This document shows positions 1 through 64,000 of a stretch of DNA of 64,000 nt, piece by piece; the first letter of the stretch is position 1, and each line of letters begins with the position of its first letter. The DNA comes from Caulobacter sp. SL161 (GTDB taxonomy: Bacteria > Pseudomonadota > Alphaproteobacteria > Caulobacterales > Caulobacteraceae), in contig NZ_JAPPRA010000001.1 of NCBI RefSeq assembly GCF_026672375.1, positions 3,224,001 to 3,288,000 on the forward strand, in the 5' to 3' direction. The notes beneath the pieces were generated by a model, which was not told the origin of the DNA, did not search any database, and saw only the letters and a program-made list of their open reading frames with translations. The translations under genes were made by a program, and so were the position numbers.

Positions 1-1
1 C

Positions 2-1975
2 GCCTCGCGCCTGGTCGCCGATCCCGAGAAGGGCGAGAGCGGCGCCCTGGCCCTGCCGGACGGCAAGCTGATCGCCGCGCGCGGACGCGGCGTCCAGGGC
101 GCCGGCGCGCTTCGCGAAGCCTTTGCGCTCTCGGTCGAGGATCTGGGCGATGGTCCCGCCGCCGTACGCGGACAAGCCGCCGACGGCGCCTTGCTGGACG
201 TGCCCGTTCGTCCCGTGGCGCAGGGCGCCCTGCTGGCGGTCGCCGCCGCGCCGACGCGATCGGTCGCCAACCTGGATCGGCAGGTCATGGAGGGCGCCTT
301 CAGCCTTCTCGTGCCGCTGGGCGTCGGCATCGCCCTGGCGCTGCTGCTGATGATCCAGAGCCGCAAGGCCGAGGTGGCCCATCGCGAGTTCATCGACAGC
401 GAACGCCGCTTCCGGCTCGCGGTGGAAGCCGCGCGGTGCGGGATTTGGGAATGGGACCTGAACGGCGACCAAGTCTATCTGTCCGACGTCACCGGCGCGA
501 TGTTCGGCTGGGGCGGCGGCGGCGTCGTTTCGGGGCAGGACCTCCTGGAGCGGATCTCGATCGACCACCGCGAGCGCGTTCGTCAGGCGCTGGCCAACGC
601 GGCGATGTACGGCGCGTTCGACGTGTCGTTCCGGGTCCCGGCGAGCGAACAGGGCGCGCGGTCTCTGTGGATCGACGCCCGCGGCCAGGGCTTTGGAAAG
701 CCAGGCTCGGAAGGTCACGCCCGCATCATCGGCGTGGCGCTGGACGTCACCGAGGAGCGGATCGCCCAGGCCCGCGCCCAGGCGGCCGAGAACCGCCTGC
801 GCGACGCCATCGAGAGCGTGTCCGAAGCGTTCGTTCTCTGGGATCGGCAGGGTCGCCTGCTGATGTGCAACCGCAACTATCGCAGCGTCTTCTCGCTGGA
901 GCCCAAGATCCTCAAGCCCGGCGCGGCCCGGGCCGAGGTCAACCGCTTCGCCGCCCTGGCGATCAAGCAGGACCACCCCGCGCCCGACGGCGCCAAGGGT
1001 GTTCGCGAAGCCGAAATGATGGACGGCCGCTGGATCCAGATCAGCGAACGCCGCACCGCCGAAGGCGGTCTTGTCATGACCGCCGCCGACATCACGGCCA
1101 TCAAGACCCAGGAAGAAGCCCGCCGTCGCAACGAGGAACAGCTTCAGAACGCCGTCGCCGGCCTGGAGCGCAGCCAGGAGCAATTGGCCGAGCTGGCGCG
1201 CAAGTACGAGACCGAGAAGGTCAAGGCCGAGAGCGCCAACAAGGCCAAGAGCGAATTCCTGGCCAACATGTCTCACGAGCTGCGGACACCGCTGAACGCC
1301 ATCAATGGCTTCTCCGAGATCATGATGAACGAGATGTTCGGACCGCTCGGCGACCAACGCTACAAGGGCTACAGCCAGGACATCCACTCGTCGGGCCAGC
1401 ACCTGCTGGCGCTGATCAACGACATCCTGGACATGTCGAAGATCGAAGCCGGCAAGATGAACCTGAAGTTCGAGTCGATGCATCTGGAAGACGTCGCCGA
1501 GGACGCGGTTCGACTGGTGCGCAATCGCGCCGAGGCTGCGGGCCTCAAGCTGGACATCGACTTCCCGCAGCTGCCCGAGATCGAAGCCGACTATCGCGCC
1601 GTTAAGCAGGTGCTGCTGAACCTGCTGTCGAACGCCATCAAGTTCACGCCGCGCGCCGGCAGCGTGACGGTGCGCGCCGAGGTCCGCCGCGATCCGTTCG
1701 GCGACCTGATCAAGGTCTCGGTGACCGACACCGGCATCGGCATCGCGAAGGAAGACCTGGCGCGACTGGCCAAGCCCTTCGAGCAGGTGGAAAGCCAGTT
1801 CTCGAAGACGACCCAGGGCACCGGCCTAGGCCTGGCGCTGACCAAGTCGCTGATCACCATGCACGACGGCGTGCTGGAGATGCACTCGACGCCGGGCGAA
1901 GGCACCACGGTCAGCTTCACCCTGCCTGTCCGCCATAGCGATCAGAAGATCACCCGCGACTTCGTGGCGGCCTGA
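2..1975 (+). CDS. pleC: Sensor histidine kinase/phosphatase PleC, 5'-truncated by the window edge
   Basis: The frame is open from base 2 to the stop at 1973-1975, giving 657 residues without a start, so the gene begins outside the window. The fragment has the end of a periplasmic sensor region, a membrane helix at about nt 287-355, two PAS-like regions (about 400-760 and 790-1110), a coiled coil, an H-box with NMSHELRTPLN (His codon 1274-1276) and a HATPase with DTGIGI and GTGLGLAL. No receiver domain follows. In C. crescentus, PleC is 842 residues with catalytic H610; this fragment's His fits that numbering exactly if it starts at residue 186. PleC is a polar kinase/phosphatase acting on DivK and PleD in the asymmetric division programme. 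The name is from remembered family features, not a search. Confidence 0.85.
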   Translation, partial: ASRLVADPEKGESGALALPDGKLIAARGRGVQGAGALREAFALSVEDLGDGPAAVRGQAADGALLDVPVRPVAQGALLAVAAAPTRSVANLDRQVMEGAFSLLVPLGVGIALALLLMIQSRKAEVAHREFIDSERRFRLAVEAARCGIWEWDLNGDQVYLSDVTGAMFGWGGGGVVSGQDLLERISIDHRERVRQALANAAMYGAFDVSFRVPASEQGARSLWIDARGQGFGKPGSEGHARIIGVALDVTEERIAQARAQAAENRLRDAIESVSEAFVLWDRQGRLLMCNRNYRSVFSLEPKILKPGAARAEVNRFAALAIKQDHPAPDGAKGVREAEMMDGRWIQISERRTAEGGLVMTAADITAIKTQEEARRRNEEQLQNAVAGLERSQEQLAELARKYETEKVKAESANKAKSEFLANMSHELRTPLNAINGFSEIMMNEMFGPLGDQRYKGYSQDIHSSGQHLLALINDILDMSKIEAGKMNLKFESMHLEDVAEDAVRLVRNRAEAAGLKLDIDFPQLPEIEADYRAVKQVLLNLLSNAIKFTPRAGSVTVRAEVRRDPFGDLIKVSVTDTGIGIAKEDLARLAKPFEQVESQFSKTTQGTGLGLALTKSLITMHDGVLEMHSTPGEGTTVSFTLPVRHSDQKITRDFVAA

Positions 1976-2043
1976 GGCGAGACCGTCCCAGGGGCGGCCT
2001 GGGGGGCTTTCATCGCAGCCAGACAGGCTCTAAGCGGAAAGCC

Positions 2044-3024
2044 GTGATCCCCGCGCTCGACATCGATAGCCTCGAACATCGCCTGGTCGCCGGCGACCGC
2101 GCCGCCCTGGCGCGCGCGATCACCCTGGTCGAGAGCCGCCGCGCCGACCACCAGGTCGCCGCGCGCACCCTGCTCTCACGCCTGATGCCGCTGACCGGCC
2201 GCGCCCAGCGGATCGGCATCACCGGGGTGCCGGGCGCGGGCAAGTCGACGACGATCGAGCGGTTCGGCTGCAATCTCGTCGAGGCGGGCCACAGGGTGGC
2301 GGTGCTCGCCGTCGATCCCTCGTCCGGCCGTCACGGCGGGTCGATCCTGGGCGACAAGACCCGGATGGAGCAGCTCAGCGTCCAGGCGAACGCCTTCATC
2401 CGCCCCTCGCCCTCGGGCGGCGCCCTGGGCGGCGTGGCGCGAAAGACCCGCGAGGCGATGCTGCTGTGCGAAGCCGCCGGCTTCGACGTGGTGATCATCG
2501 AGACCGTGGGCGTGGGCCAGTCCGAGACGGTGGTCGCCGACATGGTCGACATCTTCCTGGCGCTGCTCATTCCCGGCGGCGGCGACGAACTGCAGGGCAT
2601 CAAGAAGGGCCTGATCGAGCTGGCCGACCTCCTGGTCATCAACAAGGCCGACGCTGATCCGGCCAAGGCCGAGCGCTCGGCCCGCGACTATCGCAACGCC
2701 CTGCATATCCTCACCCCCGCCCATCCGGACTGGACGCCGCCGGTGCTGACCGCGTCCGGCCTGACCGGCCTGGGGCTGGATGTCCTGTGGACCCAGATCC
2801 TGTGCCACCGCGAGGTGATGAGCGCCAACGGGGCCCGCGCCGCTCGCCGCGCCGACCAGGACGCCCGCTGGATGTGGGCCATGGTCCGCGACCGCCTGGA
2901 AGACGCCTTCAAGACCGCCCCGGCCGTGGCGGCGCTGGTTCCGGAGCTCGAGACGGCGGTGCGTCAGGGCGAGGTTCCCGCATCGGCGGCAGCCGACAGG
3001 CTGCTGGCGGCGTTCGGGTTGTGA
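2044..3024 (+). CDS. meaB: MeaB/ArgK-family P-loop GTPase
   Basis: This 326-residue protein has a Walker A motif GVPGAGKST at residues 61-69, a long G3 family of SIMIBI GTPases and an NKAD base-recognition motif at 200-203. That is the MeaB/ArgK architecture, formerly called LAO/AO transport ATPase. Family members are chaperones that protect and reload adenosylcobalamin mutases such as methylmalonyl-CoA mutase. The start is GTG at 2044. No mutase gene lies nearby in this window, so its client is encoded elsewhere. It follows pleC by 68 bp on the same strand. Confidence 0.88.
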   Translation: MIPALDIDSLEHRLVAGDRAALARAITLVESRRADHQVAARTLLSRLMPLTGRAQRIGITGVPGAGKSTTIERFGCNLVEAGHRVAVLAVDPSSGRHGGSILGDKTRMEQLSVQANAFIRPSPSGGALGGVARKTREAMLLCEAAGFDVVIIETVGVGQSETVVADMVDIFLALLIPGGGDELQGIKKGLIELADLLVINKADADPAKAERSARDYRNALHILTPAHPDWTPPVLTASGLTGLGLDVLWTQILCHREVMSANGARAARRADQDARWMWAMVRDRLEDAFKTAPAVAALVPELETAVRQGEVPASAAADRLLAAFGL

Positions 3025-3205
3025 GCCCCCTTCCCCGGGACGGGAAGGGTCGGGGGGCGGGGTGACGGCTGAGCAAAAGCTACCTCTTGCCCCCTCCGCG
3101 CTTCGCGCTCCTCCCCCAAAGGGGGGAAGAATGTAGGGCGCGCCCCTTCCGCCCCTTCTGGGGGCGGACGACCTGCGAAGCAGGTCAGGTGGCGGCCTGC
3201 TGACG
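3025..3205. repeat. Intergenic palindromic repeat, family A copy 1
   Basis: GC-rich inverted repeats fill the gap between the convergent meaB and GST genes. They include a CTCCCCC/GGGGGG hairpin and the small hairpin GCG-CTTCG-CGC at 3098-3108. The same composite pattern recurs in six other gaps of this window. It may act as a bidirectional terminator or transcript-stabilising structure. Confidence 0.7.
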
Positions 3206-3210
3206 AGCCG

Positions 3211-3843
3211 CTAGCGCGCCGTGCGCGCCGCCTGCTCCCACTCCAAGAACGCCGGGGTCTGCAGCAGCCGCGCGGCATAGGCTTGGGCCGGACCCGTGTC
3301 GCCGTAGTCCGCCAGGCGGACCTCGTAGGTTCGGAACCGCGTCGCCACCGGCGTGTAGAAGGCGTCGGCGATCGACCAATCGCCCAACAGGAACGGGCCG
3401 TGCGAACGGGCCAGCAGGCCGGTCCACAGCGCCACGATGCGGCGGACGTTCTTCTGCGTCGCTTCGGAAAGCTCAAGCGCGCGGAGCGGCTCGTCCAGCG
3501 CCATCGGGCATTCGCTCCGCAGCGCCTGAAAGTCCGAATGCATCTCGGCGCACGCCGACCGACCCAGCGCGCGCAGGGTGGGATCATCCGGCCACAGCTT
3601 CGCGTCCGGTAACTTTTCCGCCAGGTACTCGCAGATCGCCAGCGAGTCCCAGATCACCAGATCCCCGTCGCGCAGGGCCGGGGCCAGGCGGCTGGGCGAG
3701 ATGCGGCCGATGTCGTCGCCGGTGGCCTCGCCCCGGCGCAGTTCGATCTCGGTCTCGGTGAAGTCGACGCCCGCCCGCTTGAGCGCCAACCACGGGCGCA
3801 ACGACCAGCTGGACCACCGCTTGGTGCCGATCACGAGTTCCAC
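3211..3843 (-). CDS. Glutathione S-transferase family protein
   Basis: A 210-residue protein of normal GST length. The N-terminus reads as a thioredoxin-fold GST domain (about 1-80) with a Ser-rich catalytic loop (SSWSLRPWLAL at 10-20), the cis-proline region near LAPALRDG and the DSLAICEYLAE glutathione-binding helix. The C-terminal part is an all-helical GST domain. The start is GTG at 3843, with AGGAG 7 bases upstream. The substrate cannot be told. Maleylacetoacetate isomerase also belongs to this superfamily, but I see no MaiA-type SSCX-W-RVRIAL motif here. Confidence 0.82.
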   Translation of the reverse strand: MELVIGTKRWSSWSLRPWLALKRAGVDFTETEIELRRGEATGDDIGRISPSRLAPALRDGDLVIWDSLAICEYLAEKLPDAKLWPDDPTLRALGRSACAEMHSDFQALRSECPMALDEPLRALELSEATQKNVRRIVALWTGLLARSHGPFLLGDWSIADAFYTPVATRFRTYEVRLADYGDTGPAQAYAARLLQTPAFLEWEQAARTAR

Positions 3844-3913
3844 GCCACGCTCCTGAAAGCTGTTTCGAAAATGCCGGATGGCGTTCCGGCTTAGCCTGCG
3901 TTTATGGTGCGCT

Positions 3914-3946
3914 CAACGATTAGAACAAATGTTCGAGGGAGAGAGA
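3914..3946 (+). promoter_or_regulatory. Shared MFS leader motif, copy 1
   Basis: The leader of the first MFS gene contains TTAGAACAAATGTT followed by a GGGAGAGA ribosome-binding site. The centre GAACAAATGTTC is a 12-bp near-perfect palindrome. Almost the same 33 bases lie before the second MFS gene (5468-5500). This suggests a common regulator or a leader duplicated along with the gene. Confidence 0.6.
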
Positions 3947-3950
3947 GTCC

Positions 3951-5285
3951 ATGGCGCAACCCGCCACGCCGTCGCCCGTTATCGCGCCCGTATCGACGGC
4001 CTATCGCCGCTACGCCCTGTGGGTGCTCTTGATCATCTACACCCTGAACTTCCTGGACCGGCAGGTGGTCAACATCCTGGCCGAGCCGATCAAGCGTGAC
4101 CTCGGCCTGGCCGACTGGCAGCTGGGCATGATGACCGGCCTGGCCTTCGCCATCTTCTACACGGTGCTCGGCATCCCGATCGCCCGCATCGCCGAGACCA
4201 AGAACCGGCCCTACATCATCGGCATCTCGGTCGCGGTCTGGAGCGCCTTCACCATGGTGTGCGGCCTGGCCCAGAACTTCTGGCAACTGATCTTGGCCCG
4301 CATCGGCGTGGGCGTCGGCGAGGCCGGCTGCACCCCGCCCGCTCACTCGCTGATCAGCGACTATGTTCCCAAGGAAAAGCGGGCCAGCGCCATCGCCTTC
4401 TATTCGATCGGCACGCCGCTCGGCACCCTGGCCGGCATGGCGATGGGCGGACTGGTCGCCGACGCCTACGGCTGGCGGGTGGCCTTCATGGTCGCCGGCG
4501 CGCCGGGCCTGCTGTTCGCGCTGGTCGCCGCCTTCACCCTGGTGGAACCGCGCAAGAAGCTGGCCGCCGAAATGGCCGCCCGCGCCAGCACTCAGATCAG
4601 CTTCGCCGCCGCCCTGGCGGTGCTGGCCACCAAGAAGACCTTCTGGCTGGTGGCCCTGGCCGCCTCGGTCAAGGCGTTCATAGGCTATGGCCACGCCCCC
4701 TTCACCGCCTCGTTCTTCTTCCGCGTCCATGGCGTCGAGATCGCCGAACTGGCTGCGAGCTTTGGCCTGAAGTCGGCCGGCTTCCTGGGCCTGGCCCTGG
4801 GCTTGATCGGCGGCACCGCCGGCGTGATAGGCGCTTGGCTGGGCGGGGTCTTCGCCGACCGCCTTGGCGCCAAGGATCTGCGCGCCTACGTCACGGTCCC
4901 GGCGATCGCCTCGCTGATCACGATCCCGATCTTCGTCATCGCCATGAGCCTTGAGGCGCCGATGGTGGCGATCAGCCTGCTGGCGATCAACGCCCTGCTG
5001 GGCACGCTCTGGTATGGCCCGGTCTATGCGACCGCCCAGAGCATTGTTGACCCGGCCCTGCGCGCCACGGCCTCGGCCGTGCTGCTGCTCATCATCAACC
5101 TGATCGGGCTTGGCCTGGGTCCGCTAGCCGTGGGCCTGCTCAGCGACATCCTGGCTGGACCGGTGGGACTGGGTGAGGCTCAGGGGGTGCGCTGGGCCCT
5201 GATCATCTCGGCCGGCCTGGGACTGGTCGCGTTCGGCCTGTTCTGGGCCGCCCGCAAGACCATCCGCGAAGAGATGGTCAGCTGA
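3951..5285 (+). CDS. MFS transporter, spinster-like, paralogue 1
   Basis: A 444-residue, 12-helix major facilitator. The first helix carries TLNFLDRQVVNILAEPIK, the motif typical of the spinster/hexuronate-like branch (Y-x-x-N-F-x-D-R), and the cytoplasmic loop 2-3 is IPIARIAE. The sequence GVGVGEAGCTPPAHSLISDY around nt 4306 is conserved in the neighbouring paralogue. ATG at 3951 is preceded by GGGAGAGAG. The substrate is unknown. It is followed in tandem by a second member of the same subfamily with the same leader. Confidence 0.85.
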   Translation: MAQPATPSPVIAPVSTAYRRYALWVLLIIYTLNFLDRQVVNILAEPIKRDLGLADWQLGMMTGLAFAIFYTVLGIPIARIAETKNRPYIIGISVAVWSAFTMVCGLAQNFWQLILARIGVGVGEAGCTPPAHSLISDYVPKEKRASAIAFYSIGTPLGTLAGMAMGGLVADAYGWRVAFMVAGAPGLLFALVAAFTLVEPRKKLAAEMAARASTQISFAAALAVLATKKTFWLVALAASVKAFIGYGHAPFTASFFFRVHGVEIAELAASFGLKSAGFLGLALGLIGGTAGVIGAWLGGVFADRLGAKDLRAYVTVPAIASLITIPIFVIAMSLEAPMVAISLLAINALLGTLWYGPVYATAQSIVDPALRATASAVLLLIINLIGLGLGPLAVGLLSDILAGPVGLGEAQGVRWALIISAGLGLVAFGLFWAARKTIREEMVS

Positions 5286-5287
5286 TA

Positions 5288-5418
5288 GAAAATCCTCCCC
5301 CAAGCGGGGGAGGTGTCGGCTCGAAGAGGCGACGGAGGGGGAAGGTACCGGCTCAGAAAGCCCTTCCCCCTCCGGTCGCTTCGCGACCACCTCCCCCGCG
5401 CGGGGGAGGATTTCACCG
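5288..5418. repeat. Intergenic palindromic repeat, family A copy 2
   Basis: The gap between the two MFS genes has outer CCTCCCCC...GGGGGAGG hairpins at both ends and, inside, the stem-loop GGTCG-CTTCG-CGACC at 5374-5388. A second related but imperfect stem with CGAAG at its tip lies near 5312-5330. This is the most complete example of the composite element in the window. Confidence 0.75.
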
Positions 5419-5467
5419 CCCGAAAATCCCCTCTGGCGCTTTGGCTTCCGCTCGGTCACAGTCCCTC

Positions 5468-5500
5468 CAACAATTAGAACAAATGTTTGAACGGGAGAGA
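5468..5500 (+). promoter_or_regulatory. Shared MFS leader motif, copy 2
   Basis: CAATTAGAACAAATGTTTGA followed by CGGGAGAGA matches the leader of the upstream MFS paralogue with only a few changes. It sets the start of the second MFS gene at ATG 5507 rather than the more distal TTG at 5441. Confidence 0.6.
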
Positions 5501-5506
5501 CACAGG

Positions 5507-7003
5507 ATGGCCGAGACCCAAGCGTCCGGCGGTGATCGGCCGCTCTACTCCAATGGCTACAAGGCCGCCGTACTGGGGCTGCTGCTAGCCACCTACACCT
5601 TCAACTTCATCGACCGGACGATCATCGCCACCATCGGTCAGGCCATCAAGGTCGACCTGAAGCTCACCGATACGCAGCTTGGCCTGCTGGGCGGGCTCTA
5701 TTTCGCCCTGCTCTACACGATCCTCGGCATTCCGATCGCCCGCCTGGCCGAGCGCTTCAACCGGGTGACGATCATCTCGGTGTCACTGGTGATCTGGTCG
5801 GGCTTCACCGCCCTGTGCGGCGCGGCCGCCAACTTCGCCCAGCTGGCCCTGTTCCGCTTCGGCGTCGGGGTCGGGGAGGCCGGCTGCTCGCCGCCCAGCC
5901 ACTCGCTGATCAGCGACTATTACGAGCCCAAGAAGCGGGCCACGGCGCTGTCGATCTATTCGTTCGGCATTCCGCTGGGCACGATGTTCGGCGCGGTGGC
6001 CGGCGGCTGGCTGGCCCAGGAGTTCAGCTGGCGCGTGGCCTTCGTCATCGTCGGCCTGCCGGGCATCCTGCTGGCGGTGATCGTCAAGCTGGTGGTCAAG
6101 GAGCCGCCGCGCGGCCATTCCGAGATCGTCGAGCGCCCGTTGGACGCCGAGAACGTGGTGGTCGAGCCGGCCAAGCCGGCGTTCTCACTGGCCAACGAGT
6201 TCAAGGAACTGTGGGCCGTCACCAAGATCCTGTTCGGCAAATGGCCGGTGCTGCACATGGTGCTGGGCGTGACGATCGCCTCGTTCGGCGCCTACGGGTC
6301 GGGCAACTTCGTGCCGTCGTACTTCGTCCGCGCCTTTGACCTCGGCCTCGCGCAGGTAGGCCTGATCACCGGCCTGATCGGCGGCTTCTCGGCGGGCGTC
6401 GGCACCCTGGTCGGCGGCTTCCTCAGCGACTGGGCCGGCAAGCGCAGCGCCAAGTGGTACGCCCTGACCCCCGCCATCGGCCTGATCCTCTGCACGCCGA
6501 TCTATATCGCCGCCTATCTGCAGACCGACTGGCAGACCACCGCCCTGATCCTGCTGGTCCCCGGCATCTTCCACTATGTGTACCTCGCCCCGACCTTCGG
6601 CGTCGTGCAGAACTCGGTCGATCCGCGCCGCCGCGCCACCGCCACGGCCCTGCTGTTCTTCTTCCTGAACATCATCGCCCTGGGCGGCGGGCCGGTCTTC
6701 ACCGGCTGGCTGATCGACCACCTGGCCCAGTTCCACTTCAACCATCCGGGCGGCGGCGTGATCGCCAGCCTGTTCGGGTCGTTCGGCGGCGAGGCGGGTC
6801 AAAGCTTCGCCAGCGTTTGCCCCGGCGGCGTCGCGCCCAAGGGCGCTTCGGCCGACCTCGTCGCCAAGTGCAAGACCACCCTGTCGGTGGCCAGCCAGCA
6901 GGGCATCATCGTCTCGCTGTGCTTCTACGCCTGGGCCGGCCTGCACTACGCCCTGGCCGCCATCGGCATGGTCAAGCACTTCGAGGCGCGCAAGGCGGCG
7001 TAG
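5507..7003 (+). CDS. MFS transporter, spinster-like, paralogue 2
   Basis: A 498-residue major facilitator paralogous to the preceding gene: it shares TFNFIDRTIIATIGQAIK in helix 1, IPIARLAE in the first cytoplasmic loop and GVGVGEAGCSPPSHSLISDY. It is longer because of an insertion in the central loop (about residues 205-245) and a hydrophilic stretch containing two cysteines near the C-terminus (FASVCPGG and VAKCK). I chose ATG 5507 because GGGAGAG lies 8 bases upstream; an in-frame TTG at 5441 would add 22 residues encoded by the leader. Substrate unknown. Confidence 0.85.
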   Translation: MAETQASGGDRPLYSNGYKAAVLGLLLATYTFNFIDRTIIATIGQAIKVDLKLTDTQLGLLGGLYFALLYTILGIPIARLAERFNRVTIISVSLVIWSGFTALCGAAANFAQLALFRFGVGVGEAGCSPPSHSLISDYYEPKKRATALSIYSFGIPLGTMFGAVAGGWLAQEFSWRVAFVIVGLPGILLAVIVKLVVKEPPRGHSEIVERPLDAENVVVEPAKPAFSLANEFKELWAVTKILFGKWPVLHMVLGVTIASFGAYGSGNFVPSYFVRAFDLGLAQVGLITGLIGGFSAGVGTLVGGFLSDWAGKRSAKWYALTPAIGLILCTPIYIAAYLQTDWQTTALILLVPGIFHYVYLAPTFGVVQNSVDPRRRATATALLFFFLNIIALGGGPVFTGWLIDHLAQFHFNHPGGGVIASLFGSFGGEAGQSFASVCPGGVAPKGASADLVAKCKTTLSVASQQGIIVSLCFYAWAGLHYALAAIGMVKHFEARKAA

Positions 7004-7007
7004 GGAT

Positions 7008-7135
7008 CAAGATGCTCCCCCGCGTTGCGGGGGAGCTGTCACGAAGTGACTGAGGGGGCTATTGCGGGTTTCGCCTATCTTGCCCCCTCCGACCCTCTGG
7101 GCCACCTCCCCGCATCGCGGGGGAGGATCATCGTG
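7008..7135. repeat. Intergenic palindromic repeat, family A copy 3
   Basis: Between the MFS gene and purB lie two CCCCCGCG/CGCGGGGG-type hairpins. They flank a GTCA-CGAAG-TGAC hairpin (7038-7050), which is the complement of the family's CTTCG-tipped stem. Confidence 0.7.
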
Positions 7136-7194
7136 AGCTAAGTAATAAGCCTCTTCCCTTGACTCCCGAGGCGGTCGGGCCGAAACGCCCGCCC

Positions 7195-8505
<1,311 letters not shown>

Positions 8506-8507
8506 GC

Positions 8508-9251
8508 ATGAGCCAGCCGCCGGTCCTGCGCCTCAATCCCGCGCTGGATCCGGCGGCGTTCGCGGACGCCTACGCCCTTGAGGGCGTGGTACGCATCCCC
8601 GAGGTGTTCGAGCCCGAGGTCGTCGATCGCCTGGCGGGCATCCTCGAACAGACCATCGACTGGGACATCATCTGCTCGAATGAGCGCGGCGGCGCCGAGG
8701 TGATCAGCCGGGCGCGGCGCGCCGAACTGGGCGACCAGGCCGTGGCCGACCGCCTGCACGCGGCCACCCTGCGGGCCCGCAGCGGCTTCGCCTATGTCTA
8801 TCTCGGCTATCCGATGATCGACGCCTTCGTGGCGGGACGGGATCCGGGCCATCCGATCCACGCCCTGACCGCGTTCCTGAACAGCCCGGAGTTCATCGCC
8901 TTCGGCGCCGCCGTCACCGGCGAGTCCGGCGTCACCAAGATCGACGGCCAGGCCACCTGCTATCGTCCGGGCGATTTCCTCACCCAGCACGACGACACCG
9001 GGGTCGGCGAGCGTCTGGCGGCCTATACCCTGGGCCTGACGCGCCACTGGCGGCCTGACTGGGGCGGCCAGCTCTTGTTCCACGACGACCAGGGTGACGT
9101 CACGCGCGGCTTCGCGCCGGCGTTCAACGTCCTGACCCTGTTCAAGGTGCCCCAGTCGCACTCGGTGGCGCCGGTCGCGCCCTATGCCGGGGCCCTGCGC
9201 CTGACGATCACCGGCTGGCTCCGCAACGATCCGCCCAATGGACGCGGCTAA
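8508..9251 (+). CDS. 2-oxoglutarate/Fe(II)-dependent oxygenase family protein
   Basis: 247 residues. A C-terminal double-stranded beta-helix is indicated by the facial triad His161-x-Asp163 (QHDDTG) and His218 (QSHSVAPV), followed by the 2OG-binding Arg in RLTITGW. The N-terminal half has the prolyl-hydroxylase-like substrate-side fold (IPEVFEPEVVDRLAG). Such enzymes hydroxylate protein or small-molecule substrates, and some act in nucleic-acid repair; the target here is unknown. It begins 2 bases after purB and overlaps the next gene by 14 bases, so the three are probably translationally coupled. Confidence 0.8.
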   Translation: MSQPPVLRLNPALDPAAFADAYALEGVVRIPEVFEPEVVDRLAGILEQTIDWDIICSNERGGAEVISRARRAELGDQAVADRLHAATLRARSGFAYVYLGYPMIDAFVAGRDPGHPIHALTAFLNSPEFIAFGAAVTGESGVTKIDGQATCYRPGDFLTQHDDTGVGERLAAYTLGLTRHWRPDWGGQLLFHDDQGDVTRGFAPAFNVLTLFKVPQSHSVAPVAPYAGALRLTITGWLRNDPPNGRG

Positions 9252-9735
9252 GCGGGGCTTCCCGCCGGTCGTCGACGCCAAGACTCGCGTCCTGATCCTC
9301 GGCAGTCTGCCCGGCGACGCCTCGCTGGCGGTGGGCCAATACTACGGCCATCCGCGCAACGCCTTCTGGCGGTTGATGGAGGGGGCAATCAACGCATCGC
9401 TCGTCGCGCGCGGCTACGAGGATCGCCTGGCCACGCTGCTGGCGCACGGCGTTGGCCTCTGGGACGTGATCGAGACGGCGCGTCGGCCCGGCAGCCTGGA
9501 CGCGGCGATCCGCGAGCCCGCAGCCAATGACCTCATGGCCTTGATCGACACCCTGCCCGCGCTGCGGCTCGTGGCCTTCAACGGGGGAACCGCCGCCAAG
9601 CTTGGGACCCGTCTGATCGGCGACCGCGTCGCCACCCTGGCCCTGCCCTCCTCCAGCCCCGCCTACGCAGCGCGGACGTTCGCGGAGAAGGCGGCGGCCT
9701 GGACTGAGCTTCGCGACGGGCTGGGCTGGGCCTGA
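9238..9735 (+). CDS. DNA-deoxyinosine (hypoxanthine) glycosylase, UDG superfamily
   Basis: 165 residues with the family N-terminus GFPPVVDAKTRVLILGSLPG, then YYGHPRNAFWRLM, which is the active-site region typical of the hypoxanthine-DNA-glycosylase branch of the uracil-DNA-glycosylase superfamily. The second active-site motif is LPSSSPAYA near the C-terminus. The enzyme should excise deaminated adenine (hypoxanthine) from DNA. Its ATG lies inside the end of the oxygenase gene. Being in an operon with purB is suggestive, because purine-nucleotide imbalance raises dITP incorporation. Confidence 0.82.
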   Translation: MDAAKRGFPPVVDAKTRVLILGSLPGDASLAVGQYYGHPRNAFWRLMEGAINASLVARGYEDRLATLLAHGVGLWDVIETARRPGSLDAAIREPAANDLMALIDTLPALRLVAFNGGTAAKLGTRLIGDRVATLALPSSSPAYAARTFAEKAAAWTELRDGLGWA

Positions 9736-9779
9736 GGAACAGGCGCCCTCACCGACAGGCAACGCAACCTCAGCCATAG

Positions 9780-9811
9780 AAAAAGGGCCGCCCCGGTTGG
9801 GAGCGGCCCCT
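9780..9811 (-). terminator. Rho-independent terminator of the zeta-inhibitor gene
   Basis: On the minus strand, GGGGCCGCTCC pairs with GGGGCGGCCC around a short loop and is followed by TTTTT. It lies 30 bases after the stop of the minus-strand gene. Confidence 0.85.
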
Positions 9812-9840
9812 TCTCTTGTCCATAGCGACGCTCGGACCGA

Positions 9841-10155
9841 CTACTCAGACTTGATCTGCTCGCGGGCCTGAGCCAGCAGCTCGGCCATCTTCATGCGGAC
9901 CTCGCCCTCGGTGGTCGAGACGCCGGCGCCCTTGAGGTCCTCGAAGACCTTGCGCAGCACGTCCTCGTCGCCCGGCTGTTCGAAGTCGGACTTCACGACG
10001 GCGCGCGCGTACTCTTCCACGGTCGCCAGGCCCATCAGGCCGGCGGCCCATTCGCCCAGCAGGCGGTTACGGCGCGCGGTCGCCTTGAACTCCAGTTCCT
10101 GGTCGTGCGCGAACTTGCGTTCGAAACCCTGTTCGCGTTCGTCGAAGGTGGTCAT
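9841..10155 (-). CDS. ATPase inhibitor subunit zeta (DUF1476 family)
   Basis: A 104-residue, charged, all-helical protein beginning MTTFDEREQGFERKFAHD. This N-terminus and length are characteristic of the alphaproteobacterial DUF1476 family, whose Paracoccus member is the zeta inhibitor that blocks F1-ATPase rotation in the hydrolysis direction. It has its own terminator downstream and a 40-nt palindrome 19 bases upstream of the start. It is monocistronic on the minus strand, divergent from purC. Confidence 0.88.
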   Translation of the reverse strand: MTTFDEREQGFERKFAHDQELEFKATARRNRLLGEWAAGLMGLATVEEYARAVVKSDFEQPGDEDVLRKVFEDLKGAGVSTTEGEVRMKMAELLAQAREQIKSE

Positions 10156-10173
10156 GGAAGCCTCAAAGTCGCC

Positions 10174-10213
10174 AGCCTGTTGGGTCAGATCGGTCGATCT
10201 GGCCCAACAGGCT
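10174..10213. repeat. 40-nt near-perfect palindrome upstream of the zeta-inhibitor gene
   Basis: Two 18-base arms, AGCCTGTTGGG.. and its complement, flank a 4-base GGTC loop with a single T/G wobble position. It sits 19-58 bases upstream of the zeta-inhibitor start, thus probably in its 5' leader. No T-run follows on either strand, so a classic terminator is unlikely. It may be an operator or a leader hairpin. Confidence 0.75.
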
Positions 10214-10231
10214 CTAATTCCAAATCATTTT

Positions 10232-10279
10232 GAGCATGATGGTCGCCAAAACCGGCGTCCACTTTCGGCTATCATGCTC
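10232..10279. repeat. Alphaproteobacterial-type palindromic repeat (GAGCATGAT...ATCATGCTC)
   Basis: Perfect 9-base arms GAGCATGAT and ATCATGCTC enclose a stretch with CCAAAACCGG and CCACTTTCGG. This resembles a hairpin element that I know to be scattered through intergenic regions of Rhizobiales and relatives. It is isolated here. Confidence 0.6.
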
Positions 10280-10541
10280 CTACGCGGGCTGCATATATCG
10301 TGGCGCTCGTCGCTGCAATCGGCGGATAAGCCGCAGGCGACGTTTCGTATCTATCCTAGACCAAACTCCCGCCGTTGGTTTGCGAACACCGGCTCATTCG
10401 GGTACGGTCCTCAGGAATTTTTAAGTGAGCGGCCTTGAGTCGAACGCCGCGCGCAGCTATCCGCCGCGCGCGCTTTTCGTTTTCCGGGAAGATCCTGGGC
10501 TGAGGCGGCGCGCGATTCCGGAAAGGGCCTCGACGAGAGCC
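10280..10541. other. Gene-free region upstream of purC
   Basis: Apart from the two palindromes to its left, this stretch has no convincing ORF. It should contain the purC promoter. It is locally less GC-rich between about 10290 and 10420 and includes a GAATTTTTAAG patch at 10411-10424. I recognise no riboswitch. Confidence 0.5.
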
Positions 10542-11300
10542 ATGACGACCCGTCGCAAGAAGATCTACGAAGGCAAGGCCAAGATCCTTTACGAGGGGCC
10601 GGAGCCCGGCACGCTGATCCAGTATTTCAAGGACGACGCGACGGCGTTCAACGCGCAGAAAAAGGCCATCCTCGAGGGCAAGGGCGTCATCAACAACCGG
10701 ATCAGCGAGTACATCATGACTCGCCTGAACGGCATCGGCGTCCAGAACCACTTCATCCGCCGCCTGAACCTGCGCGAGCAGCTGATCAAGGAAGTCGAGA
10801 TCGTTCCGCTCGAAGTCGTGGTGCGCAACATCGCCGCGGGTTCGATCGCCACGCGCCTGGGCCTGACCGAGGGTCAGCCGCTGCCGCGCTCGATCATCGA
10901 ATTCTACTACAAGGACGACAAGCTCGGCGACCCGATGGTCACCGAGGAGCACATCACCGCGTTCAACTGGGCCGCCACCCAGGAGATCGACGACATGATG
11001 GCCATGGCCCTGCGGGTGAACGACTATCTGTCGGGTCTGTTCGCCGGCGTCGGCATCACCCTGGTGGACTTCAAGGTCGAGTTCGGCCGCGTCTACGAAG
11101 GCGACTTCAGCCGCGTCATCCTGGCCGACGAGATCAGCCCCGACAGCTGCCGCCTGTGGGACACCGTGACCAACGAGAAGCTGGACAAGGACCGCTTCCG
11201 CCGGGATCTGGGCAATGTCATCGAAAGCTACACCGAGGTGGCTCGCCGCCTTGGCATCATGAAGGAAATGCCGACCGTCATTCAGGGCGGCGTGCACTAG
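10542..11300 (+). CDS. purC: Phosphoribosylaminoimidazole-succinocarboxamide synthase
   Basis: 252 residues, normal for bacterial PurC. It begins [17 protein letters not shown], the nucleotide-binding KIYEGKAK motif, and has the SAICAR-synthetase signatures [12 protein letters not shown] (about 87-98) and LVDFKVEFG (about 170-178). It joins aspartate to CAIR in purine synthesis. ATG 10542 is chosen because the family N-terminus starts there, although the frame is open further upstream. purS follows after a repeat element, so the two are probably one transcript. Confidence 0.96.
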
Positions 11301-11301
11301 A

Positions 11302-11460
11302 AAAACCCTTCTCCCATAGGGAGAAGGAGGGGCCCGCGCGTCCAGGGACGCGTGGGAGGATGAGGGGCTTCACCCCGTCCGGACCGCCCCGCAACCCCTC
11401 ACCCTCCCATGCTGCGCATGGGCCCCTCCCTCTCCCTCTGGGAGAGGGTCGCGAAAAGGT
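11302..11460. repeat. Intergenic palindromic repeat between purC and purS (family A-related)
   Basis: Two CCTTCTCCC/GGGAGAAGG and CCCTCTCCC/GGGAGAGGG hairpins flank inner CACGCGT/ACGCGTG and CCCATGCTGCGCATGGG stems. The element sits within a presumed purCS operon, so if transcribed it would put strong hairpins between the two cistrons. Confidence 0.65.
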
Positions 11461-11463
11461 AAG

Positions 11464-11706
11464 ATGATGAAAGCCACCGTCCACGTGTTCCTGAAGCCCG
11501 GCGTTCTCGACGTTCAGGGCAAGGCTGTCGAGAACGCCCTGCATGGCCTGGGCTGGCCGTCGGTGAAGGACGCCCGCGTCGGCCGCGTCATCGAGTTCGA
11601 CCTGGACGCCACCGACGCCGAAGCCGCCAAGGCCGAGGTCAAGACCATGTGCGAGAAGCTGCTCGCCAACACGGTCATCGAAAGCTACCGCATCGACGTG
11701 GCCTGA
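11464..11706 (+). CDS. purS: Phosphoribosylformylglycinamidine synthase subunit PurS
   Basis: 80 residues, typical for PurS. The sequence KATVHVFLKPGVLDVQGKAV at the N-terminus is the family hallmark, and the C-terminus ends with the conserved LLANTVIESYRID. PurS dimers bridge PurL and PurQ in the three-component FGAM synthase. Its partners purQ and purL lie 4.5 and 6.2 kb downstream rather than adjacent. The start may be the first or second of two consecutive ATGs (11464 or 11467). Confidence 0.95.
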   Translation: MMKATVHVFLKPGVLDVQGKAVENALHGLGWPSVKDARVGRVIEFDLDATDAEAAKAEVKTMCEKLLANTVIESYRIDVA

Positions 11707-11721
11707 GGCCGGCGGGGGCGC

Positions 11722-11868
11722 AACGGACCAGCGCCGCGAGCCCCCACCGGACCGCTTCGCGGTCGTCCGCCCTCATAGGGGGCAGAAGGCCGCGACCATT
11801 CTTCTTCCCCCTATGGGGGAGGAGCGCCGCAGGCGCGGAGGGGGCCGTCAAGGTCCATCAAAAGCCCA
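11722..11868. repeat. Intergenic palindromic repeat, family A copy 5
   Basis: The gap between the convergent purS and TetR genes holds the hairpin GACCG-CTTCG-CGGTC at 11750-11764 and a CCCCCTATGGGGG hairpin near 11803-11820. Confidence 0.7.
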
Positions 11869-11871
11869 ACC

Positions 11872-12495
11872 CTACCCCCCAAAGCTGACCCTCAAGGTCG
11901 CCAGACTGGTCTGCCGGATCGGCTCCAGGTCCATGCCCGGATCGATCAGCAGCTGGGTCGACACGCCCAGCAGCAGTGACCCCACCATCAGCGCCGCCGC
12001 ATCGGCGTCCAGCGTCTGCCGGATGACACCCTCGGCCTGCCCGCGTAACACCAGCGCCTCCAGACGCTCCTCCGCCGCCTTGTGGGCGACGGCGAACGGC
12101 GCGCGCAGGTCGGACATGTCGCCGACCGCGCCGGCCATCATCACGAAATAGGCCCGTAGCTCACCGTCCTGAGCCAAGGTGGTCAGGAACGCGTCGACAA
12201 AGCCCAGAACGGCCTCCAGCCCATTCAGCTGGTCCAGCCGCCGGTCGTCCATCTGCGCCTGGAGCCGCGCCTGCAACCGGGCGATCAGCGCCTCGATCAG
12301 CCCCTGCTTTGATCCGAACCGCTGGGTGGCCAGACCCCGGCTGTAGCCCGCCCGCGCGCCGATATTCTCGAAAGTCGCCGCCGCCACGCCTTGCTCGGCG
12401 ATCAGTTCGGCGGCGGCGCGTAGCAGCTCGGCCTCCGACTGCTGGCGGCGGTCGGATTGGGTGCGGCGCTCGGGGACCTTAAGGGACGATGTCAT
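11872..12495 (-). CDS. TetR/AcrR family transcriptional regulator
   Basis: 207 residues with an N-terminal TetR helix-turn-helix (about 15-65: ELLRAAAELIAEQGVAAAT, FENIGARAGYSRGLATQRFG) and a ligand-binding C-terminal domain. ATG 12495 was chosen; an upstream TTG would add 12 residues lying in the operator. It is divergent from a cytochrome P450 gene, and a nested palindrome lies between them. It most likely represses the P450/rubredoxin genes and itself in response to a small hydrophobic ligand. Confidence 0.88.
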   Translation of the reverse strand: MTSSLKVPERRTQSDRRQQSEAELLRAAAELIAEQGVAAATFENIGARAGYSRGLATQRFGSKQGLIEALIARLQARLQAQMDDRRLDQLNGLEAVLGFVDAFLTTLAQDGELRAYFVMMAGAVGDMSDLRAPFAVAHKAAEERLEALVLRGQAEGVIRQTLDADAAALMVGSLLLGVSTQLLIDPGMDLEPIRQTSLATLRVSFGG

Positions 12496-12509
12496 CTTGT
12501 CGAACTTAG

Positions 12510-12535
12510 TTATTTGTTGGACAACAAGCAAATAA
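12510..12535. promoter_or_regulatory. Putative TetR operator in the tetR-P450 divergent region
   Basis: Outer arms TTATTTG and CAAATAA (12510-12516 and 12529-12535) enclose an overlapping inner palindrome TTGTTG-GA-CAACAA (12514-12527). The site is AT-rich in a GC-rich region and lies 15 bases from the regulator start, as expected of a TetR-family operator. Confidence 0.65.
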
Positions 12536-12581
12536 TTGAGATGGCCGCAGAGCCATCCTCGGGAGGAGCCAGGAGGCCTGC

Positions 12582-13856
12582 ATGACGATCTCGACCGACA
12601 TCGCCAACACCATTATCGACCCCAAGGCCTACGCCGACGGCGACCGGATCGACCAGGCCTTCGCCCAGCTGCGCCGCGAAGCGCCGCTCGACATCGCCCA
12701 GCCTGACGGCTTCGATCCGTTCTGGGTGGTCACGCGCCACGCCGACATTCTGGAGGTCGAGCGCCAGAACGAGCTGTTCCACAACGGCGACCGCGCCACC
12801 GTCGTCACCACCATCGAGGCCGACAAGAAGGTGCGCGAGATGATGGGCGGGTCCCCTCACCTCGTCCGCTCGCTGGTCCAGATGGATAACCCCGACCACT
12901 TCGCCTATCGCAAGATCACCCAAGGTGCCCTGCTGCCGCAGAACCTGCGGGCGCTGGAGGCCCGGATCCGCGAGATCGCCCGCGGCTTCGTCGACCGCAT
13001 GGCCGAGCACGGCGACCGCTGCGACTTCGCCCGCGACGTGGCGTTCCTGTATCCGCTGCACGTCATCATGGAGGTGCTGGGCGTCCCCGAGAGCGACGAG
13101 CCCCGCATGCTGAAACTGACCCAGGAGCTGTTCGGCAACGCCGACCCGGACCTGAACCGCACCGGCAAGTCGGTGACCGACGTCGGCGAGGGCGTCGACA
13201 GCATCCAGTCCGTGGTCATGGACTTCATGATGTACTTCAACGCCATCACCGAGGACCGCCGGGCCAATCCGCGCAACGACCTGGCCACCCTGATCGCCAA
13301 CGGCAAGATCAACGGCGAGCCGATGGGTCACCTGGAGGCGATGAGCTACTACATCATCGCCGCCACCGCCGGGCACGACACCACCTCCTCGACCACCGCC
13401 GGCGCGCTGTGGGCCCTGGCCGAAAACCCCGACCAGTTCGCCAAGGTGAAGGCCGATCCGTCGCTGATCCCGGGCCTGATCGAGGAGTCGATCCGCTGGG
13501 TGACGCCCGTGAAGCACTTCATGCGCACCGCCACCGCCGACGCTGAACTGGCGGGCAAGAAGATCGCCAAGGGCGACTGGATGATGCTGTCCTATCCGTC
13601 CGGCAACCGCGACGAGGCGGTGTTCGACAAGCCCTTCGAGTTCCGCGTCGACCGCACCCCCAACAAGCACGTCGCCTTCGGCTACGGCGCGCACATCTGC
13701 CTGGGCCAGCACCTGGCGCGGATGGAGATGCGGGTGCTGTGGGAGGAGCTGTTCGCCCGCCTCGATCATGTCGAGCTGGACGGCGCGCCCACCCGCATGG
13801 TCGCCAACTTCGTCTGCGGCCCGAAGTCGGTGCCGATCCGCTTCAAGATGCACTGA
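12582..13856 (+). CDS. Cytochrome P450 (CYP108-like)
   Basis: A 424-residue soluble P450. The I-helix oxygen-activation motif AGHDTTSS is near residues 262-270, the K-helix ExxR motif is EESIR at 301-305, and the haem-binding loop FGYGAHICLGQ starts at 366 with the Cys ligand at 373. There is no membrane anchor, as expected of bacterial class I P450s. The pattern recalls the CYP108 (P450terp) family. It is preceded by a strong SD and followed 10 bases later by a rubredoxin gene, a possible electron donor. The substrate is unknown; TetR control suggests a terpenoid or xenobiotic. Confidence 0.93.
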   Translation: MTISTDIANTIIDPKAYADGDRIDQAFAQLRREAPLDIAQPDGFDPFWVVTRHADILEVERQNELFHNGDRATVVTTIEADKKVREMMGGSPHLVRSLVQMDNPDHFAYRKITQGALLPQNLRALEARIREIARGFVDRMAEHGDRCDFARDVAFLYPLHVIMEVLGVPESDEPRMLKLTQELFGNADPDLNRTGKSVTDVGEGVDSIQSVVMDFMMYFNAITEDRRANPRNDLATLIANGKINGEPMGHLEAMSYYIIAATAGHDTTSSTTAGALWALAENPDQFAKVKADPSLIPGLIEESIRWVTPVKHFMRTATADAELAGKKIAKGDWMMLSYPSGNRDEAVFDKPFEFRVDRTPNKHVAFGYGAHICLGQHLARMEMRVLWEELFARLDHVELDGAPTRMVANFVCGPKSVPIRFKMH

Positions 13857-13866
13857 GGCGGCGGCG

Positions 13867-14046
13867 ATGAGCGCGGAACCCTTCAAGGTCTGGCAGTGCC
13901 GCACCTGCGGCTACATCTATGACGAGGAACAGGGCGACCCCGGCGAGGGCCTGGCGGCCGGCACCCGCTGGGCCGACATCCCGGCGGGGTGGGTCTGTCC
14001 CTTGTGCGGCACGCCGAAGTCGGACTTCGACATGATCGAGCTCTAG
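13867..14046 (+). CDS. Rubredoxin
   Basis: 59 residues with the two CxxC knuckles C11-x2-C14 (CRTCGYIYDE) and C44-x2-C47 (CPLCGTPKSDF) that bind one iron. Spacing and length are standard. It starts 10 bases after the P450 stop and is very probably co-transcribed. Rubredoxins serve alkane hydroxylases and other redox systems; use as a P450 donor would be unusual, since 2Fe-2S ferredoxins normally do this. Confidence 0.95.
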   Translation: MSAEPFKVWQCRTCGYIYDEEQGDPGEGLAAGTRWADIPAGWVCPLCGTPKSDFDMIEL

Positions 14047-14119
14047 AAAAATCCCCTGCCCCCTTCCGCTCGAAGCCTCGCCGCACAATGTTCGGACGCA
14101 AGCGGAAGGGAGACCGTCT

Positions 14120-14605
14120 ATGAGCGCGAAGTTCCACCTGGCCCAGGTCAATGTCGGTCGCCTGAAGGCCCCGATCGATCATCCGCTGATCAAGGACTTC
14201 GCCGACAACCTAGACCGTATCAACGCGCTGGCAGAGGCCTCGCCGGGCTTCGTCTGGCGCCTCACGGGCGACGGCAACAACGCCACCGACCTGGCGATCG
14301 ACAACGATCCGCTGTTTATCCCGAACCTGTCGGTCTGGAGCGACATCCCCTCGCTCGGCGCCTTCGTCTATCGCAGCGGCCACATCGAGATCATGCGCCG
14401 CCGCCGCGAATGGTTCGAGCACATGGACCTCTACATGGCCCTGTGGTGGGTCCCGGCGGGCCATACGCCCACCGTCGAGGAGGCCCTGCAGAAGCTGGCG
14501 CATCTGGAGGCCCACGGCCCGACGCCGGCGGCCTTCACCTTCAAGGTCCCCTTCCCCGCGCCCACCGGCGAGGCGGTGGAGCCGGAGTTGGACGAATGCG
14601 CCTAG
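14120..14605 (+). CDS. DUF3291 domain-containing protein
   Basis: 161 residues with no signal peptide. The opening (FHLAQVNVGRLKAPIDHPLI) and the central motif SLGAFVYRSGHIEIMRRRREWF are those of DUF3291, an alpha/beta-barrel family related to dimeric monooxygenase-like folds. WWVPAGHTPTVEEA is also typical. No enzyme activity is established to my knowledge. A GGAAGGGAG ribosome-binding site precedes ATG 14120. It lies 73 bases after the rubredoxin gene on the same strand and may belong to the P450 operon. Confidence 0.8.
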   Translation: MSAKFHLAQVNVGRLKAPIDHPLIKDFADNLDRINALAEASPGFVWRLTGDGNNATDLAIDNDPLFIPNLSVWSDIPSLGAFVYRSGHIEIMRRRREWFEHMDLYMALWWVPAGHTPTVEEALQKLAHLEAHGPTPAAFTFKVPFPAPTGEAVEPELDECA

Positions 14606-14913
14606 CGCCCAGAAGGCGGAGCGCACAGGCGTAACCGGACCGGAGCCCCGGCGGCGCGGGCGATGACGCCCTTGGCTTCAAGATCGAGCTGCACGGCCTT
14701 GAGCCACCAACCCGCCGTCTTCCCCTGAGGAAACAGGTCGTCTGGAAGGCGAGAAAGTAGCGCATCCTTGGCTGCGGCGACCGTCAGCCCGGGCGCTTCA
14801 AGTGGCAGAACAGACAGGAGCGCTTCTCGCATCGCGTCGTACTTGGCGCGATCGACCCGCTCGACGTGGCCGGGCGTACTGACGTTCTGGATCTCGATCT
14901 TGTCATCAGGCAT
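14602..14913 (-). CDS. Small DUF6958-like protein
   Basis: 103 residues, hydrophilic. It begins MPDDKIEIQNVSTPGHVERVDRAKYDAM; the sequence reads as a winged-helix-like small domain (LTVAAAKDALLSRLPDDLFP, GWWLKAVQLDLEAKGVI), resembling DUF6958. It overlaps the stop of the DUF3291 gene tail-to-tail by 4 bases and the preceding minus-strand gene by 8 bases, so it is the last gene of a TetR-DUF6151-DUF6958 operon. The function is unknown. Confidence 0.65.
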   Translation of the reverse strand: MPDDKIEIQNVSTPGHVERVDRAKYDAMREALLSVLPLEAPGLTVAAAKDALLSRLPDDLFPQGKTAGWWLKAVQLDLEAKGVIARAAGAPVRLRLCAPPSGR

Positions 14914-15454
14914 CGACCTGGCCCTCCACGCGCACCGTCGGATTGCGGAAGCCCATGCGGATCCAGGCGCTGAGCAGTTTCATGTAGAAGGTGACCGAGT
15001 GGGTCTTCAGGTTGGGGATGTCATCGGGCAGCCCCGACGCATCTGGCAGGTCTCCCACCATGGTTCGAAGCTCTGGCCTTGGACGGACCTCGCGCGGCCA
15101 GAGACCCAGATAGAGACTGAGCCAGTGGGCGCCCTTCATTTCGAGGAAGATGGGTGTGTTGCAGCAACTGGCGACAATGCGCCGCGTGTCCGCCTCCGGC
15201 GACAGCCTGAACGCCCTCAGCCCTTCCTCGCCAGCGAGAATGCGGACCCGGTCCTTGCGATATTCGGCGAAGGGCGTGGCTCCATATGTGGTGAGCATGT
15301 TGGGGCCTCCGGGCAGCGCGGCGAGGCGCTTCGCGGCGGTCCGACAGCTGTCGCAGAGGCACTCCGAAACCAGGATCGGCTCGCCGGCCACCGCTAACCG
15401 GGTTTTGCCGCACGCGCAGGCGACAGAGGCGCAGATCGGGGCCGACTTGCTCAT
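14906..15454 (-). CDS. DUF6151 / GFA-like zinc protein
   Basis: 182 residues. The N-terminus has a cysteine pattern C8, C13-x-C15, then C32-x-C34-x2-C37 (ECLCDSCRT) and a later SCCNTP. This resembles the zinc-binding scaffold of GFA (glutathione-dependent formaldehyde-activating/CENP-V) proteins. It overlaps the upstream TetR gene by ATGA (4 bases), implying translational coupling. The catalytic role is not known; members may act on glutathione adducts. Confidence 0.7.
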   Translation of the reverse strand: MSKSAPICASVACACGKTRLAVAGEPILVSECLCDSCRTAAKRLAALPGGPNMLTTYGATPFAEYRKDRVRILAGEEGLRAFRLSPEADTRRIVASCCNTPIFLEMKGAHWLSLYLGLWPREVRPRPELRTMVGDLPDASGLPDDIPNLKTHSVTFYMKLLSAWIRMGFRNPTVRVEGQVDA

Positions 15455-16083
15455 GCGACGTCTTCGGGACAGGCGAACAGCAGCCGGATGTACTGCTCAA
15501 GATGATCCAGGCTCTCCCGCGCCAGATCCGGGGCGCCCCCCGCTTTAGCAAGCACGAAGCCGCCCTGAATCACCGCCTGCGTATGGCGAGCAAGGCTTTC
15601 GGCCGTCCAACCTCCGGAAACGCCGCGCGCGACGCGGGCCTCTTCGATGTCGGCAACCAGCGTCGCAGCGTGACCGAAGATGCTGGCGCCGCAAGCGTCG
15701 CGGATTCCCGGTGAGCTCAGATAAACCTCCTGGACCATGGCGCCGACCAGACAACAGGACTGCGCCAGATCCTCGGTGATGATCGCCTTGCGAAACGCCA
15801 CATAGGCCAGCACCCGCTCTAGCGGGTCAGCCGGCAGGTGATAGGGCGCTGCGGCGAAGAAATCCGAGGTGGTCCTGGCCCAGTATTCGGCGGCGGCGAC
15901 GCCGAGGGCCTCCTTGCTGGCGAAGTTGTGAAAGAACGCCCCCTTGGTGACGGCCGCCATCCTGCAAAGGTCGTCGATACTCGTCGCCGCGAAGCCCTTT
16001 GCGCGGATCACATCCCGCGCGGCCTCTAATAGCCGGGTTCGAGCGTCACCGCGCTCAGGCGCGTGTTTCGTAGGTCGAGACAT
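15451..16083 (-). CDS. TetR/AcrR family transcriptional regulator
   Basis: 210 residues with a TetR DNA-binding domain (TRLLEAARDVIRAKGFAATS, then IDDLCRMAAVTKGAFFHNFA) and a C-terminal regulatory domain containing two adjacent cysteines (DLAQSCCLVGAM). ATG 16083 places the putative operator (16093-16112) just upstream; ATG 16095 would put the start inside the operator. It is the first gene of a three-gene operon with DUF6151 and DUF6958 proteins and presumably autoregulates it. Confidence 0.85.
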   Translation of the reverse strand: MSRPTKHAPERGDARTRLLEAARDVIRAKGFAATSIDDLCRMAAVTKGAFFHNFASKEALGVAAAEYWARTTSDFFAAAPYHLPADPLERVLAYVAFRKAIITEDLAQSCCLVGAMVQEVYLSSPGIRDACGASIFGHAATLVADIEEARVARGVSGGWTAESLARHTQAVIQGGFVLAKAGGAPDLARESLDHLEQYIRLLFACPEDVA

Positions 16084-16092
16084 TCTCAATTT

Positions 16093-16112
16093 CATACCGA
16101 TCGGTTTGTATG
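16093..16112. promoter_or_regulatory. Putative TetR operator upstream of the DUF6151 operon
   Basis: CATAC and GTATG arms flank a region that includes the perfect decamer ACCGATCGGT (16096-16105). It lies 10 bases upstream of the regulator start, where an autorepressor would bind. Confidence 0.6.
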
Positions 16113-16221
16113 AATCAAGAGGCAAGTCGTCTCGCTGGCCAAAGCGGCCTACATGCTGCTTTCGCCGGCCCAGTGCGGAGCCCCCTGACATCCCGCCCGA
16201 ACGGTGCTACACGCCCGCGCC

Positions 16222-16884
16222 ATGAAAGCCGCCGTCATCGTTTTTCCGGGTTCGAACTGCGATCGTGACTGCAAGGTCGCCATCGAGCGCTCCGCTGGGG
16301 CGCGTGTCGACATGGTCTGGCACCAGGAGACGGCGCTGCCGGAAGACCTGGACTTGATCGTCCTGCCCGGCGGCTTCTCGTATGGCGACTATCTGCGCTG
16401 CGGCGCCATGGCCGCTCAGAGCCCGGTGATGAAAGAGGTCGTCACGGCCGCCGGCAAGGGCGTGGCCGTGGTCGGCATCTGCAACGGCTTTCAGGTGCTG
16501 ACCGAGGTCGGCCTGCTGCCCGGCGCCCTGCTGCGCAATGCGGGTCTCAAGTACGTCTGCAAGCCGGTCGAGCTGGACATCGTCAACGGCCAGACCCGCT
16601 TCACCGCCGGCTATGGCGAACAACGCCAGGCGGTGATGACCGTCGGCAACGGCGAGGGCAACTACTTCGCCGATGAAGAGACGCTGGACCGTCTCGAAGG
16701 CGAAGGCCAGGTGGTGTTCCGTTACAAGGAAAACCCCAACGGCTCGGCCCGCGACATCGCCGGCATCGTCAACAAGGGCGGCAACGTCCTGGGCCTGATG
16801 CCCCACCCCGACCGCGCCTTCGACGCCGATCTGGGCTCCGAAGACGGCGCGGTGCTGTTCCGCAGCATCTTCCAGAGCGCTTAG
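16222..16884 (+). CDS. purQ: Phosphoribosylformylglycinamidine synthase subunit PurQ
   Basis: 220 residues, a class I glutamine amidotransferase. It begins [17 protein letters not shown]; the nucleophile is Cys87 in GICNGFQ and the catalytic His lies in [10 protein letters not shown] near the C-terminus. It supplies ammonia from glutamine to PurL in FGAM synthase, with PurS as adaptor. ATG 16222 matches the family N-terminus. It is separated from purS by seven unrelated genes. Confidence 0.96.
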
Positions 16885-16952
16885 TCGCTCAGCCCCCTGA
16901 TCGGACGGGCGAGACCTCAAGCATCCTCGAGCCGCCGGTCGGCGCGATAGAC

Positions 16953-16984
16953 AAAAAGGGCCGGCGGATTGACCGCCGGCCCCT
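16953..16984 (-). terminator. Rho-independent terminator after the 63-residue gene
   Basis: On the minus strand, GGGCCGGCGG pairs with CCGCCGGCCC around a 5-base loop and is followed by TTTTTGTC. It lies 6 bases beyond the stop of the small minus-strand gene and supports that gene being real. Confidence 0.88.
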
Positions 16985-16989
16985 TCTCG

Positions 16990-17181
16990 TTAGCGGCCGC
17001 CGGGCTTAGCCGCTTCCTTGCCAACGGCGTCCGGACTAGGCGCCGTCTTGCCGGGAGCCACCTCGGCGCCAGGCTTGAGCCCCTGCTCGGCTTGGCGCTC
17101 GCCGGTCTTCTGCTGCTGGTCGGGCGCCTTGCGGTGCTGGTCGTTCGGTTGTTGTTGCGGGATATGGGTCGGTTCGGCCAT
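16990..17181 (-). CDS. Small hydrophilic low-complexity protein, probable general stress gene
   Basis: 63 residues, rich in Gln, Pro, Lys and Glu, with no Cys or Trp and no hydrophobic segment (for example PQQQPNDQHRKAPDQQQKTG). It is probably intrinsically disordered. I do not recognise the family. Its reality is supported by a Shine-Dalgarno AAGGA before ATG 17181, a terminator just after the stop, and an EcfG-type promoter (GGAAC-N16-CGTT) about 50 bases upstream. By analogy with other small hydrophilic general-stress proteins it may protect against drying or osmotic stress; that is inference. Confidence 0.75.
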   Translation of the reverse strand: MAEPTHIPQQQPNDQHRKAPDQQQKTGERQAEQGLKPGAEVAPGKTAPSPDAVGKEAAKPGGR

Positions 17182-17231
17182 CGGACTTGTCCTTGCTGCT
17201 GACCGCGCGCTATCGACGCGGACAGGGAGAG

Positions 17232-17256
17232 AACGGCTCCGGGCGCTGCCTGTTCC
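17232..17256 (-). promoter_or_regulatory. EcfG/SigT-type general stress promoter
   Basis: On the minus strand, GGAAC (17256-17252), a 16-base spacer and CGTT (17235-17232) match the alphaproteobacterial EcfG consensus. The -10 lies 50 bases upstream of the 63-residue gene, leaving a leader of about 40 bases. Confidence 0.75.
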
Positions 17257-17285
17257 TCCGAACAGGCCACTTAACTGCGGTTAAG

Positions 17286-17478
17286 TTTCAGAATTTTCGT
17301 GATTTTTTCGATCACTCACCCCTCTATGCAATGCGCGTCCGCCCTGCGGCCCGTCGGCGCGCCCTGCCCCTCTCTCCAAGGCAAAGCTTCGCCTTACACG
17401 GGACGATTAGGGTTAACTCGCACCACCTAAGGGAGATGAGTGGAACAAAAGTTTCCTCTCAGCGACACCTAGCGCCAG
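17286..17478. other. Gene-free region between divergent small genes
   Basis: No ORF looks real here. A 16-base palindrome CTTAAC-TGCG-GTTAAG lies at its left edge (17270-17285), an AT-rich stretch with TTTTTTCGATC at about 17305-17320, and a GGTTAA half-site at 17410-17415. It should hold the promoter of the downstream small membrane protein gene. Confidence 0.5.
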
Positions 17479-17513
17479 AAAAAAGAAACGGAAGGCTGCG
17501 GCGGGAGCCTTCC
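17479..17513 (-). terminator. Terminator-like hairpin without an obvious gene
   Basis: On the minus strand, GGAAGGCT and AGCCTTCC form an 8-bp stem followed by GTTTCTTTTTTC. It lies just upstream of a plus-strand gene, and no minus-strand ORF precedes it, so it may end an antisense or small RNA. Confidence 0.6.
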
Positions 17514-17536
17514 CCGACGCGCAGGGTTAATACACC

Positions 17537-17809
17537 ATGGCCGATCCCGAAGTTCGGTTTCCCGAAACCTATGTCAGCGGCGTGCCCGTCTGGGCCCGGC
17601 GCCGCAAGCGCTCGGGTTTGCATCCGATCGTGAGCACGCTCGTCCTGTTGCTGGCCCTGTTCGGCGCAGTGATGATCGGTGTGTCCCTGCGCATGGGTTC
17701 GGTCGAAAAGGGCGGCGCCGTCGTCGACGGCTGGATCGCCCAGGGCAAGGCTCAGTGGGACGCGGCCGCCGGTCAGATCAAGGAAAGCCAGGCTTCGCCG
17801 AAGTCTTGA
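17537..17809 (+). CDS. Small single-pass membrane protein
   Basis: 90 residues. A basic stretch WARRRKRSGLHP (about 19-30) precedes one hydrophobic helix (about 31-50, IVSTLVLLLALFGAVMIGVS), followed by a polar tail with GWIAQGKAQWDAAAGQIKES. The positive-inside rule puts the N-terminus in the cytoplasm. The start is ATG 17537. It lies 60 bases upstream of purL and could share its transcript. I do not recognise a family. Confidence 0.7.
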   Translation: MADPEVRFPETYVSGVPVWARRRKRSGLHPIVSTLVLLLALFGAVMIGVSLRMGSVEKGGAVVDGWIAQGKAQWDAAAGQIKESQASPKS

Positions 17810-17869
17810 GGCCTGCAATCGCCTGAGGGCTGTGGCGGAATCTGATCGACCGGGTTAGAAGGCGCGCCC

Positions 17870-20077
17870 ATGAGCACGCCCCAAAAGCCCATGGCCGAAT
17901 TGGCCGCCGAGTTCGGCCTGAAACCCGCCGAATATGACGTTGTCCTCAAGCGCCTGGGCCGCGAGCCCAACCTGGTGGAGCTGGGCGTCTTCTCGGTGAT
18001 GTGGTCCGAGCACTGCTCGTACAAGTCCTCGAAGAACCAGCTGAAGAAGTTCCCGATCGACGGGCCGCGCGTGATCTGCGGTCCTGGCGAGAACGCCGGC
18101 GTCATCGACATCGGCGACGGCGACGCGATCATCTTCAAGATGGAGAGCCACAACCACCCGTCGTACATCGAGCCCTATCAGGGCGCGGCGACGGGCGTGG
18201 GCGGCATCATGCGCGACGTGTTCACGATGGGCGCGCGGCCGATCGCCCTCTTGAACGCCCTGCGCTTTGGCGATCCCAGCCATCCGAAGACCAAGCGCCT
18301 CGTTGACGGCGTGGTCGCCGGCATCGCCGGCTATGGCAACTGCGTGGGCGTGCCCACGGTCGCGGGCGAGACCAACTTCCACAAGGGCTACAACGGCAAC
18401 ATCCTGGTCAACGCCATGTGCGTGGGCCTGGCCAAGGCCGACAGCATCTTCTACTCGGCCGCCCCGGGCCCGGGCCTGGCGGTCGTCTATTTCGGCTCCA
18501 AGACCGGCCGCGACGGCATCCACGGCGCGACCATGTCGTCGGCGGAATTCTCGGAGGATTCCGAGGAGAAGCGCCCCACCGTCCAGGTCGGCGACCCCTT
18601 CGCCGAAAAGTTGCTGATCGAGGCCACCCTTGAGCTCATGGCCACGGGCGCCGTTGCGGCGATCCAGGACATGGGCGCGGCGGGCCTGACCTCCTCGTCG
18701 GTCGAGATGGCCGGCAAGGGCGGCGTCGGCATCGAGCTGAACATGGACATGGTCCCGCAGCGCGAGACCGGCATGAGCGCCTACGAAATGATGCTGTCGG
18801 AAAGCCAGGAGCGCATGCTGGCGGTCCTGAAGCCCGGCCGCGAGCAAGACGGCCACGCCATCTTCGAGAAGTGGGGCCTGGACGCCGCCGTCATCGGCTA
18901 CACCACCGACACCGGCCGCCTGGTGCTCAAGCACCACGGCGAGACGGTCTGCGACGTGCCGCTGGCCCCGCTGTTCGACGACGCGCCGCTGTATGATCGC
19001 CCCTGGGTTCAGCCGGCGCTGCAGCCGCGCCTCGACCCGGCCGCCATCCCTGCACCGATCGACTGGAACGAAGCGGTCCTGAAGATCGTCGGCTGCCCCG
19101 ACATGGCCTCCAAGCGCTGGCTGTGGGAGCAGTACGACCGCCACGTCATGGCCGACACGCTGGAAGACAGCGCCACCGGCTGCGACGCCGGCATCGTGCG
19201 CATCCACGGCACGGGCAAGGCCATCGCAGTGACCAGCGACTGCACCCCACGCTACGTCCAGGCCGACCCCTATGAGGGCGGCAAGCAGGCGGTCGCGGAA
19301 GCCTGGCGCAACCTGACGGCCGCCGGCGCCCTGCCGATCGCCATCACCGACAACCTGAACTTCGGCAGCCCCGAAAAGCCCGAGACCATGGGCCAGATTG
19401 TCCGTGCCACCGACGGCATGGCCGAGGCCTGCCGCGCGCTGGACTTCCCGGTCGTGTCGGGCAACGTCAGCCTCTACAACGAGACCAATGGCGTCGCCAT
19501 TCCGCCGACCCCGACCGTCGGCGCGGTGGGCCTGCTCGAGGACTACGACCTGCGCACGGGCTTTGGCAATGTGGCCGAGGGCGATACCCTGGTGCTGGTC
19601 GGCGAGACGCGCGGCGAACTGGGCGCCTCGATCTATCTGCGTGAGATCCTGGGCCGCGAAGAAGGCGCCCCGCCGCCGGTCGACCTCGTGCTGGAACGCA
19701 AGACCGGCGACTTCGTGCGTGGCCTGATCAGCTCGGGTCTCGTCGCGGGCGTCCACGACCTGTCGGACGGCGGCCTGCTGGTCGCCGCGGCCGACGTGGC
19801 CCTGGCCAGCAAGATCGGGATCACCCTCAACGCCACCAGCCAGCCGCACGCCCACGCCTATCTGCTGGGCGAAGACCAGGCCCGCTACCTGATCGCCACG
19901 CCCGACCCGGACGCGGTGCTGGAAGCGGCGAAAGAGGCCGGCGTGCACGCCAGCGTCGCGGGCGTCGCGGGCGGGGAAGCGTTTGCCTCGGACGGCCTGT
20001 TCAGCGTTTCGCTGGACGCCCTGCGCACCGCCCACGAGGCCTGGCTGCCGGGCTATATGAGCGCGCCGAAGGCCTGA
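17870..20077 (+). CDS. purL: Phosphoribosylformylglycinamidine synthase subunit PurL
   Basis: 735 residues, the small PurL type that needs separate PurS and PurQ. The sequence [20 protein letters not shown] (about 41-60) carries the catalytic His, and KMESHNHPS (about 90-98) and [18 protein letters not shown] are ATP/Mg-binding family signatures; two AIR-synthase-related halves follow. It makes FGAM from FGAR, ATP and ammonia delivered by PurQ. An AGAAGG ribosome-binding site precedes ATG 17870. Confidence 0.97.
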
Positions 20078-20089
20078 GGTTTACCCTGA

Positions 20090-20115
20090 GCACGCGGCCT
20101 GTTCAGGCCGCGTGC
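20090..20115. terminator. Convergent hairpin between purL and a hybrid kinase
   Basis: A perfect 12-bp stem, GCACGCGGCCTG and its complement, encloses a TT loop. It overlaps the last codons of the minus-strand kinase gene. It lacks a clear T-run, so its action as a bidirectional terminator is only probable. Confidence 0.5.
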
Positions 20116-21860
20116 GACCTTCCTGACCACCGCGCGACCGCCTCCAGCAGCTTGGCGGGGCTGATCGGCTTGCCCAGGTGGTCATCCATGCCGGCGGCCA
20201 TGCAATTTGCGACCTGTTCAGGCAGGACATTGGCGGTCATGGCGATGATCGGCGTCGAGGCGCCGCGGGCGCCTTCCATGGCGCGGATCTCGCGGGTGGC
20301 GGTCAGGCCATCCATCACCGGCATCTGCACGTCCATCAGCACCAGATCGTATTGCCCCTGGCGCATGGCCTCGACGCCCGCGACGCCGTCATTGGCGGTC
20401 TCAATGGCGACGCCGAAGGGCTCCAGAATGGCGAAGATCAGCTCGCGATTGACCGCATTGTCTTCGACCAGCAGCAGCCGCACGCCCGCGTCAGCGTCGA
20501 GGGGCGAGGTTTCCGCAGCCTCCTGAGTCGGCAGGTCAGCCAGCGGGCCGCGCACCTCGAACCAGAAGGTCGAGCCCTGGCCCTCGACGCTGTCGACGCC
20601 GATACGACCGTCCATCCGCTCGATGATGCGCCGCGAGATGGCGAGACCCAGACCCGTGCCGCCAAAACGTCGCGAGACGGCGGCGTCAGCCTGGGAGAAC
20701 CGGTCGAAGATGTTCTCGCGATGCTCTGGCGCAATACCGATGCCCGTGTCGGTGACCTCGCCACGCAGCACGGCCTGATCGCCGTCGATCGTCTGGCGCA
20801 GGGCGACCGTGATGGCGCCGTGCGACGTGAACTTCACCGCATTGGACAGGAAGTTCAGCAGCACTTGGCTCAACCGCGGCCCATCGAGGTTCATCGGCTT
20901 GAGGCCCCGAGGCGCGCGCACCTCGACCGCCAGCCCCTTGGCCTCGGCGCGTTCAGCCACAAGGCCCGCGCAGGACGACGCCATGGCGGCGGGATCGAAC
21001 GGCGCGGGATCCAGTTCCAGCCCCCCCGCCTCAAGGCGGGAGAAGTCCAGCACATCGTTGACCACGCTGAGCAGGGTGTTGCTGGCGTCCAGGATATGGC
21101 CGACCTGGCGGGCGGCGGTCTTGTTGAGATTGCGCGAACGACGCAGCACCTCGGCGAAGCCGATGATCGCCGTCAGCGGCGTGCGCAGCTCGTGGGTCAT
21201 GTTGGCCAGGAAATCGGACTTGGCCGCCGACGCCGCCTCGGCCATTTGCAGGGCCTTGGCGATGTCCAGTTCGAGGCGCTTGCGCTCGGTGATATCGCGC
21301 GAGGTGACCAGCAGAATGCCCGATCCGTCACCGAGCAGCGAGTAGGTGCTTTCGATCCAGATCCGCGAGCCATCCTTGCACAGGCTCTCGTAGTCGGCGC
21401 TGACCGGCTCACCGCCCGGTTCAAGGCTGCGGATGATGCCCTGCACCCGTCTGAAGTCAGCCTCGCCCACCAAGGCCGCGGGAGGTAGGGCCATGAACTC
21501 CTCGAGCGTGTAGCCCGTGATGCGCTCGATGCTGGGCGAGCTGTAGAGCCGCTCGCCCTGGGGGGACCACAGGGCGACATGGTCGGTCAGATTGTCACCC
21601 AGAAGCCGGTAGAGGCGATCGACCTCGCGATACTTGGCGAGCGCGACCTCAGCGTCCTCGATGGCGTCCTGCTTGGCGTCGAGACTGGCCTTGAGCTCGG
21701 CGTGCATGGTTTCGAGGCGCAGACGCTGGCCTGCCAGCCAGTACGCCAGAGGCGCGGCGATGACCGTCGAGATGACCAGCGTGGCCATCGGAACATGGGC
21801 CGCAGGCTCGTTCAGCAGCAGGATCGTGACGATGTAGTCCATCGCCATGGCGACGCCCAC
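20103..21860 (-). CDS. PAS-containing hybrid sensor histidine kinase/response regulator
   Basis: 585 residues as drawn. It has N-terminal membrane helices (about 5-45), a coiled coil, a PAS domain (about 85-195, LYSSPSIERITGYTLEEF), an H-box with NMTHELRTPL (His223), a HATPase (VTDTGIGI, GTGLGLAI) and a C-terminal receiver (VLMDVQMPVMDG). The receiver should take phosphate from its own His and pass it to an unlinked Hpt protein. The GTG at 21860 falls inside a hydrophobic helix. The frame is open upstream and an AGGAG sits 7 bases before an ATT codon at 21920, so the protein may be about 20 residues longer. The stimulus is unknown. Confidence 0.88.
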   Translation of the reverse strand: MGVAMAMDYIVTILLLNEPAAHVPMATLVISTVIAAPLAYWLAGQRLRLETMHAELKASLDAKQDAIEDAEVALAKYREVDRLYRLLGDNLTDHVALWSPQGERLYSSPSIERITGYTLEEFMALPPAALVGEADFRRVQGIIRSLEPGGEPVSADYESLCKDGSRIWIESTYSLLGDGSGILLVTSRDITERKRLELDIAKALQMAEAASAAKSDFLANMTHELRTPLTAIIGFAEVLRRSRNLNKTAARQVGHILDASNTLLSVVNDVLDFSRLEAGGLELDPAPFDPAAMASSCAGLVAERAEAKGLAVEVRAPRGLKPMNLDGPRLSQVLLNFLSNAVKFTSHGAITVALRQTIDGDQAVLRGEVTDTGIGIAPEHRENIFDRFSQADAAVSRRFGGTGLGLAISRRIIERMDGRIGVDSVEGQGSTFWFEVRGPLADLPTQEAAETSPLDADAGVRLLLVEDNAVNRELIFAILEPFGVAIETANDGVAGVEAMRQGQYDLVLMDVQMPVMDGLTATREIRAMEGARGASTPIIAMTANVLPEQVANCMAAGMDDHLGKPISPAKLLEAVARWSGRSHAA

Positions 21861-22040
21861 AATGAGGCAGACCGCGGGAACGGCTCTGAGGATCCGGACT
21901 CTGATGGCGGCCAGGTTAATCGCGGTGCTCCTGAGGTCGTCGGAATCACGATGACGCCCTCAAGAGTAGGGACAGATGTCCCCCCCAGCCAGAGCAGAGA
22001 CAATCCGTCGCGGCCAAGATCGTGGCCGAAAACGCCTAAT

Positions 22041-22970
22041 TCAGCGGCCAGCGCTCTTGGCGACGTCGTCCAGCGAGGCGTCCAGCGCCCGGCTGGCCTG
22101 CACCACCGTGGTCACCGAACGCTTGAAGAAGTCCTGCGGGATCGTCGCGAAGTCATCGCTCGGACGGTGGTACTCGGGGTGATCCTCGACCCCGAAATAG
22201 ACCCACGGCACGCCCTTTTCGCCGAAGGCGTAGTGGTCTGACTGCGTGGTCCAGTTGTTCTGGGGTCCGTCGGCGTCGGTGTCATGACCCAATTTCAGCG
22301 CTACCGGCGCGGTCGCGGCGACGCGCTCGAGGATCGGACGCAGGACCGGGAACGGCGACGCGCCGGCGACGAAGAGTTCGTTCTTCGTGTTCTTGCTGAG
22401 CATGTCGAAATTGATGTTCAGCGCGATCGACTCCCGGGGAACCGGCGGCGCGGCCATGAAGGCCCTCGCGCCGCGCAGTCCGCTCTCCTCGGCGTCAACC
22501 ACCGCGAAGACGACATCGTGCTTGGGGCGCTTGGCCTTGAAGGCCTCGGCCACCGCCAGCAAACCCGCAACGCCGGACGCATTGTCGTCGGCGCCGTTGT
22601 AGATCTCGCCGTTGCGGACGCCCAGGTGGTCGTAGTGGGCGGTGACCACCATGACCTTGCCGGGCTTGGTCCCCTTGATCCGGGCGATCAGATTCACGCC
22701 CTGCACGGTCGAGCCGTCTCGCTTGGTGAAGCTGAAGCCATGCTCAAACCGGTCGCCGACCGGCGCCAGCCCGATCTCGACGAAGCGCGAGAGTATGTAG
22801 GCGCGCGACTTTTCTGAGCCGGGCGTGGCCACGCCCCGCCCCTGCATGTCGTCAGCCGAGAGGATACGGACATCGTCGAGCGCCTTGTCGCCAGGGTCAG
22901 CAAAGGCCGGGGACGCGAGCGTCAGAAAGACAGCGGCGAACAGACTCAAGGAACGGCGAGAAGTGATCAT
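22041..22970 (-). CDS. Exported M28-family metallopeptidase
   Basis: 309 residues with a Sec signal peptide (SRRSLSLFAAVFLTLASPAFA, cleaved after AFA). The catalytic domain shows the M28 zinc-ligand pattern: TAHYDHLG (His-x-Asp), GADDNASGVAGLL (bridging Asp), VVDAEESGLRGA (Glu pair), INFDML and a late His in QSDHYAFGEKG. Such enzymes are periplasmic aminopeptidases. ATG 22970 is preferred over an upstream start that would precede the signal peptide. It is divergent from bolA. Confidence 0.88.
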   Translation of the reverse strand: MITSRRSLSLFAAVFLTLASPAFADPGDKALDDVRILSADDMQGRGVATPGSEKSRAYILSRFVEIGLAPVGDRFEHGFSFTKRDGSTVQGVNLIARIKGTKPGKVMVVTAHYDHLGVRNGEIYNGADDNASGVAGLLAVAEAFKAKRPKHDVVFAVVDAEESGLRGARAFMAAPPVPRESIALNINFDMLSKNTKNELFVAGASPFPVLRPILERVAATAPVALKLGHDTDADGPQNNWTTQSDHYAFGEKGVPWVYFGVEDHPEYHRPSDDFATIPQDFFKRSVTTVVQASRALDASLDDVAKSAGR

Positions 22971-23135
22971 GGGCGCTACATGGCCCCGAGCGGGCGCCAC
23001 ATTCAATTAATTCTCGGTCATGACGAGGACTGGTTATATGACTAGGGTTGTAGCCTGTGCGCCCGGCGTATGGCCGTTTTTAAGGAATCTCGGTCACATA
23101 GGGTGTTGAAGGATCGGAGTAGCTGTCCCGTGCCC

Positions 23136-24270
<1,135 letters not shown>

Positions 24271-24319
24271 CCCCGGCGCGCGCGGCGCCTAGCTGACAGA
24301 AGTCTTCTAGGATACCGAC

Positions 24320-24661
24320 ATGACCGACGCCGCCGCCTCCCCCGCCCTGGACTTCATCGCCAAGACCGTCGCCGATCACCCGGTGGTGGTGTTCATGAAG
24401 GGCGTGCCGGACCAGCCGCGCTGCGGCTTCTCGTCGGTGGTGGTGCAGATCCTGGATCACCTGGGCGTCGAGTTCGTCGGCGTCGACGTGCTGCAGGACG
24501 AAGACCTGCGCCAGGGCGTCAAGACCTTCACCGACTGGCCGACCATTCCCCAGCTCTACGTCAAGGGCGAGTTCATCGGCGGCAGCGACATCGTCCGCGA
24601 GATGTTCCAGTCGGGTGAGCTGAAGACCTTCCTGACCGAACAGGGCGTGATCGCCGCCTAA
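24320..24661 (+). CDS. grxD: Grx4-type monothiol glutaredoxin
   Basis: 113 residues with the monothiol active site CGFS (Cys35, in DQPRCGFSSVVVQIL) and the glutathione-binding segments TDWPTIPQLYVKGEFIGGSDI, typical of Grx4/Grx5. It binds a glutathione-coordinated [2Fe-2S] cluster and hands it on, with BolA as partner. It lies in the probable bolA-AKR-grxD operon. Confidence 0.95.
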   Translation: MTDAAASPALDFIAKTVADHPVVVFMKGVPDQPRCGFSSVVVQILDHLGVEFVGVDVLQDEDLRQGVKTFTDWPTIPQLYVKGEFIGGSDIVREMFQSGELKTFLTEQGVIAA

Positions 24662-24677
24662 AGGCGGCCGTCTCGGC

Positions 24678-25097
24678 ATGAGTCGCCTGTTCGTCCCGCC
24701 CTCGGACGCCTACACCCTGACCTTCATGCCTCAGGCGTCGGACATCGACGCCAATGGTCACGTCAACAACGTGGTCTATCTGGGCTGGGCGCAGGATCTG
24801 GCCATCACCCATTGGGACGCCTGGACCACGCCCGAGGAGCGCGCGCCCTGGAGCTGGGTCGCGCGCCGGCACGAGGTCGACTATCGCCGCGAGCTTCTGC
24901 CCGGTGAAGTCGCTACGGGATACACTTGGGTGGGCGAGCTGAAGGGTCCGCGCTTCGAACGCTTTATCCGCATCGATGGGCCCGACGGCGAGATGTGCGC
25001 CCAGGTCCGCACGGACTGGGTGCTGATCGACATCGTCGCCAAGCGCCCCGCCCGCGTGCTGCCCTGGATGATCGAGCGCTTCACGCCCAAGGGCTGA
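24678..25097 (+). CDS. Hotdog-fold acyl-CoA thioesterase
   Basis: 139 residues of the 4HBT/YbgC-like hotdog family. The catalytic-loop motif SDIDANGHVNNVVYLGWAQD (about 18-37) contains the Asp-x-x-Asp-x-Asn-Gly-His-Val-Asn pattern, and the beta-strands follow. It hydrolyses an acyl-CoA; the chain preference is not evident. It starts 17 bases after grxD and may be co-transcribed with it. Confidence 0.82.
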   Translation: MSRLFVPPSDAYTLTFMPQASDIDANGHVNNVVYLGWAQDLAITHWDAWTTPEERAPWSWVARRHEVDYRRELLPGEVATGYTWVGELKGPRFERFIRIDGPDGEMCAQVRTDWVLIDIVAKRPARVLPWMIERFTPKG

Positions 25098-25153
25098 GAC
25101 GCGCTCCCTCCTGCGCCAACGGCATGACGGCGCCGGGGAGTGCTCGCTCCGGC

Positions 25154-25525
25154 TCAGGGCGTGATGGGGTTGGCCACCACGATCCGATCGCGCGCCGAAA
25201 GGCCCAACTCAGCGTAGCTGAAAGCCAAGGTGGCTTCGCCCTTCGGTCCTCGACACGTCTCCAGCCGCCGACGCGCGAAGGCGACCACCGCGCGGCCTCG
25301 GTCGCGATCGACGCGGAACACGAAATCAGACTTCGCCGCGCAGCCTTGGGATCGCACGCGGATCAACAATCCCTCGCGGCCTGGCGTCACCGACAGCAGG
25401 GGCTCAAGCTCCGGCCAGGCCTCGCCGGGTTCGGGCGTCGATAAGGTCGGCAGGGTCGCGCAGCCCGCCAGCGAAAGGGCGGCGAGCGTCCACATGAAAA
25501 CTCTGCGTGAAGGCACGCCGCTCAC
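25154..25525 (-). CDS. Putative lipoprotein, paralogue 1
   Basis: 123 residues. An N-terminal arginine pair, hydrophobic core and lipobox LAGC indicate a lipoprotein. The mature domain has two cysteines (RSQGCAAKSDF and RLETCRGPK) that could form a disulfide, and ends IVVANPITP. This domain matches the lipoprotein at 27921-28301 in spacing of both cysteines and in the closing V-x-NP motif. The start is GTG 25525 or 25516. The function is unknown. Confidence 0.7.
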   Translation of the reverse strand: MSGVPSRRVFMWTLAALSLAGCATLPTLSTPEPGEAWPELEPLLSVTPGREGLLIRVRSQGCAAKSDFVFRVDRDRGRAVVAFARRRLETCRGPKGEATLAFSYAELGLSARDRIVVANPITP

Positions 25526-25592
25526 CGATCCTCAAAGCGCATGATCCGCCTTGAGGATCGCAGTAGCGCGGCGTGCTGACCAGAGGCCTGGA

Positions 25593-26543
25593 TCAGCTCC
25601 AGGGGCCGCCGCGCTCGCCGCTCAGCGGCACGCTGGACGACGTCGTCGCCGCCATAGCCGGGCGACGCGCGCCCTGCTCCACGCCCAGACGCATCAGGGC
25701 CTCGACGCGGTTGTGCGTGGCCGGGTGGGTCGAGAACAGGTTGTCCGCGCCCTTCCCGGCCAGCGGGTTGATGATGAACATGTGGGCGGTGGCCGGATTG
25801 CGTTCGGCCTGGACGTTCTCGTAGCCGCCGCGGGCGTAGGCTTCGATCTTCTGCAGCGCGCGAGCCAGCGATTCGGAGTCGCCGGCGATCTGCGCGCCGA
25901 TGCGGTCAGCCTCGTACTCGCGGGCGCGGCTGATGGCCATCTGCACCAGCATGGCCGCGATCGGGGCCAGGATGGCGATCAGGATCGCGCCCACCAGGCC
26001 GCCCAGGCCGCCGCCGTTGCCCTCTTCATCGCGCGAGCCGCCGAAGAAGAAGGCGAAGTTGGCCAGGGCCGAGATTGCGCCGGCGATAGTCGCCGTCACG
26101 GTCATGACCAGGGTGTCGCGGTTCTTCACGTGGGCCAGTTCGTGGGCCATGACGCCGCGGATCTCTTCACGCGTCAGAAGCTGCAAGAGACCCGTGCTGG
26201 CGGCCACGGCGGCGTGATCAGGATCACGGCCGGTGGCGAAGGCGTTGGGCTGGGCGCTGTCGATGACCGTGATGCGGGGACGCGGCAGGCCGGCCGAGCG
26301 GGCCAGCTCGACCGTGTCGATCACATAGTTGCGGATCAGCGGCTCGGGATGGCTCTCGTCGACCTCGACCGCGCCATAGGTCCGCAGCACGATCTTGTCG
26401 GCGTTCCAGTACGAGAACGCGTTCATGGCCAGGGCGAAGACCAGCGCGATCATCATGCCGGTGGCGCCGCCGATAAGGAAGCCAGCGGCCATGAAGAGGG
26501 CCGTCAGGCCCGCAAGCAGCATGTAGGTCTTGAAGTGGTTCAT
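25593..26543 (-). CDS. htpX: Membrane protease HtpX (M48)
   Basis: 316 residues. Two N-terminal helices (about 7-25 and 28-45) precede the M48 catalytic domain with HELAH at 134-138 ([14 protein letters not shown]) and the third zinc ligand in [10 protein letters not shown]; two more helices lie between. HtpX degrades misfolded inner-membrane proteins alongside FtsH. It starts 9 bases downstream of the zinc-ribbon gene, so they form an operon, unlike many species where htpX is alone. Confidence 0.95.
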
Positions 26544-26552
26544 CGTCTTTCG

Positions 26553-26867
26553 TCAGTCGAAGATGTCGAACAGGTCGAAACGCTTTTTCTTGTGGTGGCC
26601 GTGCGAGCCGTGGCGACGATAGTCGTCGTCGTCATAGCGCTTGGCGCTATGGCCATGGCCATGGTCGTGATGATGGTCGGGCCGGCTGTAGGGCTTGGGC
26701 TGACCATAGACCGCCTGGGTCTCGTCGCGCTCCATGGCCATCAGCTTCTCGAGCTCGCCCCGATCCAGCCAGACGCCCCGGCAGCGCGGGCACATGTCGA
26801 ACTCGACGCTGGCGCGTTGCACGGCCTGCATCGAGGCGTCGCAGTTGGGGCACATCAGAAGCGGCAT
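26553..26867 (-). CDS. Zinc-ribbon (zf-TFIIB) protein with a histidine-rich tail
   Basis: 104 residues. The N-terminal ribbon has CPNC and CPRC knuckles (MPLLMCPNCDASM..., FDMCPRCRGVWLDRGELEKL), diagnostic of the zf-TFIIB family. The tail is unusual: about 15 His in RPDHHHDHGHGHSAKRYDD and RHGSHGHHKKK, which could bind zinc, nickel or copper. GGAGGT precedes ATG 26867. It is the first gene of the operon with htpX, a zinc protease, so metal supply or sensing is a reasonable but unproven idea. Confidence 0.85.
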   Translation of the reverse strand: MPLLMCPNCDASMQAVQRASVEFDMCPRCRGVWLDRGELEKLMAMERDETQAVYGQPKPYSRPDHHHDHGHGHSAKRYDDDDYRRHGSHGHHKKKRFDLFDIFD

Positions 26868-26895
26868 TCAGAACCTCCGGTCCAAAAAGGATGCT

Positions 26896-26972
26896 CGGGT
26901 GTTCTCGATGTGAGGCGGCGCCTTTTGGGGAGGGGGGCTAGGCGGCCGGACCCAAGACATCGAGAACACCCG
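26896..26972. promoter_or_regulatory. Long-spaced perfect inverted repeat upstream of the zinc-ribbon/htpX operon
   Basis: The 16-base arms CGGGTGTTCTCGATGT (26896-26911) and its exact complement (26957-26972) are separated by 45 bases. They lie 29-105 bases upstream of the operon start. They could be paired operators or a leader stem-loop. Confidence 0.65.
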
Positions 26973-27075
26973 ATGCGGTCCGACATCACGAGCACTTGCA
27001 TTGCTCGCCAGAGGGGCCCGGTCCCGCTGAACCGCAATTAGGCGCCCGCGCGATCCGGTTCAAGGCCTTGGCGCA

Positions 27076-27110
27076 ACAAAAAAGGCCCCGGATCGCTCCG
27101 GGGCCTTTTC
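27076..27110 (-). terminator. Rho-independent terminator of rpsD
   Basis: On the minus strand, AAAAGGCCCCGGA and its complement form a 13-bp stem around a 4-base loop, followed by TTTTTTG. It lies 23 bases after the rpsD stop. Confidence 0.92.
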
Positions 27111-27132
27111 CGTATCGGTTCGGATCCGACGC

Positions 27133-27750
27133 TTACGAAGCGTAGAATTCGACGACGAGGTTCGGTTCCATCTTCACCGGATACGGAACTTCCGACAGTT
27201 CCGGAGCGCGGACGAAGGTGGCCGACAGGCTCTTGGCGTCGACCGAGACGTACTCGGCGAAGTCACGCTCGTTCGAGGCGACGGCTTCGAGGACCAGAGC
27301 CATGTTGCGCGACTTTTCGCGGACCTGGATCACGTCGCCGGCCTTGCAGCGGTACGACGGGATGTTCACGCGCTTGCCGTTCACGGTCACGTGGCCGTGG
27401 TTCACGAACTGGCGGGCGGCGAACACGGTCGGCACGAACTTGGCGCGATAGACGATGGCGTCCAGGCGCGACTCGAGCAGAGCGATCAGGTTCTCCGAGG
27501 TGTTGCCCTTGCGACGGGCGGCTTCCTCGTAGGTGCGCGAGAATTGCTTCTCGGTCAGGTTACCGTAGTAGCCCTTCAGCTTTTGCTTGGCGCGCAGCTG
27601 CAGACCGAAGTCCGAAACCTTGCTCTTGCGACGCTGGCCGTGCTGGCCGGGGCCGTACGAGCGCGAGTTGACGGGGGACTTCGGACGGCCCCACAGGTTT
27701 TCACCCATGCGGCGGTCGATCTTGTACTTGGCGCTATGGCGCTTCGACAT
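27133..27750 (-). CDS. rpsD: 30S ribosomal protein S4
   Basis: 205 residues, full length for alphaproteobacterial S4. It begins [20 protein letters not shown]; the S4 RNA-binding domain is clear in [41 protein letters not shown] (about 96-140). It binds 16S rRNA early in 30S assembly. It is monocistronic with its own terminator, which is normal in alphaproteobacteria where rpsD is outside the alpha operon. Confidence 0.97.
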
Positions 27751-27920
27751 AGTCGTTCTTTCTAACGATCCGGGCCGGCTCCCCTTTCGGGGCGCGATCG
27801 CAACGGCGGCTTCGGGTCAATCCGTCATAAGGTCATCGCGCCGCGCGGCGAGCCGGCGGCGTGAAGGCGCGGTTTATGGGCGAGCGGCGGCGGAGAGTCA
27901 ATCTTCCGCCGCCCTTGGGC

Positions 27921-28301
27921 CTACGGCCGCACCAGCGGGTTGCGCACGCGGATCTTGCCGCCCCGCTCGACGCCGAACGCGTCCAGCGGATAGCGCAGCT
28001 CAACGCCTTCGGCGATCAGGGCGCGGCAGTTGTCAGGGCGCTTGCGCACGAACGAGAACGCCGTGAGCCCGTCGCGGCGTTGGGTCTCGACCGAGAGGTC
28101 CTCCTGACGGGTGCAGCCGTTGGAGGTCACGCGCACCACCAAATCAGCGCCGTCGACCCGCGCGGCCATGAGGGGTTCCAGCGGCTGATTGCTTCCCTGC
28201 GCCGTGATGGACTCATGCCGCACCTCGTCGGCGTCAATGATTACGCAGGCCGAGGTGCTCAGGCCCAGGGCGACGACGGCGGCGATCGAGGCAAGTTTCA
28301 T
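27921..28301 (-). CDS. Putative lipoprotein, paralogue 2
   Basis: 126 residues with signal peptide MKLASIAAVVALGLSTSAC and a lipobox STSAC (Cys19). The mature domain has VTSNGCTRQEDLS and KRPDNCRALI, and ends KIRVRNPLVRP. It resembles the lipoprotein at 25154-25525, with conserved Cys, the F-x-R-K/R-R segment and the V-x-NP close. This suggests an old duplication now separated by htpX, the zinc-ribbon gene and rpsD. The function is unknown. Confidence 0.75.
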   Translation of the reverse strand: MKLASIAAVVALGLSTSACVIIDADEVRHESITAQGSNQPLEPLMAARVDGADLVVRVTSNGCTRQEDLSVETQRRDGLTAFSFVRKRPDNCRALIAEGVELRYPLDAFGVERGGKIRVRNPLVRP

Positions 28302-28380
28302 GCTGGTGTCCCCTCTTTTTGGTCAGCTTGACCGTGAGAGGACCGCTCGCCGCCTGAACCCAGGATGAATTACGGAAAAG

Positions 28381-28554
28381 TCACAACCGGGCGGCGTGGC
28401 CCGCCTCAGGCGCGGGCGTTTCGTCTGGCGTTCCCCAAGTGTCGAGCCAGGCCGAGACCTCGGCATGTGGAACGACCCGGCCAGCGGCAATATCCGCCAA
28501 GCCTTCGGCGTCAGCGGCCTCTTCGGAGGCGAACGTCGTCACGTCTTCGCTCAC
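28381..28554 (-). CDS. RelB/CopG-type antitoxin-like short ORF, possibly a remnant
   Basis: 57 residues from GTG 28554. The core (GLADIAAGRVVPHAEVSAWL, then DTWGTPDETPAP) matches the C-terminal consensus of small type II antitoxins, in which AGRVVPHEEV and W-x-x-WGTPDE recur. The usual N-terminal DNA-binding part is missing, and no RelE/ParE toxin follows. The GTG overlaps the stop of the membrane-protein gene (GTGA). It may be an orphan antitoxin truncated where the lower-GC segment begins. Confidence 0.55.
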   Translation of the reverse strand: MSEDVTTFASEEAADAEGLADIAAGRVVPHAEVSAWLDTWGTPDETPAPEAGHAARL

Positions 28555-29030
28555 TCGAATATCAACGGAGGCTTAGGACGCTCACGCTTCAATCTCATCC
28601 GTCCCCAGCCCCACAAAACATAGGCAACCACAACGATCACTATGATCAGGCTCGGTCCTATCCACCATGGTGGTTCATTGCCCCCGCCAAGGGTCAACCA
28701 ACGGCAAACGCCGACCACGGCTATCAACCAAACAAACCAGCCTGCGAAACGCCATCGGCTTCGATGGAGCGAGAACAGCCCAATGCCTGAACCAAACGCC
28801 AATATGAGGACGATGTAGGGGACCAGCTGCCCGTATCGAGCCAGCAAGCCGTAGACGACCCCCATCCAAAGTAAGTGGCCAAGAGCATAGATCAGCCAAC
28901 GTGGACGGGAATCGGCTGTGATTGGATCTACTATCGTTTCGGCAGCGACCTCTCCGAAACTCTCTTCCCAAAGATCCCAGTCGATGTCGTCGTCGCCGTT
29001 CTCCAACTCGTCGGGAGCAGGTGAATTCAC
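28551..29030 (-). CDS. Putative four-helix membrane protein in a lower-GC patch
   Basis: 159 residues from GTG 29030; TTG 29087 would give 178. An acidic N-terminus (ENGDDDIDWDLWEE) is followed by about four hydrophobic helices (WLIYALGHLLWMGVVYGLL, LVPYIVLILAFGSGIGLF, FAGWFVWLIAVVGVCRWL, WIGPSLIIVIVVVAYVLWG) and a basic tail RMRLKRERPKPP. I do not recognise the family. Codon use is clearly less GC-biased at third positions than in its neighbours, which suggests recent acquisition. The start is uncertain, as no good ribosome-binding site is visible. Confidence 0.6.
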   Translation of the reverse strand: MNSPAPDELENGDDDIDWDLWEESFGEVAAETIVDPITADSRPRWLIYALGHLLWMGVVYGLLARYGQLVPYIVLILAFGSGIGLFSLHRSRWRFAGWFVWLIAVVGVCRWLTLGGGNEPPWWIGPSLIIVIVVVAYVLWGWGRMRLKRERPKPPLIFE

Positions 29031-29111
29031 GAAAGGGTTCCGCCGAAAGCTCCACCAGAGAGTGTAGAAAAACGCGCGACTGGGCAAGTAGCTGTCGGAA
29101 CTCAGCCCGCG

Positions 29112-29945
29112 CTATATGCGCGCGGCGTGAAACGCCACGTGATCGCCGATGAAGGTCGAGATGAAGAAATAGCTGTGGTCGTAGCCGTCCTGGCGGCGGA
29201 CCGTGACCTTGCGACCGCCCTTGGCGGCGGCGGCTTCGATCAGCTGCGGCTTCAGCTGGTTTTCCAGGAAATTGTCGGCCAGCCCCTGGTCGATCAGGAT
29301 ATCGTCGAAGCTCGCCCCCTTGCCGTCCTCGATCAGGGCGCAGGCGTCGTACGGGCGCCAGGCCGCGCGATCCGCTCCAAGGTAGGCCGTCAGCGCCTTG
29401 TCGCCCCACGGGCAGTTCAGCGGCGAGACGATCGGCGAGAACGCGCTGACCGACTTGAAGAGCTCGGGGTGCTTCAGCGCGATGGTCAGGGCGCCATGGC
29501 CGCCCATCGAGTGGCCGAAGATCCCCTTGCGCGCGCCGTCCAGCGGGAAAGCGCCCTCGACCGCCCCCAGGAGGTCGCCGGTGACGTAGGAATGCATCAT
29601 GAAATGCGGCGCCCACGGCGCTTGCGTGGCGTCGACATAGAAGCCCGCCCCCTGCCCCAGGTCATAGGCCGGATCGTCGGCGACGCCTTCCCCACGCGGC
29701 GAGGTGTCCGGCGCGACAATGGCGATCCCGTGCTGGGCGGCGTGGGCGTAGACCCCCGACTTCACCGTGAAATTGTCCTCGGTGCAGGTCAGGCCCGACA
29801 GCCAGACGAGATAGGGGAACGGCCCCTCGCCATCAGGCGTCCACACCGTGAACTTCATCGGCGTGCCGGTGCTGGTGCTGGCGTGCTTGCAGTAGCGGAG
29901 GGTTCCGCCGTGGACGCGGTGGGTTGAGACGGTTTCGACGGTCAT
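29112..29945 (-). CDS. fghA: S-formylglutathione hydrolase
   Basis: 277 residues, an esterase-D family alpha/beta hydrolase. The nucleophile elbow GHSMGGHGAL has Ser146; the sequence WLSGLTCTEDNFTVKSG near residue 48-65 and the RQDGYDHSYFFISTFIGDH near the end (catalytic His) are family hallmarks. It hydrolyses S-formylglutathione to formate and glutathione, the second step of formaldehyde oxidation. The first-step enzyme adhC lies just upstream, separated by a palindromic repeat. Confidence 0.95.
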   Translation of the reverse strand: MTVETVSTHRVHGGTLRYCKHASTSTGTPMKFTVWTPDGEGPFPYLVWLSGLTCTEDNFTVKSGVYAHAAQHGIAIVAPDTSPRGEGVADDPAYDLGQGAGFYVDATQAPWAPHFMMHSYVTGDLLGAVEGAFPLDGARKGIFGHSMGGHGALTIALKHPELFKSVSAFSPIVSPLNCPWGDKALTAYLGADRAAWRPYDACALIEDGKGASFDDILIDQGLADNFLENQLKPQLIEAAAAKGGRKVTVRRQDGYDHSYFFISTFIGDHVAFHAARI

Positions 29946-29949
29946 GGGG

Positions 29950-30104
29950 AACTCCCGAGGAACGCCCCCTCCACCGCTTCGCGGTCCCCCTCCCCCGCGC
30001 GCGGGGGAGGATGAGAAGGCCGGTCAATTTTCATCCTCCCTCGTGAAACGGGGGAGGTGGCGCGGCGCGGCCACGCGCCGTGACGGAGGGGGCGTCGCCC
30101 CCCT
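29950..30104. repeat. Intergenic palindromic repeat, family A copy 6
   Basis: Between adhC and fghA lie the hairpin ACCG-CTTCG-CGGT (29973-29985), a CCTCCCCCGCGCGCGGGGGAGG hairpin near 29990-30010, and a second CCTCC...GGGGGAGG hairpin. If the genes are co-transcribed it would lie in the mRNA between them. Confidence 0.72.
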
Positions 30105-30106
30105 AA

Positions 30107-31216
30107 CTAGAACGTCACCACGGTCCGGATGCTCTCGCCGGCATGCATCAGGTCAAACGCCTTGTTGATCTCGTCCAGCGGCAGGACGTGGGTGATCATC
30201 GGGTCGATCTGGATCTTCCCGTCCATGTACCAGTCGACGATCTTGGGCGTGTCGGTGCGGCCGCGCGCGCCGCCGAAGGCCGTGCCCTTCCAGACCCGGC
30301 CGGTGACCAGCTGGAACGGACGGGTGGAGATTTCCTTCCCCGCCTCGGCCACGCCGATGATGATGCTCTCGCCCCAGCCGCGATGGCAGGCTTCCAGCGC
30401 CGTGCGCATGACGCCGGTGTTGCCGGTGGCGTCGAAGGTGTAGTCCGCGCCGCCATCGGTCAGGGCCACCAGGTGCGCGACGAGATCGCCCGACACGTCC
30501 TTGGGATTGACGAAGTGGGTCATGCCGAACTTGCGGCCCCACTCTTCGCGGTCGGGGTTGATGTCGACGCCGACGATCATGTTGGCGCCCACGAGCTTGA
30601 GCCCCTGGATGACGTTCAGGCCGATGCCGCCCAGGCCAAAGACGATGGCGTTGGCGCCCGGCTCGACCTTGGCGGTGTTGGTCACTGCGCCGACGCCGGT
30701 CGTCACGCCGCAGCCGCAGTAGCAGGCCGTCTTGAACGGCGCGTCGCGGCGGATCTTGGCGACCGCGATCTCGGGCAGGACCGTGTAGTTCGAGAAGGTC
30801 GAGCAGCCCATGTAGTGATAGATCGGCTGGCCCTTGTAGGAGAAGCGGCTCGTCCCATCGGGCATGAGCCCCTTGCCCTGGGTCGCGCGGATCGCCGTGC
30901 ACAGGTTGGTCTTGCCCGAGAGGCAGCTTTTGCACTGGCGGCATTCGGGCGTGTAGAGCGGGATCACGTGATCGCCGACCGCCACGCTGGTCACGCCCGC
31001 CCCGACCTCGACCACCACGCCCGCGCCCTCATGGCCCAGGATCGAGGGGAAGATGCCTTCGCTGTCGAAGCCGTCCAGGGTGTAGGCGTCGGTGTGACAG
31101 ACGCCGGTGGCCTTGATCTCGACCATCACCTCGCCGGCCTTGGGCCCTTCCAGGTCGACCTCGACGATCTCCAGCGGCTTCTTGGCCTCGAACGCAACAG
31201 CGGCGCGGGTCTTCAT
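30107..31216 (-). CDS. adhC: S-(hydroxymethyl)glutathione dehydrogenase / class III alcohol dehydrogenase
   Basis: 369 residues, a zinc-dependent class III ADH. Catalytic zinc is bound by Cys40 ([12 protein letters not shown]) and the GHEGAG His; structural zinc by the [15 protein letters not shown] cluster (about 92-106). The nucleotide fold shows [14 protein letters not shown]. It oxidises S-hydroxymethylglutathione, the adduct of formaldehyde, to S-formylglutathione, the substrate of fghA. ATG 31216 is chosen because the family N-terminus [20 protein letters not shown] begins there. Confidence 0.96.
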
Positions 31217-31276
31217 CGAGATGTCTCCCTCAGGGTGTTTCGGCGATCTTGGTACGCCTGTGCGGCCTTGTCGATA

Positions 31277-31314
31277 ATCCCGCACGACGCAAAACATTGT
31301 TGCAATAGCGGGAT
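31277..31314. promoter_or_regulatory. Putative LysR operator between adhC and the LysR gene
   Basis: ATCCCGC (31277-31283) and GCGGGAT (31308-31314) form an inverted repeat around a central ATTGTTGCAAT (31296-31306), which fits the T-N11-A type of LysR site. It lies in the divergent promoter region. Confidence 0.5.
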
Positions 31315-31334
31315 AGTGAGCGCACCTGTCCGAC

Positions 31335-32213
31335 ATGAGCCGCTGGGACGGGATCGACGAATTCGTGGCGACGGCCGAGGCCGAGAGCTTCTCGCGCGCC
31401 GCGCGGCGGCTGGGACTGTCGACCTCCGGCGTCAGCCGCGCCGTCGCCACGCTGGAGGAGCGGTTACAGACCCGACTGCTCTACCGCACCACGCGCCGGG
31501 TCAGCCTGACTGACGCCGGGCGCGCATTTCTGGCCAGGGCGCGGCGGCTGATCGCCGAGCGCGACGAGGCCCTGGCCTCGGTGGGCGAGGACGACAGCGA
31601 TCCGCGCGGCCTGCTGCGGATGACCTGCTCGACGGCCTACGGCGAGCGCTTCGTGGTTCCGGCGGTGAACCGCTTCATGCTGTCTCACCCCAAGCTGGCC
31701 CTCGAGATCGACCTCGACGACGCGGTGCGCGACATCGTCAGCGAAGGCTTCGACCTGGCGATCCGCTTTGGTCGGCTGACCGACAGCCGTCTAATCGCCA
31801 AGCGCCTCGCCTCGCGCACCCGGCGTCTGTGCGCGGCCCCGTCCTACCTGACCCGGGCGGGGGCGCCGCGCTCCATCGCCGACCTTGCAGGTCACGCCTG
31901 CATCCTGGGGGCGGCGGACACCTGGCCGTTCCGCGACGGCGAACGCGAGATCGCCTTCAAGCCGCAAGGACGCTGGCGCTGCAACAGCGGCCAGGCGGTG
32001 CTGGACGCCGCTCTCCTGGGGTTGGGCGTTTGCCAGTTGCCGAACTTCTATGTCGATGCGGCCATCGGCGACGGCCGCCTGGTTCCGCTGCTCGAAGCCA
32101 ACCGCCCCGCGGACGAGGGCGTATGGGCCGTCTATCCGCACCTGCGGCTTCTGCCGGCCAAGGTCCGACTGCTGGTCGAGCACCTCGAAGAGGCCCTGAG
32201 CGGCGAGGGCTAG
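31335..32213 (+). CDS. LysR family transcriptional regulator
   Basis: 292 residues. The N-terminal winged helix is standard ([47 protein letters not shown]), followed by a periplasmic-binding-protein-like co-inducer domain. It is divergent from adhC, so it may regulate the formaldehyde genes, though related regulators of the AaeR/YhjC type control other functions. Its 3' end overlaps the stop of the convergent DUF1254 gene by 4 bases. Confidence 0.9.
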
Positions 32214-33496
32214 ACCTTGACGATCGCGGGAAACCGGAACCGCCCGTCCAGCATCTCGGCCTTGGGCAGATAGGCGCGAAGATAAAGGGCGAAGGGACCT
32301 GCCGTGGGCGCAGGTAGCCAGTTGGCCGTCTTGTCGCCGCCCGGATCACTGCGGCCGATCCAGATGTCCAACGACCCGTCGGCGTTACGCTGAAGGCCCT
32401 TTGTGCGGTCGCCGATCGTGTAGCGATGGATCGGGTTGTCGGTGAAGAAGAACTGGCCGTCGGCCGTAGCTTCGTACATCGACAGCGACCAGAAGCCGTC
32501 CAGCGGCAATTGCGCCGGCAGGGTCAGGCGATAGAGGCCCTCGCCCGCGAAGGTTCCAGAGCCATCGTCGCCTGCAGCCTTCATGTACATGGCCTCGGCC
32601 ACCGGCAGCGCGCCCAGCCCCTGCAGGGCGACGATGGCCCGATAGACATAGTCCTGGCCATAATCGCCCAGGTTGGCGCGTGGAACCGACCAGCCGTTGA
32701 TGAAGGTCTGCCGCCCTTGGGCCAGAAGGGTGATCATCCGCGCCTGCTGGACGCCCGTCGCCGCAGCGGCCTCATCAAAGGGTCCCGCGCCCAGGAAGGC
32801 GGCGGTGCGCTTGAGGATCCGCAGGTCGGTCGGCGGGGCCGGATTGCTGGCCAGCAGCGCGCGCGCCGTGGCGAAGTAGTCGGCGGGCTTGGCGTCGCGC
32901 GCGGCGTAGGCGGCGACAGGCGCCCCCGCCGGTCCCTTGAGGCTAAAGCCGTCCTGCGCCTTGTGGGCGGCCACCAGATCCTCGCCGCCGTCGGTCAGGG
33001 TCCGGATCAGGAGCCAGGCATGCGGCGTCGCGATCCGCGTCGGATTGGGCCCGCTCGACGCCTGCCCGGGCCCGACCAGGGTGAAGGCCCCACCCTCGCC
33101 CCCGACGGTGCGGGTGCTCAGCACGACGTTGTTGTTGGTGAACATGTCCATCACCGCCACCGAGTAGTAGCGCTCGCCCAGAGGCGGGATGGTCAGGGTG
33201 ACAGGGCCCTTCGTCAGGTCCAGAAAGGCCGACGAATACAGCGTGTCGTTATTGGGCGTGGTCACCCAGCGGGCCTTGTGGTCCGACAGGGTCCGGGTAT
33301 GGGCCAGGGCGTTGATCGCCGCGCCGGGATTTTTGAGCAGCCGCGCCCGCGTCGTGGCCATCTCGATCAGCGGGAGGGCGTAGAGAAAGGCGTCCCGCGC
33401 CGCCTTGGCGTCGCCCTCCGCGGCCTGGACAGCCGACACAAGCGCGGGCGAAAGGCCCAGCGCGCCGGCCATGGCCAGCCATTCCCGACGGTTCAT
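32210..33496 (-). CDS. Exported DUF1254/DUF1214 family protein
   Basis: 428 residues. The N-terminus MNRREWLAMAGALGLSPALV with a cleavage site after VQA looks like a twin-arginine or Sec signal. The DUF1254 domain is near residues 60-180 (KARWVTTPNNDTLYSSAFLDL, YYSVAVMDMFTNNN), and the DUF1214 domain is C-terminal (GFWSLSMYEATADGQFFFTDN). These proteins are secreted, common in proteobacteria, and of unknown function. A GGGAGGGCGGG sequence precedes ATG 33496. Confidence 0.88.
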   Translation of the reverse strand: MNRREWLAMAGALGLSPALVSAVQAAEGDAKAARDAFLYALPLIEMATTRARLLKNPGAAINALAHTRTLSDHKARWVTTPNNDTLYSSAFLDLTKGPVTLTIPPLGERYYSVAVMDMFTNNNVVLSTRTVGGEGGAFTLVGPGQASSGPNPTRIATPHAWLLIRTLTDGGEDLVAAHKAQDGFSLKGPAGAPVAAYAARDAKPADYFATARALLASNPAPPTDLRILKRTAAFLGAGPFDEAAAATGVQQARMITLLAQGRQTFINGWSVPRANLGDYGQDYVYRAIVALQGLGALPVAEAMYMKAAGDDGSGTFAGEGLYRLTLPAQLPLDGFWSLSMYEATADGQFFFTDNPIHRYTIGDRTKGLQRNADGSLDIWIGRSDPGGDKTANWLPAPTAGPFALYLRAYLPKAEMLDGRFRFPAIVKV

Positions 33497-33542
33497 CCCG
33501 CCCTCCCCAACACTTGTTTGAGAGCAGTTGAACGCGGGACGC

Positions 33543-33564
33543 CGCGCGGCGCAAGCGCCGCGCG
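33543..33564. repeat. Strong GC hairpin between host-attachment and DUF1254 genes
   Basis: CGCGCGGCGC and its complement flank an AA loop. It lies 14 bases after the stop of the host-attachment gene, but no T-run follows, so it is a weak terminator at best. Confidence 0.5.
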
Positions 33565-33577
33565 ACGCTGATTGGGT

Positions 33578-33994
33578 TCAGGCGGCGTGCGAGAAGCGCG
33601 CGGCGTGGACCGCGGTTTCCAGGGTGATGATCGTGGCGTCCACCCGGTCGTGGGCGTCCGAGCCGGTCACCTTCTTGGCGGCGGCGGGCGACAGGGCCTC
33701 GCGCAGATGGCCAAGGGCGCGCGGCGGCGCGATCAGGATCACCTGGTCGATGCTGTTGTGCGACATCACCGCATCAACGCGCTTGGCGATATTGTTCAGG
33801 AACGCCTTTTCGGCGCGGTCGCGAGCGTCGCCGCTGTGGGTGATGTGGCTGGGCGCGCCGTGGTCGTGGTGCTCCTTGACGTCCGCAAGCCACTCGGGGC
33901 GGTCATGCAGCGGTCCGTCGATGCGACGCTGCTCCAGCAGTCGCGCGCGGCGGCCGTCGGCGACAACGACCAGGGTGATGGCGTCGGGGTTCAT
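33578..33994 (-). CDS. Host attachment protein family (PF10116-like)
   Basis: 138 residues with no signal peptide. The opening DAITLVVVADGRRARLLEQR and the later IDQVILIAPPRALGHLREAL belong to the 'protein required for attachment to host cells' family, an eRF1-like/RNase-like fold. In Agrobacterium the name comes from an attachment phenotype; here, in a probable free-living organism, a stress or RNA-related role is more likely. AAGGAG precedes ATG 33994. Confidence 0.82.
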   Translation of the reverse strand: MNPDAITLVVVADGRRARLLEQRRIDGPLHDRPEWLADVKEHHDHGAPSHITHSGDARDRAEKAFLNNIAKRVDAVMSHNSIDQVILIAPPRALGHLREALSPAAAKKVTGSDAHDRVDATIITLETAVHAARFSHAA

Positions 33995-34086
33995 GGCAGG
34001 CTCCTTGCTGGATCACGAGCCTGACGGTGCGCCCGGAAAGACCGCGCGCGGATGATCGAGGTCAAAATCCGCGAGGCGGCGCGCCC

Positions 34087-34878
34087 TTAAGGAGCCCCCT
34101 TCTTGGCCTTCTCGGCGAGCTTGGCCAGGACCCGGCCACGCCCCTTGCTGAGCGCGGTGATCACGCCCCGGAAGGTACGGACCTCCTGGTCGCTCAGACG
34201 CGCGCGCGCCAAGGGCGCCCGCAGGTTGCGGACCATCGACGGCTTCTTCTCGGGCGGATGGTAGAAGCCGGCCTTCTCAAGCTCGTCCTCCAGGTGCCCA
34301 TAGAGGCCCAGCAGCGCGGCCTGGTCGGCGGGCTCCTCGACGTTCTGCTCGAACTTGCGCCAGGGCCGGTCGTCCTGGGTCATCTTCCATTCGTAGGCGT
34401 TGATCGACACCGCCTGGGCTAGGTTCAGCGACCGGAACCGCTCGTCGATCGGGATCGAGACGATCGCCTGGCACAGCGCGATGTCGTCCGTCTCCAGCCC
34501 GGCCCGCTCGCCGCCGAACAGCAGGCCGACGGCGCGACCTTGCGCGACCTCCTCGGCCAGATGGCCGGCGCTTTCGCGCGGCGTATAGATCGGCAAGCGC
34601 GTCTCGCGCGGCCGGGCGGTGGTGGCGTAGACCAGCTTCAGGTCAGCGATCGCCGCCTCCAGGCTGTCGAACACCTTGGCGTCGTCCAGCGGCCAGTGCG
34701 CGCCCGAGGCGCTGGCCCACGCCCGCTCCTGCGGCCAGCCATCGCGAGGCCGAACCAGACGCAAGTCCGACAGGCCGAAATTGGCCATGACCCGGGCCAC
34801 CGAGCCGATGTTCTCGGCCAGTTGGGGCTCGTTGAGGATCACGCAGGGCGGAACGGGCTTGGCGGGGGCGTCGGTCAT
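34087..34878 (-). CDS. trmJ: TrmJ-like tRNA/rRNA 2'-O-methyltransferase (SPOUT)
   Basis: 263 residues. The N-terminal SPOUT domain starts PPCVILNEPQLAENIGSVARVMANFG, the TrmJ signature, and has the knot motifs VGLLFGGERAGLETDDI and NLAQAVSINAYEW. The C-terminal helical extension is also TrmJ-like. Members methylate ribose 32 of the tRNA anticodon loop using SAM. ATG 34878 fits the family start. The gene lies 42 bases downstream of a hybrid kinase on the same strand. Confidence 0.88.
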   Translation of the reverse strand: MTDAPAKPVPPCVILNEPQLAENIGSVARVMANFGLSDLRLVRPRDGWPQERAWASASGAHWPLDDAKVFDSLEAAIADLKLVYATTARPRETRLPIYTPRESAGHLAEEVAQGRAVGLLFGGERAGLETDDIALCQAIVSIPIDERFRSLNLAQAVSINAYEWKMTQDDRPWRKFEQNVEEPADQAALLGLYGHLEDELEKAGFYHPPEKKPSMVRNLRAPLARARLSDQEVRTFRGVITALSKGRGRVLAKLAEKAKKGAP

Positions 34879-34920
34879 GAGCGTCCTTTGCCGTCGAGCG
34901 GCGGCCGGATGCAAGCGCTT

Positions 34921-37437
34921 CTAGCGATGCGCTCGCGCCAGGGCCTCCAGCAACTGGGCCGGATGCAGCGGCTTGGCCAGGTGCAGGTCGGCGCCCGCAG
35001 ATCGCGCGGCGGCGACGTGCTCCTCCATCGCGTTGGCGGTCAGCATGACGACAAGGATCGGCCACGCGCCGGACGCCTTCTCCCGCGCGCGGATCGCGCG
35101 GGTGGCCGACAGGCCATCCATCACCGGCATCTGCATGTCCATCAGCACGGCGTCGAAGCGCCCCCGCTCCAGCGCGTCCAGAGCCGCCTGACCGTCCTCG
35201 ACCATGGTGAGGTCCACCCCGAACGGCTCCAGCACGATCTCGACGACCTTGCGGTTGGTGGGGTGGTCCTCGGCCACCAGCACACGCATGCCTTCCAGCG
35301 AGATCTCGCGATCCTCTTCGACCGCGACGTCGGCGACCTCGGCGCAGCGCGGGAGCGGCAGGACGACCTCGAAGCGCGCGCCCTGCCCAGGCACGGCGTC
35401 GGCGCTGATCGATCCCTGCATCATCTCGGCCAGGGCTGCGCAGATCGACAGGCCAAGGCCCGTGCCGCCGAACTGGCGAGTGATCGATTGGTCGGCCTGG
35501 ACGAAGCGCTTGAACAGGCGATCGCGCACGGCGTCGTCGAAGCCCACGCCCGTGTCGCGAACCACGAAGCGAAGCGCCTCGCCCTGGCGGTCGACCTCCA
35601 GCGAGACCTCGCCCTTCGCCGTGAACTTCACCGCATTGGCCAGCAGGTTCGACAGGATCTGGCTGATCCGTCCCGCATCGCCGTCATAGGATCCTTCGGC
35701 GTCGGGCGACACCGACCAACGGAGCGACAGTTGCTTGGCCTTGGCCGCCGCAGCGTGCAACTCGGCCATGCTCCGCACCAGTTGCACCAGGTCGAACGGC
35801 GCGGGACTCAGCTGGAACTGGCCGGCCTCGATCTTGGAGACATCGAGGATGTCGCCGAGAACCTGCTCCAGCAAACGGCCCGACGAGGTTACGAGAGAGG
35901 CCAGTTCGCGGCGCGCCTGGGGGTCTTCCTCCTCGGCCAGGCGATCGCCGATGGCGATGACGCCGTTCAGCGGCGTGCGCAACTCGTGGGACATGTTGGC
36001 CAGGAACACGGACTTGGCCTGGTTGGCTCGCTCAAGCTCGGCGGTGCGCACGGCCACCCTCTGCTCGAGCGAGCGGAGCAGTTCCTCGTTACGCTCACGC
36101 TGTCGACGCAGCGCCCGGGCCAGGGACCCGATCTCGTCAGGCCGCGCTTCGAACGGGCGCGCGGCGGCGGGGTCTCCCTGCTGCTGGGCGTCGGCCAGAG
36201 CTTCCAGCGGGGCGGCGACCATCTGGTGGGTCAGGCGGTAGAGCAGCAGCACCTGCAACAAGACGCCGAAGAAGCCGAACAGCAGCACCCAAGAGGCGGT
36301 CTTCAGCGACGACCAGACGATGTCGCTGGATGGAAAGCTCATCAGGAACCACCAACCCGGCTCCACCAGGCGGCCATAGGCCACCAGGCGATCGCCGTCG
36401 GGCGACAGCACCGCCCCCACGTCGCGCTTCTCCGCACGGATACGGGCGATCAGGTTCTTGAGTTCATTCTCAGCCTCGAACCGGCGCAGCAGGTCCGCGT
36501 CGACAAAGCCGTTCCGCTGGAGACCTTGCGCGGCCACGACCTCGCCATCATCGGCGACGATCATGTTGGATCCGCCCGGCAAGGCGTCGGCGACGGCGCG
36601 CAGGAGGTAGGAGTCCAGCGACAGGCTAGTGCCGAACGCCCCCATGAACTGACCCTTGTAGTAGAAGGGCGTCATGCAGGCCGCGTTGAGCCCCCGGCCG
36701 CTGGGGTCGGAGATCAGCCGGCGCAGCTTGGTGCACTTCATGACCCGCTCTGGATTGTTCTCCGGCAGGGTCAGGGTGGTCATTTCCTCCTTGGAGATGT
36801 CCAGCGTGTTGGGCGCGTCACGCCGGTAGTACTGAAGCCGGTCCTGGCGAAGCGGCCCGAACATCACCAGACGCGTCTGCGGCGTGAAGAAATAGAAGTT
36901 GTCGTAGTGGCGGATCTGCGCCTCGCCGGTGGTCGCCACCACATCGGCGGCCGCGACGAACAGGGCCTGTTCCGGCGGACTTATCGTCGCAGCATCGCGC
37001 AGATAGGCGCCAAGGCCATGGGTGTAGTGGCCGCCGGTGCGGACGCCGTCGTAAAGCTCCGGCTCCGAACGCCGGGTGCCGTCTCCCTTTTCGGGATAGA
37101 GGCGCTGAAACTCCGCCCCCATCGGCTCATTGGCGGTGTGATCAAGGCGTCGGGTCAGCGACTCGCTGGCCGCGTCGTGAACCTTCACCAGATCGGAGAA
37201 CAGCCGGTCCTCGGTCTTGACCCGCTCCCCGACATATTCGGCCAGATGCCGCGTCTGGGTGTCGGCGGCGCTTTCGCGCACAAAGATGAAGGCCGCCGCC
37301 GTGGCGACGCTGGTCACGGCGATCGACAGGATCGCCACCGTGGTCAGCAGCCGCCGCGCCAGCGGCGCGGTCACTCCGGCGATCGCACCCGAACCTTTGT
37401 CCAAGCCTGCTCCCTGGCCCGCCCCGGACCTCTTCAC
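34921..37437 (-). CDS. Cache-type hybrid sensor histidine kinase/response regulator
   Basis: 838 residues. A first membrane helix (about 30-52), a large periplasmic Cache-like sensor (about 55-375, with paired Cys in VMKCTKLRR and LNAACMTPF), a second helix (about 380-405), HAMP-like linker and coiled coil. The H-box contains NMSHELRTPLN with His484, followed by a HATPase (VRDTGVGF, GTGLGLSI) and a receiver (VLMDMQMPVMDG). It should sense a periplasmic ligand and feed a phosphorelay. The frame is intact from ATG 37437. A signal for regulation is not evident. Confidence 0.9.
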   Translation of the reverse strand: MKRSGAGQGAGLDKGSGAIAGVTAPLARRLLTTVAILSIAVTSVATAAAFIFVRESAADTQTRHLAEYVGERVKTEDRLFSDLVKVHDAASESLTRRLDHTANEPMGAEFQRLYPEKGDGTRRSEPELYDGVRTGGHYTHGLGAYLRDAATISPPEQALFVAAADVVATTGEAQIRHYDNFYFFTPQTRLVMFGPLRQDRLQYYRRDAPNTLDISKEEMTTLTLPENNPERVMKCTKLRRLISDPSGRGLNAACMTPFYYKGQFMGAFGTSLSLDSYLLRAVADALPGGSNMIVADDGEVVAAQGLQRNGFVDADLLRRFEAENELKNLIARIRAEKRDVGAVLSPDGDRLVAYGRLVEPGWWFLMSFPSSDIVWSSLKTASWVLLFGFFGVLLQVLLLYRLTHQMVAAPLEALADAQQQGDPAAARPFEARPDEIGSLARALRRQRERNEELLRSLEQRVAVRTAELERANQAKSVFLANMSHELRTPLNGVIAIGDRLAEEEDPQARRELASLVTSSGRLLEQVLGDILDVSKIEAGQFQLSPAPFDLVQLVRSMAELHAAAAKAKQLSLRWSVSPDAEGSYDGDAGRISQILSNLLANAVKFTAKGEVSLEVDRQGEALRFVVRDTGVGFDDAVRDRLFKRFVQADQSITRQFGGTGLGLSICAALAEMMQGSISADAVPGQGARFEVVLPLPRCAEVADVAVEEDREISLEGMRVLVAEDHPTNRKVVEIVLEPFGVDLTMVEDGQAALDALERGRFDAVLMDMQMPVMDGLSATRAIRAREKASGAWPILVVMLTANAMEEHVAAARSAGADLHLAKPLHPAQLLEALARAHR

Positions 37438-37596
37438 CCAAAACCGGATCCCGGAACGCCGAAGTTAACAGCGGCGTCGCACCGTTCGGCTTTTCCCCCG
37501 CGACGCAACAGTCTATAGCCTCCCGGTCCGCGCCGCGTGCTGGCCCTGTGCGCCAGAACGCCGCAGGCGCGCCACCGCCAGAGGAACATCCCCGCA

Positions 37597-38808
37597 ATGG
37601 CCAAGATCAAAGTCGCCAATCCCGTCGTCGACATGGACGGCGATGAAATGACCCGCATCATCTGGAAGCTCATCAAGGACAAGCTGATCTTCCCGTACCT
37701 GGATCTGGAACTCGACTATTATGACCTGTCGGTCGAGAATCGGGACGCCACCGACGATCAGGTGACGATCGACGCGGCCAACGCCACCAAGAAGCACGGC
37801 GTCGCCGTCAAGTGCGCCACCATCACCCCCGACGAGCAACGCGTCGAGGAGTTCAAGCTCAAGAAGATGTGGAAGTCGCCCAACGGCACCATCCGCAACA
37901 TCCTGGGCGGCGTGATCTTCCGTGAGCCGATCATCTGCCAGAACGTGCCGCGCCTGGTGCCGGGCTGGACGCAACCGATCATCGTCGGCCGTCACGCCTT
38001 CGGCGACCAGTACCGCGCGACCGACTTCAAGTTCCCGGGCAAGGGCACCCTGTCGATCAAGTTCGTCGGCGAAGACGGCCAGACCATCGAGCACGAAGTG
38101 TTCAAGGCTCCGGACGCCGGCGTCGCCATGGCGATGTACAACCTCGACGAGTCGATCCGCGACTTCGCACACGCCTCGTTCGCCTACGGCCTGAACCGCG
38201 GCTATCCGGTCTATCTCTCCACGAAGAACACGATCCTCAAGGCCTATGACGGCCGCTTCAAGGACATCTTCCAGGAGATCTACGACGCGCACTACGCCGA
38301 GCAGTTCAAGGCCGCCGGCATCCACTACGAGCACCGCCTGATCGACGACATGGTGGCCTCGGCCCTGAAGTGGTCGGGCGGCTATGTCTGGGCCTGTAAG
38401 AACTACGACGGCGACGTGCAGTCGGACATCGTCGCTCAGGGCTTCGGGTCGCTGGGCCTGATGACCTCGGTGCTGATGACGCCGGACGGCAAGACGGTGG
38501 AAGCCGAAGCCGCCCACGGCACCGTCACCCGCCACTACCGCCAGCACCAGAAGGGCGAGAGCACCTCGACCAACTCGATCGCCTCGATCTTCGCCTGGAC
38601 CCGTGGCCTGGCCCACCGCGCCAAGCTGGACGACAACCAGGACCTGGCCAACTTCGCCGCCACCCTGGAGAAGGTCTGCATCGACACCGTCGAGAGCGGC
38701 TACATGACCAAGGACCTGGCCCTGCTGGTCGGCGACAAGCAAGGCTGGCTGACCACCGAAGGCTTCCTCGACAAGATCGACGAGAACCTGAAGAAGGCCA
38801 TGGCCTAA
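37597..38808 (+). CDS. icd: Isocitrate dehydrogenase [NADP]
   Basis: 403 residues of the homodimeric, eukaryotic-like type II NADP-IDH found in alphaproteobacteria. It starts [20 protein letters not shown], has the substrate-binding [19 protein letters not shown] region and the nucleotide-binding [16 protein letters not shown]. It decarboxylates isocitrate to 2-oxoglutarate in the TCA cycle. ATG 37597 follows a GAGAGGAA ribosome-binding site. A strong terminator follows. Confidence 0.97.
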
Positions 38809-38836
38809 AGCCTCTGGGCCCATAGCCCGTGAGCGA

Positions 38837-38870
38837 AACGCCCCGGAGGTCCTCCTCCGGGGCGTTTTTC
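38837..38870 (+). terminator. Rho-independent terminator of icd
   Basis: AACGCCCCGGAGG pairs with CCTCCGGGGCGTT around a TCCT loop and is followed by TTTTTC. It lies 28 bases after the icd stop. Confidence 0.93.
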
Positions 38871-38963
38871 TTGGCCGCGCCTCAGGCGCCCCTGACGCGC
38901 GAGCGGTCTTGCGAGCCGGGCCCAGACCTGATCTATCCGGCGTTAACCATTCGGGGGCGTGGC

Positions 38964-39542
38964 ATGACTCTGCAGAAGCGGATCTGGGACCTGATCGTTC
39001 TGGCGATCTTCGTGTTCGCAACCGCTTTCGCGACCGCGCCGTGGTTCGCCTTCCGCGCCTTGAAAGCCGCCGCCCAGTACGAGGACGTGCAGGCGATCGG
39101 TGAGCTGGTCGACTTCCCCTCCGTGCGCCGCAGCCTGACCGCGCAGCTGGTCGTCGACGCGCCGGCCGCCAAGCCTGAAGCCCCGTCCCTGTGGCGCGAT
39201 CCGATGAGCGTCTTCAAGAAGGCCATAGAGCCCATCGCGCCGCCCGAGCCCAAGGTCGACCGATACCTGACCGTGGCCGGCGTCTCGGCCCTGACGCGCG
39301 GCTATGCGCCCGGCAAGGCGCCGCCCGCCTCCGCCCGCGACGAGAGCCTCAAGGGCCAGATCCGCGACACCCTGCGCGGCCCCTATCCCGGCATCGCCTA
39401 TTGGGATCCCAACCGCGTGCGCATCTCGGTCAAGCGCCCGGACGCCACCCGCAAGGTCACGATCTTCACCTTCGAGCGCAAGGCGCTGTTCACCTGGAAG
39501 CTCGTGCACATCCGCTTGCCGGGCGACGAGCGCCAGGGCTGA
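38964..39542 (+). CDS. DUF2939 domain-containing membrane-anchored protein
   Basis: 192 residues. One N-terminal hydrophobic helix (about 8-28, DLIVLAIFVFATAFATAPWF) is followed by FRALKAAAQYEDVQAIGELVDFPSVRRSL, the DUF2939 signature in which residues recur that pair with two similar segments. The rest is a soluble domain ending KALFTWKLVHIRLPGDERQ. The N-terminus may be an anchor or an uncleaved signal. Function unknown. A TTAACC half-site, as in CtrA boxes, lies 16 bases upstream of ATG 38964. Confidence 0.82.
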   Translation: MTLQKRIWDLIVLAIFVFATAFATAPWFAFRALKAAAQYEDVQAIGELVDFPSVRRSLTAQLVVDAPAAKPEAPSLWRDPMSVFKKAIEPIAPPEPKVDRYLTVAGVSALTRGYAPGKAPPASARDESLKGQIRDTLRGPYPGIAYWDPNRVRISVKRPDATRKVTIFTFERKALFTWKLVHIRLPGDERQG

Positions 39543-39552
39543 TCGACGGATC

Positions 39553-40491
39553 GTGCTCGTCCTCGACGTCGCCGCCCGCGTCTGGCCGTTCTTTCTGCTG
39601 GTCGTCGCAGGCGTCTCCCTCAGCCGGCTGCGCCTGCTCGACGCGCGGATGACCCAAGGCCTGTCGGCCTATGTCTATTGGGTGGGTTTCCCGGCCCTGC
39701 TGATCCATTCCCTGTCGCGCCTGGGCCGGCCTGAACCCGAGTTGTGGTCAGGGCTTGCAGCCTATGCGGCCGTCGGGCTGGCGGTGATGGCGAGCCTGGT
39801 CGCCGGCGGTCGTGCGCTGGGCTGGAGCCGTCCCGAGCAGGCCGGGGCCGCGATGGCCGCCGGCGTGGGCAACAGCGCCTTCCTCGCCGTCCCCGTCACC
39901 GCCGCCGTGCTGGGCGGCGAGACCGCGCGCCTGGTGGCCGGCGCGATCGCGGCCGACTTCGTCGTCCTGGCGGCGGCGGGCGTCGGACTTCTGGGCTGGG
40001 CGGCAGGACGATCGGTGTGGCGTGCGATGGCGCAGGCCTTTCAGAACCCGGTCGTCATCGCTGCGCTGCTGGGCCTGCTGCTGGCGCTGCTGAATCTAGC
40101 CCTGCCCCAGCCCCTGGATCGCGCCATCGGCCTGGCCGCCGCCTCGGGCAGCCCGGTGGGGCTTGTGGCGCTTGGCGCGGCGCTGGGTCTTCCTCGGACC
40201 GAGGACGAGGCCGGCCCTCGCGCCGGGCCCGTTGTTCTGGCGGCTCTGGCCAAGCTCTTGGCCTTCCCGCTGCTGGTCTGGCTGTCGATCGGCCTGACCC
40301 CGGCTCCCGCCGAGTTCCGAGCCGGCGCGACCCTGGTGGCGGCCGCGCCGACGGCGGTGAACGTCTTCATCCAGACCCGCGCCTATGGCGTGTGGCCGCG
40401 CGGAGCCGCGAGGATCGTCGCGCTGACAACCGCCGTCTCCATCGTCTCGCTGTCGCTGGTGGCGATCCTGCTGACAGCCCGTGTCAGCTAG
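39553..40491 (+). CDS. AEC family transporter
   Basis: 312 residues with about ten hydrophobic helices, e.g. VWPFFLLVVAGVSLSRLRLL, YVYWVGFPALLIHSLSRLG and MAAGVGNSAFLAVPVTAAVLGG. This is the auxin-efflux-carrier/malate-transporter (AEC) pattern with helix-breaking GN and PT motifs in the two crossover regions. It probably exports an organic acid or amphipath. The start is taken as GTG 39553 after a weak ribosome-binding site, 11 bases after the DUF2939 stop. Confidence 0.82.
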   Translation: MLVLDVAARVWPFFLLVVAGVSLSRLRLLDARMTQGLSAYVYWVGFPALLIHSLSRLGRPEPELWSGLAAYAAVGLAVMASLVAGGRALGWSRPEQAGAAMAAGVGNSAFLAVPVTAAVLGGETARLVAGAIAADFVVLAAAGVGLLGWAAGRSVWRAMAQAFQNPVVIAALLGLLLALLNLALPQPLDRAIGLAAASGSPVGLVALGAALGLPRTEDEAGPRAGPVVLAALAKLLAFPLLVWLSIGLTPAPAEFRAGATLVAAAPTAVNVFIQTRAYGVWPRGAARIVALTTAVSIVSLSLVAILLTARVS

Positions 40492-40523
40492 ACCGCTAAG
40501 GTCCTCGCCAGGAGGACATCCTG

Positions 40524-40901
40524 ATGATCAGCTATATCACCATCGGCGCCAGCGACCCCGACCGGGCCGGCGCCTTCTATGACGCGGCCCTGGGCGCGCT
40601 GGGCAATCAGCGGCTTTGGCGACAAGGCGACTGGATCGGTTACGGGCCAGACGCCGAGCACGCCACCGTGATGATCTGCTCGCCCGAGAACGGCGAACCC
40701 GCCAAGGCGGGCAACGGCATCATGATCGGCTTGAAGGCCGACTCGCCCCAGCAGGTCAACGCCTTCCACGCCGCCGCCCTGGCCCACGGCGGGGTCTGCG
40801 CCGGACCGCCGGGACCGCGCCCGACCTATGGCGAGGGCTACTACCTGGCGTATGTGCGCGATCCCGACGGCAACAAGCTTTCGGCGTTCTTCAAGGGGTG
40901 A
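40524..40901 (+). CDS. VOC family (glyoxalase-like) protein
   Basis: 125 residues with the paired beta-alpha-beta-beta-beta units of vicinal-oxygen-chelate proteins: ISYITIGASDPDRAGAFYDAALGALG at the start and YYLAYVRDPDGNKLSAFFKG at the end. Such small members include thiol transferases and dioxygenase-like proteins; the substrate is unknown. GCCAGGAGG precedes ATG 40524. Confidence 0.85.
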   Translation: MISYITIGASDPDRAGAFYDAALGALGNQRLWRQGDWIGYGPDAEHATVMICSPENGEPAKAGNGIMIGLKADSPQQVNAFHAAALAHGGVCAGPPGPRPTYGEGYYLAYVRDPDGNKLSAFFKG

Positions 40902-40940
40902 GGCAGCCGGCGTCCGCCGTGGTTTGGCGGACGCCCTCTC

Positions 40941-41825
40941 TCAGGTCCTGGGCGAGAGCGGCAAGAACAGATCCGTCACCGCCTCGTGTTCCGGAACGTC
41001 CGGAAAGAAGCTGACGCGCTGGGCGAAGAACGGCGCGTCGCGCGGCTCGCGTCCGCTGCGCGGCAGCCATTCGCCGTAGAGGAACCGCGAGGCGGCGCGC
41101 AGGTCGTCGCTGGAGCCGATCTGGCGCAGCACGGCGCACGGACCGCCTGGGATCAGCCCCGCCGTCACCCCATCGGGGTTAGGCGCCACCCGCCCGGTCG
41201 CCGCGCACAGGTCCATCCGATGCTGGTCGGCCGGCGTGTCGTCCGGGTCGTCATGAAAAACGTTGAACGTCGCGCTCACACGCGGCGGCAGGCCGGCCGC
41301 TCTGCGCCAGGCGATGAACCGGCGGATCGTATCGCCCAGCAGAGCCGGATCACCCTCGTGCCGCATAACGGCGACGGGGGTGTCGGGAAAGTCGACGATT
41401 TGGACATCGTCGTCGGTGAAGGTCATGGTCTGTCTCCTGGCTTGAACCAGCGGCGACTGGGCCGCATGCCAAGGCTCCCAGCGCGGCGCTCGACGGAACG
41501 ATGAAGGGCTCTGGTCGAACAGCCGGCGGAACGCGCGACTGAACGCTTCGGGGCCCTCGTAGCCGCTATCGAGCGCGATCCCCAGCACCCCGTCCTGGTC
41601 GCGAAAGGCCAGGCGATAGGACGCCCGCTTCATTCGCGCCAACTGAACGTAGGCGGCGCCCCCGATCCCGAACAGCCCCGAGAACTGACGCTGGAAATGG
41701 CGCCGCGAGAAGGCCGCGACCGCCGCCAGGACCTCGACGCTCAGGTCTTCGTCCAGGTGCGCGTCGATATGATCGAGCACCCGGCGCATCCTGGCGTGAT
41801 AGTTTTCAGCGACGTCCGGCTTCAT
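40941..41825 (-). CDS. AraC family regulator with GyrI-like effector domain
   Basis: 294 residues. An N-terminal double helix-turn-helix of AraC type (about 1-105: LDEDLSVEVLAAVAAFSRRHFQRQF, GVLGIALDSGYEGPEAFSRAFRR) is joined to a C-terminal GyrI-like/effector-binding SOUL-fold domain (about 140-294). This is the Rob/SoxS-like arrangement with a drug-binding domain. A very strong SD (AAGGAGGTG) precedes ATG 41825, so I chose it over an upstream start. Targets are unknown. Confidence 0.88.
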   Translation of the reverse strand: MKPDVAENYHARMRRVLDHIDAHLDEDLSVEVLAAVAAFSRRHFQRQFSGLFGIGGAAYVQLARMKRASYRLAFRDQDGVLGIALDSGYEGPEAFSRAFRRLFDQSPSSFRRAPRWEPWHAAQSPLVQARRQTMTFTDDDVQIVDFPDTPVAVMRHEGDPALLGDTIRRFIAWRRAAGLPPRVSATFNVFHDDPDDTPADQHRMDLCAATGRVAPNPDGVTAGLIPGGPCAVLRQIGSSDDLRAASRFLYGEWLPRSGREPRDAPFFAQRVSFFPDVPEHEAVTDLFLPLSPRT

Positions 41826-41950
41826 CCGCACCTCCTTGGCGGAGACAGACCTAAGGCACCCCGCCGGCGCGAACCTGACCGATCGTGCGGTTCTGCGCGC
41901 CGACAAGGAAGCTGTTCCAGGCCTTGATCGCGCCGTGGAAGCCGCCCTCG
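41826..41950. other. Gene-free stretch upstream of the AraC gene
   Basis: It should hold the AraC promoter. A minus-strand frame here would encode the tail GGFHGAIKAWNSFLVGAQNR and end in GGVP; it reads more like real protein than most shadows and may be a gene remnant. I recognise no family. Confidence 0.35.
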
Positions 41951-42028
41951 CCCTTCGACAAGCTCAGGGTGAGGACGAATGAAAGCGTCGGCTCGCACAA
42001 AATCCTCATCCTGAGCTTGTCGAAGGAC
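41951..42028. repeat. Inverted repeat of the TTCGACAAGCTCAGG type
   Basis: CCTTCGACAAGCTCAGGGTG (left) and its near-complement TCATCCTGAGCTTGTCGAAG (right) face each other across about 27 bases. This sequence is a dispersed intergenic repeat that I know from several alphaproteobacterial genomes. Confidence 0.7.
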
Positions 42029-42078
42029 GACGATTTCCGTCCCGATAAGCGCCACGGCACGTAACGCGCACAGCCCAC

Positions 42079-42114
42079 AAAAAAGCCCACCGCTCCGCAA
42101 CGGAGGGTGGGCCT
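42079..42114 (-). terminator. Rho-independent terminator of alaS
   Basis: On the minus strand, GCCCACCCTCCG pairs with CGGAGCGGTGGGC (one bulge) and is followed by TTTTTTG. It lies just after the alaS stop. Confidence 0.9.
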
Positions 42115-42142
42115 TGTTATTTGGCGTCTGCGCCTGTGGGCC

Positions 42143-44785
<2,643 letters not shown>

Positions 44786-44947
44786 GAGCGTCTCAAGTCT
44801 TGCGTACCGGTCCGGCGAGCGGCCGGAAGTCGGCCGCTGCATAGCGCGGTTTTCGGTGAAGGGGAAACAGGCTTGGAGGTGGGCGTGCTTACGGCCGCGC
44901 AAAAGAGCCGAGTTGCCGCATCTCCAGGCCGCGGGAGACGGCACTTC

Positions 44948-45328
44948 TTACGCCGTTACAACCCGCCCTTCCCGCGCCTCAACAGGCCAAGGCTTGAGCC
45001 GCGCGCCGGCGCACGGACCGCCAACGCAGGCGCCGTCCTCGACCTTGAACACCGCCCCGTGCCAGGAGCACAGGATCAGATCGCCGTCGGGCGTCAGGTA
45101 GCGGTCCAGTTCCTGGGCCAGCGGCAGGCCGGCGTGGGGGCAGCGGTCGACATAGCCGAACACCGCCTCGCCCCGGCGCACGATGAAGCCGTGGAAACGC
45201 GCCTCGCCGATCTGCAGCACATAGTTGCGCGCGCCGCCGTCGGTGATCAGGTCTAGCGGGCCAAGATTGATTCCGGCCCGGGTCTCCCAGATCCGCCCAG
45301 CTGCGGCGGGCGCAGTCTCGTCCGTCAA
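44948..45328 (-). CDS. Rieske [2Fe-2S] domain protein
   Basis: 126 residues. The Rieske ligands are in RCPHAGLPL (Cys-x-His) and LCSWHGAVF (Cys-x-x-His). There is no oxygenase catalytic domain, so it is a ferredoxin-like electron carrier or subunit. The start is most likely TTG 45328, which overlaps the fahA stop as TTGA, indicating translational coupling. Its place in the tyrosine-degradation operon is unusual, and its partner is unknown. Confidence 0.85.
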   Translation of the reverse strand: MTDETAPAAAGRIWETRAGINLGPLDLITDGGARNYVLQIGEARFHGFIVRRGEAVFGYVDRCPHAGLPLAQELDRYLTPDGDLILCSWHGAVFKVEDGACVGGPCAGARLKPWPVEAREGRVVTA

Positions 45329-46332
45329 ATCCGTTCGACCGTCTGCTCGATGGCGCCGAAGATCGAGTGGCCCTTGGCGTCCTTCATCTCGATGCGGATG
45401 GTGTCGCCGCCCAGCAGGAACGGCGTCTTGGGCGCGCCGTGCAGGAGGGTCTCGACGGTGCGGACCTCGGCCAGGCACGAATAGCCAAGACCGCCTTCGC
45501 TGATCGGCTTGCCGGGGCCGCCGTCGGCGTCGCGGTTGCTGACCGTGCCCGAGCCGACGATGGTGCCGGCGCAGAGGCTGCGGGTCTTGGCGGCGTGAGC
45601 CACCAGCGTGCCGAAGTCGAAGGTCATGTCGACACCGGCGTCGGCGCGGCCGAAGTCCTTGCCGTCCAGTTCGACCAGCAGGGCCCCATGCAGCTTGCCG
45701 TCCTTCCAGGCGTCACCCAGGGCGTCGGGCGACACCGCCACCGGCGAAAACGCGCTGGCGGGCTTTGACTGCAGGAAGCCGAAACCCTTGGCCAGCTCGC
45801 CCGGGATCAGGTTGCGCAGCGAGACATCATTGCAGAGCATGACCAGGCGAATGGCCGCCAGCGCCTCCTCGCGGGTCGCGCCCAGCGGCACGTCATCGAC
45901 GATGACCGCCACCTCGCCCTCCAGATCACAGCCCCAGCTCGCGTCGGCCAGCGGGATCGGATCACGCGGGGCCAGGAAGCCGTCGGACGCGCCCTGGTAC
46001 ATCAGAGGATCGGTCCAGAAGCTCTCGGGCATCTCGGCGCCGCGCGCTTTGCGCACCAATTGGACATGGTTCACATAGGCCGAGCCGTCGACCCACTGAT
46101 AGGCGCGCGGCAGCGGGCTGAGCGCGTCGTGCTCGTGGAAGCGCTCCTTAGGCACCGCGCCGTGCTCGAGGCTCTCGGCCAGGCCCGCCAGCATGGGCCC
46201 GCAGTGCTCCCAGTTGTCGAGCGCGGCCTGCAGGGTCGGCGCGATCGTCCCGGCGTCGGTGAACCAGGCCAGGTCGTTGGAGACCACCACCAGACGGCCG
46301 TCGCGACCACCCTTGAGAGACGCGAGCTTCAT
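45325..46332 (-). CDS. fahA: Fumarylacetoacetate hydrolase
   Basis: 335 residues with the FAH-family catalytic core: LADASWGCDLEGEVAVIVDDVPLG (metal-binding Glu pair), LVMLCNDVSLRNL and the C-terminal CAGTIVGSGTVSNRD. This is the prokaryotic-type enzyme used in tyrosine and homogentisate pathways, cleaving fumarylacetoacetate to fumarate and acetoacetate. It follows hmgA by about 115 bases on the same strand. A GGAGGAAAA sequence precedes ATG 46332. Confidence 0.92.
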   Translation of the reverse strand: MKLASLKGGRDGRLVVVSNDLAWFTDAGTIAPTLQAALDNWEHCGPMLAGLAESLEHGAVPKERFHEHDALSPLPRAYQWVDGSAYVNHVQLVRKARGAEMPESFWTDPLMYQGASDGFLAPRDPIPLADASWGCDLEGEVAVIVDDVPLGATREEALAAIRLVMLCNDVSLRNLIPGELAKGFGFLQSKPASAFSPVAVSPDALGDAWKDGKLHGALLVELDGKDFGRADAGVDMTFDFGTLVAHAAKTRSLCAGTIVGSGTVSNRDADGGPGKPISEGGLGYSCLAEVRTVETLLHGAPKTPFLLGGDTIRIEMKDAKGHSIFGAIEQTVERI

Positions 46333-46447
46333 TCGGTTTTCCTCCGGGACTTTGAATTTTCAGCCATCCCCCCACATCGCCGGACCGCGCGCAAGCCGGA
46401 TCGAGGCCGGCGTGCGTCCTGACGGGGGATCGCGAACGGAATTTTGG

Positions 46448-47725
46448 TCAGGACAGGCGAGCCTTGGGGAAGCCGGTCCAGCAGGCGTCGTAGTCGGGCT
46501 GCAGCGCTGCGGACTCCAGGGCCAGGGCCGTCGGGCGGAACACCCAGCGGCTCTCGAACATGAAGGCCATGGTCCCGTCGATCTTGTGCGGGGCCAGGAC
46601 CGCTTCGGTCGCCTTCTTGTGGCTGGCGACGTCGGGGCCGTGGTCGCTCATGCAGTTGTGCAAGGACGCGCCGCCGGGGACGAAGCCGCCCTCCTTGGCG
46701 TCATAGGCGCCATGGATCAGGCCCATGAACTCGCTCATCACGTTGCGGTGGAACCACGGCGGGCGGAACGTGTCCTCGGCCACCATCCAGCGCGGCGGGA
46801 AGATCACGAAGTCGCAGTTGGCCGTCCCGGGCGTGTCGCTGGGCGAGGTCAGGACCGTGAAGATCGACGGGTCGGGATGGTCGTAGCTGACCGTGTTGAT
46901 CGTGTTGAACCGCGACAGGTCATAGCGGTACGGCGTCAGATTGCCGTGCCAGGCCACCACGTCCAGCGGGCTGTGATCCAAGGTCGCGGCCCACAGCGCG
47001 CCTTGGAACTTCTGGATCACTTGCGTGGGCGCATCGATATCCTCGAAGGCCGCCACCGGGGCTTCAAAGTCGCGCGGATTGGCCAGGCCGTTGGCGCCGA
47101 TCGGCCCCAGTTCCGGCAGGCGGAAGGCCGCGCCATAGTTCTCGCAGACATAGCCGCGCGAGGGCCCTTCGACCTCGACCCGGAAGCGCACGCCGCGCGG
47201 GATCACCGCGATGTGGCCGGGGCCCACCTTCAGCACGCCCATCTCGGTGACCAGGGTCAGCACGCCCATCTGCGGCACGATCAGCATCTCGCCGTCGGCG
47301 TTGTAGAACACCCGGTTCTGCATCGAGACATTGGCCAGATAGACGTGCGCGGCGATGCCCCCCAGCGTCGCGGCGTCGGCGTTGCCGGCCAGACTCACCA
47401 GGCCATCGACGAAGTCGGTCGGCGCAGCCGGGATCTCCAGCGGGCTCCAGCGCAGGCGGTTGGGCGTGGCAGGACCCGGAAAGGCCGAGACGAGGCTAGC
47501 TTGCGCATAGGGCTGATAGGCCCCGTGTCCGGCGCTGGGCCGGAGGCGATAGAGCCAGGTGCGGCGGTTCTCATGGCGCGGCGCGGTGAAGGCCGAGCCC
47601 GACAGCTGCTCGGCATAGAGGCCGAACGGAACCTTCTGCGGCGAGTTGCGCCCGATCGGCAGAGCGCCGGGATGCGCCTCGGTTTCGAAATAGGAGCCGA
47701 AGCCGGTTTGGTAGCGGAGGTCCAT
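46448..47725 (-). CDS. hmgA: Homogentisate 1,2-dioxygenase
   Basis: 425 residues, normal length. It starts [23 protein letters not shown] and has the Fe(II)-ligand region [20 protein letters not shown] and [12 protein letters not shown]. It opens the homogentisate ring to maleylacetoacetate. It lies downstream of hppD in the tyrosine-catabolism cluster, separated by a dispersed repeat. No maleylacetoacetate isomerase gene lies beside it. Confidence 0.97.
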
Positions 47726-47760
47726 GTGCGTTCCCGTGCCTTGTTCAGCACTTTTCCCAT

Positions 47761-47867
47761 GTCATCCCGGACGCCCTGGAAGGGCGATCCGGGACCCAGG
47801 GGGTGACGAAACGCTGTGCGCGCCGCCCCTGGGTCCTGGCTCTACGCTACGCTTCGGCCGGGATGAC
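47761..47867. repeat. Dispersed palindromic repeat, family B copy 1
   Basis: The element starts GTCATCCCGG and ends CCGGGATGAC, with inner arms CCGGGACCCAGGGG and CCCCTGGGTCC. The same arrangement is found at 61874-61977. It lies between hppD and hmgA, which are otherwise likely co-transcribed. Confidence 0.78.
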
Positions 47868-47894
47868 GCCGAAAGGTATTTTGAGGCGGCTGCC

Positions 47895-48968
47895 TCAGGC
47901 GTCGACGGTGATCACGCCGCGGCGGATCTGGTCCAGTTCGATGCTCTCGAACAGGGCCTGGAAGTTGCCGTTGCCGAAGCCTTCGTTGCCCTTGCGCTGG
48001 ATGATCTCGAAGAAGATCGGGCCGAACAGGTTCTCGGTGAAGATCTGCAGCAGAAGGCCCTCCTCACCGACATTGCCGTCGATCAGGATGCGATTCTTCT
48101 TCAGACGCTCCAGGTCCTCGCCGTGGCCGGGGACGCGCTTGTCGACCAGCTCGTAATAGGTCTCGATGGTGTCCTGCAGCTTCACGCCGCGGGCGCGCAG
48201 CTTTTCGACGGTCTCGTAGATATTGTCCGTCGTCATGGCCAGGTGCTGGATGCCCTCGCCGTTGTACTGGCGGATGAACTCCTCGATCTGGCTCTTGTCG
48301 TCCTGGCTTTCGTTCAGCGGGATGCGGATGGCCTTGTCGGGCGCGATCATCGCCTGGCTGAACAGGCCGGTCGCCTGGCCCTTGATGTCGAAGTACTTCT
48401 GCTCCTCGAAGCCGAAGATCTGGTTGTAGAAGGTCGACCAGGTGCGCATCTGGCCACGCTTGACGTTGTGGGTCAGGTGGTCGAGCAGATCGAGGCCGAC
48501 ATTGTTCTTGGCTTCCGCCAGGGCCGCGCCCGGAACCTGCTCCCAGGCGTCATAGATCGTGCCGGCGTCGCCATAGCGGTCGACGAGATAGAGCAAGGAC
48601 CCGCCGATCCCTTCCAGCACCTTGGCCTCCGCGCCTAGCAGCGAGCGCGAGGCGTCGGCGGCCTTGGCGCCGCGCTTGATCGCGTCCGCATAGGCTTGCT
48701 CAGCGTTCTCGACACGGAAGGCCATGCCGTTGGCCGACGGGCCGTGGTCGGCGCGGAAGTCGGCGACCTGACCGGTGGTCTCTTCATTGACGATCAGGTT
48801 CACGCGGCCCTGCTTGTAGCGGGTCGCGGCCTTGGTCGGATGCTTGCTGGCGGCGACGAAGCCCAGTTGCTCGATCAGGGCCTTCATGGCCGCCGGATCG
48901 GGGCTGGTGAACTCGACGAACTCGAAGCCGTCGAGGCCCAGGGGGTTCTGGTCGGTGACGAGAGTCAT
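47895..48968 (-). CDS. hppD: 4-hydroxyphenylpyruvate dioxygenase
   Basis: 357 residues, a two-domain VOC-fold dioxygenase. It starts MTLVTDQNPLGLDGFEFVEF; the C-terminal catalytic half has LDLLDHLTHNV (first His), NGEGIQHLAMTTDNI (second His) and the Glu ligand in PIFFEIIQRKGNEGFGNGNF. It converts 4-hydroxyphenylpyruvate to homogentisate. It starts 18 bases downstream of the aminotransferase gene. Confidence 0.97.
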   Translation of the reverse strand: MTLVTDQNPLGLDGFEFVEFTSPDPAAMKALIEQLGFVAASKHPTKAATRYKQGRVNLIVNEETTGQVADFRADHGPSANGMAFRVENAEQAYADAIKRGAKAADASRSLLGAEAKVLEGIGGSLLYLVDRYGDAGTIYDAWEQVPGAALAEAKNNVGLDLLDHLTHNVKRGQMRTWSTFYNQIFGFEEQKYFDIKGQATGLFSQAMIAPDKAIRIPLNESQDDKSQIEEFIRQYNGEGIQHLAMTTDNIYETVEKLRARGVKLQDTIETYYELVDKRVPGHGEDLERLKKNRILIDGNVGEEGLLLQIFTENLFGPIFFEIIQRKGNEGFGNGNFQALFESIELDQIRRGVITVDA

Positions 48969-48986
48969 GCGGGCGTCTCCGTGTGC

Positions 48987-50108
48987 TTAGAGCGAAAGGG
49001 CCGCCGGCAGGGCGGCGATCAGGGCGTCGTTGTCGGCCGGGCGGCCGATGGTGATCCGGACCCAGCCGCCGGCGACGGGCGTCGGCCGGATGATGAGCCC
49101 TTGGTGCAACAAATGCGCGGCGGTGGCGTCCGGACCCGCCGGCGTCCGCAGGAACACGAAATTGGCGCGGCTTTCGGTGTGCTCGACGCCCATGTCGTCC
49201 AGCACCGCCTCCACCCGGCCGCGCTCGGCGATCGTCTGGGCGACCGTGCGCTTGAGGTAGTCCTGGTCTTCCCAGGCGGCCAGCGCGGCGGCCTGGCTGA
49301 CGGCCGTGACGTTGAAGGGCGGGCGGATGCGGTCCAGATAATCGACCAGCTCGGGCGAAGACGCGACGCCATAGCCCATGCGCAAACCGGCCAGGCCATA
49401 GGCCTTGGAGAAGGTGCGGGCCGACACCCACGGACCGCCCCAGGCGTCCAGCAGGGCGAAGGTGTCGAAGGCCTCGTGATACTCGCGATAGGCCTCGTCG
49501 ACGAACACGACGGTCGAGCGCGGGGTGGCCGCCAGGATCGCCTGGAAATCCGCCGCCTTCAGCGCGTTGCCCGTCGGATTGTTGGGCGTGCACAGCACCA
49601 GCAGCTTGGGGCCCTGGGCGGCGGCGGCGCACACGGCCGGAACGTCCATGTCGAAATTCGCCAGACGCGGCACGTCGATGATCCGCGCCTCGGCGCAGCG
49701 GCCGAAGATCTCGTAGGTCGGGAAGGTCGGGCTGGACAGCAGGATCGAGTCGCCCGGGTGCAGCACGGCCCGAAACACGTAGTCGATCAGCGCCTCCGAT
49801 CCTGGCGAGATGACCAGACGCGCCGGCGAAACGCCCAGGCGTTCACCGATCGCCGCGCGCAGCACGTCGCTGTGCGGATCGGGATAGATGTGCGGCTCGG
49901 CCATCGCGGCCATCACCGCCTCGGCGACCTTGGGGCTGGGGCCCAAAAGGTTCTCGTTGCTGGCCAGCTTGGAGAAGGCGGTCAGCCCCGTGCGGCGTCC
50001 GGCCTCGGCCAGGGTCATGCCGGCTTTGTAGCCTTGCACGCCCTCCAGCGCCTGGCGCATCGGCGAGGCCCAGGCGGGCGTCAGGGGCTTGCGATCGAGA
50101 ACCAGCAT
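48987..50108 (-). CDS. Histidinol-phosphate/aromatic aminotransferase (HisC-like)
   Basis: 373 residues, a fold-type I PLP enzyme. The PLP lysine is in TFSKAYGLAGLRMGYG, with CTPNNPTGNAL and FVDEAYREY upstream; the N-terminus has KLASNENLLGPSP. Sequence type fits the HisC family, but the location directly before hppD points to tyrosine or phenylalanine transamination to supply 4-hydroxyphenylpyruvate. ATG 50108 with GGAG upstream is preferred to TTG 50123. A 15-base motif shared with lrp lies 91-105 bases upstream. Confidence 0.9.
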   Translation of the reverse strand: MLVLDRKPLTPAWASPMRQALEGVQGYKAGMTLAEAGRRTGLTAFSKLASNENLLGPSPKVAEAVMAAMAEPHIYPDPHSDVLRAAIGERLGVSPARLVISPGSEALIDYVFRAVLHPGDSILLSSPTFPTYEIFGRCAEARIIDVPRLANFDMDVPAVCAAAAQGPKLLVLCTPNNPTGNALKAADFQAILAATPRSTVVFVDEAYREYHEAFDTFALLDAWGGPWVSARTFSKAYGLAGLRMGYGVASSPELVDYLDRIRPPFNVTAVSQAAALAAWEDQDYLKRTVAQTIAERGRVEAVLDDMGVEHTESRANFVFLRTPAGPDATAAHLLHQGLIIRPTPVAGGWVRITIGRPADNDALIAALPAALSL

Positions 50109-50198
50109 GCGGCCGCGCTCCAATGAGATGGGAGCGGCAGCTTATCGCGAAAGCTGAGACAGAACGTGGCGATTATGACCACGCGCAAGGCCACGACG

Positions 50199-50213
50199 GT
50201 CACGATATGCCAA
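50199..50213. promoter_or_regulatory. Putative Lrp operator upstream of the aminotransferase
   Basis: GTCACGATATGCCAA is exactly repeated, in inverted orientation, upstream of the Lrp regulator gene (50736-50750). Both target genes run on the minus strand. Confidence 0.65.
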
Positions 50214-50242
50214 TGATCTGGATCAATTAGCGCAGTAAGTGA

Positions 50243-50713
50243 TCAGGCGACATAATCAAGCGGCAGCGCCGTCTGATCCTTGATGGTGTCGAGCACGAAT
50301 GAGGACCGCACGTCCTTGACGGCCGGCATCTTCAGCAGGCGCTTCATCGTGAAGTCGGCATAGGCGTCGAGGCTGGGCACCACCACCCGCAGCAGATAGT
50401 CGTAGCCGCCCGTCATGGCGTAGCAACCGACGACCTCCGGCTCGCGCAGAACCGCCTGCTGGAAGGCCTCGGCCGCCTCCTCGCTGTGGCGGTCGACCTG
50501 CACCTCCACATAGGCCAGCACGTCCAGCTTGGCCTTGCGGCGATCCAGCAACGCCACATAGCCACGGATCAAGCCCGAGGCCTCCAACTGCTTCACCCGC
50601 CGCAGACAGGGGCTCGGCGACAGCCCCACCCGCTCGGCGAGATCCACATTGGAGATCTTGCCGTCCTCCTGGAGGATCTGAAGAATCTTCCGATCGGCGC
50701 GCATCAGCTTCAT
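50243..50713 (-). CDS. Lrp/AsnC family transcriptional regulator
   Basis: 156 residues. The N-terminal winged helix (MRADRKILQILQEDGKISNV, then DLAERVGLSPSPCLRRVKQLEASG) and the C-terminal RAM ligand-binding domain (VGCYAMTGGYDYLLRVVVPSL) are standard. It sits at the head of the tyrosine-catabolism gene cluster and shares an exact 15-bp motif with the aminotransferase upstream region. It likely controls these genes and itself in response to an aromatic amino acid. ATG 50713 is the family-typical start. Confidence 0.92.
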   Translation of the reverse strand: MKLMRADRKILQILQEDGKISNVDLAERVGLSPSPCLRRVKQLEASGLIRGYVALLDRRKAKLDVLAYVEVQVDRHSEEAAEAFQQAVLREPEVVGCYAMTGGYDYLLRVVVPSLDAYADFTMKRLLKMPAVKDVRSSFVLDTIKDQTALPLDYVA

Positions 50714-50735
50714 CGTGACCGGTTTCCGCGTGAAG

Positions 50736-50750
50736 TTGGCATATCGTGAC
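50736..50750. promoter_or_regulatory. Putative Lrp operator upstream of lrp
   Basis: TTGGCATATCGTGAC is the exact complement of the motif before the aminotransferase gene. ATCGTGAC is also repeated at 50712-50719, across the lrp start. The distance to lrp is 23-37 bases. Confidence 0.65.
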
Positions 50751-50848
50751 AGGCTAGCCGATTTTGAGCCTGTGTGGGAGACGCCGCTTGCGCGCGGCCG
50801 CGCTTCCCGCTCTACCATCCGGAACAAATCTAGCGCGAGGACCCCCGC

Positions 50849-51754
50849 ATGCCCGAGAGCCCATTCGCCATCCCTTCCGGCAACAAGCCCCCGTTCAAAT
50901 CGCCCTTCCAGAGCAAGGGCAAGCAAGCGGTCGCCATCAGCGTCGGCGTCGTGCTGCTGCTGCTGAGCTCCTGCGTCGTCGTCACCCAGAGCTCGACGGT
51001 CGAGCCGGGCAATGTCGGCGTGAAGATCCGCACCCTGGGCGCGTCGGCTGGTGTCGATCCCGAACCCCTGCCCGCCCGCTGGTACCTGCGCGGCATCGGC
51101 GAGCGGATCATCCAGTATCCGGTGATCCAGCGCACCTACGGCTATACCCGCGAAGCCGATGAGCGCGGCAACGAGAACGAAGAGATCACCTTCTCGGACA
51201 ACACCGGCCTGCCGATGACGGCCGACATCTCGGTGACGCTGCAGGTCAATCCGGCCTCGGCCCCGAGCTTGTACCAGACCTATCGCCTGTCGTTCGACCA
51301 GCTGCTGGACGGCCCGATCCGCAATGACGTCCGCTCGGCCGTCGCCGCCGAGGCCGAGAAGGTCGGGGTCGAGACGCTCTACAGCGGCGGCCGTCAGATG
51401 GTGATCCAGAAGGCCTACGCTCGCGTCTCCAGCAAGTGGGCCCGTCACGGCGTCAATATCAGCCAGCTCGACTGGATCGGCTCGATCCGCTACCCGCAGG
51501 CGATCATCCAGCAGATGCAGGCCAAGACCCAGCTGGAGCAGGAAGCCCTGGCGGCCAAGGCGCTCGAAGCCAAGGAAACTGCCCTGGCCAACGCCGCCGT
51601 CGCCAAGGCGCGCGGTGAGGCTGAGGCCATCCGAATCAAGGGCGAGGCTCTGCGCGCCAATCCGCAGGTCCTGCAACAGCTGGCCATCGAAAAGTGGAAC
51701 GGCGAGATGCCCAAGGTGACCAGCGGCGGCACGCCGTTCGTCAAGATCGACTAA
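50849..51754 (+). CDS. SPFH/band 7 domain membrane protein
   Basis: 301 residues. A hydrophilic N-terminus is followed by one hydrophobic helix (about 29-43, AVAISVGVVLLLLSSCVVV) and then an SPFH domain (about 55-210, VEPGNVGVKIRTLG, NTGLPMTADISVTLQVNP). A coiled coil (about 215-270, QEALAAKALEAKETALANAA) closes the protein. Prohibitin/stomatin-like members form large membrane rings that organise proteases or lipid domains. It is divergent from lrp. Confidence 0.85.
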   Translation: MPESPFAIPSGNKPPFKSPFQSKGKQAVAISVGVVLLLLSSCVVVTQSSTVEPGNVGVKIRTLGASAGVDPEPLPARWYLRGIGERIIQYPVIQRTYGYTREADERGNENEEITFSDNTGLPMTADISVTLQVNPASAPSLYQTYRLSFDQLLDGPIRNDVRSAVAAEAEKVGVETLYSGGRQMVIQKAYARVSSKWARHGVNISQLDWIGSIRYPQAIIQQMQAKTQLEQEALAAKALEAKETALANAAVAKARGEAEAIRIKGEALRANPQVLQQLAIEKWNGEMPKVTSGGTPFVKID

Positions 51755-51830
51755 CGGGGCGCGGCGCGCCGGATGCTGACAAGCTTCGGCGCGCCGCCCT
51801 CCATCTTCCGCCGATCAGCGGAAGGATGAG

Positions 51831-52121
51831 ATGCGTTACGACTTCGAAGCCGAGATCTGGCGCTCCAGCGGCGCTGGCGGCTGGTTCTTCGTCACCCTCC
51901 CCGCCGAGGCCGCAGACGGCCTTCGCGCCTTGAGCGGCCCGCGCGCCGGCTTTGGATCCCTTCGTGTGCGCGCCGAGATCGCGGGCCTGGCCTGGGACAC
52001 CTCGGTGTTTCCCGACACGCGATCGGGAAGCTTTCTTCTGCCTCTGAAAGCTCAGGTTCGCCGGCGCGCTGGCGTCACGGCCGGCGACCGGACCCGCGTC
52101 CAGATCGAGCTCGCCATCTGA
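51831..52121 (+). CDS. DUF1905 domain protein
   Basis: 96 residues. FEAEIWRSSGAGGWFFVTLPAEAADGL and GSLRVRAEIAGLAWDTSVFPD match DUF1905, a small beta-barrel domain often fused to or near YdeI/OmdA-like domains. The protein is complete as a stand-alone unit. A GGAAGG sequence precedes ATG 51831. The function is unknown. Confidence 0.82.
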   Translation: MRYDFEAEIWRSSGAGGWFFVTLPAEAADGLRALSGPRAGFGSLRVRAEIAGLAWDTSVFPDTRSGSFLLPLKAQVRRRAGVTAGDRTRVQIELAI

Positions 52122-52157
52122 CCCGGGCGTCCCGATCGGACGGGTGACAACCGCTTC

Positions 52158-53198
52158 ATGAGCCATAATCAAGTTTCCCCCCGCCCCGTTCTGCGCCACG
52201 AGCGCAGCCGAAGCGCCGACGACACACGGCGGATATCGAAAGAGCGGGGGCTCATCTTGAAGAACGTCGAACTCTATGGACCCAGACAGTCCAAGCATCG
52301 CCGCACCTGGACCGCTGCGGCCATTCCGCTGATCATCGTCTTCTTCGCCGTGGGCCAGCTGGCCACGGTCCTCGGCGTCCTGATGCCGATGGGCTTCCAT
52401 CAGGTCGATCTGGAAACCCAGTGGCTGCCGATGGTCATTCAGTTGCTCGGCTTCGGCTTGACCGCGCTGCTGCTGCTAGCCTGGGTGTGGCTGTTCGAGC
52501 GCCGCTCGCCGTGGGTGCTGGGCCTCAACGGTGAGTTTGTTCGGCGATACACGCGGGGCCTGCTGGTCGGGTGCGGCTTCCTGCTCAGCGTCATCGGCCT
52601 GATCTGGGCGACCGGCGGCTACCGTATCGAAGGGTTCGGCGTGTGGAGCGCGCCCGCGCCGATACTGTTCCTGCCCATCCTGGCGCTCTTTGCGGGCTTT
52701 GTGATCCAGGGCGGCACCGAGGAGCTGCTGATGCGGGGCTGGCTGATGCAGCTGGTCGCCTCGCGCCACGGCCTCATCCTGGCCATCGTCATCAACAGCG
52801 CACTGTTCGCCATCATGCACGGCGGCAACATCTCGCCGTCCAAGGAGCTGGTCCTGGCCCTGGCCAACCTCGTCCTGTTCGGTGTGATGATCAGTCTCTA
52901 CGCGATCAAGGAAGGCTCGCTCTGGGGCGTCTGCGCCTGGCACACCGCCTGGAACTGGCTGCTGGGCGTCGGCTTTGGCCTGGAGGTCAGCGGCGGCCGG
53001 ATCGCGGTGCAGAGCCTCGTCGTCGACCTGGCCCCCAAGGCCGGCGCGCCCTGGTGGCTGACGGGCGGCGCCTTTGGCCCGGAGGCGAGCGTGGCGACGA
53101 CCATCGTGCTGCTGGCCGGTTGCGCCTATTTCGGCGCGACCGGCGCGTTCGCCGCTGCCCGCGCCCGCTCTGCGGCGTTCAACGAGACCCGCGTCTAA
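52158..53198 (+). CDS. CPBP family intramembrane metalloprotease
   Basis: 346 residues with about eight membrane helices. The CPBP (ABI) motifs are present: EExxxR in GGTEELLMRGW, FxxxH in ALFAIMHGGN and HxxxN in CAWHTAWNW. These form a glutamate/histidine active site within the membrane. The family includes Rce1-like proteases and bacteriocin-immunity proteins; a substrate is not evident. The first about 50 residues are hydrophilic, so the true start could be further in. Confidence 0.88.
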   Translation: MSHNQVSPRPVLRHERSRSADDTRRISKERGLILKNVELYGPRQSKHRRTWTAAAIPLIIVFFAVGQLATVLGVLMPMGFHQVDLETQWLPMVIQLLGFGLTALLLLAWVWLFERRSPWVLGLNGEFVRRYTRGLLVGCGFLLSVIGLIWATGGYRIEGFGVWSAPAPILFLPILALFAGFVIQGGTEELLMRGWLMQLVASRHGLILAIVINSALFAIMHGGNISPSKELVLALANLVLFGVMISLYAIKEGSLWGVCAWHTAWNWLLGVGFGLEVSGGRIAVQSLVVDLAPKAGAPWWLTGGAFGPEASVATTIVLLAGCAYFGATGAFAAARARSAAFNETRV

Positions 53199-53370
53199 AG
53201 CGCCTCGCAGAAGAAGCGACCTGGCTCTGGGCCCTCGGGATACAGCATCGAGAAGCGATAGAGGACGAGCGTCCATTCAGCCTCCTCGAGGCTCACCCCG
53301 AAGCGTGCGGCGACCCATTCGGGCGTCGGCTCCTGAACCACGCCGTCGGCGTCCAGCGGCGGCGCGGTCC

Positions 53371-53377
<7 letters not shown>
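53195..53377 (-). CDS. Small protein coupled to the CobW-type GTPase
   Basis: 60 residues from GTG 53377 (or GTG 53374). The sequence [20 protein letters not shown] suggests a helical, possibly DNA-binding-like unit; no family is recognised. GTG overlaps the TGA stop of the upstream GTPase, a sign of translational coupling. It overlaps the end of the convergent CPBP gene by 4 bases. Confidence 0.6.
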
Positions 53378-54591
<1,214 letters not shown>

Positions 54592-54599
54592 GGGAAGAT

Positions 54600-54626
54600 C
54601 CAATATGTTATGTTATAACATATTGG
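54600..54626. promoter_or_regulatory. Putative Zur operator 1
   Basis: The perfect inner palindrome TATGTTATAACATA (54609-54622) is nested in a larger inverted repeat CCAATATGTTA...TAACATATTGG (54600-54626). The core fits the GTTATAAC-type alphaproteobacterial Zur box. It sits 9 bases upstream of the GTPase start. Confidence 0.7.
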
Positions 54627-54652
54627 TCAATTCCACATCGGCCGGCAAGTGA

Positions 54653-54671
54653 TATGTTACACCGTAACAGA
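54653..54671. promoter_or_regulatory. Putative Zur operator 2
   Basis: TGTTAC (54655-54660), a 3-base spacer and GTAACA (54664-54669) form a second palindrome of the same kind, about 30 bases from the first. Two sites are common in Zur-controlled promoters. Confidence 0.6.
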
Positions 54672-54696
54672 TCCGATCGGGTCGGCGCGGCGCACC

Positions 54697-56553
54697 CTAC
54701 TTCGCCGCTTCGATCTCGGCGCCCAGCCAGGCCTTGCGGAACGCCAACTGCGCCTCGGTCGGCTTGAGGTCGGCCTTCTCGAAGCGCACCACCTCCAGCG
54801 TCGGGTCGGCGGCGATGGTCAGCGGGGCCTGGCGAAGCTGGCCGCGCTGGAAGAAGGTCACGGTCGTCGCCTCGCCCGGCTTGAGGCGATCCAGAGCGTC
54901 GATCCAGTCGCTCTCGTTGGCGAACACGAAGCGGCCGATGCTGATGATCCGGTCGCCGACCTCGACCCCGGCGCCGTAGAGCGGGCTATTGGGAGCCGGC
55001 GGGGCGTCCAGTAGCAGCTCCGTCCCGCTGACCTTGACGCGCGCGGCGCCCAGCCAAGCCTTCTTGGGGGCCTTCGGGCGGAGCTTGAGCCCGGCCCGCT
55101 CCAGCAGCGGCGCGAAGTCCGGCAGGGCCGAGCCCTCGATGCTGGCCTTGAAAAAGGCGTCGGCGAAGGCCTGGTCTCCCGTCGTCTTGGCCAGGGCGGC
55201 GCGGACGTCAGCGGGCGTGTAGGGCTTCTCGGTGACGCCATGGGCGCGCCACATCTGCTTCATGAAGTCGTCGAGGCTGAGCGGCTTGTCGCGTCCGCGC
55301 AGCTGCAGGTCCAAGGCCAGACCGATCACCGCGCCGTACGGGTAGTACGAGGTGAAGATGTTCGGATTGACCGGATCCAGCGCTGCGGCTGCATCGACAA
55401 ACGGCGCACGCAGGCTCATCTCCTGCGGCGAGCCATAGAGCCGGCCCGGACCGTTGACCACGCCGTTCAGCGTGCTGGACAGACCGGCGAGGTACTCGTC
55501 CGTCGTCGACTGTCCTGCCCGCCGGATCAGCAGCGGGCCATAGTACTGGGTGAAGCCCTCGGCCAGCCACAGGGACGGCGTCGGATTGGCCTTGGTGAAG
55601 TCGAACGGCTCCAGCTCGGCCGGACGGATGCGCTCGACGTTCCAGGCGTGGAACAGCTCATGGCTGGCCGTGCCCAGCTGGCTGAAATTGCCCCGGAACA
55701 ACGACCGCGGCTGGCTGATGAAGGTGGAGTTGCGATGCTCCATCCCGTCACCGGTGATCTGCGGCATGTAGTCGGCGATGAAGGTGTACTCGCCGTAGTC
55801 GAACTTGGGCAGCTCGCCGAACACCTTGATGTGCTCAGGCACGATGGCCTTCAGCTTCTCGGCGAAGGTGTCAGCATCCGCCTCCGTTCCAGGATGATGG
55901 AGGGCTAGGCGGAAGGTGTAATCACGTCCCTTGTCGGTCACCTTCCACTCGCGCATGGTCATGGCGCTGAGCTCGGTGGGGCTGTCCATGAAGTACTGCA
56001 GGTTCGGCGCCCAGAAGCTGTCGGGCTGGCCCGCCACCGGAGGCAGCTGGGTGGCGATCTTCCAGCTGGGATCGGCGCGCTCGAAGCGAACGCGGATCGA
56101 CTTGTCGTCATAACCGACCGCCCACAGGAAGGTCGCCGGCATGTTCAGGTGAGCGTGGGTCGTATCGATCTGCGAATAGGTCCCGTCACCGCGATCGGCA
56201 TAGAGGGTGTAGGTGACCTTGACCGTTCCATCGTGCCCCGAAACCGACCAGCCGTAGGGCTCGGTGCGCTCGACCTTCAGCGGCTTGCCTGCGCCGTCGA
56301 CGGCGGTGACCTGATAGACGTTCTTGGCGAACTCGTGGATCGCGTAGCGCCCGGGCGACGACCGCGACATCCGAAGTTGCAGGACGCCCTTGGGGACCTT
56401 GCGGAACGTCGCCGTGATCCGGGCCTCGCGGTGCGTGGCGTTCGGGAAGGCGACTTCGTACTGCACAGGGGCTGCAGGCCCTGGGTCCTGCGCGGCCGCC
56501 GCGCTGGCCGTGGCCAAGGTCAAGGCCGAAAGGCCCAGCAGAAGCTTACGCAT
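54697..56553 (-). CDS. M61-family glycyl aminopeptidase-like protein
   Basis: 618 residues with an N-terminal Sec signal peptide (MRKLLLGLSALTLATASAAA, cleavage near AAA). The zinc site is HELFH (His298, Glu299, His302) in SHELFHAWNVERIRP, and a C-terminal PDZ-like domain follows (AGVEVGDRIISIGRF). This is the layout of M61 glycyl aminopeptidases. It should act in the periplasm. Confidence 0.9.
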   Translation of the reverse strand: MRKLLLGLSALTLATASAAAAQDPGPAAPVQYEVAFPNATHREARITATFRKVPKGVLQLRMSRSSPGRYAIHEFAKNVYQVTAVDGAGKPLKVERTEPYGWSVSGHDGTVKVTYTLYADRGDGTYSQIDTTHAHLNMPATFLWAVGYDDKSIRVRFERADPSWKIATQLPPVAGQPDSFWAPNLQYFMDSPTELSAMTMREWKVTDKGRDYTFRLALHHPGTEADADTFAEKLKAIVPEHIKVFGELPKFDYGEYTFIADYMPQITGDGMEHRNSTFISQPRSLFRGNFSQLGTASHELFHAWNVERIRPAELEPFDFTKANPTPSLWLAEGFTQYYGPLLIRRAGQSTTDEYLAGLSSTLNGVVNGPGRLYGSPQEMSLRAPFVDAAAALDPVNPNIFTSYYPYGAVIGLALDLQLRGRDKPLSLDDFMKQMWRAHGVTEKPYTPADVRAALAKTTGDQAFADAFFKASIEGSALPDFAPLLERAGLKLRPKAPKKAWLGAARVKVSGTELLLDAPPAPNSPLYGAGVEVGDRIISIGRFVFANESDWIDALDRLKPGEATTVTFFQRGQLRQAPLTIAADPTLEVVRFEKADLKPTEAQLAFRKAWLGAEIEAAK

Positions 56554-56624
56554 GATTTCCCCTCGCGATCGCGGGGCGAACTGTGGCCAACCCCGGCGAG
56601 AGTCGCAAGGCGAGCACCAAAAGC

Positions 56625-56657
56625 AAAACGCCCCGGGAGCGATCCCGGGGCGTTTCG
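56625..56657 (-). terminator. Rho-independent terminator of ftsZ
   Basis: AAACGCCCCGGGA and its complement form a 13-bp stem around a GATC-type loop, with TTTT at the end on the minus strand. It starts 19 bases after the ftsZ stop and could also work weakly on the plus strand. Confidence 0.9.
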
Positions 56658-56675
56658 TCAGGTCTTGTCGGTCTT

Positions 56676-58202
56676 TCAGTTGGCCAGGCGGCGCAGGAAC
56701 GACGGGATCTCCAGATCCTCGGCGTCATCGGCCTGAGGCGCCTCGATCGGCTGCAGCTGCGGACGCGCGCTCTGGGCCGAGCGGGCCTGGGGCTGCGGCG
56801 CGGAGGCCTGTTGCTCGTAGCGCTGACGACCGCCGCCGAACATCGAGAAGAACCCGCCCTGCTTCTGAGGACGACGCTCTTCGTAGTAGTTGTTCTCAGG
56901 GAACAGCGGCTCGTCGGCGGCGTCATCGACCAGCGGATCGACGATGCGGTTCACCGGCCGGGCCGGAGCCGCGGAAATACGCGGGTCTTCAGCTACGGTC
57001 GGCTCGTCGTAGTAAAGCTCGGCCTCCGGCTCAGGCTGGGGGGCCGACATCACGATCTCGGGTTCCGGCGCGGGCTCGGGCGCGAAAGCCACGGGACGTT
57101 CGACCGGGCGCGCGGCTTCGTAGCGGGCGGTCGGGCGGGCCGGCTCGGGCTGCGGCGCGGGACGCGAGGTCTCGGCGATCAGCGGGGCGGCGGAGGTGTT
57201 GCGCGACACGGGCTTGGGCTCGATCTGGGCGATCGAGGCGCCGTCCATGCCGGTGGCGACCACCGACACGCGGATCACGCCTTCCAGCGACGGATCGAAG
57301 GCCGCGCCGAAGATGATGTTGGCTTCCGGATCGACCTGGTCGGAGATCGCATTGGCGGCCTCGTCGACTTCCAGCAGGGTCATGTCCATGCCGCCGGTCA
57401 CGTTGACCAGAACGGCCTTGGCGCCCTTCAGCGAGACTTCGTCCAGCAGCGGGTTGGCGATGGCGTTCTGAGCGGCCATCAGGGCGCGGTCTTCGCCGGT
57501 GCCCTCGCCGGTGCCCATCATCGCCTTGCCCATCTCGGTCATGACCGTGCGGACGTCGGCGAAGTCGAGGTTGATCAGGCCCGGCAGGACCATCAGGTCG
57601 GTGATCGAGCGAACGCCCGAGTGCAGCACCTGGTCGGCCATGCCGAAGGCTTCGGCGAAGGTCGTGCGCTCGTTGGCGACGCGGAACAGGTTCTGGTTCG
57701 GAATGACGATCAGGGTGTCGACGTAGCGTTGCAGCTCCTGGATGCCGCTGTCGGCCAGGCGCATGCGGTGACGGCCTTCGAAGTGGAAGGGCTTGGTTAC
57801 GACGCCGACGGTCAGGATGCCGCGCTCACGAGCGCACTTGGCGATGATCGGGGCCGCGCCGGTGCCGGTACCGCCGCCCATGCCGGCGGTGATGAAGACC
57901 ATGTGGGCCCCGTCGAGATGCTCACCGATCTCCGGGAAGCTCTCTTCGGCCGCGCTCATGCCCACCTCGGGGTGCGCGCCAGCGCCCAGGCCTTGAGTGA
58001 TCTGCACGCCCAACTGGATGCGACGGTCCGTCTTGGCGAACTGAAGCTGTTGAGCGTCAGTATTGGCCACCACGAACTCCACACCCTCGAGGCCCGCCTC
58101 GATCATGTTGTTCACGGCGTTGCCGCCAGCGCCGCCGACCCCGAAGACCACGATACGCGGCTTCAGCTCGGTCGTGCGCGGCGCGGAAAGAGAAATAGCC
58201 AT
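56676..58202 (-). CDS. ftsZ: Cell division protein FtsZ
   Basis: 508 residues, the length known for C. crescentus FtsZ. The tubulin signature GGGTGTG is at 109-115, with T3/T4 loops as usual. After the GTPase core (about residue 320) comes a linker of about 165 residues rich in Pro, Glu and Ala, and the C-terminal peptide [12 protein letters not shown] that binds FtsA and others. It forms the Z ring. It has its own promoter region (CtrA box and GANTC sites) and terminator. Confidence 0.99.
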
Positions 58203-58304
58203 GGGACCCTCGCGTCCTTACGCCGAAATCGTCAAATTAGACCTCGGCGACACCCAATCGCCGGGGATGCCTCGACGATCGTGTTAACAGAACAACCACC
58301 ATCG

Positions 58305-58319
58305 TTAATCGGCAGTTAA
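58305..58319. promoter_or_regulatory. CtrA box upstream of ftsZ
   Basis: TTAA-TCGGCAG-TTAA fits the TTAA-N7-TTAA consensus exactly. In Caulobacter CtrA represses ftsZ in swarmer cells. The site is about 105 bases upstream of the ftsZ start. Confidence 0.8.
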
Positions 58320-58330
58320 CTGCATAATCT

Positions 58331-58387
58331 GAGTCGTGGTCTGGTCGAGCGGGGCCGTTGGATAAATTGTGGCCTATCAACAGAATC
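58331..58387. promoter_or_regulatory. GANTC (CcrM) sites in the ftsZ promoter region
   Basis: GAGTC at 58331-58335 and GAATC at 58383-58387 are CcrM methylation sites close to the CtrA box. Methylation state and GcrA are known to affect ftsZ transcription in Caulobacter. The remainder of this 371-base gap holds the ftsA terminator and no ORF. Confidence 0.6.
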
Positions 58388-58483
58388 CCCCAATGAACCA
58401 AAGGTCCTACGGGGATCCACAGGCGCGTGCGACCGAACGCCGCTGAGGCTCAAAACCTCCGTCTACAGCCGCTTCCAGGCAGC

Positions 58484-58516
58484 AAAAGGCCCGGTCAAGA
58501 CGCTCGACCGGGCCCT
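58484..58516 (-). terminator. Rho-independent terminator of ftsA
   Basis: GGCCCGGTC and GACCGGGCC form a 9-bp stem around a 9-base loop, followed by TTTT on the minus strand. It separates ftsA from ftsZ transcription. Confidence 0.85.
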
Positions 58517-58573
58517 AAAAGTTAAACTGTAGTGTTACTCACGCTTTAAGACTTCGCGCGCTTTTGTCGCGGC

Positions 58574-59899
58574 TTAGAGATTGTCGCGCAGCCAGGCGGC
58601 CGCCTTGGCCATCGGGCTGGCGTTGGGGTCGATGGGACGCTTGCGAGCCACGCCGCCGGCCAGGGCCTTGGACGAGACCGCCTCGCGCGGGCCAAAGGCG
58701 GTGCGGTGCAGCACGCCTGCGGCGGCGCAGAAGGCCGGGCCCGAGGCGGCGTCGGCCAGATGCGGCACCCGGCGCGGACGCCCCAGGCGCACGGGACGGT
58801 CGAACACGCGCACGGCCACTTCGCGCACACCAGCCAGCTGGCTGGCGCCGCCGGTCAGCACGATGCCCGCGCCCGGCTCGACCGGCGCGCCCGAGGCCTT
58901 CAGGCGCTCGCGCAGCAGTTCCAGGGTCTCTTCGACGCGCGGCTGGATGATACCCTTGAGCAAGCTGCGCGGGGCGATCACCGGACCCGCGCCCGGATCG
59001 TCGCCGCGCGGCGGCGCCTCGATCATCTCGCGGTCCTCGTTGGCCGAGGCGATGGCGCTGCCATGCAGGGTCTTGATGCGCTCGGCGCCGACCACAGAGG
59101 TCTGAAGGCCGCGCGCGATGTCCTGGGTCACGTGACCGCCGCCGACGGCGAGGCTGTCGACGTGGCAGAGCGCGCCGTTGTTGAACACGGCTACCGAGGT
59201 CGAGCCGCCGCCCATGTCGATACAGACGGCGCCCAGATCCATCTCGTCCTCTTCCAGGGCCGCCAGGGCCGAGGCGAAGGGCGCAGCGACAATCCCCTCG
59301 AACGACAGGTGAGCGCGCTCCACGCAGTGGGCCAAGGTATGGAAGATGTTCTCGTTGACCGAGACCACCAGCAGCTCCAGACCCAGGGCGCGGCCGAACA
59401 TGGCGCGGGGATCACGGATGCCGCGCTGACCGTCGACCGACCAGGCGATGGGCAGCAGGTGGATCGGCTTGCGGCCCGGAATGCGGACCTGGGCCAGGGC
59501 CGAGGCGATGGCGCGCGACAGGTCGCCGTCGCCGATCGGACGGGCGCCCAGCGAGACCTGGGTGTGCACGCGGTGGCTGGCCAGCTGGCCGCCGGCGGTG
59601 CAGACGCTGACGCCCTGGACGCTGACGCCGGCCACGGTCTCGGCGCGTTCCACGGCCTGGGCGATCGCCTGGGCGGCCTCGTCCAGATTGACGATCGCGC
59701 CGCCGCGCACGCCGCGCGACTGCACATAGCCCACACCCGCGGTCGTCAGAGTGCGGTTATCCCGGTGGACGCCATCAGCCTTCATGATGAAGCACGTCAC
59801 CTTCGACGCGCCCAGATCGACGGCCGCGATGGCGGGCTGGCGCACGAGCGTCGCCTTCAGGCCTTCACGGGCCTGTTTCCGATCCTCCATTCGCGACAT
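58574..59899 (-). CDS. ftsA: Cell division protein FtsA
   Basis: 441 residues from ATG 59899 (GTG 59911 possible). It has the actin/HSP70 fold motifs AIAAVDLGASKVTCFIMKA (phosphate 1), VCIDMGGGSTSVAVFNNG (phosphate 2) and GAGIVLTGGASQLAGV (adenosine). The C-terminus KAAAWLRDNL is the amphipathic helix that attaches to the membrane. FtsA anchors FtsZ. A GAGGTG ribosome-binding site supports ATG 59899. It lies 30 bases after ftsQ. Confidence 0.98.
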   Translation of the reverse strand: MSRMEDRKQAREGLKATLVRQPAIAAVDLGASKVTCFIMKADGVHRDNRTLTTAGVGYVQSRGVRGGAIVNLDEAAQAIAQAVERAETVAGVSVQGVSVCTAGGQLASHRVHTQVSLGARPIGDGDLSRAIASALAQVRIPGRKPIHLLPIAWSVDGQRGIRDPRAMFGRALGLELLVVSVNENIFHTLAHCVERAHLSFEGIVAAPFASALAALEEDEMDLGAVCIDMGGGSTSVAVFNNGALCHVDSLAVGGGHVTQDIARGLQTSVVGAERIKTLHGSAIASANEDREMIEAPPRGDDPGAGPVIAPRSLLKGIIQPRVEETLELLRERLKASGAPVEPGAGIVLTGGASQLAGVREVAVRVFDRPVRLGRPRRVPHLADAASGPAFCAAAGVLHRTAFGPREAVSSKALAGGVARKRPIDPNASPMAKAAAWLRDNL

Positions 59900-59929
59900 C
59901 GCTATTGCCACCTCAGCCCATCACGTCAC

Positions 59930-60838
59930 TTACGCCCCGTCAGCCGCAGGCTGCCCGGGCAGCACCGCGTCGCGGGGTCTCACAGCCACCATTTCGGGGT
60001 CGCGCAGATCAATCCGCGCAAAACCCATGTCCAGGATTCGCTGCCGTTGGTCGAGCTGATCCAATTGAATCAGCGCGGATTCTTCGTCGATGGCCGGCAG
60101 CTGGATCAGCGAGCCGTCCTTCAGCCGCAGATCCCAGCGGCGCTCGTCCACCCGGACCATCGCTTCCAGCCGGTCGCGCAGGCGCGGACGCGAGGCGACG
60201 GCCGGCAGGATCAGGCCGGCGGCCTGATCAGCGCCCTGCCCCACCACCAACGGCAGTTGCGGGAACCGCGCCGGATCGGCCTCGGTGATGACCTGGCCTT
60301 CGCTGTCGATGACCTTCATGCGGCCATGGTTCTGCCAGACCGCCAGAGCCGGCCGTTCCTCAACCGCGATCAACACGGTGTCGGGCAGCATGCGCACGAC
60401 CTTGGCGTCCTTGACCCAGCCCACGCCCTGGACGCGGTCCCGCACGTCGGCGAGGTCCATGCCGAGGGTCGGCTGGTCCAGGTACAGGCCCGAAGCCTTG
60501 AGGATATCGGCCTGGGCGGTCGCCGAAGCGCCGCGAATATGGACGGTCTTCAGCCTGAAGCCGGCGGAGGCGAAGGTATTGTCGACGCCGCGGGCCATGG
60601 ACGCGCCGAGGCGCTCGGCGCGATGGCCGGTCGCGAGCATCACCACAAGACCAAGACCCAGGGCCGCGCCGGCCACGCTGAGGGCCACCGTGGGCGACAA
60701 GCCCACGCCGCGCGCGGCGTGCAGCTTCGCAGCCGGCTGAGCCTTGCGGGGCGCCGGCTTACCTTTACTCGGACTTGCGGGCGCTTCGGCCCGGGGTCGC
60801 CTAGGCTTAGGCGGTCCCCCCCGCACTACAGCGGGCAT
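59930..60838 (-). CDS. ftsQ: Cell division protein FtsQ
   Basis: 302 residues. A basic, Pro/Lys-rich cytoplasmic tail (about 1-45) precedes one membrane helix (about 48-68) and a POTRA domain ([20 protein letters not shown]), then the FtsQ beta domain. It links early and late divisome proteins through FtsB/FtsL. It overlaps the end of ddl by 32 bases, so the two are translationally coupled. Confidence 0.97.
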
Positions 60839-61781
60839 AAGCGTCCTCCACGATCCACAAAACTAACTGGTCAAACGGGATCCCGACGTGGTCGGCCTGC
60901 TCGGGAGCGAGCGAGGTCGGCGTCATGCCGGGCTGCGTGTTGACCTCTAGAAGGACCAGAAGGTCGTTAATGTCGTCATAACGAAAGTCCGACCGGGTTA
61001 CCCCTCGGCAACCAAGAGCGGTATGGGCCAGCTCGGCCATACGCATGGCGCGATCCCTTACAGCATTGGGGATTGGGGCCGGCAGGACGTGGATTGAACC
61101 GCCTTCGGAGTACTTGGCTTCGTAGTCGTAAAAACCTGTGGATGCACGGATATCGGTCACCGCCAGCGCCCTGGGACCATTTGACTCACCCAGAACGGCG
61201 ACCGCCAGCTCCATCCCCTGGATGTAGGGTTCCACCATCACCTCTTCGCCGAAGGTCCAGGACGGCGCACCGACCTCCTCGGGCGGACGATTGGCGCCTT
61301 CCTTGATGATGAACACGCCAACGGACGAGCCTTCAGCGTTCGGCTTCACGACATAGGGGGGCTGCAGCACATGGTCGCGCGCGACATCGTGTCGGTTGAA
61401 AAGGCCGCCACCCGGCACTGTGACGCCGGCCGCGGCCAGCACAGCCTTGGCCTTGGCCTTGTCCATCGCCAGGGCCGAAGCCAGCACGCCTGAGTGAGTG
61501 TAGGGCAGCTTCAGCGTCTCCAGAACGCCCTGCACGCACCCGTCCTCGCCCCACTCGCCATGCAGGGCGTTGAACACCATATCCGGCTTGGTCGCCGTCA
61601 GCACCTGGGCCACGTCCGGACCCGGATCGATCCGAGTGACCTTGGCGCCCAGCCTCTCCAGCGCGTCGGCGCAGGCCGCGCCCGACACCAGACTGACCTT
61701 GCGTTCCGACGAGGGGCCGCCGAGCAGGACGGCGATGTGGCGGCCGGCCAAAGGGGCGTCAGCTTGGGGCTGCTGGGTCAT
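60807..61781 (-). CDS. ddl: D-alanine--D-alanine ligase
   Basis: 324 residues, an ATP-grasp enzyme. The N-terminus has [20 protein letters not shown], the substrate/serine loop of DdlB, and [17 protein letters not shown]. Mg ligands lie in [18 protein letters not shown]. It makes D-Ala-D-Ala for peptidoglycan. The order ddl-ftsQ-ftsA-ftsZ is the usual dcw order. Confidence 0.97.
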
Positions 61782-61873
61782 TTTCCGGGAGACTCTTTGG
61801 AAGGCTGCGACGTTCAGCCACTCCTAGTCAGCCCGAGCGCGCCTGCCAACCGCAAGACGCTGAACCAAGTCAT

Positions 61874-61977
61874 GTCATCCCGGCCAAGCGCGAAGCGCGC
61901 AGAGCCGGGACCCAGGGGCCACCGCATTGCCGTCAGCCCCTGGGTCCCGGACAGCCTCTGCGAGGCTTCCGGGATGA
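61874..61977. repeat. Dispersed palindromic repeat, family B copy 2
   Basis: GTCATCCCGG at the left end, GGGATGA at the right, and inner arms GGGACCCAGGGG / CCCCTGGGTCCC match the element at 47761-47867. It lies between the M28 peptidase and ddl. Confidence 0.78.
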
Positions 61978-62003
61978 TGTCGGTTTGGAACCTAGACCGA
62001 CGC

Positions 62004-63401
62004 CTACTTCGCCGCCGGAGCCGCCGGCTTCAGCGCGCGGAAGTCCACGTCGCTGTCGGCCACCAGATAGACCAGCGACGCCCAGGCGGCGACGTTCTGG
62101 GCCAGTTCGTCGGGGCGAACCTTGTCCAGCGTGTCGTCCATGGTGTGGTGGTAGTCGAAGTAGCGACTGGCGTCCTGGTTCAGGTTGATGACCGGAACCC
62201 CGGCCCGCTCGATCCCGGCGACGTCCGCGCCGGCGCCGGCGGCGGGCGTGCGATCCACATAGATCTTCAGCGGGGCCAGCACGCTGGCGGCGGCCTTGAC
62301 CACCGGATGGTCCAGCGAGCCCGCCGGCACCTGCAGGCTGTAGATGCGGTCCGCGCCCGTGTCGCTCTCGCCGGCCAGGACCATCTTGGTCAGTTCGTCC
62401 TTGTGCGCGGCCAGATAGGCCTCCGACGAGCCGCCGCTCTCTTCCGAGCCCCACATGACCACGCGGATCGTGCGCTTGGGACGCTTGGGCAGGTCGCCGA
62501 TCAGCTTGGCCGCAGCCGTGGTGATGGCGATGCCGGTGGCGTCGTCCAGCGCGCCGGTGCCCACGTCCCAGCTGTCCAGGTGGCCGCCGATGACGATGAC
62601 CTCATCCGGCTTTTCCGAGCCCTTGATGTCGCCCGAGATGTTCCAGGCCACGTTGTTGGGGTTGACGCTCGACTCCAGCTTGAGCTTCACCCGCATCGGG
62701 ACCTTGCGGGCGGCCAGGCGCTCCAGCTGCTCGGCCTCGGGCACGCCTATAGCGGCCGCCGGGATGGTCACCACGCCCTCGCCGTTGGCGGTGCCGCCGG
62801 TGTGGGGAACAGTGGAGTCGGACGTCGAGATCGAGCGGATCAGCATGGCGACCGCGCCCCGCTTGGCCGCCTCGACCGGGCCCACCCGGCGCGAGATCCC
62901 CGCCACGCCATAGCCGGCGCCGTTCTGGGTGCGGACCATCGGCTGGGTGATCACCACGATCTTGCCCTTCAGCGCGCCTTCGGGCGCGGCCATCATGTCG
63001 GCGAAGGTCTTGAACAGCGCCACCTCGGCCTCGAGACCGCCGGCCGGCGTCGAGACGGTGCGGCCCAGGCCCACCGCGCCCAGCTTCATGGCGTAGGGCG
63101 CGACCAGCTCGGCGCTCTCCTCGCCCCGGCTCCAAGAGGGCTTGGCGAACTCATCGACCTTGATGTTGGTGAAGCCCAGCGCCTTGAGCTTGGCGACGCC
63201 CCAGTCTTTCGCCTTGGCCATGGCCGGCGAGCCCACAAGGCGCGGGCCGATATTGGTGGTCAGGTCCTCGGTGATGTCCCAGGCCAGATAGTCGCGCAGG
63301 GCCTTGTCGCGCAGCGCCTCGGCGGTCTTGAGGTCCTGGGCGTGCGCAGCGCCGCAAACAAGGGCGAAGGCGGCGGAAGCAATCAACAGACGACGGAACA
63401 T
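62004..63401 (-). CDS. Exported M28-family metallopeptidase inserted in the dcw cluster
   Basis: 465 residues. A signal peptide (FRRLLIASAAFALVCGAAHA) is followed by a PA-like domain and the M28 catalytic domain: GGHLDSWDVGTGALDDATG (two zinc ligands), MWGSEESGGSSEAYL (catalytic Glu pair), GESDTGADRIYSL and a final His in YHHTMDDTLDKV. It is a periplasmic amino- or carboxypeptidase of PSMA/glutamate carboxypeptidase type. It lies between murB and ddl. ATG 63401 is preferred to TTG 63407. Confidence 0.9.
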   Translation of the reverse strand: MFRRLLIASAAFALVCGAAHAQDLKTAEALRDKALRDYLAWDITEDLTTNIGPRLVGSPAMAKAKDWGVAKLKALGFTNIKVDEFAKPSWSRGEESAELVAPYAMKLGAVGLGRTVSTPAGGLEAEVALFKTFADMMAAPEGALKGKIVVITQPMVRTQNGAGYGVAGISRRVGPVEAAKRGAVAMLIRSISTSDSTVPHTGGTANGEGVVTIPAAAIGVPEAEQLERLAARKVPMRVKLKLESSVNPNNVAWNISGDIKGSEKPDEVIVIGGHLDSWDVGTGALDDATGIAITTAAAKLIGDLPKRPKRTIRVVMWGSEESGGSSEAYLAAHKDELTKMVLAGESDTGADRIYSLQVPAGSLDHPVVKAAASVLAPLKIYVDRTPAAGAGADVAGIERAGVPVINLNQDASRYFDYHHTMDDTLDKVRPDELAQNVAAWASLVYLVADSDVDFRALKPAAPAAK

Positions 63402-63469
63402 GAGCAAGGAGTCTCCCCAAAGGCGCGGGAGTCATAACACCGGTTCGCGCCACGGGGAGTCAGCAATGG

Positions 63470-63607
63470 GGTTGGGGGGATCAGATCCTCCCCCGCGATG
63501 CGGGGGAGGTGGCCCAGAGGGCCGGAGGGGGCCAGTTCGGCCAACCTCCAGCTCGCCCCCTCCGTCGGCTTCGCCGACACCTCCCCCGTTTCACAGGGGA
63601 GGATTTG
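63470..63607. repeat. Intergenic palindromic repeat, family A copy 7
   Basis: Outer CCTCCCCCGCGATGCGGGGGAGG hairpin, GCCCCCTCC and GGAGGGGGC blocks, the variable stem GTCGG-CTTCG-CCGAC (63564-63578) and a final CCTCCCC/GGGGAGG hairpin. It lies between murB and the M28 peptidase. Confidence 0.75.
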
Positions 63608-63613
63608 GCCGCC

Positions 63614-64000
63614 CTACCCCGCGCGCCCGATCCGCTTGATTTCCCAGTCCAGCTGGACGCCGGTCTTGGCCAGCACGTCGGCCCGCACGGCCTCGCCCAG
63701 GCCTTCCAGGTCGGCGGCCGTCGCCTCGCCAGTATTGATCAGGAAGTTGCAGTGCAGGGGCGAGAACATCGCCCCGCCGAAGGGCTTTCCGCGCCAGCCG
63801 GCCTCGTCGACAAGCTTCCAGGACGAGTAACCCGGCGGGTTCTTGAAGGTCGAGCCGCCGGTCTTTTCGCGGATCGGCTGGGTGGTCTCGCGGCGGGCGG
63901 TGATCTCGGCCATGCGGGCCTTGATCGCCTCGGGCGCGTCCGGCGTCCCCTCGAAGATCGCGTCCAGCACGATCACCGGCTCGCCGTCCTGCAGGGCGCT
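63614..64000 (-). CDS. murB: UDP-N-acetylenolpyruvoylglucosamine reductase, 3' part
   Basis: 128 C-terminal residues; the gene continues beyond the right edge. The sequence [28 protein letters not shown] and the segment [19 protein letters not shown] are characteristic of the C-terminal (domain III) of MurB, with the catalytic Ser in GGSTFKNP. It reduces UDP-GlcNAc-enolpyruvate to UDP-MurNAc in peptidoglycan synthesis. The stop is at 63614. Confidence 0.93.

Follow-up and report, generated by a model that had tools for sequence, protein, structure and literature searches.

A candidate paired operator for an Lrp-type regulator at the tyrosine catabolic operon of a Caulobacter

Described regulators and the Caulobacter locus

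HpdR of Sinorhizobium meliloti, reportedly the subject of Loprasert et al. 2007 (J Bacteriol 189:3660), and HpdA of Streptomyces, which is Lrp/AsnC-like, represent a known kind of circuit. According to the portion of PMC7014725 drawn on here, the AsnC-family HpdR of S. meliloti activates the gene of 4-hydroxyphenylpyruvate dioxygenase (HPPD) with 4-hydroxyphenylpyruvate and tyrosine. For Streptomyces coelicolor, the title of Yang et al. (2007, Mol Microbiol 65:1064) couples activation of the HPPD gene by HpdA to negative autoregulation, which, going by that title, is the circuit that we propose here for a Caulobacter; S. coelicolor differs in that a second regulator, HpdR, also represses there, again by title. 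HpdA of Cupriavidus necator H16 appears in the relevant part of PMC7057948 as a tyrosine-inducible system with a 38.3-fold dynamic range, and we liken it to the Caulobacter protein by that description only. Elsewhere in the Proteobacteria the same pathway is served by proteins of other families, those named in the section of PMC5343134 used here being TyrR/PhhR, HmgR (IclR), HmgQ (LysR) and HmgS (MarR). The kind of circuit is known, then, and what is new is its description for a Caulobacter: in the open literature, with subscription papers and RegPrecise outside the search, we recognised no account of this Lrp or its operator in Caulobacter.

The window is the whole stretch of 64,000 nucleotides that was analysed. 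On its minus strand, the gene of an Lrp/AsnC-family regulator (lrp, 50243..50713) is followed by those of a HisC-like aminotransferase (48987..50108), the first gene of the operon, of HPPD (47895..48968), of homogentisate 1,2-dioxygenase (HGD, 46448..47725) and of a fumarylacetoacetate hydrolase-like protein (FAH, 45325..46332), a set of genes for the homogentisate route of tyrosine breakdown. The four enzymes score over the cut-offs of TIGR01141, TIGR01263, TIGR01015, and Pfam FAA_hydrolase and FAA_hydro_N_2, respectively. This tandem order, lrp - aminotransferase - HPPD - HGD - FAH, sets the locus apart from S. meliloti HpdR, to which it is likened by description only. As with regulators of the HpdR/HpdA kind, the lrp gene is linked to HPPD and other genes of Phe/Tyr catabolism. 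The genome holds a second, better hisC match at G000:C1:2967046-2968098, and the HisC-like enzyme of the operon is probably a tyrosine aminotransferase. The analysis suggests this function for an enzyme that the models name histidinol-phosphate aminotransferase. Divergent from lrp lies an SPFH/Band 7 gene (50849-51754, PF01145) that received no name from the NCBIfam search.

The 156-residue Lrp is the putative binder of the sites described below. It scores over the gathering thresholds of Pfam AsnC_trans_reg (PF01037), HTH_24 (PF13412) and HTH_AsnC-type (PF13404), which places it in the Lrp/AsnC family, and falls short of Lrp proper (leucine-responsive, NF008370), with 138.1 bits against an NCBIfam cut-off of 233. 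It is 99% identical to the Lrp of C. vibrioides DSM 9893. Its sequence matches in the structure set include E. coli Lrp (PDB 2gqq, E 1.3e-35) and PDB 2p5v (E 2.6e-40), which we take to be the LRP/AsnC protein of Neisseria; by sequence, both share its family and fold. E. coli Lrp is a global regulator, whereas two target promoters were found for the Caulobacter protein. The genome contains 7 matches to this Lrp at E <= 0.001, and for one of these Lrp-type matches we can now offer a concrete predicted operator, a target operon and likely effectors.

The repeated word and the predicted operator

The 15-mer GTCACGATATGCCAA lies at 50199-50213 on the plus strand, and its second copy, at 50736-50750, is where the earlier note had placed it, though that copy is the reverse complement and not, as worded there, the exact complement. 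The first copy falls within the intergenic stretch 50109-50242, which separates the lrp stop from the aminotransferase ATG at 50108, and the second within 50714-50848, the gap from the lrp ATG at 50713 to the SPFH gene. The further ATCGTGAC reported at the lrp start is also present, at 50712-50719. Is such a repeat unlikely by chance, as had been argued? Repeated 15-mers are not rare within 64 kb: the window contains 192 pairs where a third-order Markov model predicts 61.5, and 30 pairs lie less than 1 kb apart against 7.3 expected, many of them self-overlapping palindromes. The word alone is therefore weak evidence. The part of the argument that holds is the unlikely placing of the copies in two neighbouring promoters; a 12-mer common to both intergenic stretches (131 + 134 nt) arose in 6 of 2000 mononucleotide shuffles. 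Throughout the genome (4,015,769 bases, 2 contigs) the exact 15-mer occurs only at these two promoters, so that it is not scattered at random through coding DNA. A mismatch scan of the genome finds 4 places with at most 2 mismatches and 31 with at most 3, against 16 at this last level for a reversed control pattern, and both 2-mismatch places (L003 and L004) are inside long ORFs.

From comparison of the sequences, the word appears to belong to a pseudo-palindrome of 15 bp, GGTCA-N5-TGACC, in which TGGCA can be an alternative half-site, and the sites fit the form KGKCA-N5-TGMCM. In a group of six genomes (L044-L049) the operon site reads GGTCATAAARTGACC, and its half-sites are a perfect inverted repeat. 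At lrp, the predicted operator O1, TGTCACGATATGCCA (50737..50751, minus strand), is located at -38 from the ATG and contains the 50736-50750 word bar one base. A second element, O2, GGTCACGATGAAGCT (50706..50720, minus strand), has a GGTCA half-site 31 bp from O1 and overlaps the start codon; the extra ATCGTGAC is best read as this O2 of the lrp pair. Directly before O1 is a presumed -10, GCTAGCCT (50751..50758, minus strand), proposed from the sequence and from the Caulobacter RpoD consensus GCTANAWC, as given in the part of PMC8144410 used here; this -10 is absent before lrp in the six genomes L044-L049. At the operon, the predicted O1, TGGCATATCGTGACC (50198..50212, minus strand), overlaps the 50199-50213 word, and O2 is GGTCATAATCGCCAC (50166..50180, minus strand). 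This O2 ends just before a block (50140..50164, minus strand) made up of a presumed -35, TTCTGTC at 50158-50164, and a presumed -10, GCGATAAGC at 50140-50148, and O1 is 32 bp further upstream; the -35/-10-like block is conserved in relatives.

How might such sites work? We propose that Lrp binds the 15-bp pseudo-palindrome together with a second element, set off from it by about three helical turns. Acting from the pair upstream of the presumed -35, Lrp would activate the aminotransferase-HPPD-HGD-FAH operon, with the help of tyrosine, phenylalanine or 4-hydroxyphenylpyruvate, effectors that the pathway and the described cases suggest. Given an assumed start about 25 nt before the ATG, the operon sites centre near -40 and -72, positions that suit an activator. 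At lrp, where the presumed start point and the start codon both lie under the pair, bound Lrp would hold down its own level; because the GCTA-type -10 directly precedes O1, O1 covers the presumed lrp start, an arrangement that suits autorepression. That the repeated word belongs to an operator of the adjacent Lrp we consider very likely, and to the full model, a Lrp operator with an activated catabolic operon and autorepression, we assign a probability of about three in four. The fixed pair, at 31 or 32 bp, would offer a clean test case of one Lrp activating one promoter and repressing another.

One might instead suppose that the same regulator, at the same sites, represses the operon and is released by tyrosine or 4-hydroxyphenylpyruvate. 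Conservation of the sites is silent on sign, the transcription starts are presumed, and regulators of other Proteobacteria do repress the pathway, for example HmgR of Pseudomonas, an IclR-type repressor in the part of PMC3223726 drawn on here. The position of the sites upstream of the conserved -35/-10-like block speaks for activation, however, as does the AsnC-family HpdR, which PMC7014725, in the portion used, describes as an activator of the HPPD gene; we judge repression of the operon unlikely.

Conservation in Caulobacter and the search for further targets

Are the sites kept in relatives? The Lrp relatives compared came from 63 loci on named contigs and from a set of 149 genomes within the family, related species being counted as separate loci throughout. 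The earlier note had asked for conservation in close relatives, and the word is indeed kept, but as a consensus and not letter for letter. In Caulobacter, the distance from the lrp ATG back to the start of a 17-mer like TTGKCANNATCTGCCAA is 39 bp in 20 of 21 loci and 40 bp in the other. The compared sequences themselves show where the sites are, how they are spaced, that they are conserved, and that they are tied to this Lrp and to genes of Phe/Tyr breakdown.

A matrix was built from 21 of 25 lrp loci, with no operon site in it; it omitted L069, L077 and L085, which have no site by eye, and L084, which is from another genus. Scanned at a threshold of 14 bits over 26 loci (L061-L086, 191,575 bp), this lrp-only matrix matches the lrp sites and, in 17 of the 23 operon-promoter loci, another site some 100 bp ahead of the operon's first gene. 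Beyond lrp and operon sites it has no matches in the 26 loci, and a reversed control of the same 191,575 bp gives 0. In 16 of these 17 loci the operon and lrp sites face opposite ways relative to their own genes; in L062 they face the same way. O1 with at most one mismatch is found at 24 of 33 lrp promoters and at 25 of 29 operon promoters, where random pieces cut from these loci give 99 of 4000 and 234 of 4000, respectively; the pattern counted at lrp and operon, KGKCANNNNNTGMCM, was derived from the very sites on which it is counted, and the independent test is the lrp-only matrix scan. The partner element is similarly regular. Of 33 Caulobacter lrp promoters, 29 have GGTCA at 31 bp from O1, 1 has it at 32 bp and 3 lack it; at the operon the element is at 32 bp in 24 of 29 (GGTCA in 21, GGCCA in 2, GGTCG in 1). 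The count of 29 omits L067, L072, L083 and L084; L067, viewed apart, has a degenerate operon O1 with 3 mismatches, and GGTCA at 32 bp. Repeated sites thus stand, as conserved sequence, before both the HPPD operon and the regulator gene, as in the HpdR/HpdA kind of system.

A site is present at the presumed lrp start point in 30 of the 33 Caulobacter promoters, and L069, L077 and L085 have no O1 at lrp. Two of these, L069 and L085, have a perfect O1 at the operon despite having none at lrp, and autoregulation may therefore differ there. Could the lrp-side site serve the divergent SPFH gene, and not lrp? The site does lie between the two genes. Yet among the 18 Caulobacter loci with 4 kb upstream, the SPFH gene adjoins lrp in only 6 (L061, L062, L063, L067, L074, L079), whereas the site is at -38 or -39 from lrp in 16, L069 and L085 being the exceptions, and a role for the site at the SPFH gene is accordingly very improbable. 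The operon begins more than 1 kb after lrp in 10 loci, 5 of which (L068, L070, L073, L080, L081) keep an operon site of at least 14 bits; in the other five (L071, L075, L076, L077, L082) the site is a variant that departs from the consensus by 1-3 mismatches. Operon sites with 2-3 mismatches are those of L067, L071, L076, L077 and L082.

Could the repeat be due to chance, or to a recent duplication that serves no function? The 192 pairs show how common repeated 15-mers are in the window, but a fixed position in many species, with core letters that vary, contradicts either chance or a single duplication, and we find such an origin scarcely credible. Conservation is, on these comparisons, the strongest support that the 15-mer exceeds chance.

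In some Caulobacter the operon opens with a HisC-like gene and in others with an AspC/TyrB-like one, with the same conserved promoter block (L061-L086, L172, L180). An HPPD tree of 22 rows has 13 labelled HisC, 8 labelled AspC and 1 unlabelled that turned out to be AspC; the aminotransferase label changes 4 times on this tree, 2 of the changes being forced by well-supported branches. These sequences indicate that the aminotransferase has been exchanged under a kept promoter.

A wider regulon was considered and rejected, the pattern counts showing no enrichment over reversed controls. The pattern KGKCANNWNNTGMCM occurs at 17 distinct places genome-wide against 20 in the reversed control, and is not enriched; 15 of the 17 were examined, and 2 are those of the window, 12 are in coding ORFs under a strict composition filter, and one (L124) is coding only by a looser one. 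Over 61 Caulobacter genomes TTGGCANNNNNTGACC occurs at 46 places against 43 in the reversed control, and the 30 loci examined comprise 16 in which lrp or genes of the operon adjoin the site and 14 in which they do not, among them L182 on a short contig. Four 3-mismatch places of the 15-mer (L005, L015, L016, L020) are in DNA that is not plainly coding; by eye only, nearby ORFs resemble a transporter at L016 and an alcohol dehydrogenase at L005. The phhA gene of this genome is unlinked and has no site of at least 6 bits. With 15 of the 17 pattern places viewed, and at a sensitivity that could miss degenerate sites, the scans of this genome gave no convincing promoter beyond the two described, and from them the regulator looks local.

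The regulator and its relatives

Does the site travel with this Lrp? An lrp orthologue is present in 19 of 23 sampled Caulobacter genomes. In the four that lack it (G022, G047, G111, G146), the best matches within the 250 nt that precede the examined catabolic genes have 2-3 mismatches. The HPPD examined in G022, G047 and G111 is distant (62-64%), and G146 has a phhA-AspC-HPPD-HGD cluster, with an HPPD of 86-87% and another Lrp (39%) upstream. Matrix matches of 16.2 bits in G022 and 12.2 bits in G111 are about 4 and 3 kb from HPPD, respectively.

Beyond Caulobacter, Lrp is divergent from phhA in 18 of 37 loci (L087-L123), namely all 15 Thalassospira and the MAGs L097, L105 and L106. Among the same loci, HPPD is divergent and adjacent in L103 and further off in L114, and 17 of the 37 showed none of the genes sought. 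The Thalassospira group of the tree has 16 rows; upstream of lrp, 3 of these have a best match without mismatches, 10 one with 1 mismatch and 3 one with 2, matches at varying places in AT-richer DNA and uncontrolled; the clearest is in L096, with TGGCATTATATGACC at -40. Site pairs 31 bp apart accompany the HPPD-divergent Lrps of G061 (L175) and G336 (L237). The class supplied 29 further HPPD loci, of which 3 (L237, L242, L243) include an Lrp; clear sites were seen only in L237, and the intergenic regions of L242 and L243 have none. In a tree of 60 Lrps, the rows linked to phhA or HPPD fall in one 39-row clade (98/98), which includes some long branches of unsure place; the exceptions are L114 and the other Lrp of G146. 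Within this clade, L103, L248 and L249 lack a clear site; a site with 1 mismatch is found at -27 in L104 and L113, which lie outside the clade.

These comparisons bear on whether some other factor, for example another Lrp-type protein, binds the sites, with the adjacent Lrp only a target. Candidates are at hand in the 7 Lrp matches of the genome, and the outside Lrps L104 and L113 have related upstream sites, TGGCA-N5-TGCTA. Against this, good sites are missing before the catabolic genes of the four Caulobacter without the orthologue, and in L149, L153 and L167, where another Lrp is beside an AspC-HPPD operon; Lrps of the clade that adjoin phhA or HPPD repeatedly come with related sites; and the paralogue L245 has TAGCA-N5-TGCTC instead. 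Binding by another factor is, in our estimation, quite improbable.

The claim that Lrp regulates itself and controls tyrosine catabolism, which the earlier note had drawn from the word, is thereby supported by comparative evidence on predicted sites: because these are conserved at both promoters in Caulobacter, and because related Lrps elsewhere adjoin phhA or HPPD with similar sites. Control of tyrosine catabolism is further supported because the site stays with an operon that starts more than 1 kb from lrp and is missing before catabolic genes in the four sampled lrp-less Caulobacter. Tentatively, and with rather more doubt than confidence, we suggest that one Lrp clade, in Caulobacter, Thalassospira and other alphaproteobacteria, has kept a paired operator, strictly spaced at three turns, at promoters of Phe/Tyr catabolism, with O2 of the autoregulatory pair on its own start codon and with the sign set by the place of the pair relative to the promoter, the pair outliving both the exchange of HisC-like and AspC-like enzymes and the change from divergent to tandem order.

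Some further observations concern individual loci. In G019 the lrp orthologue is unlinked to HPPD, and a site-like TAGCATATTCTGCCC is found 58 bp before HPPD (L173 3831); TTAGCATATTCTGCCCC upstream of HPPD there is a weak lead, and action in trans is a possible explanation. An unrelated Lrp (38-39% identical over its full length; G146 L172, G123 L250) lies upstream of, or divergent from, phhA-AspC-HPPD-HGD or AspC-HPPD-HGD without the operator, and the Lrp beside the AspC-HPPD operon in L149, L153 and L167 is likewise without a good site. These five loci appear to represent a second Lrp group attached to the same tyrosine pathway. Finally, the paralogue L245 (G000:C1:3855500-3856800) and its relatives L104 and L113 share a position for their different palindromes, TAGCA-N5-TGCTC or TGGCA-N5-TGCTA, at -26/-27 from the respective starts; these palindromes are perhaps another autoregulatory operator.
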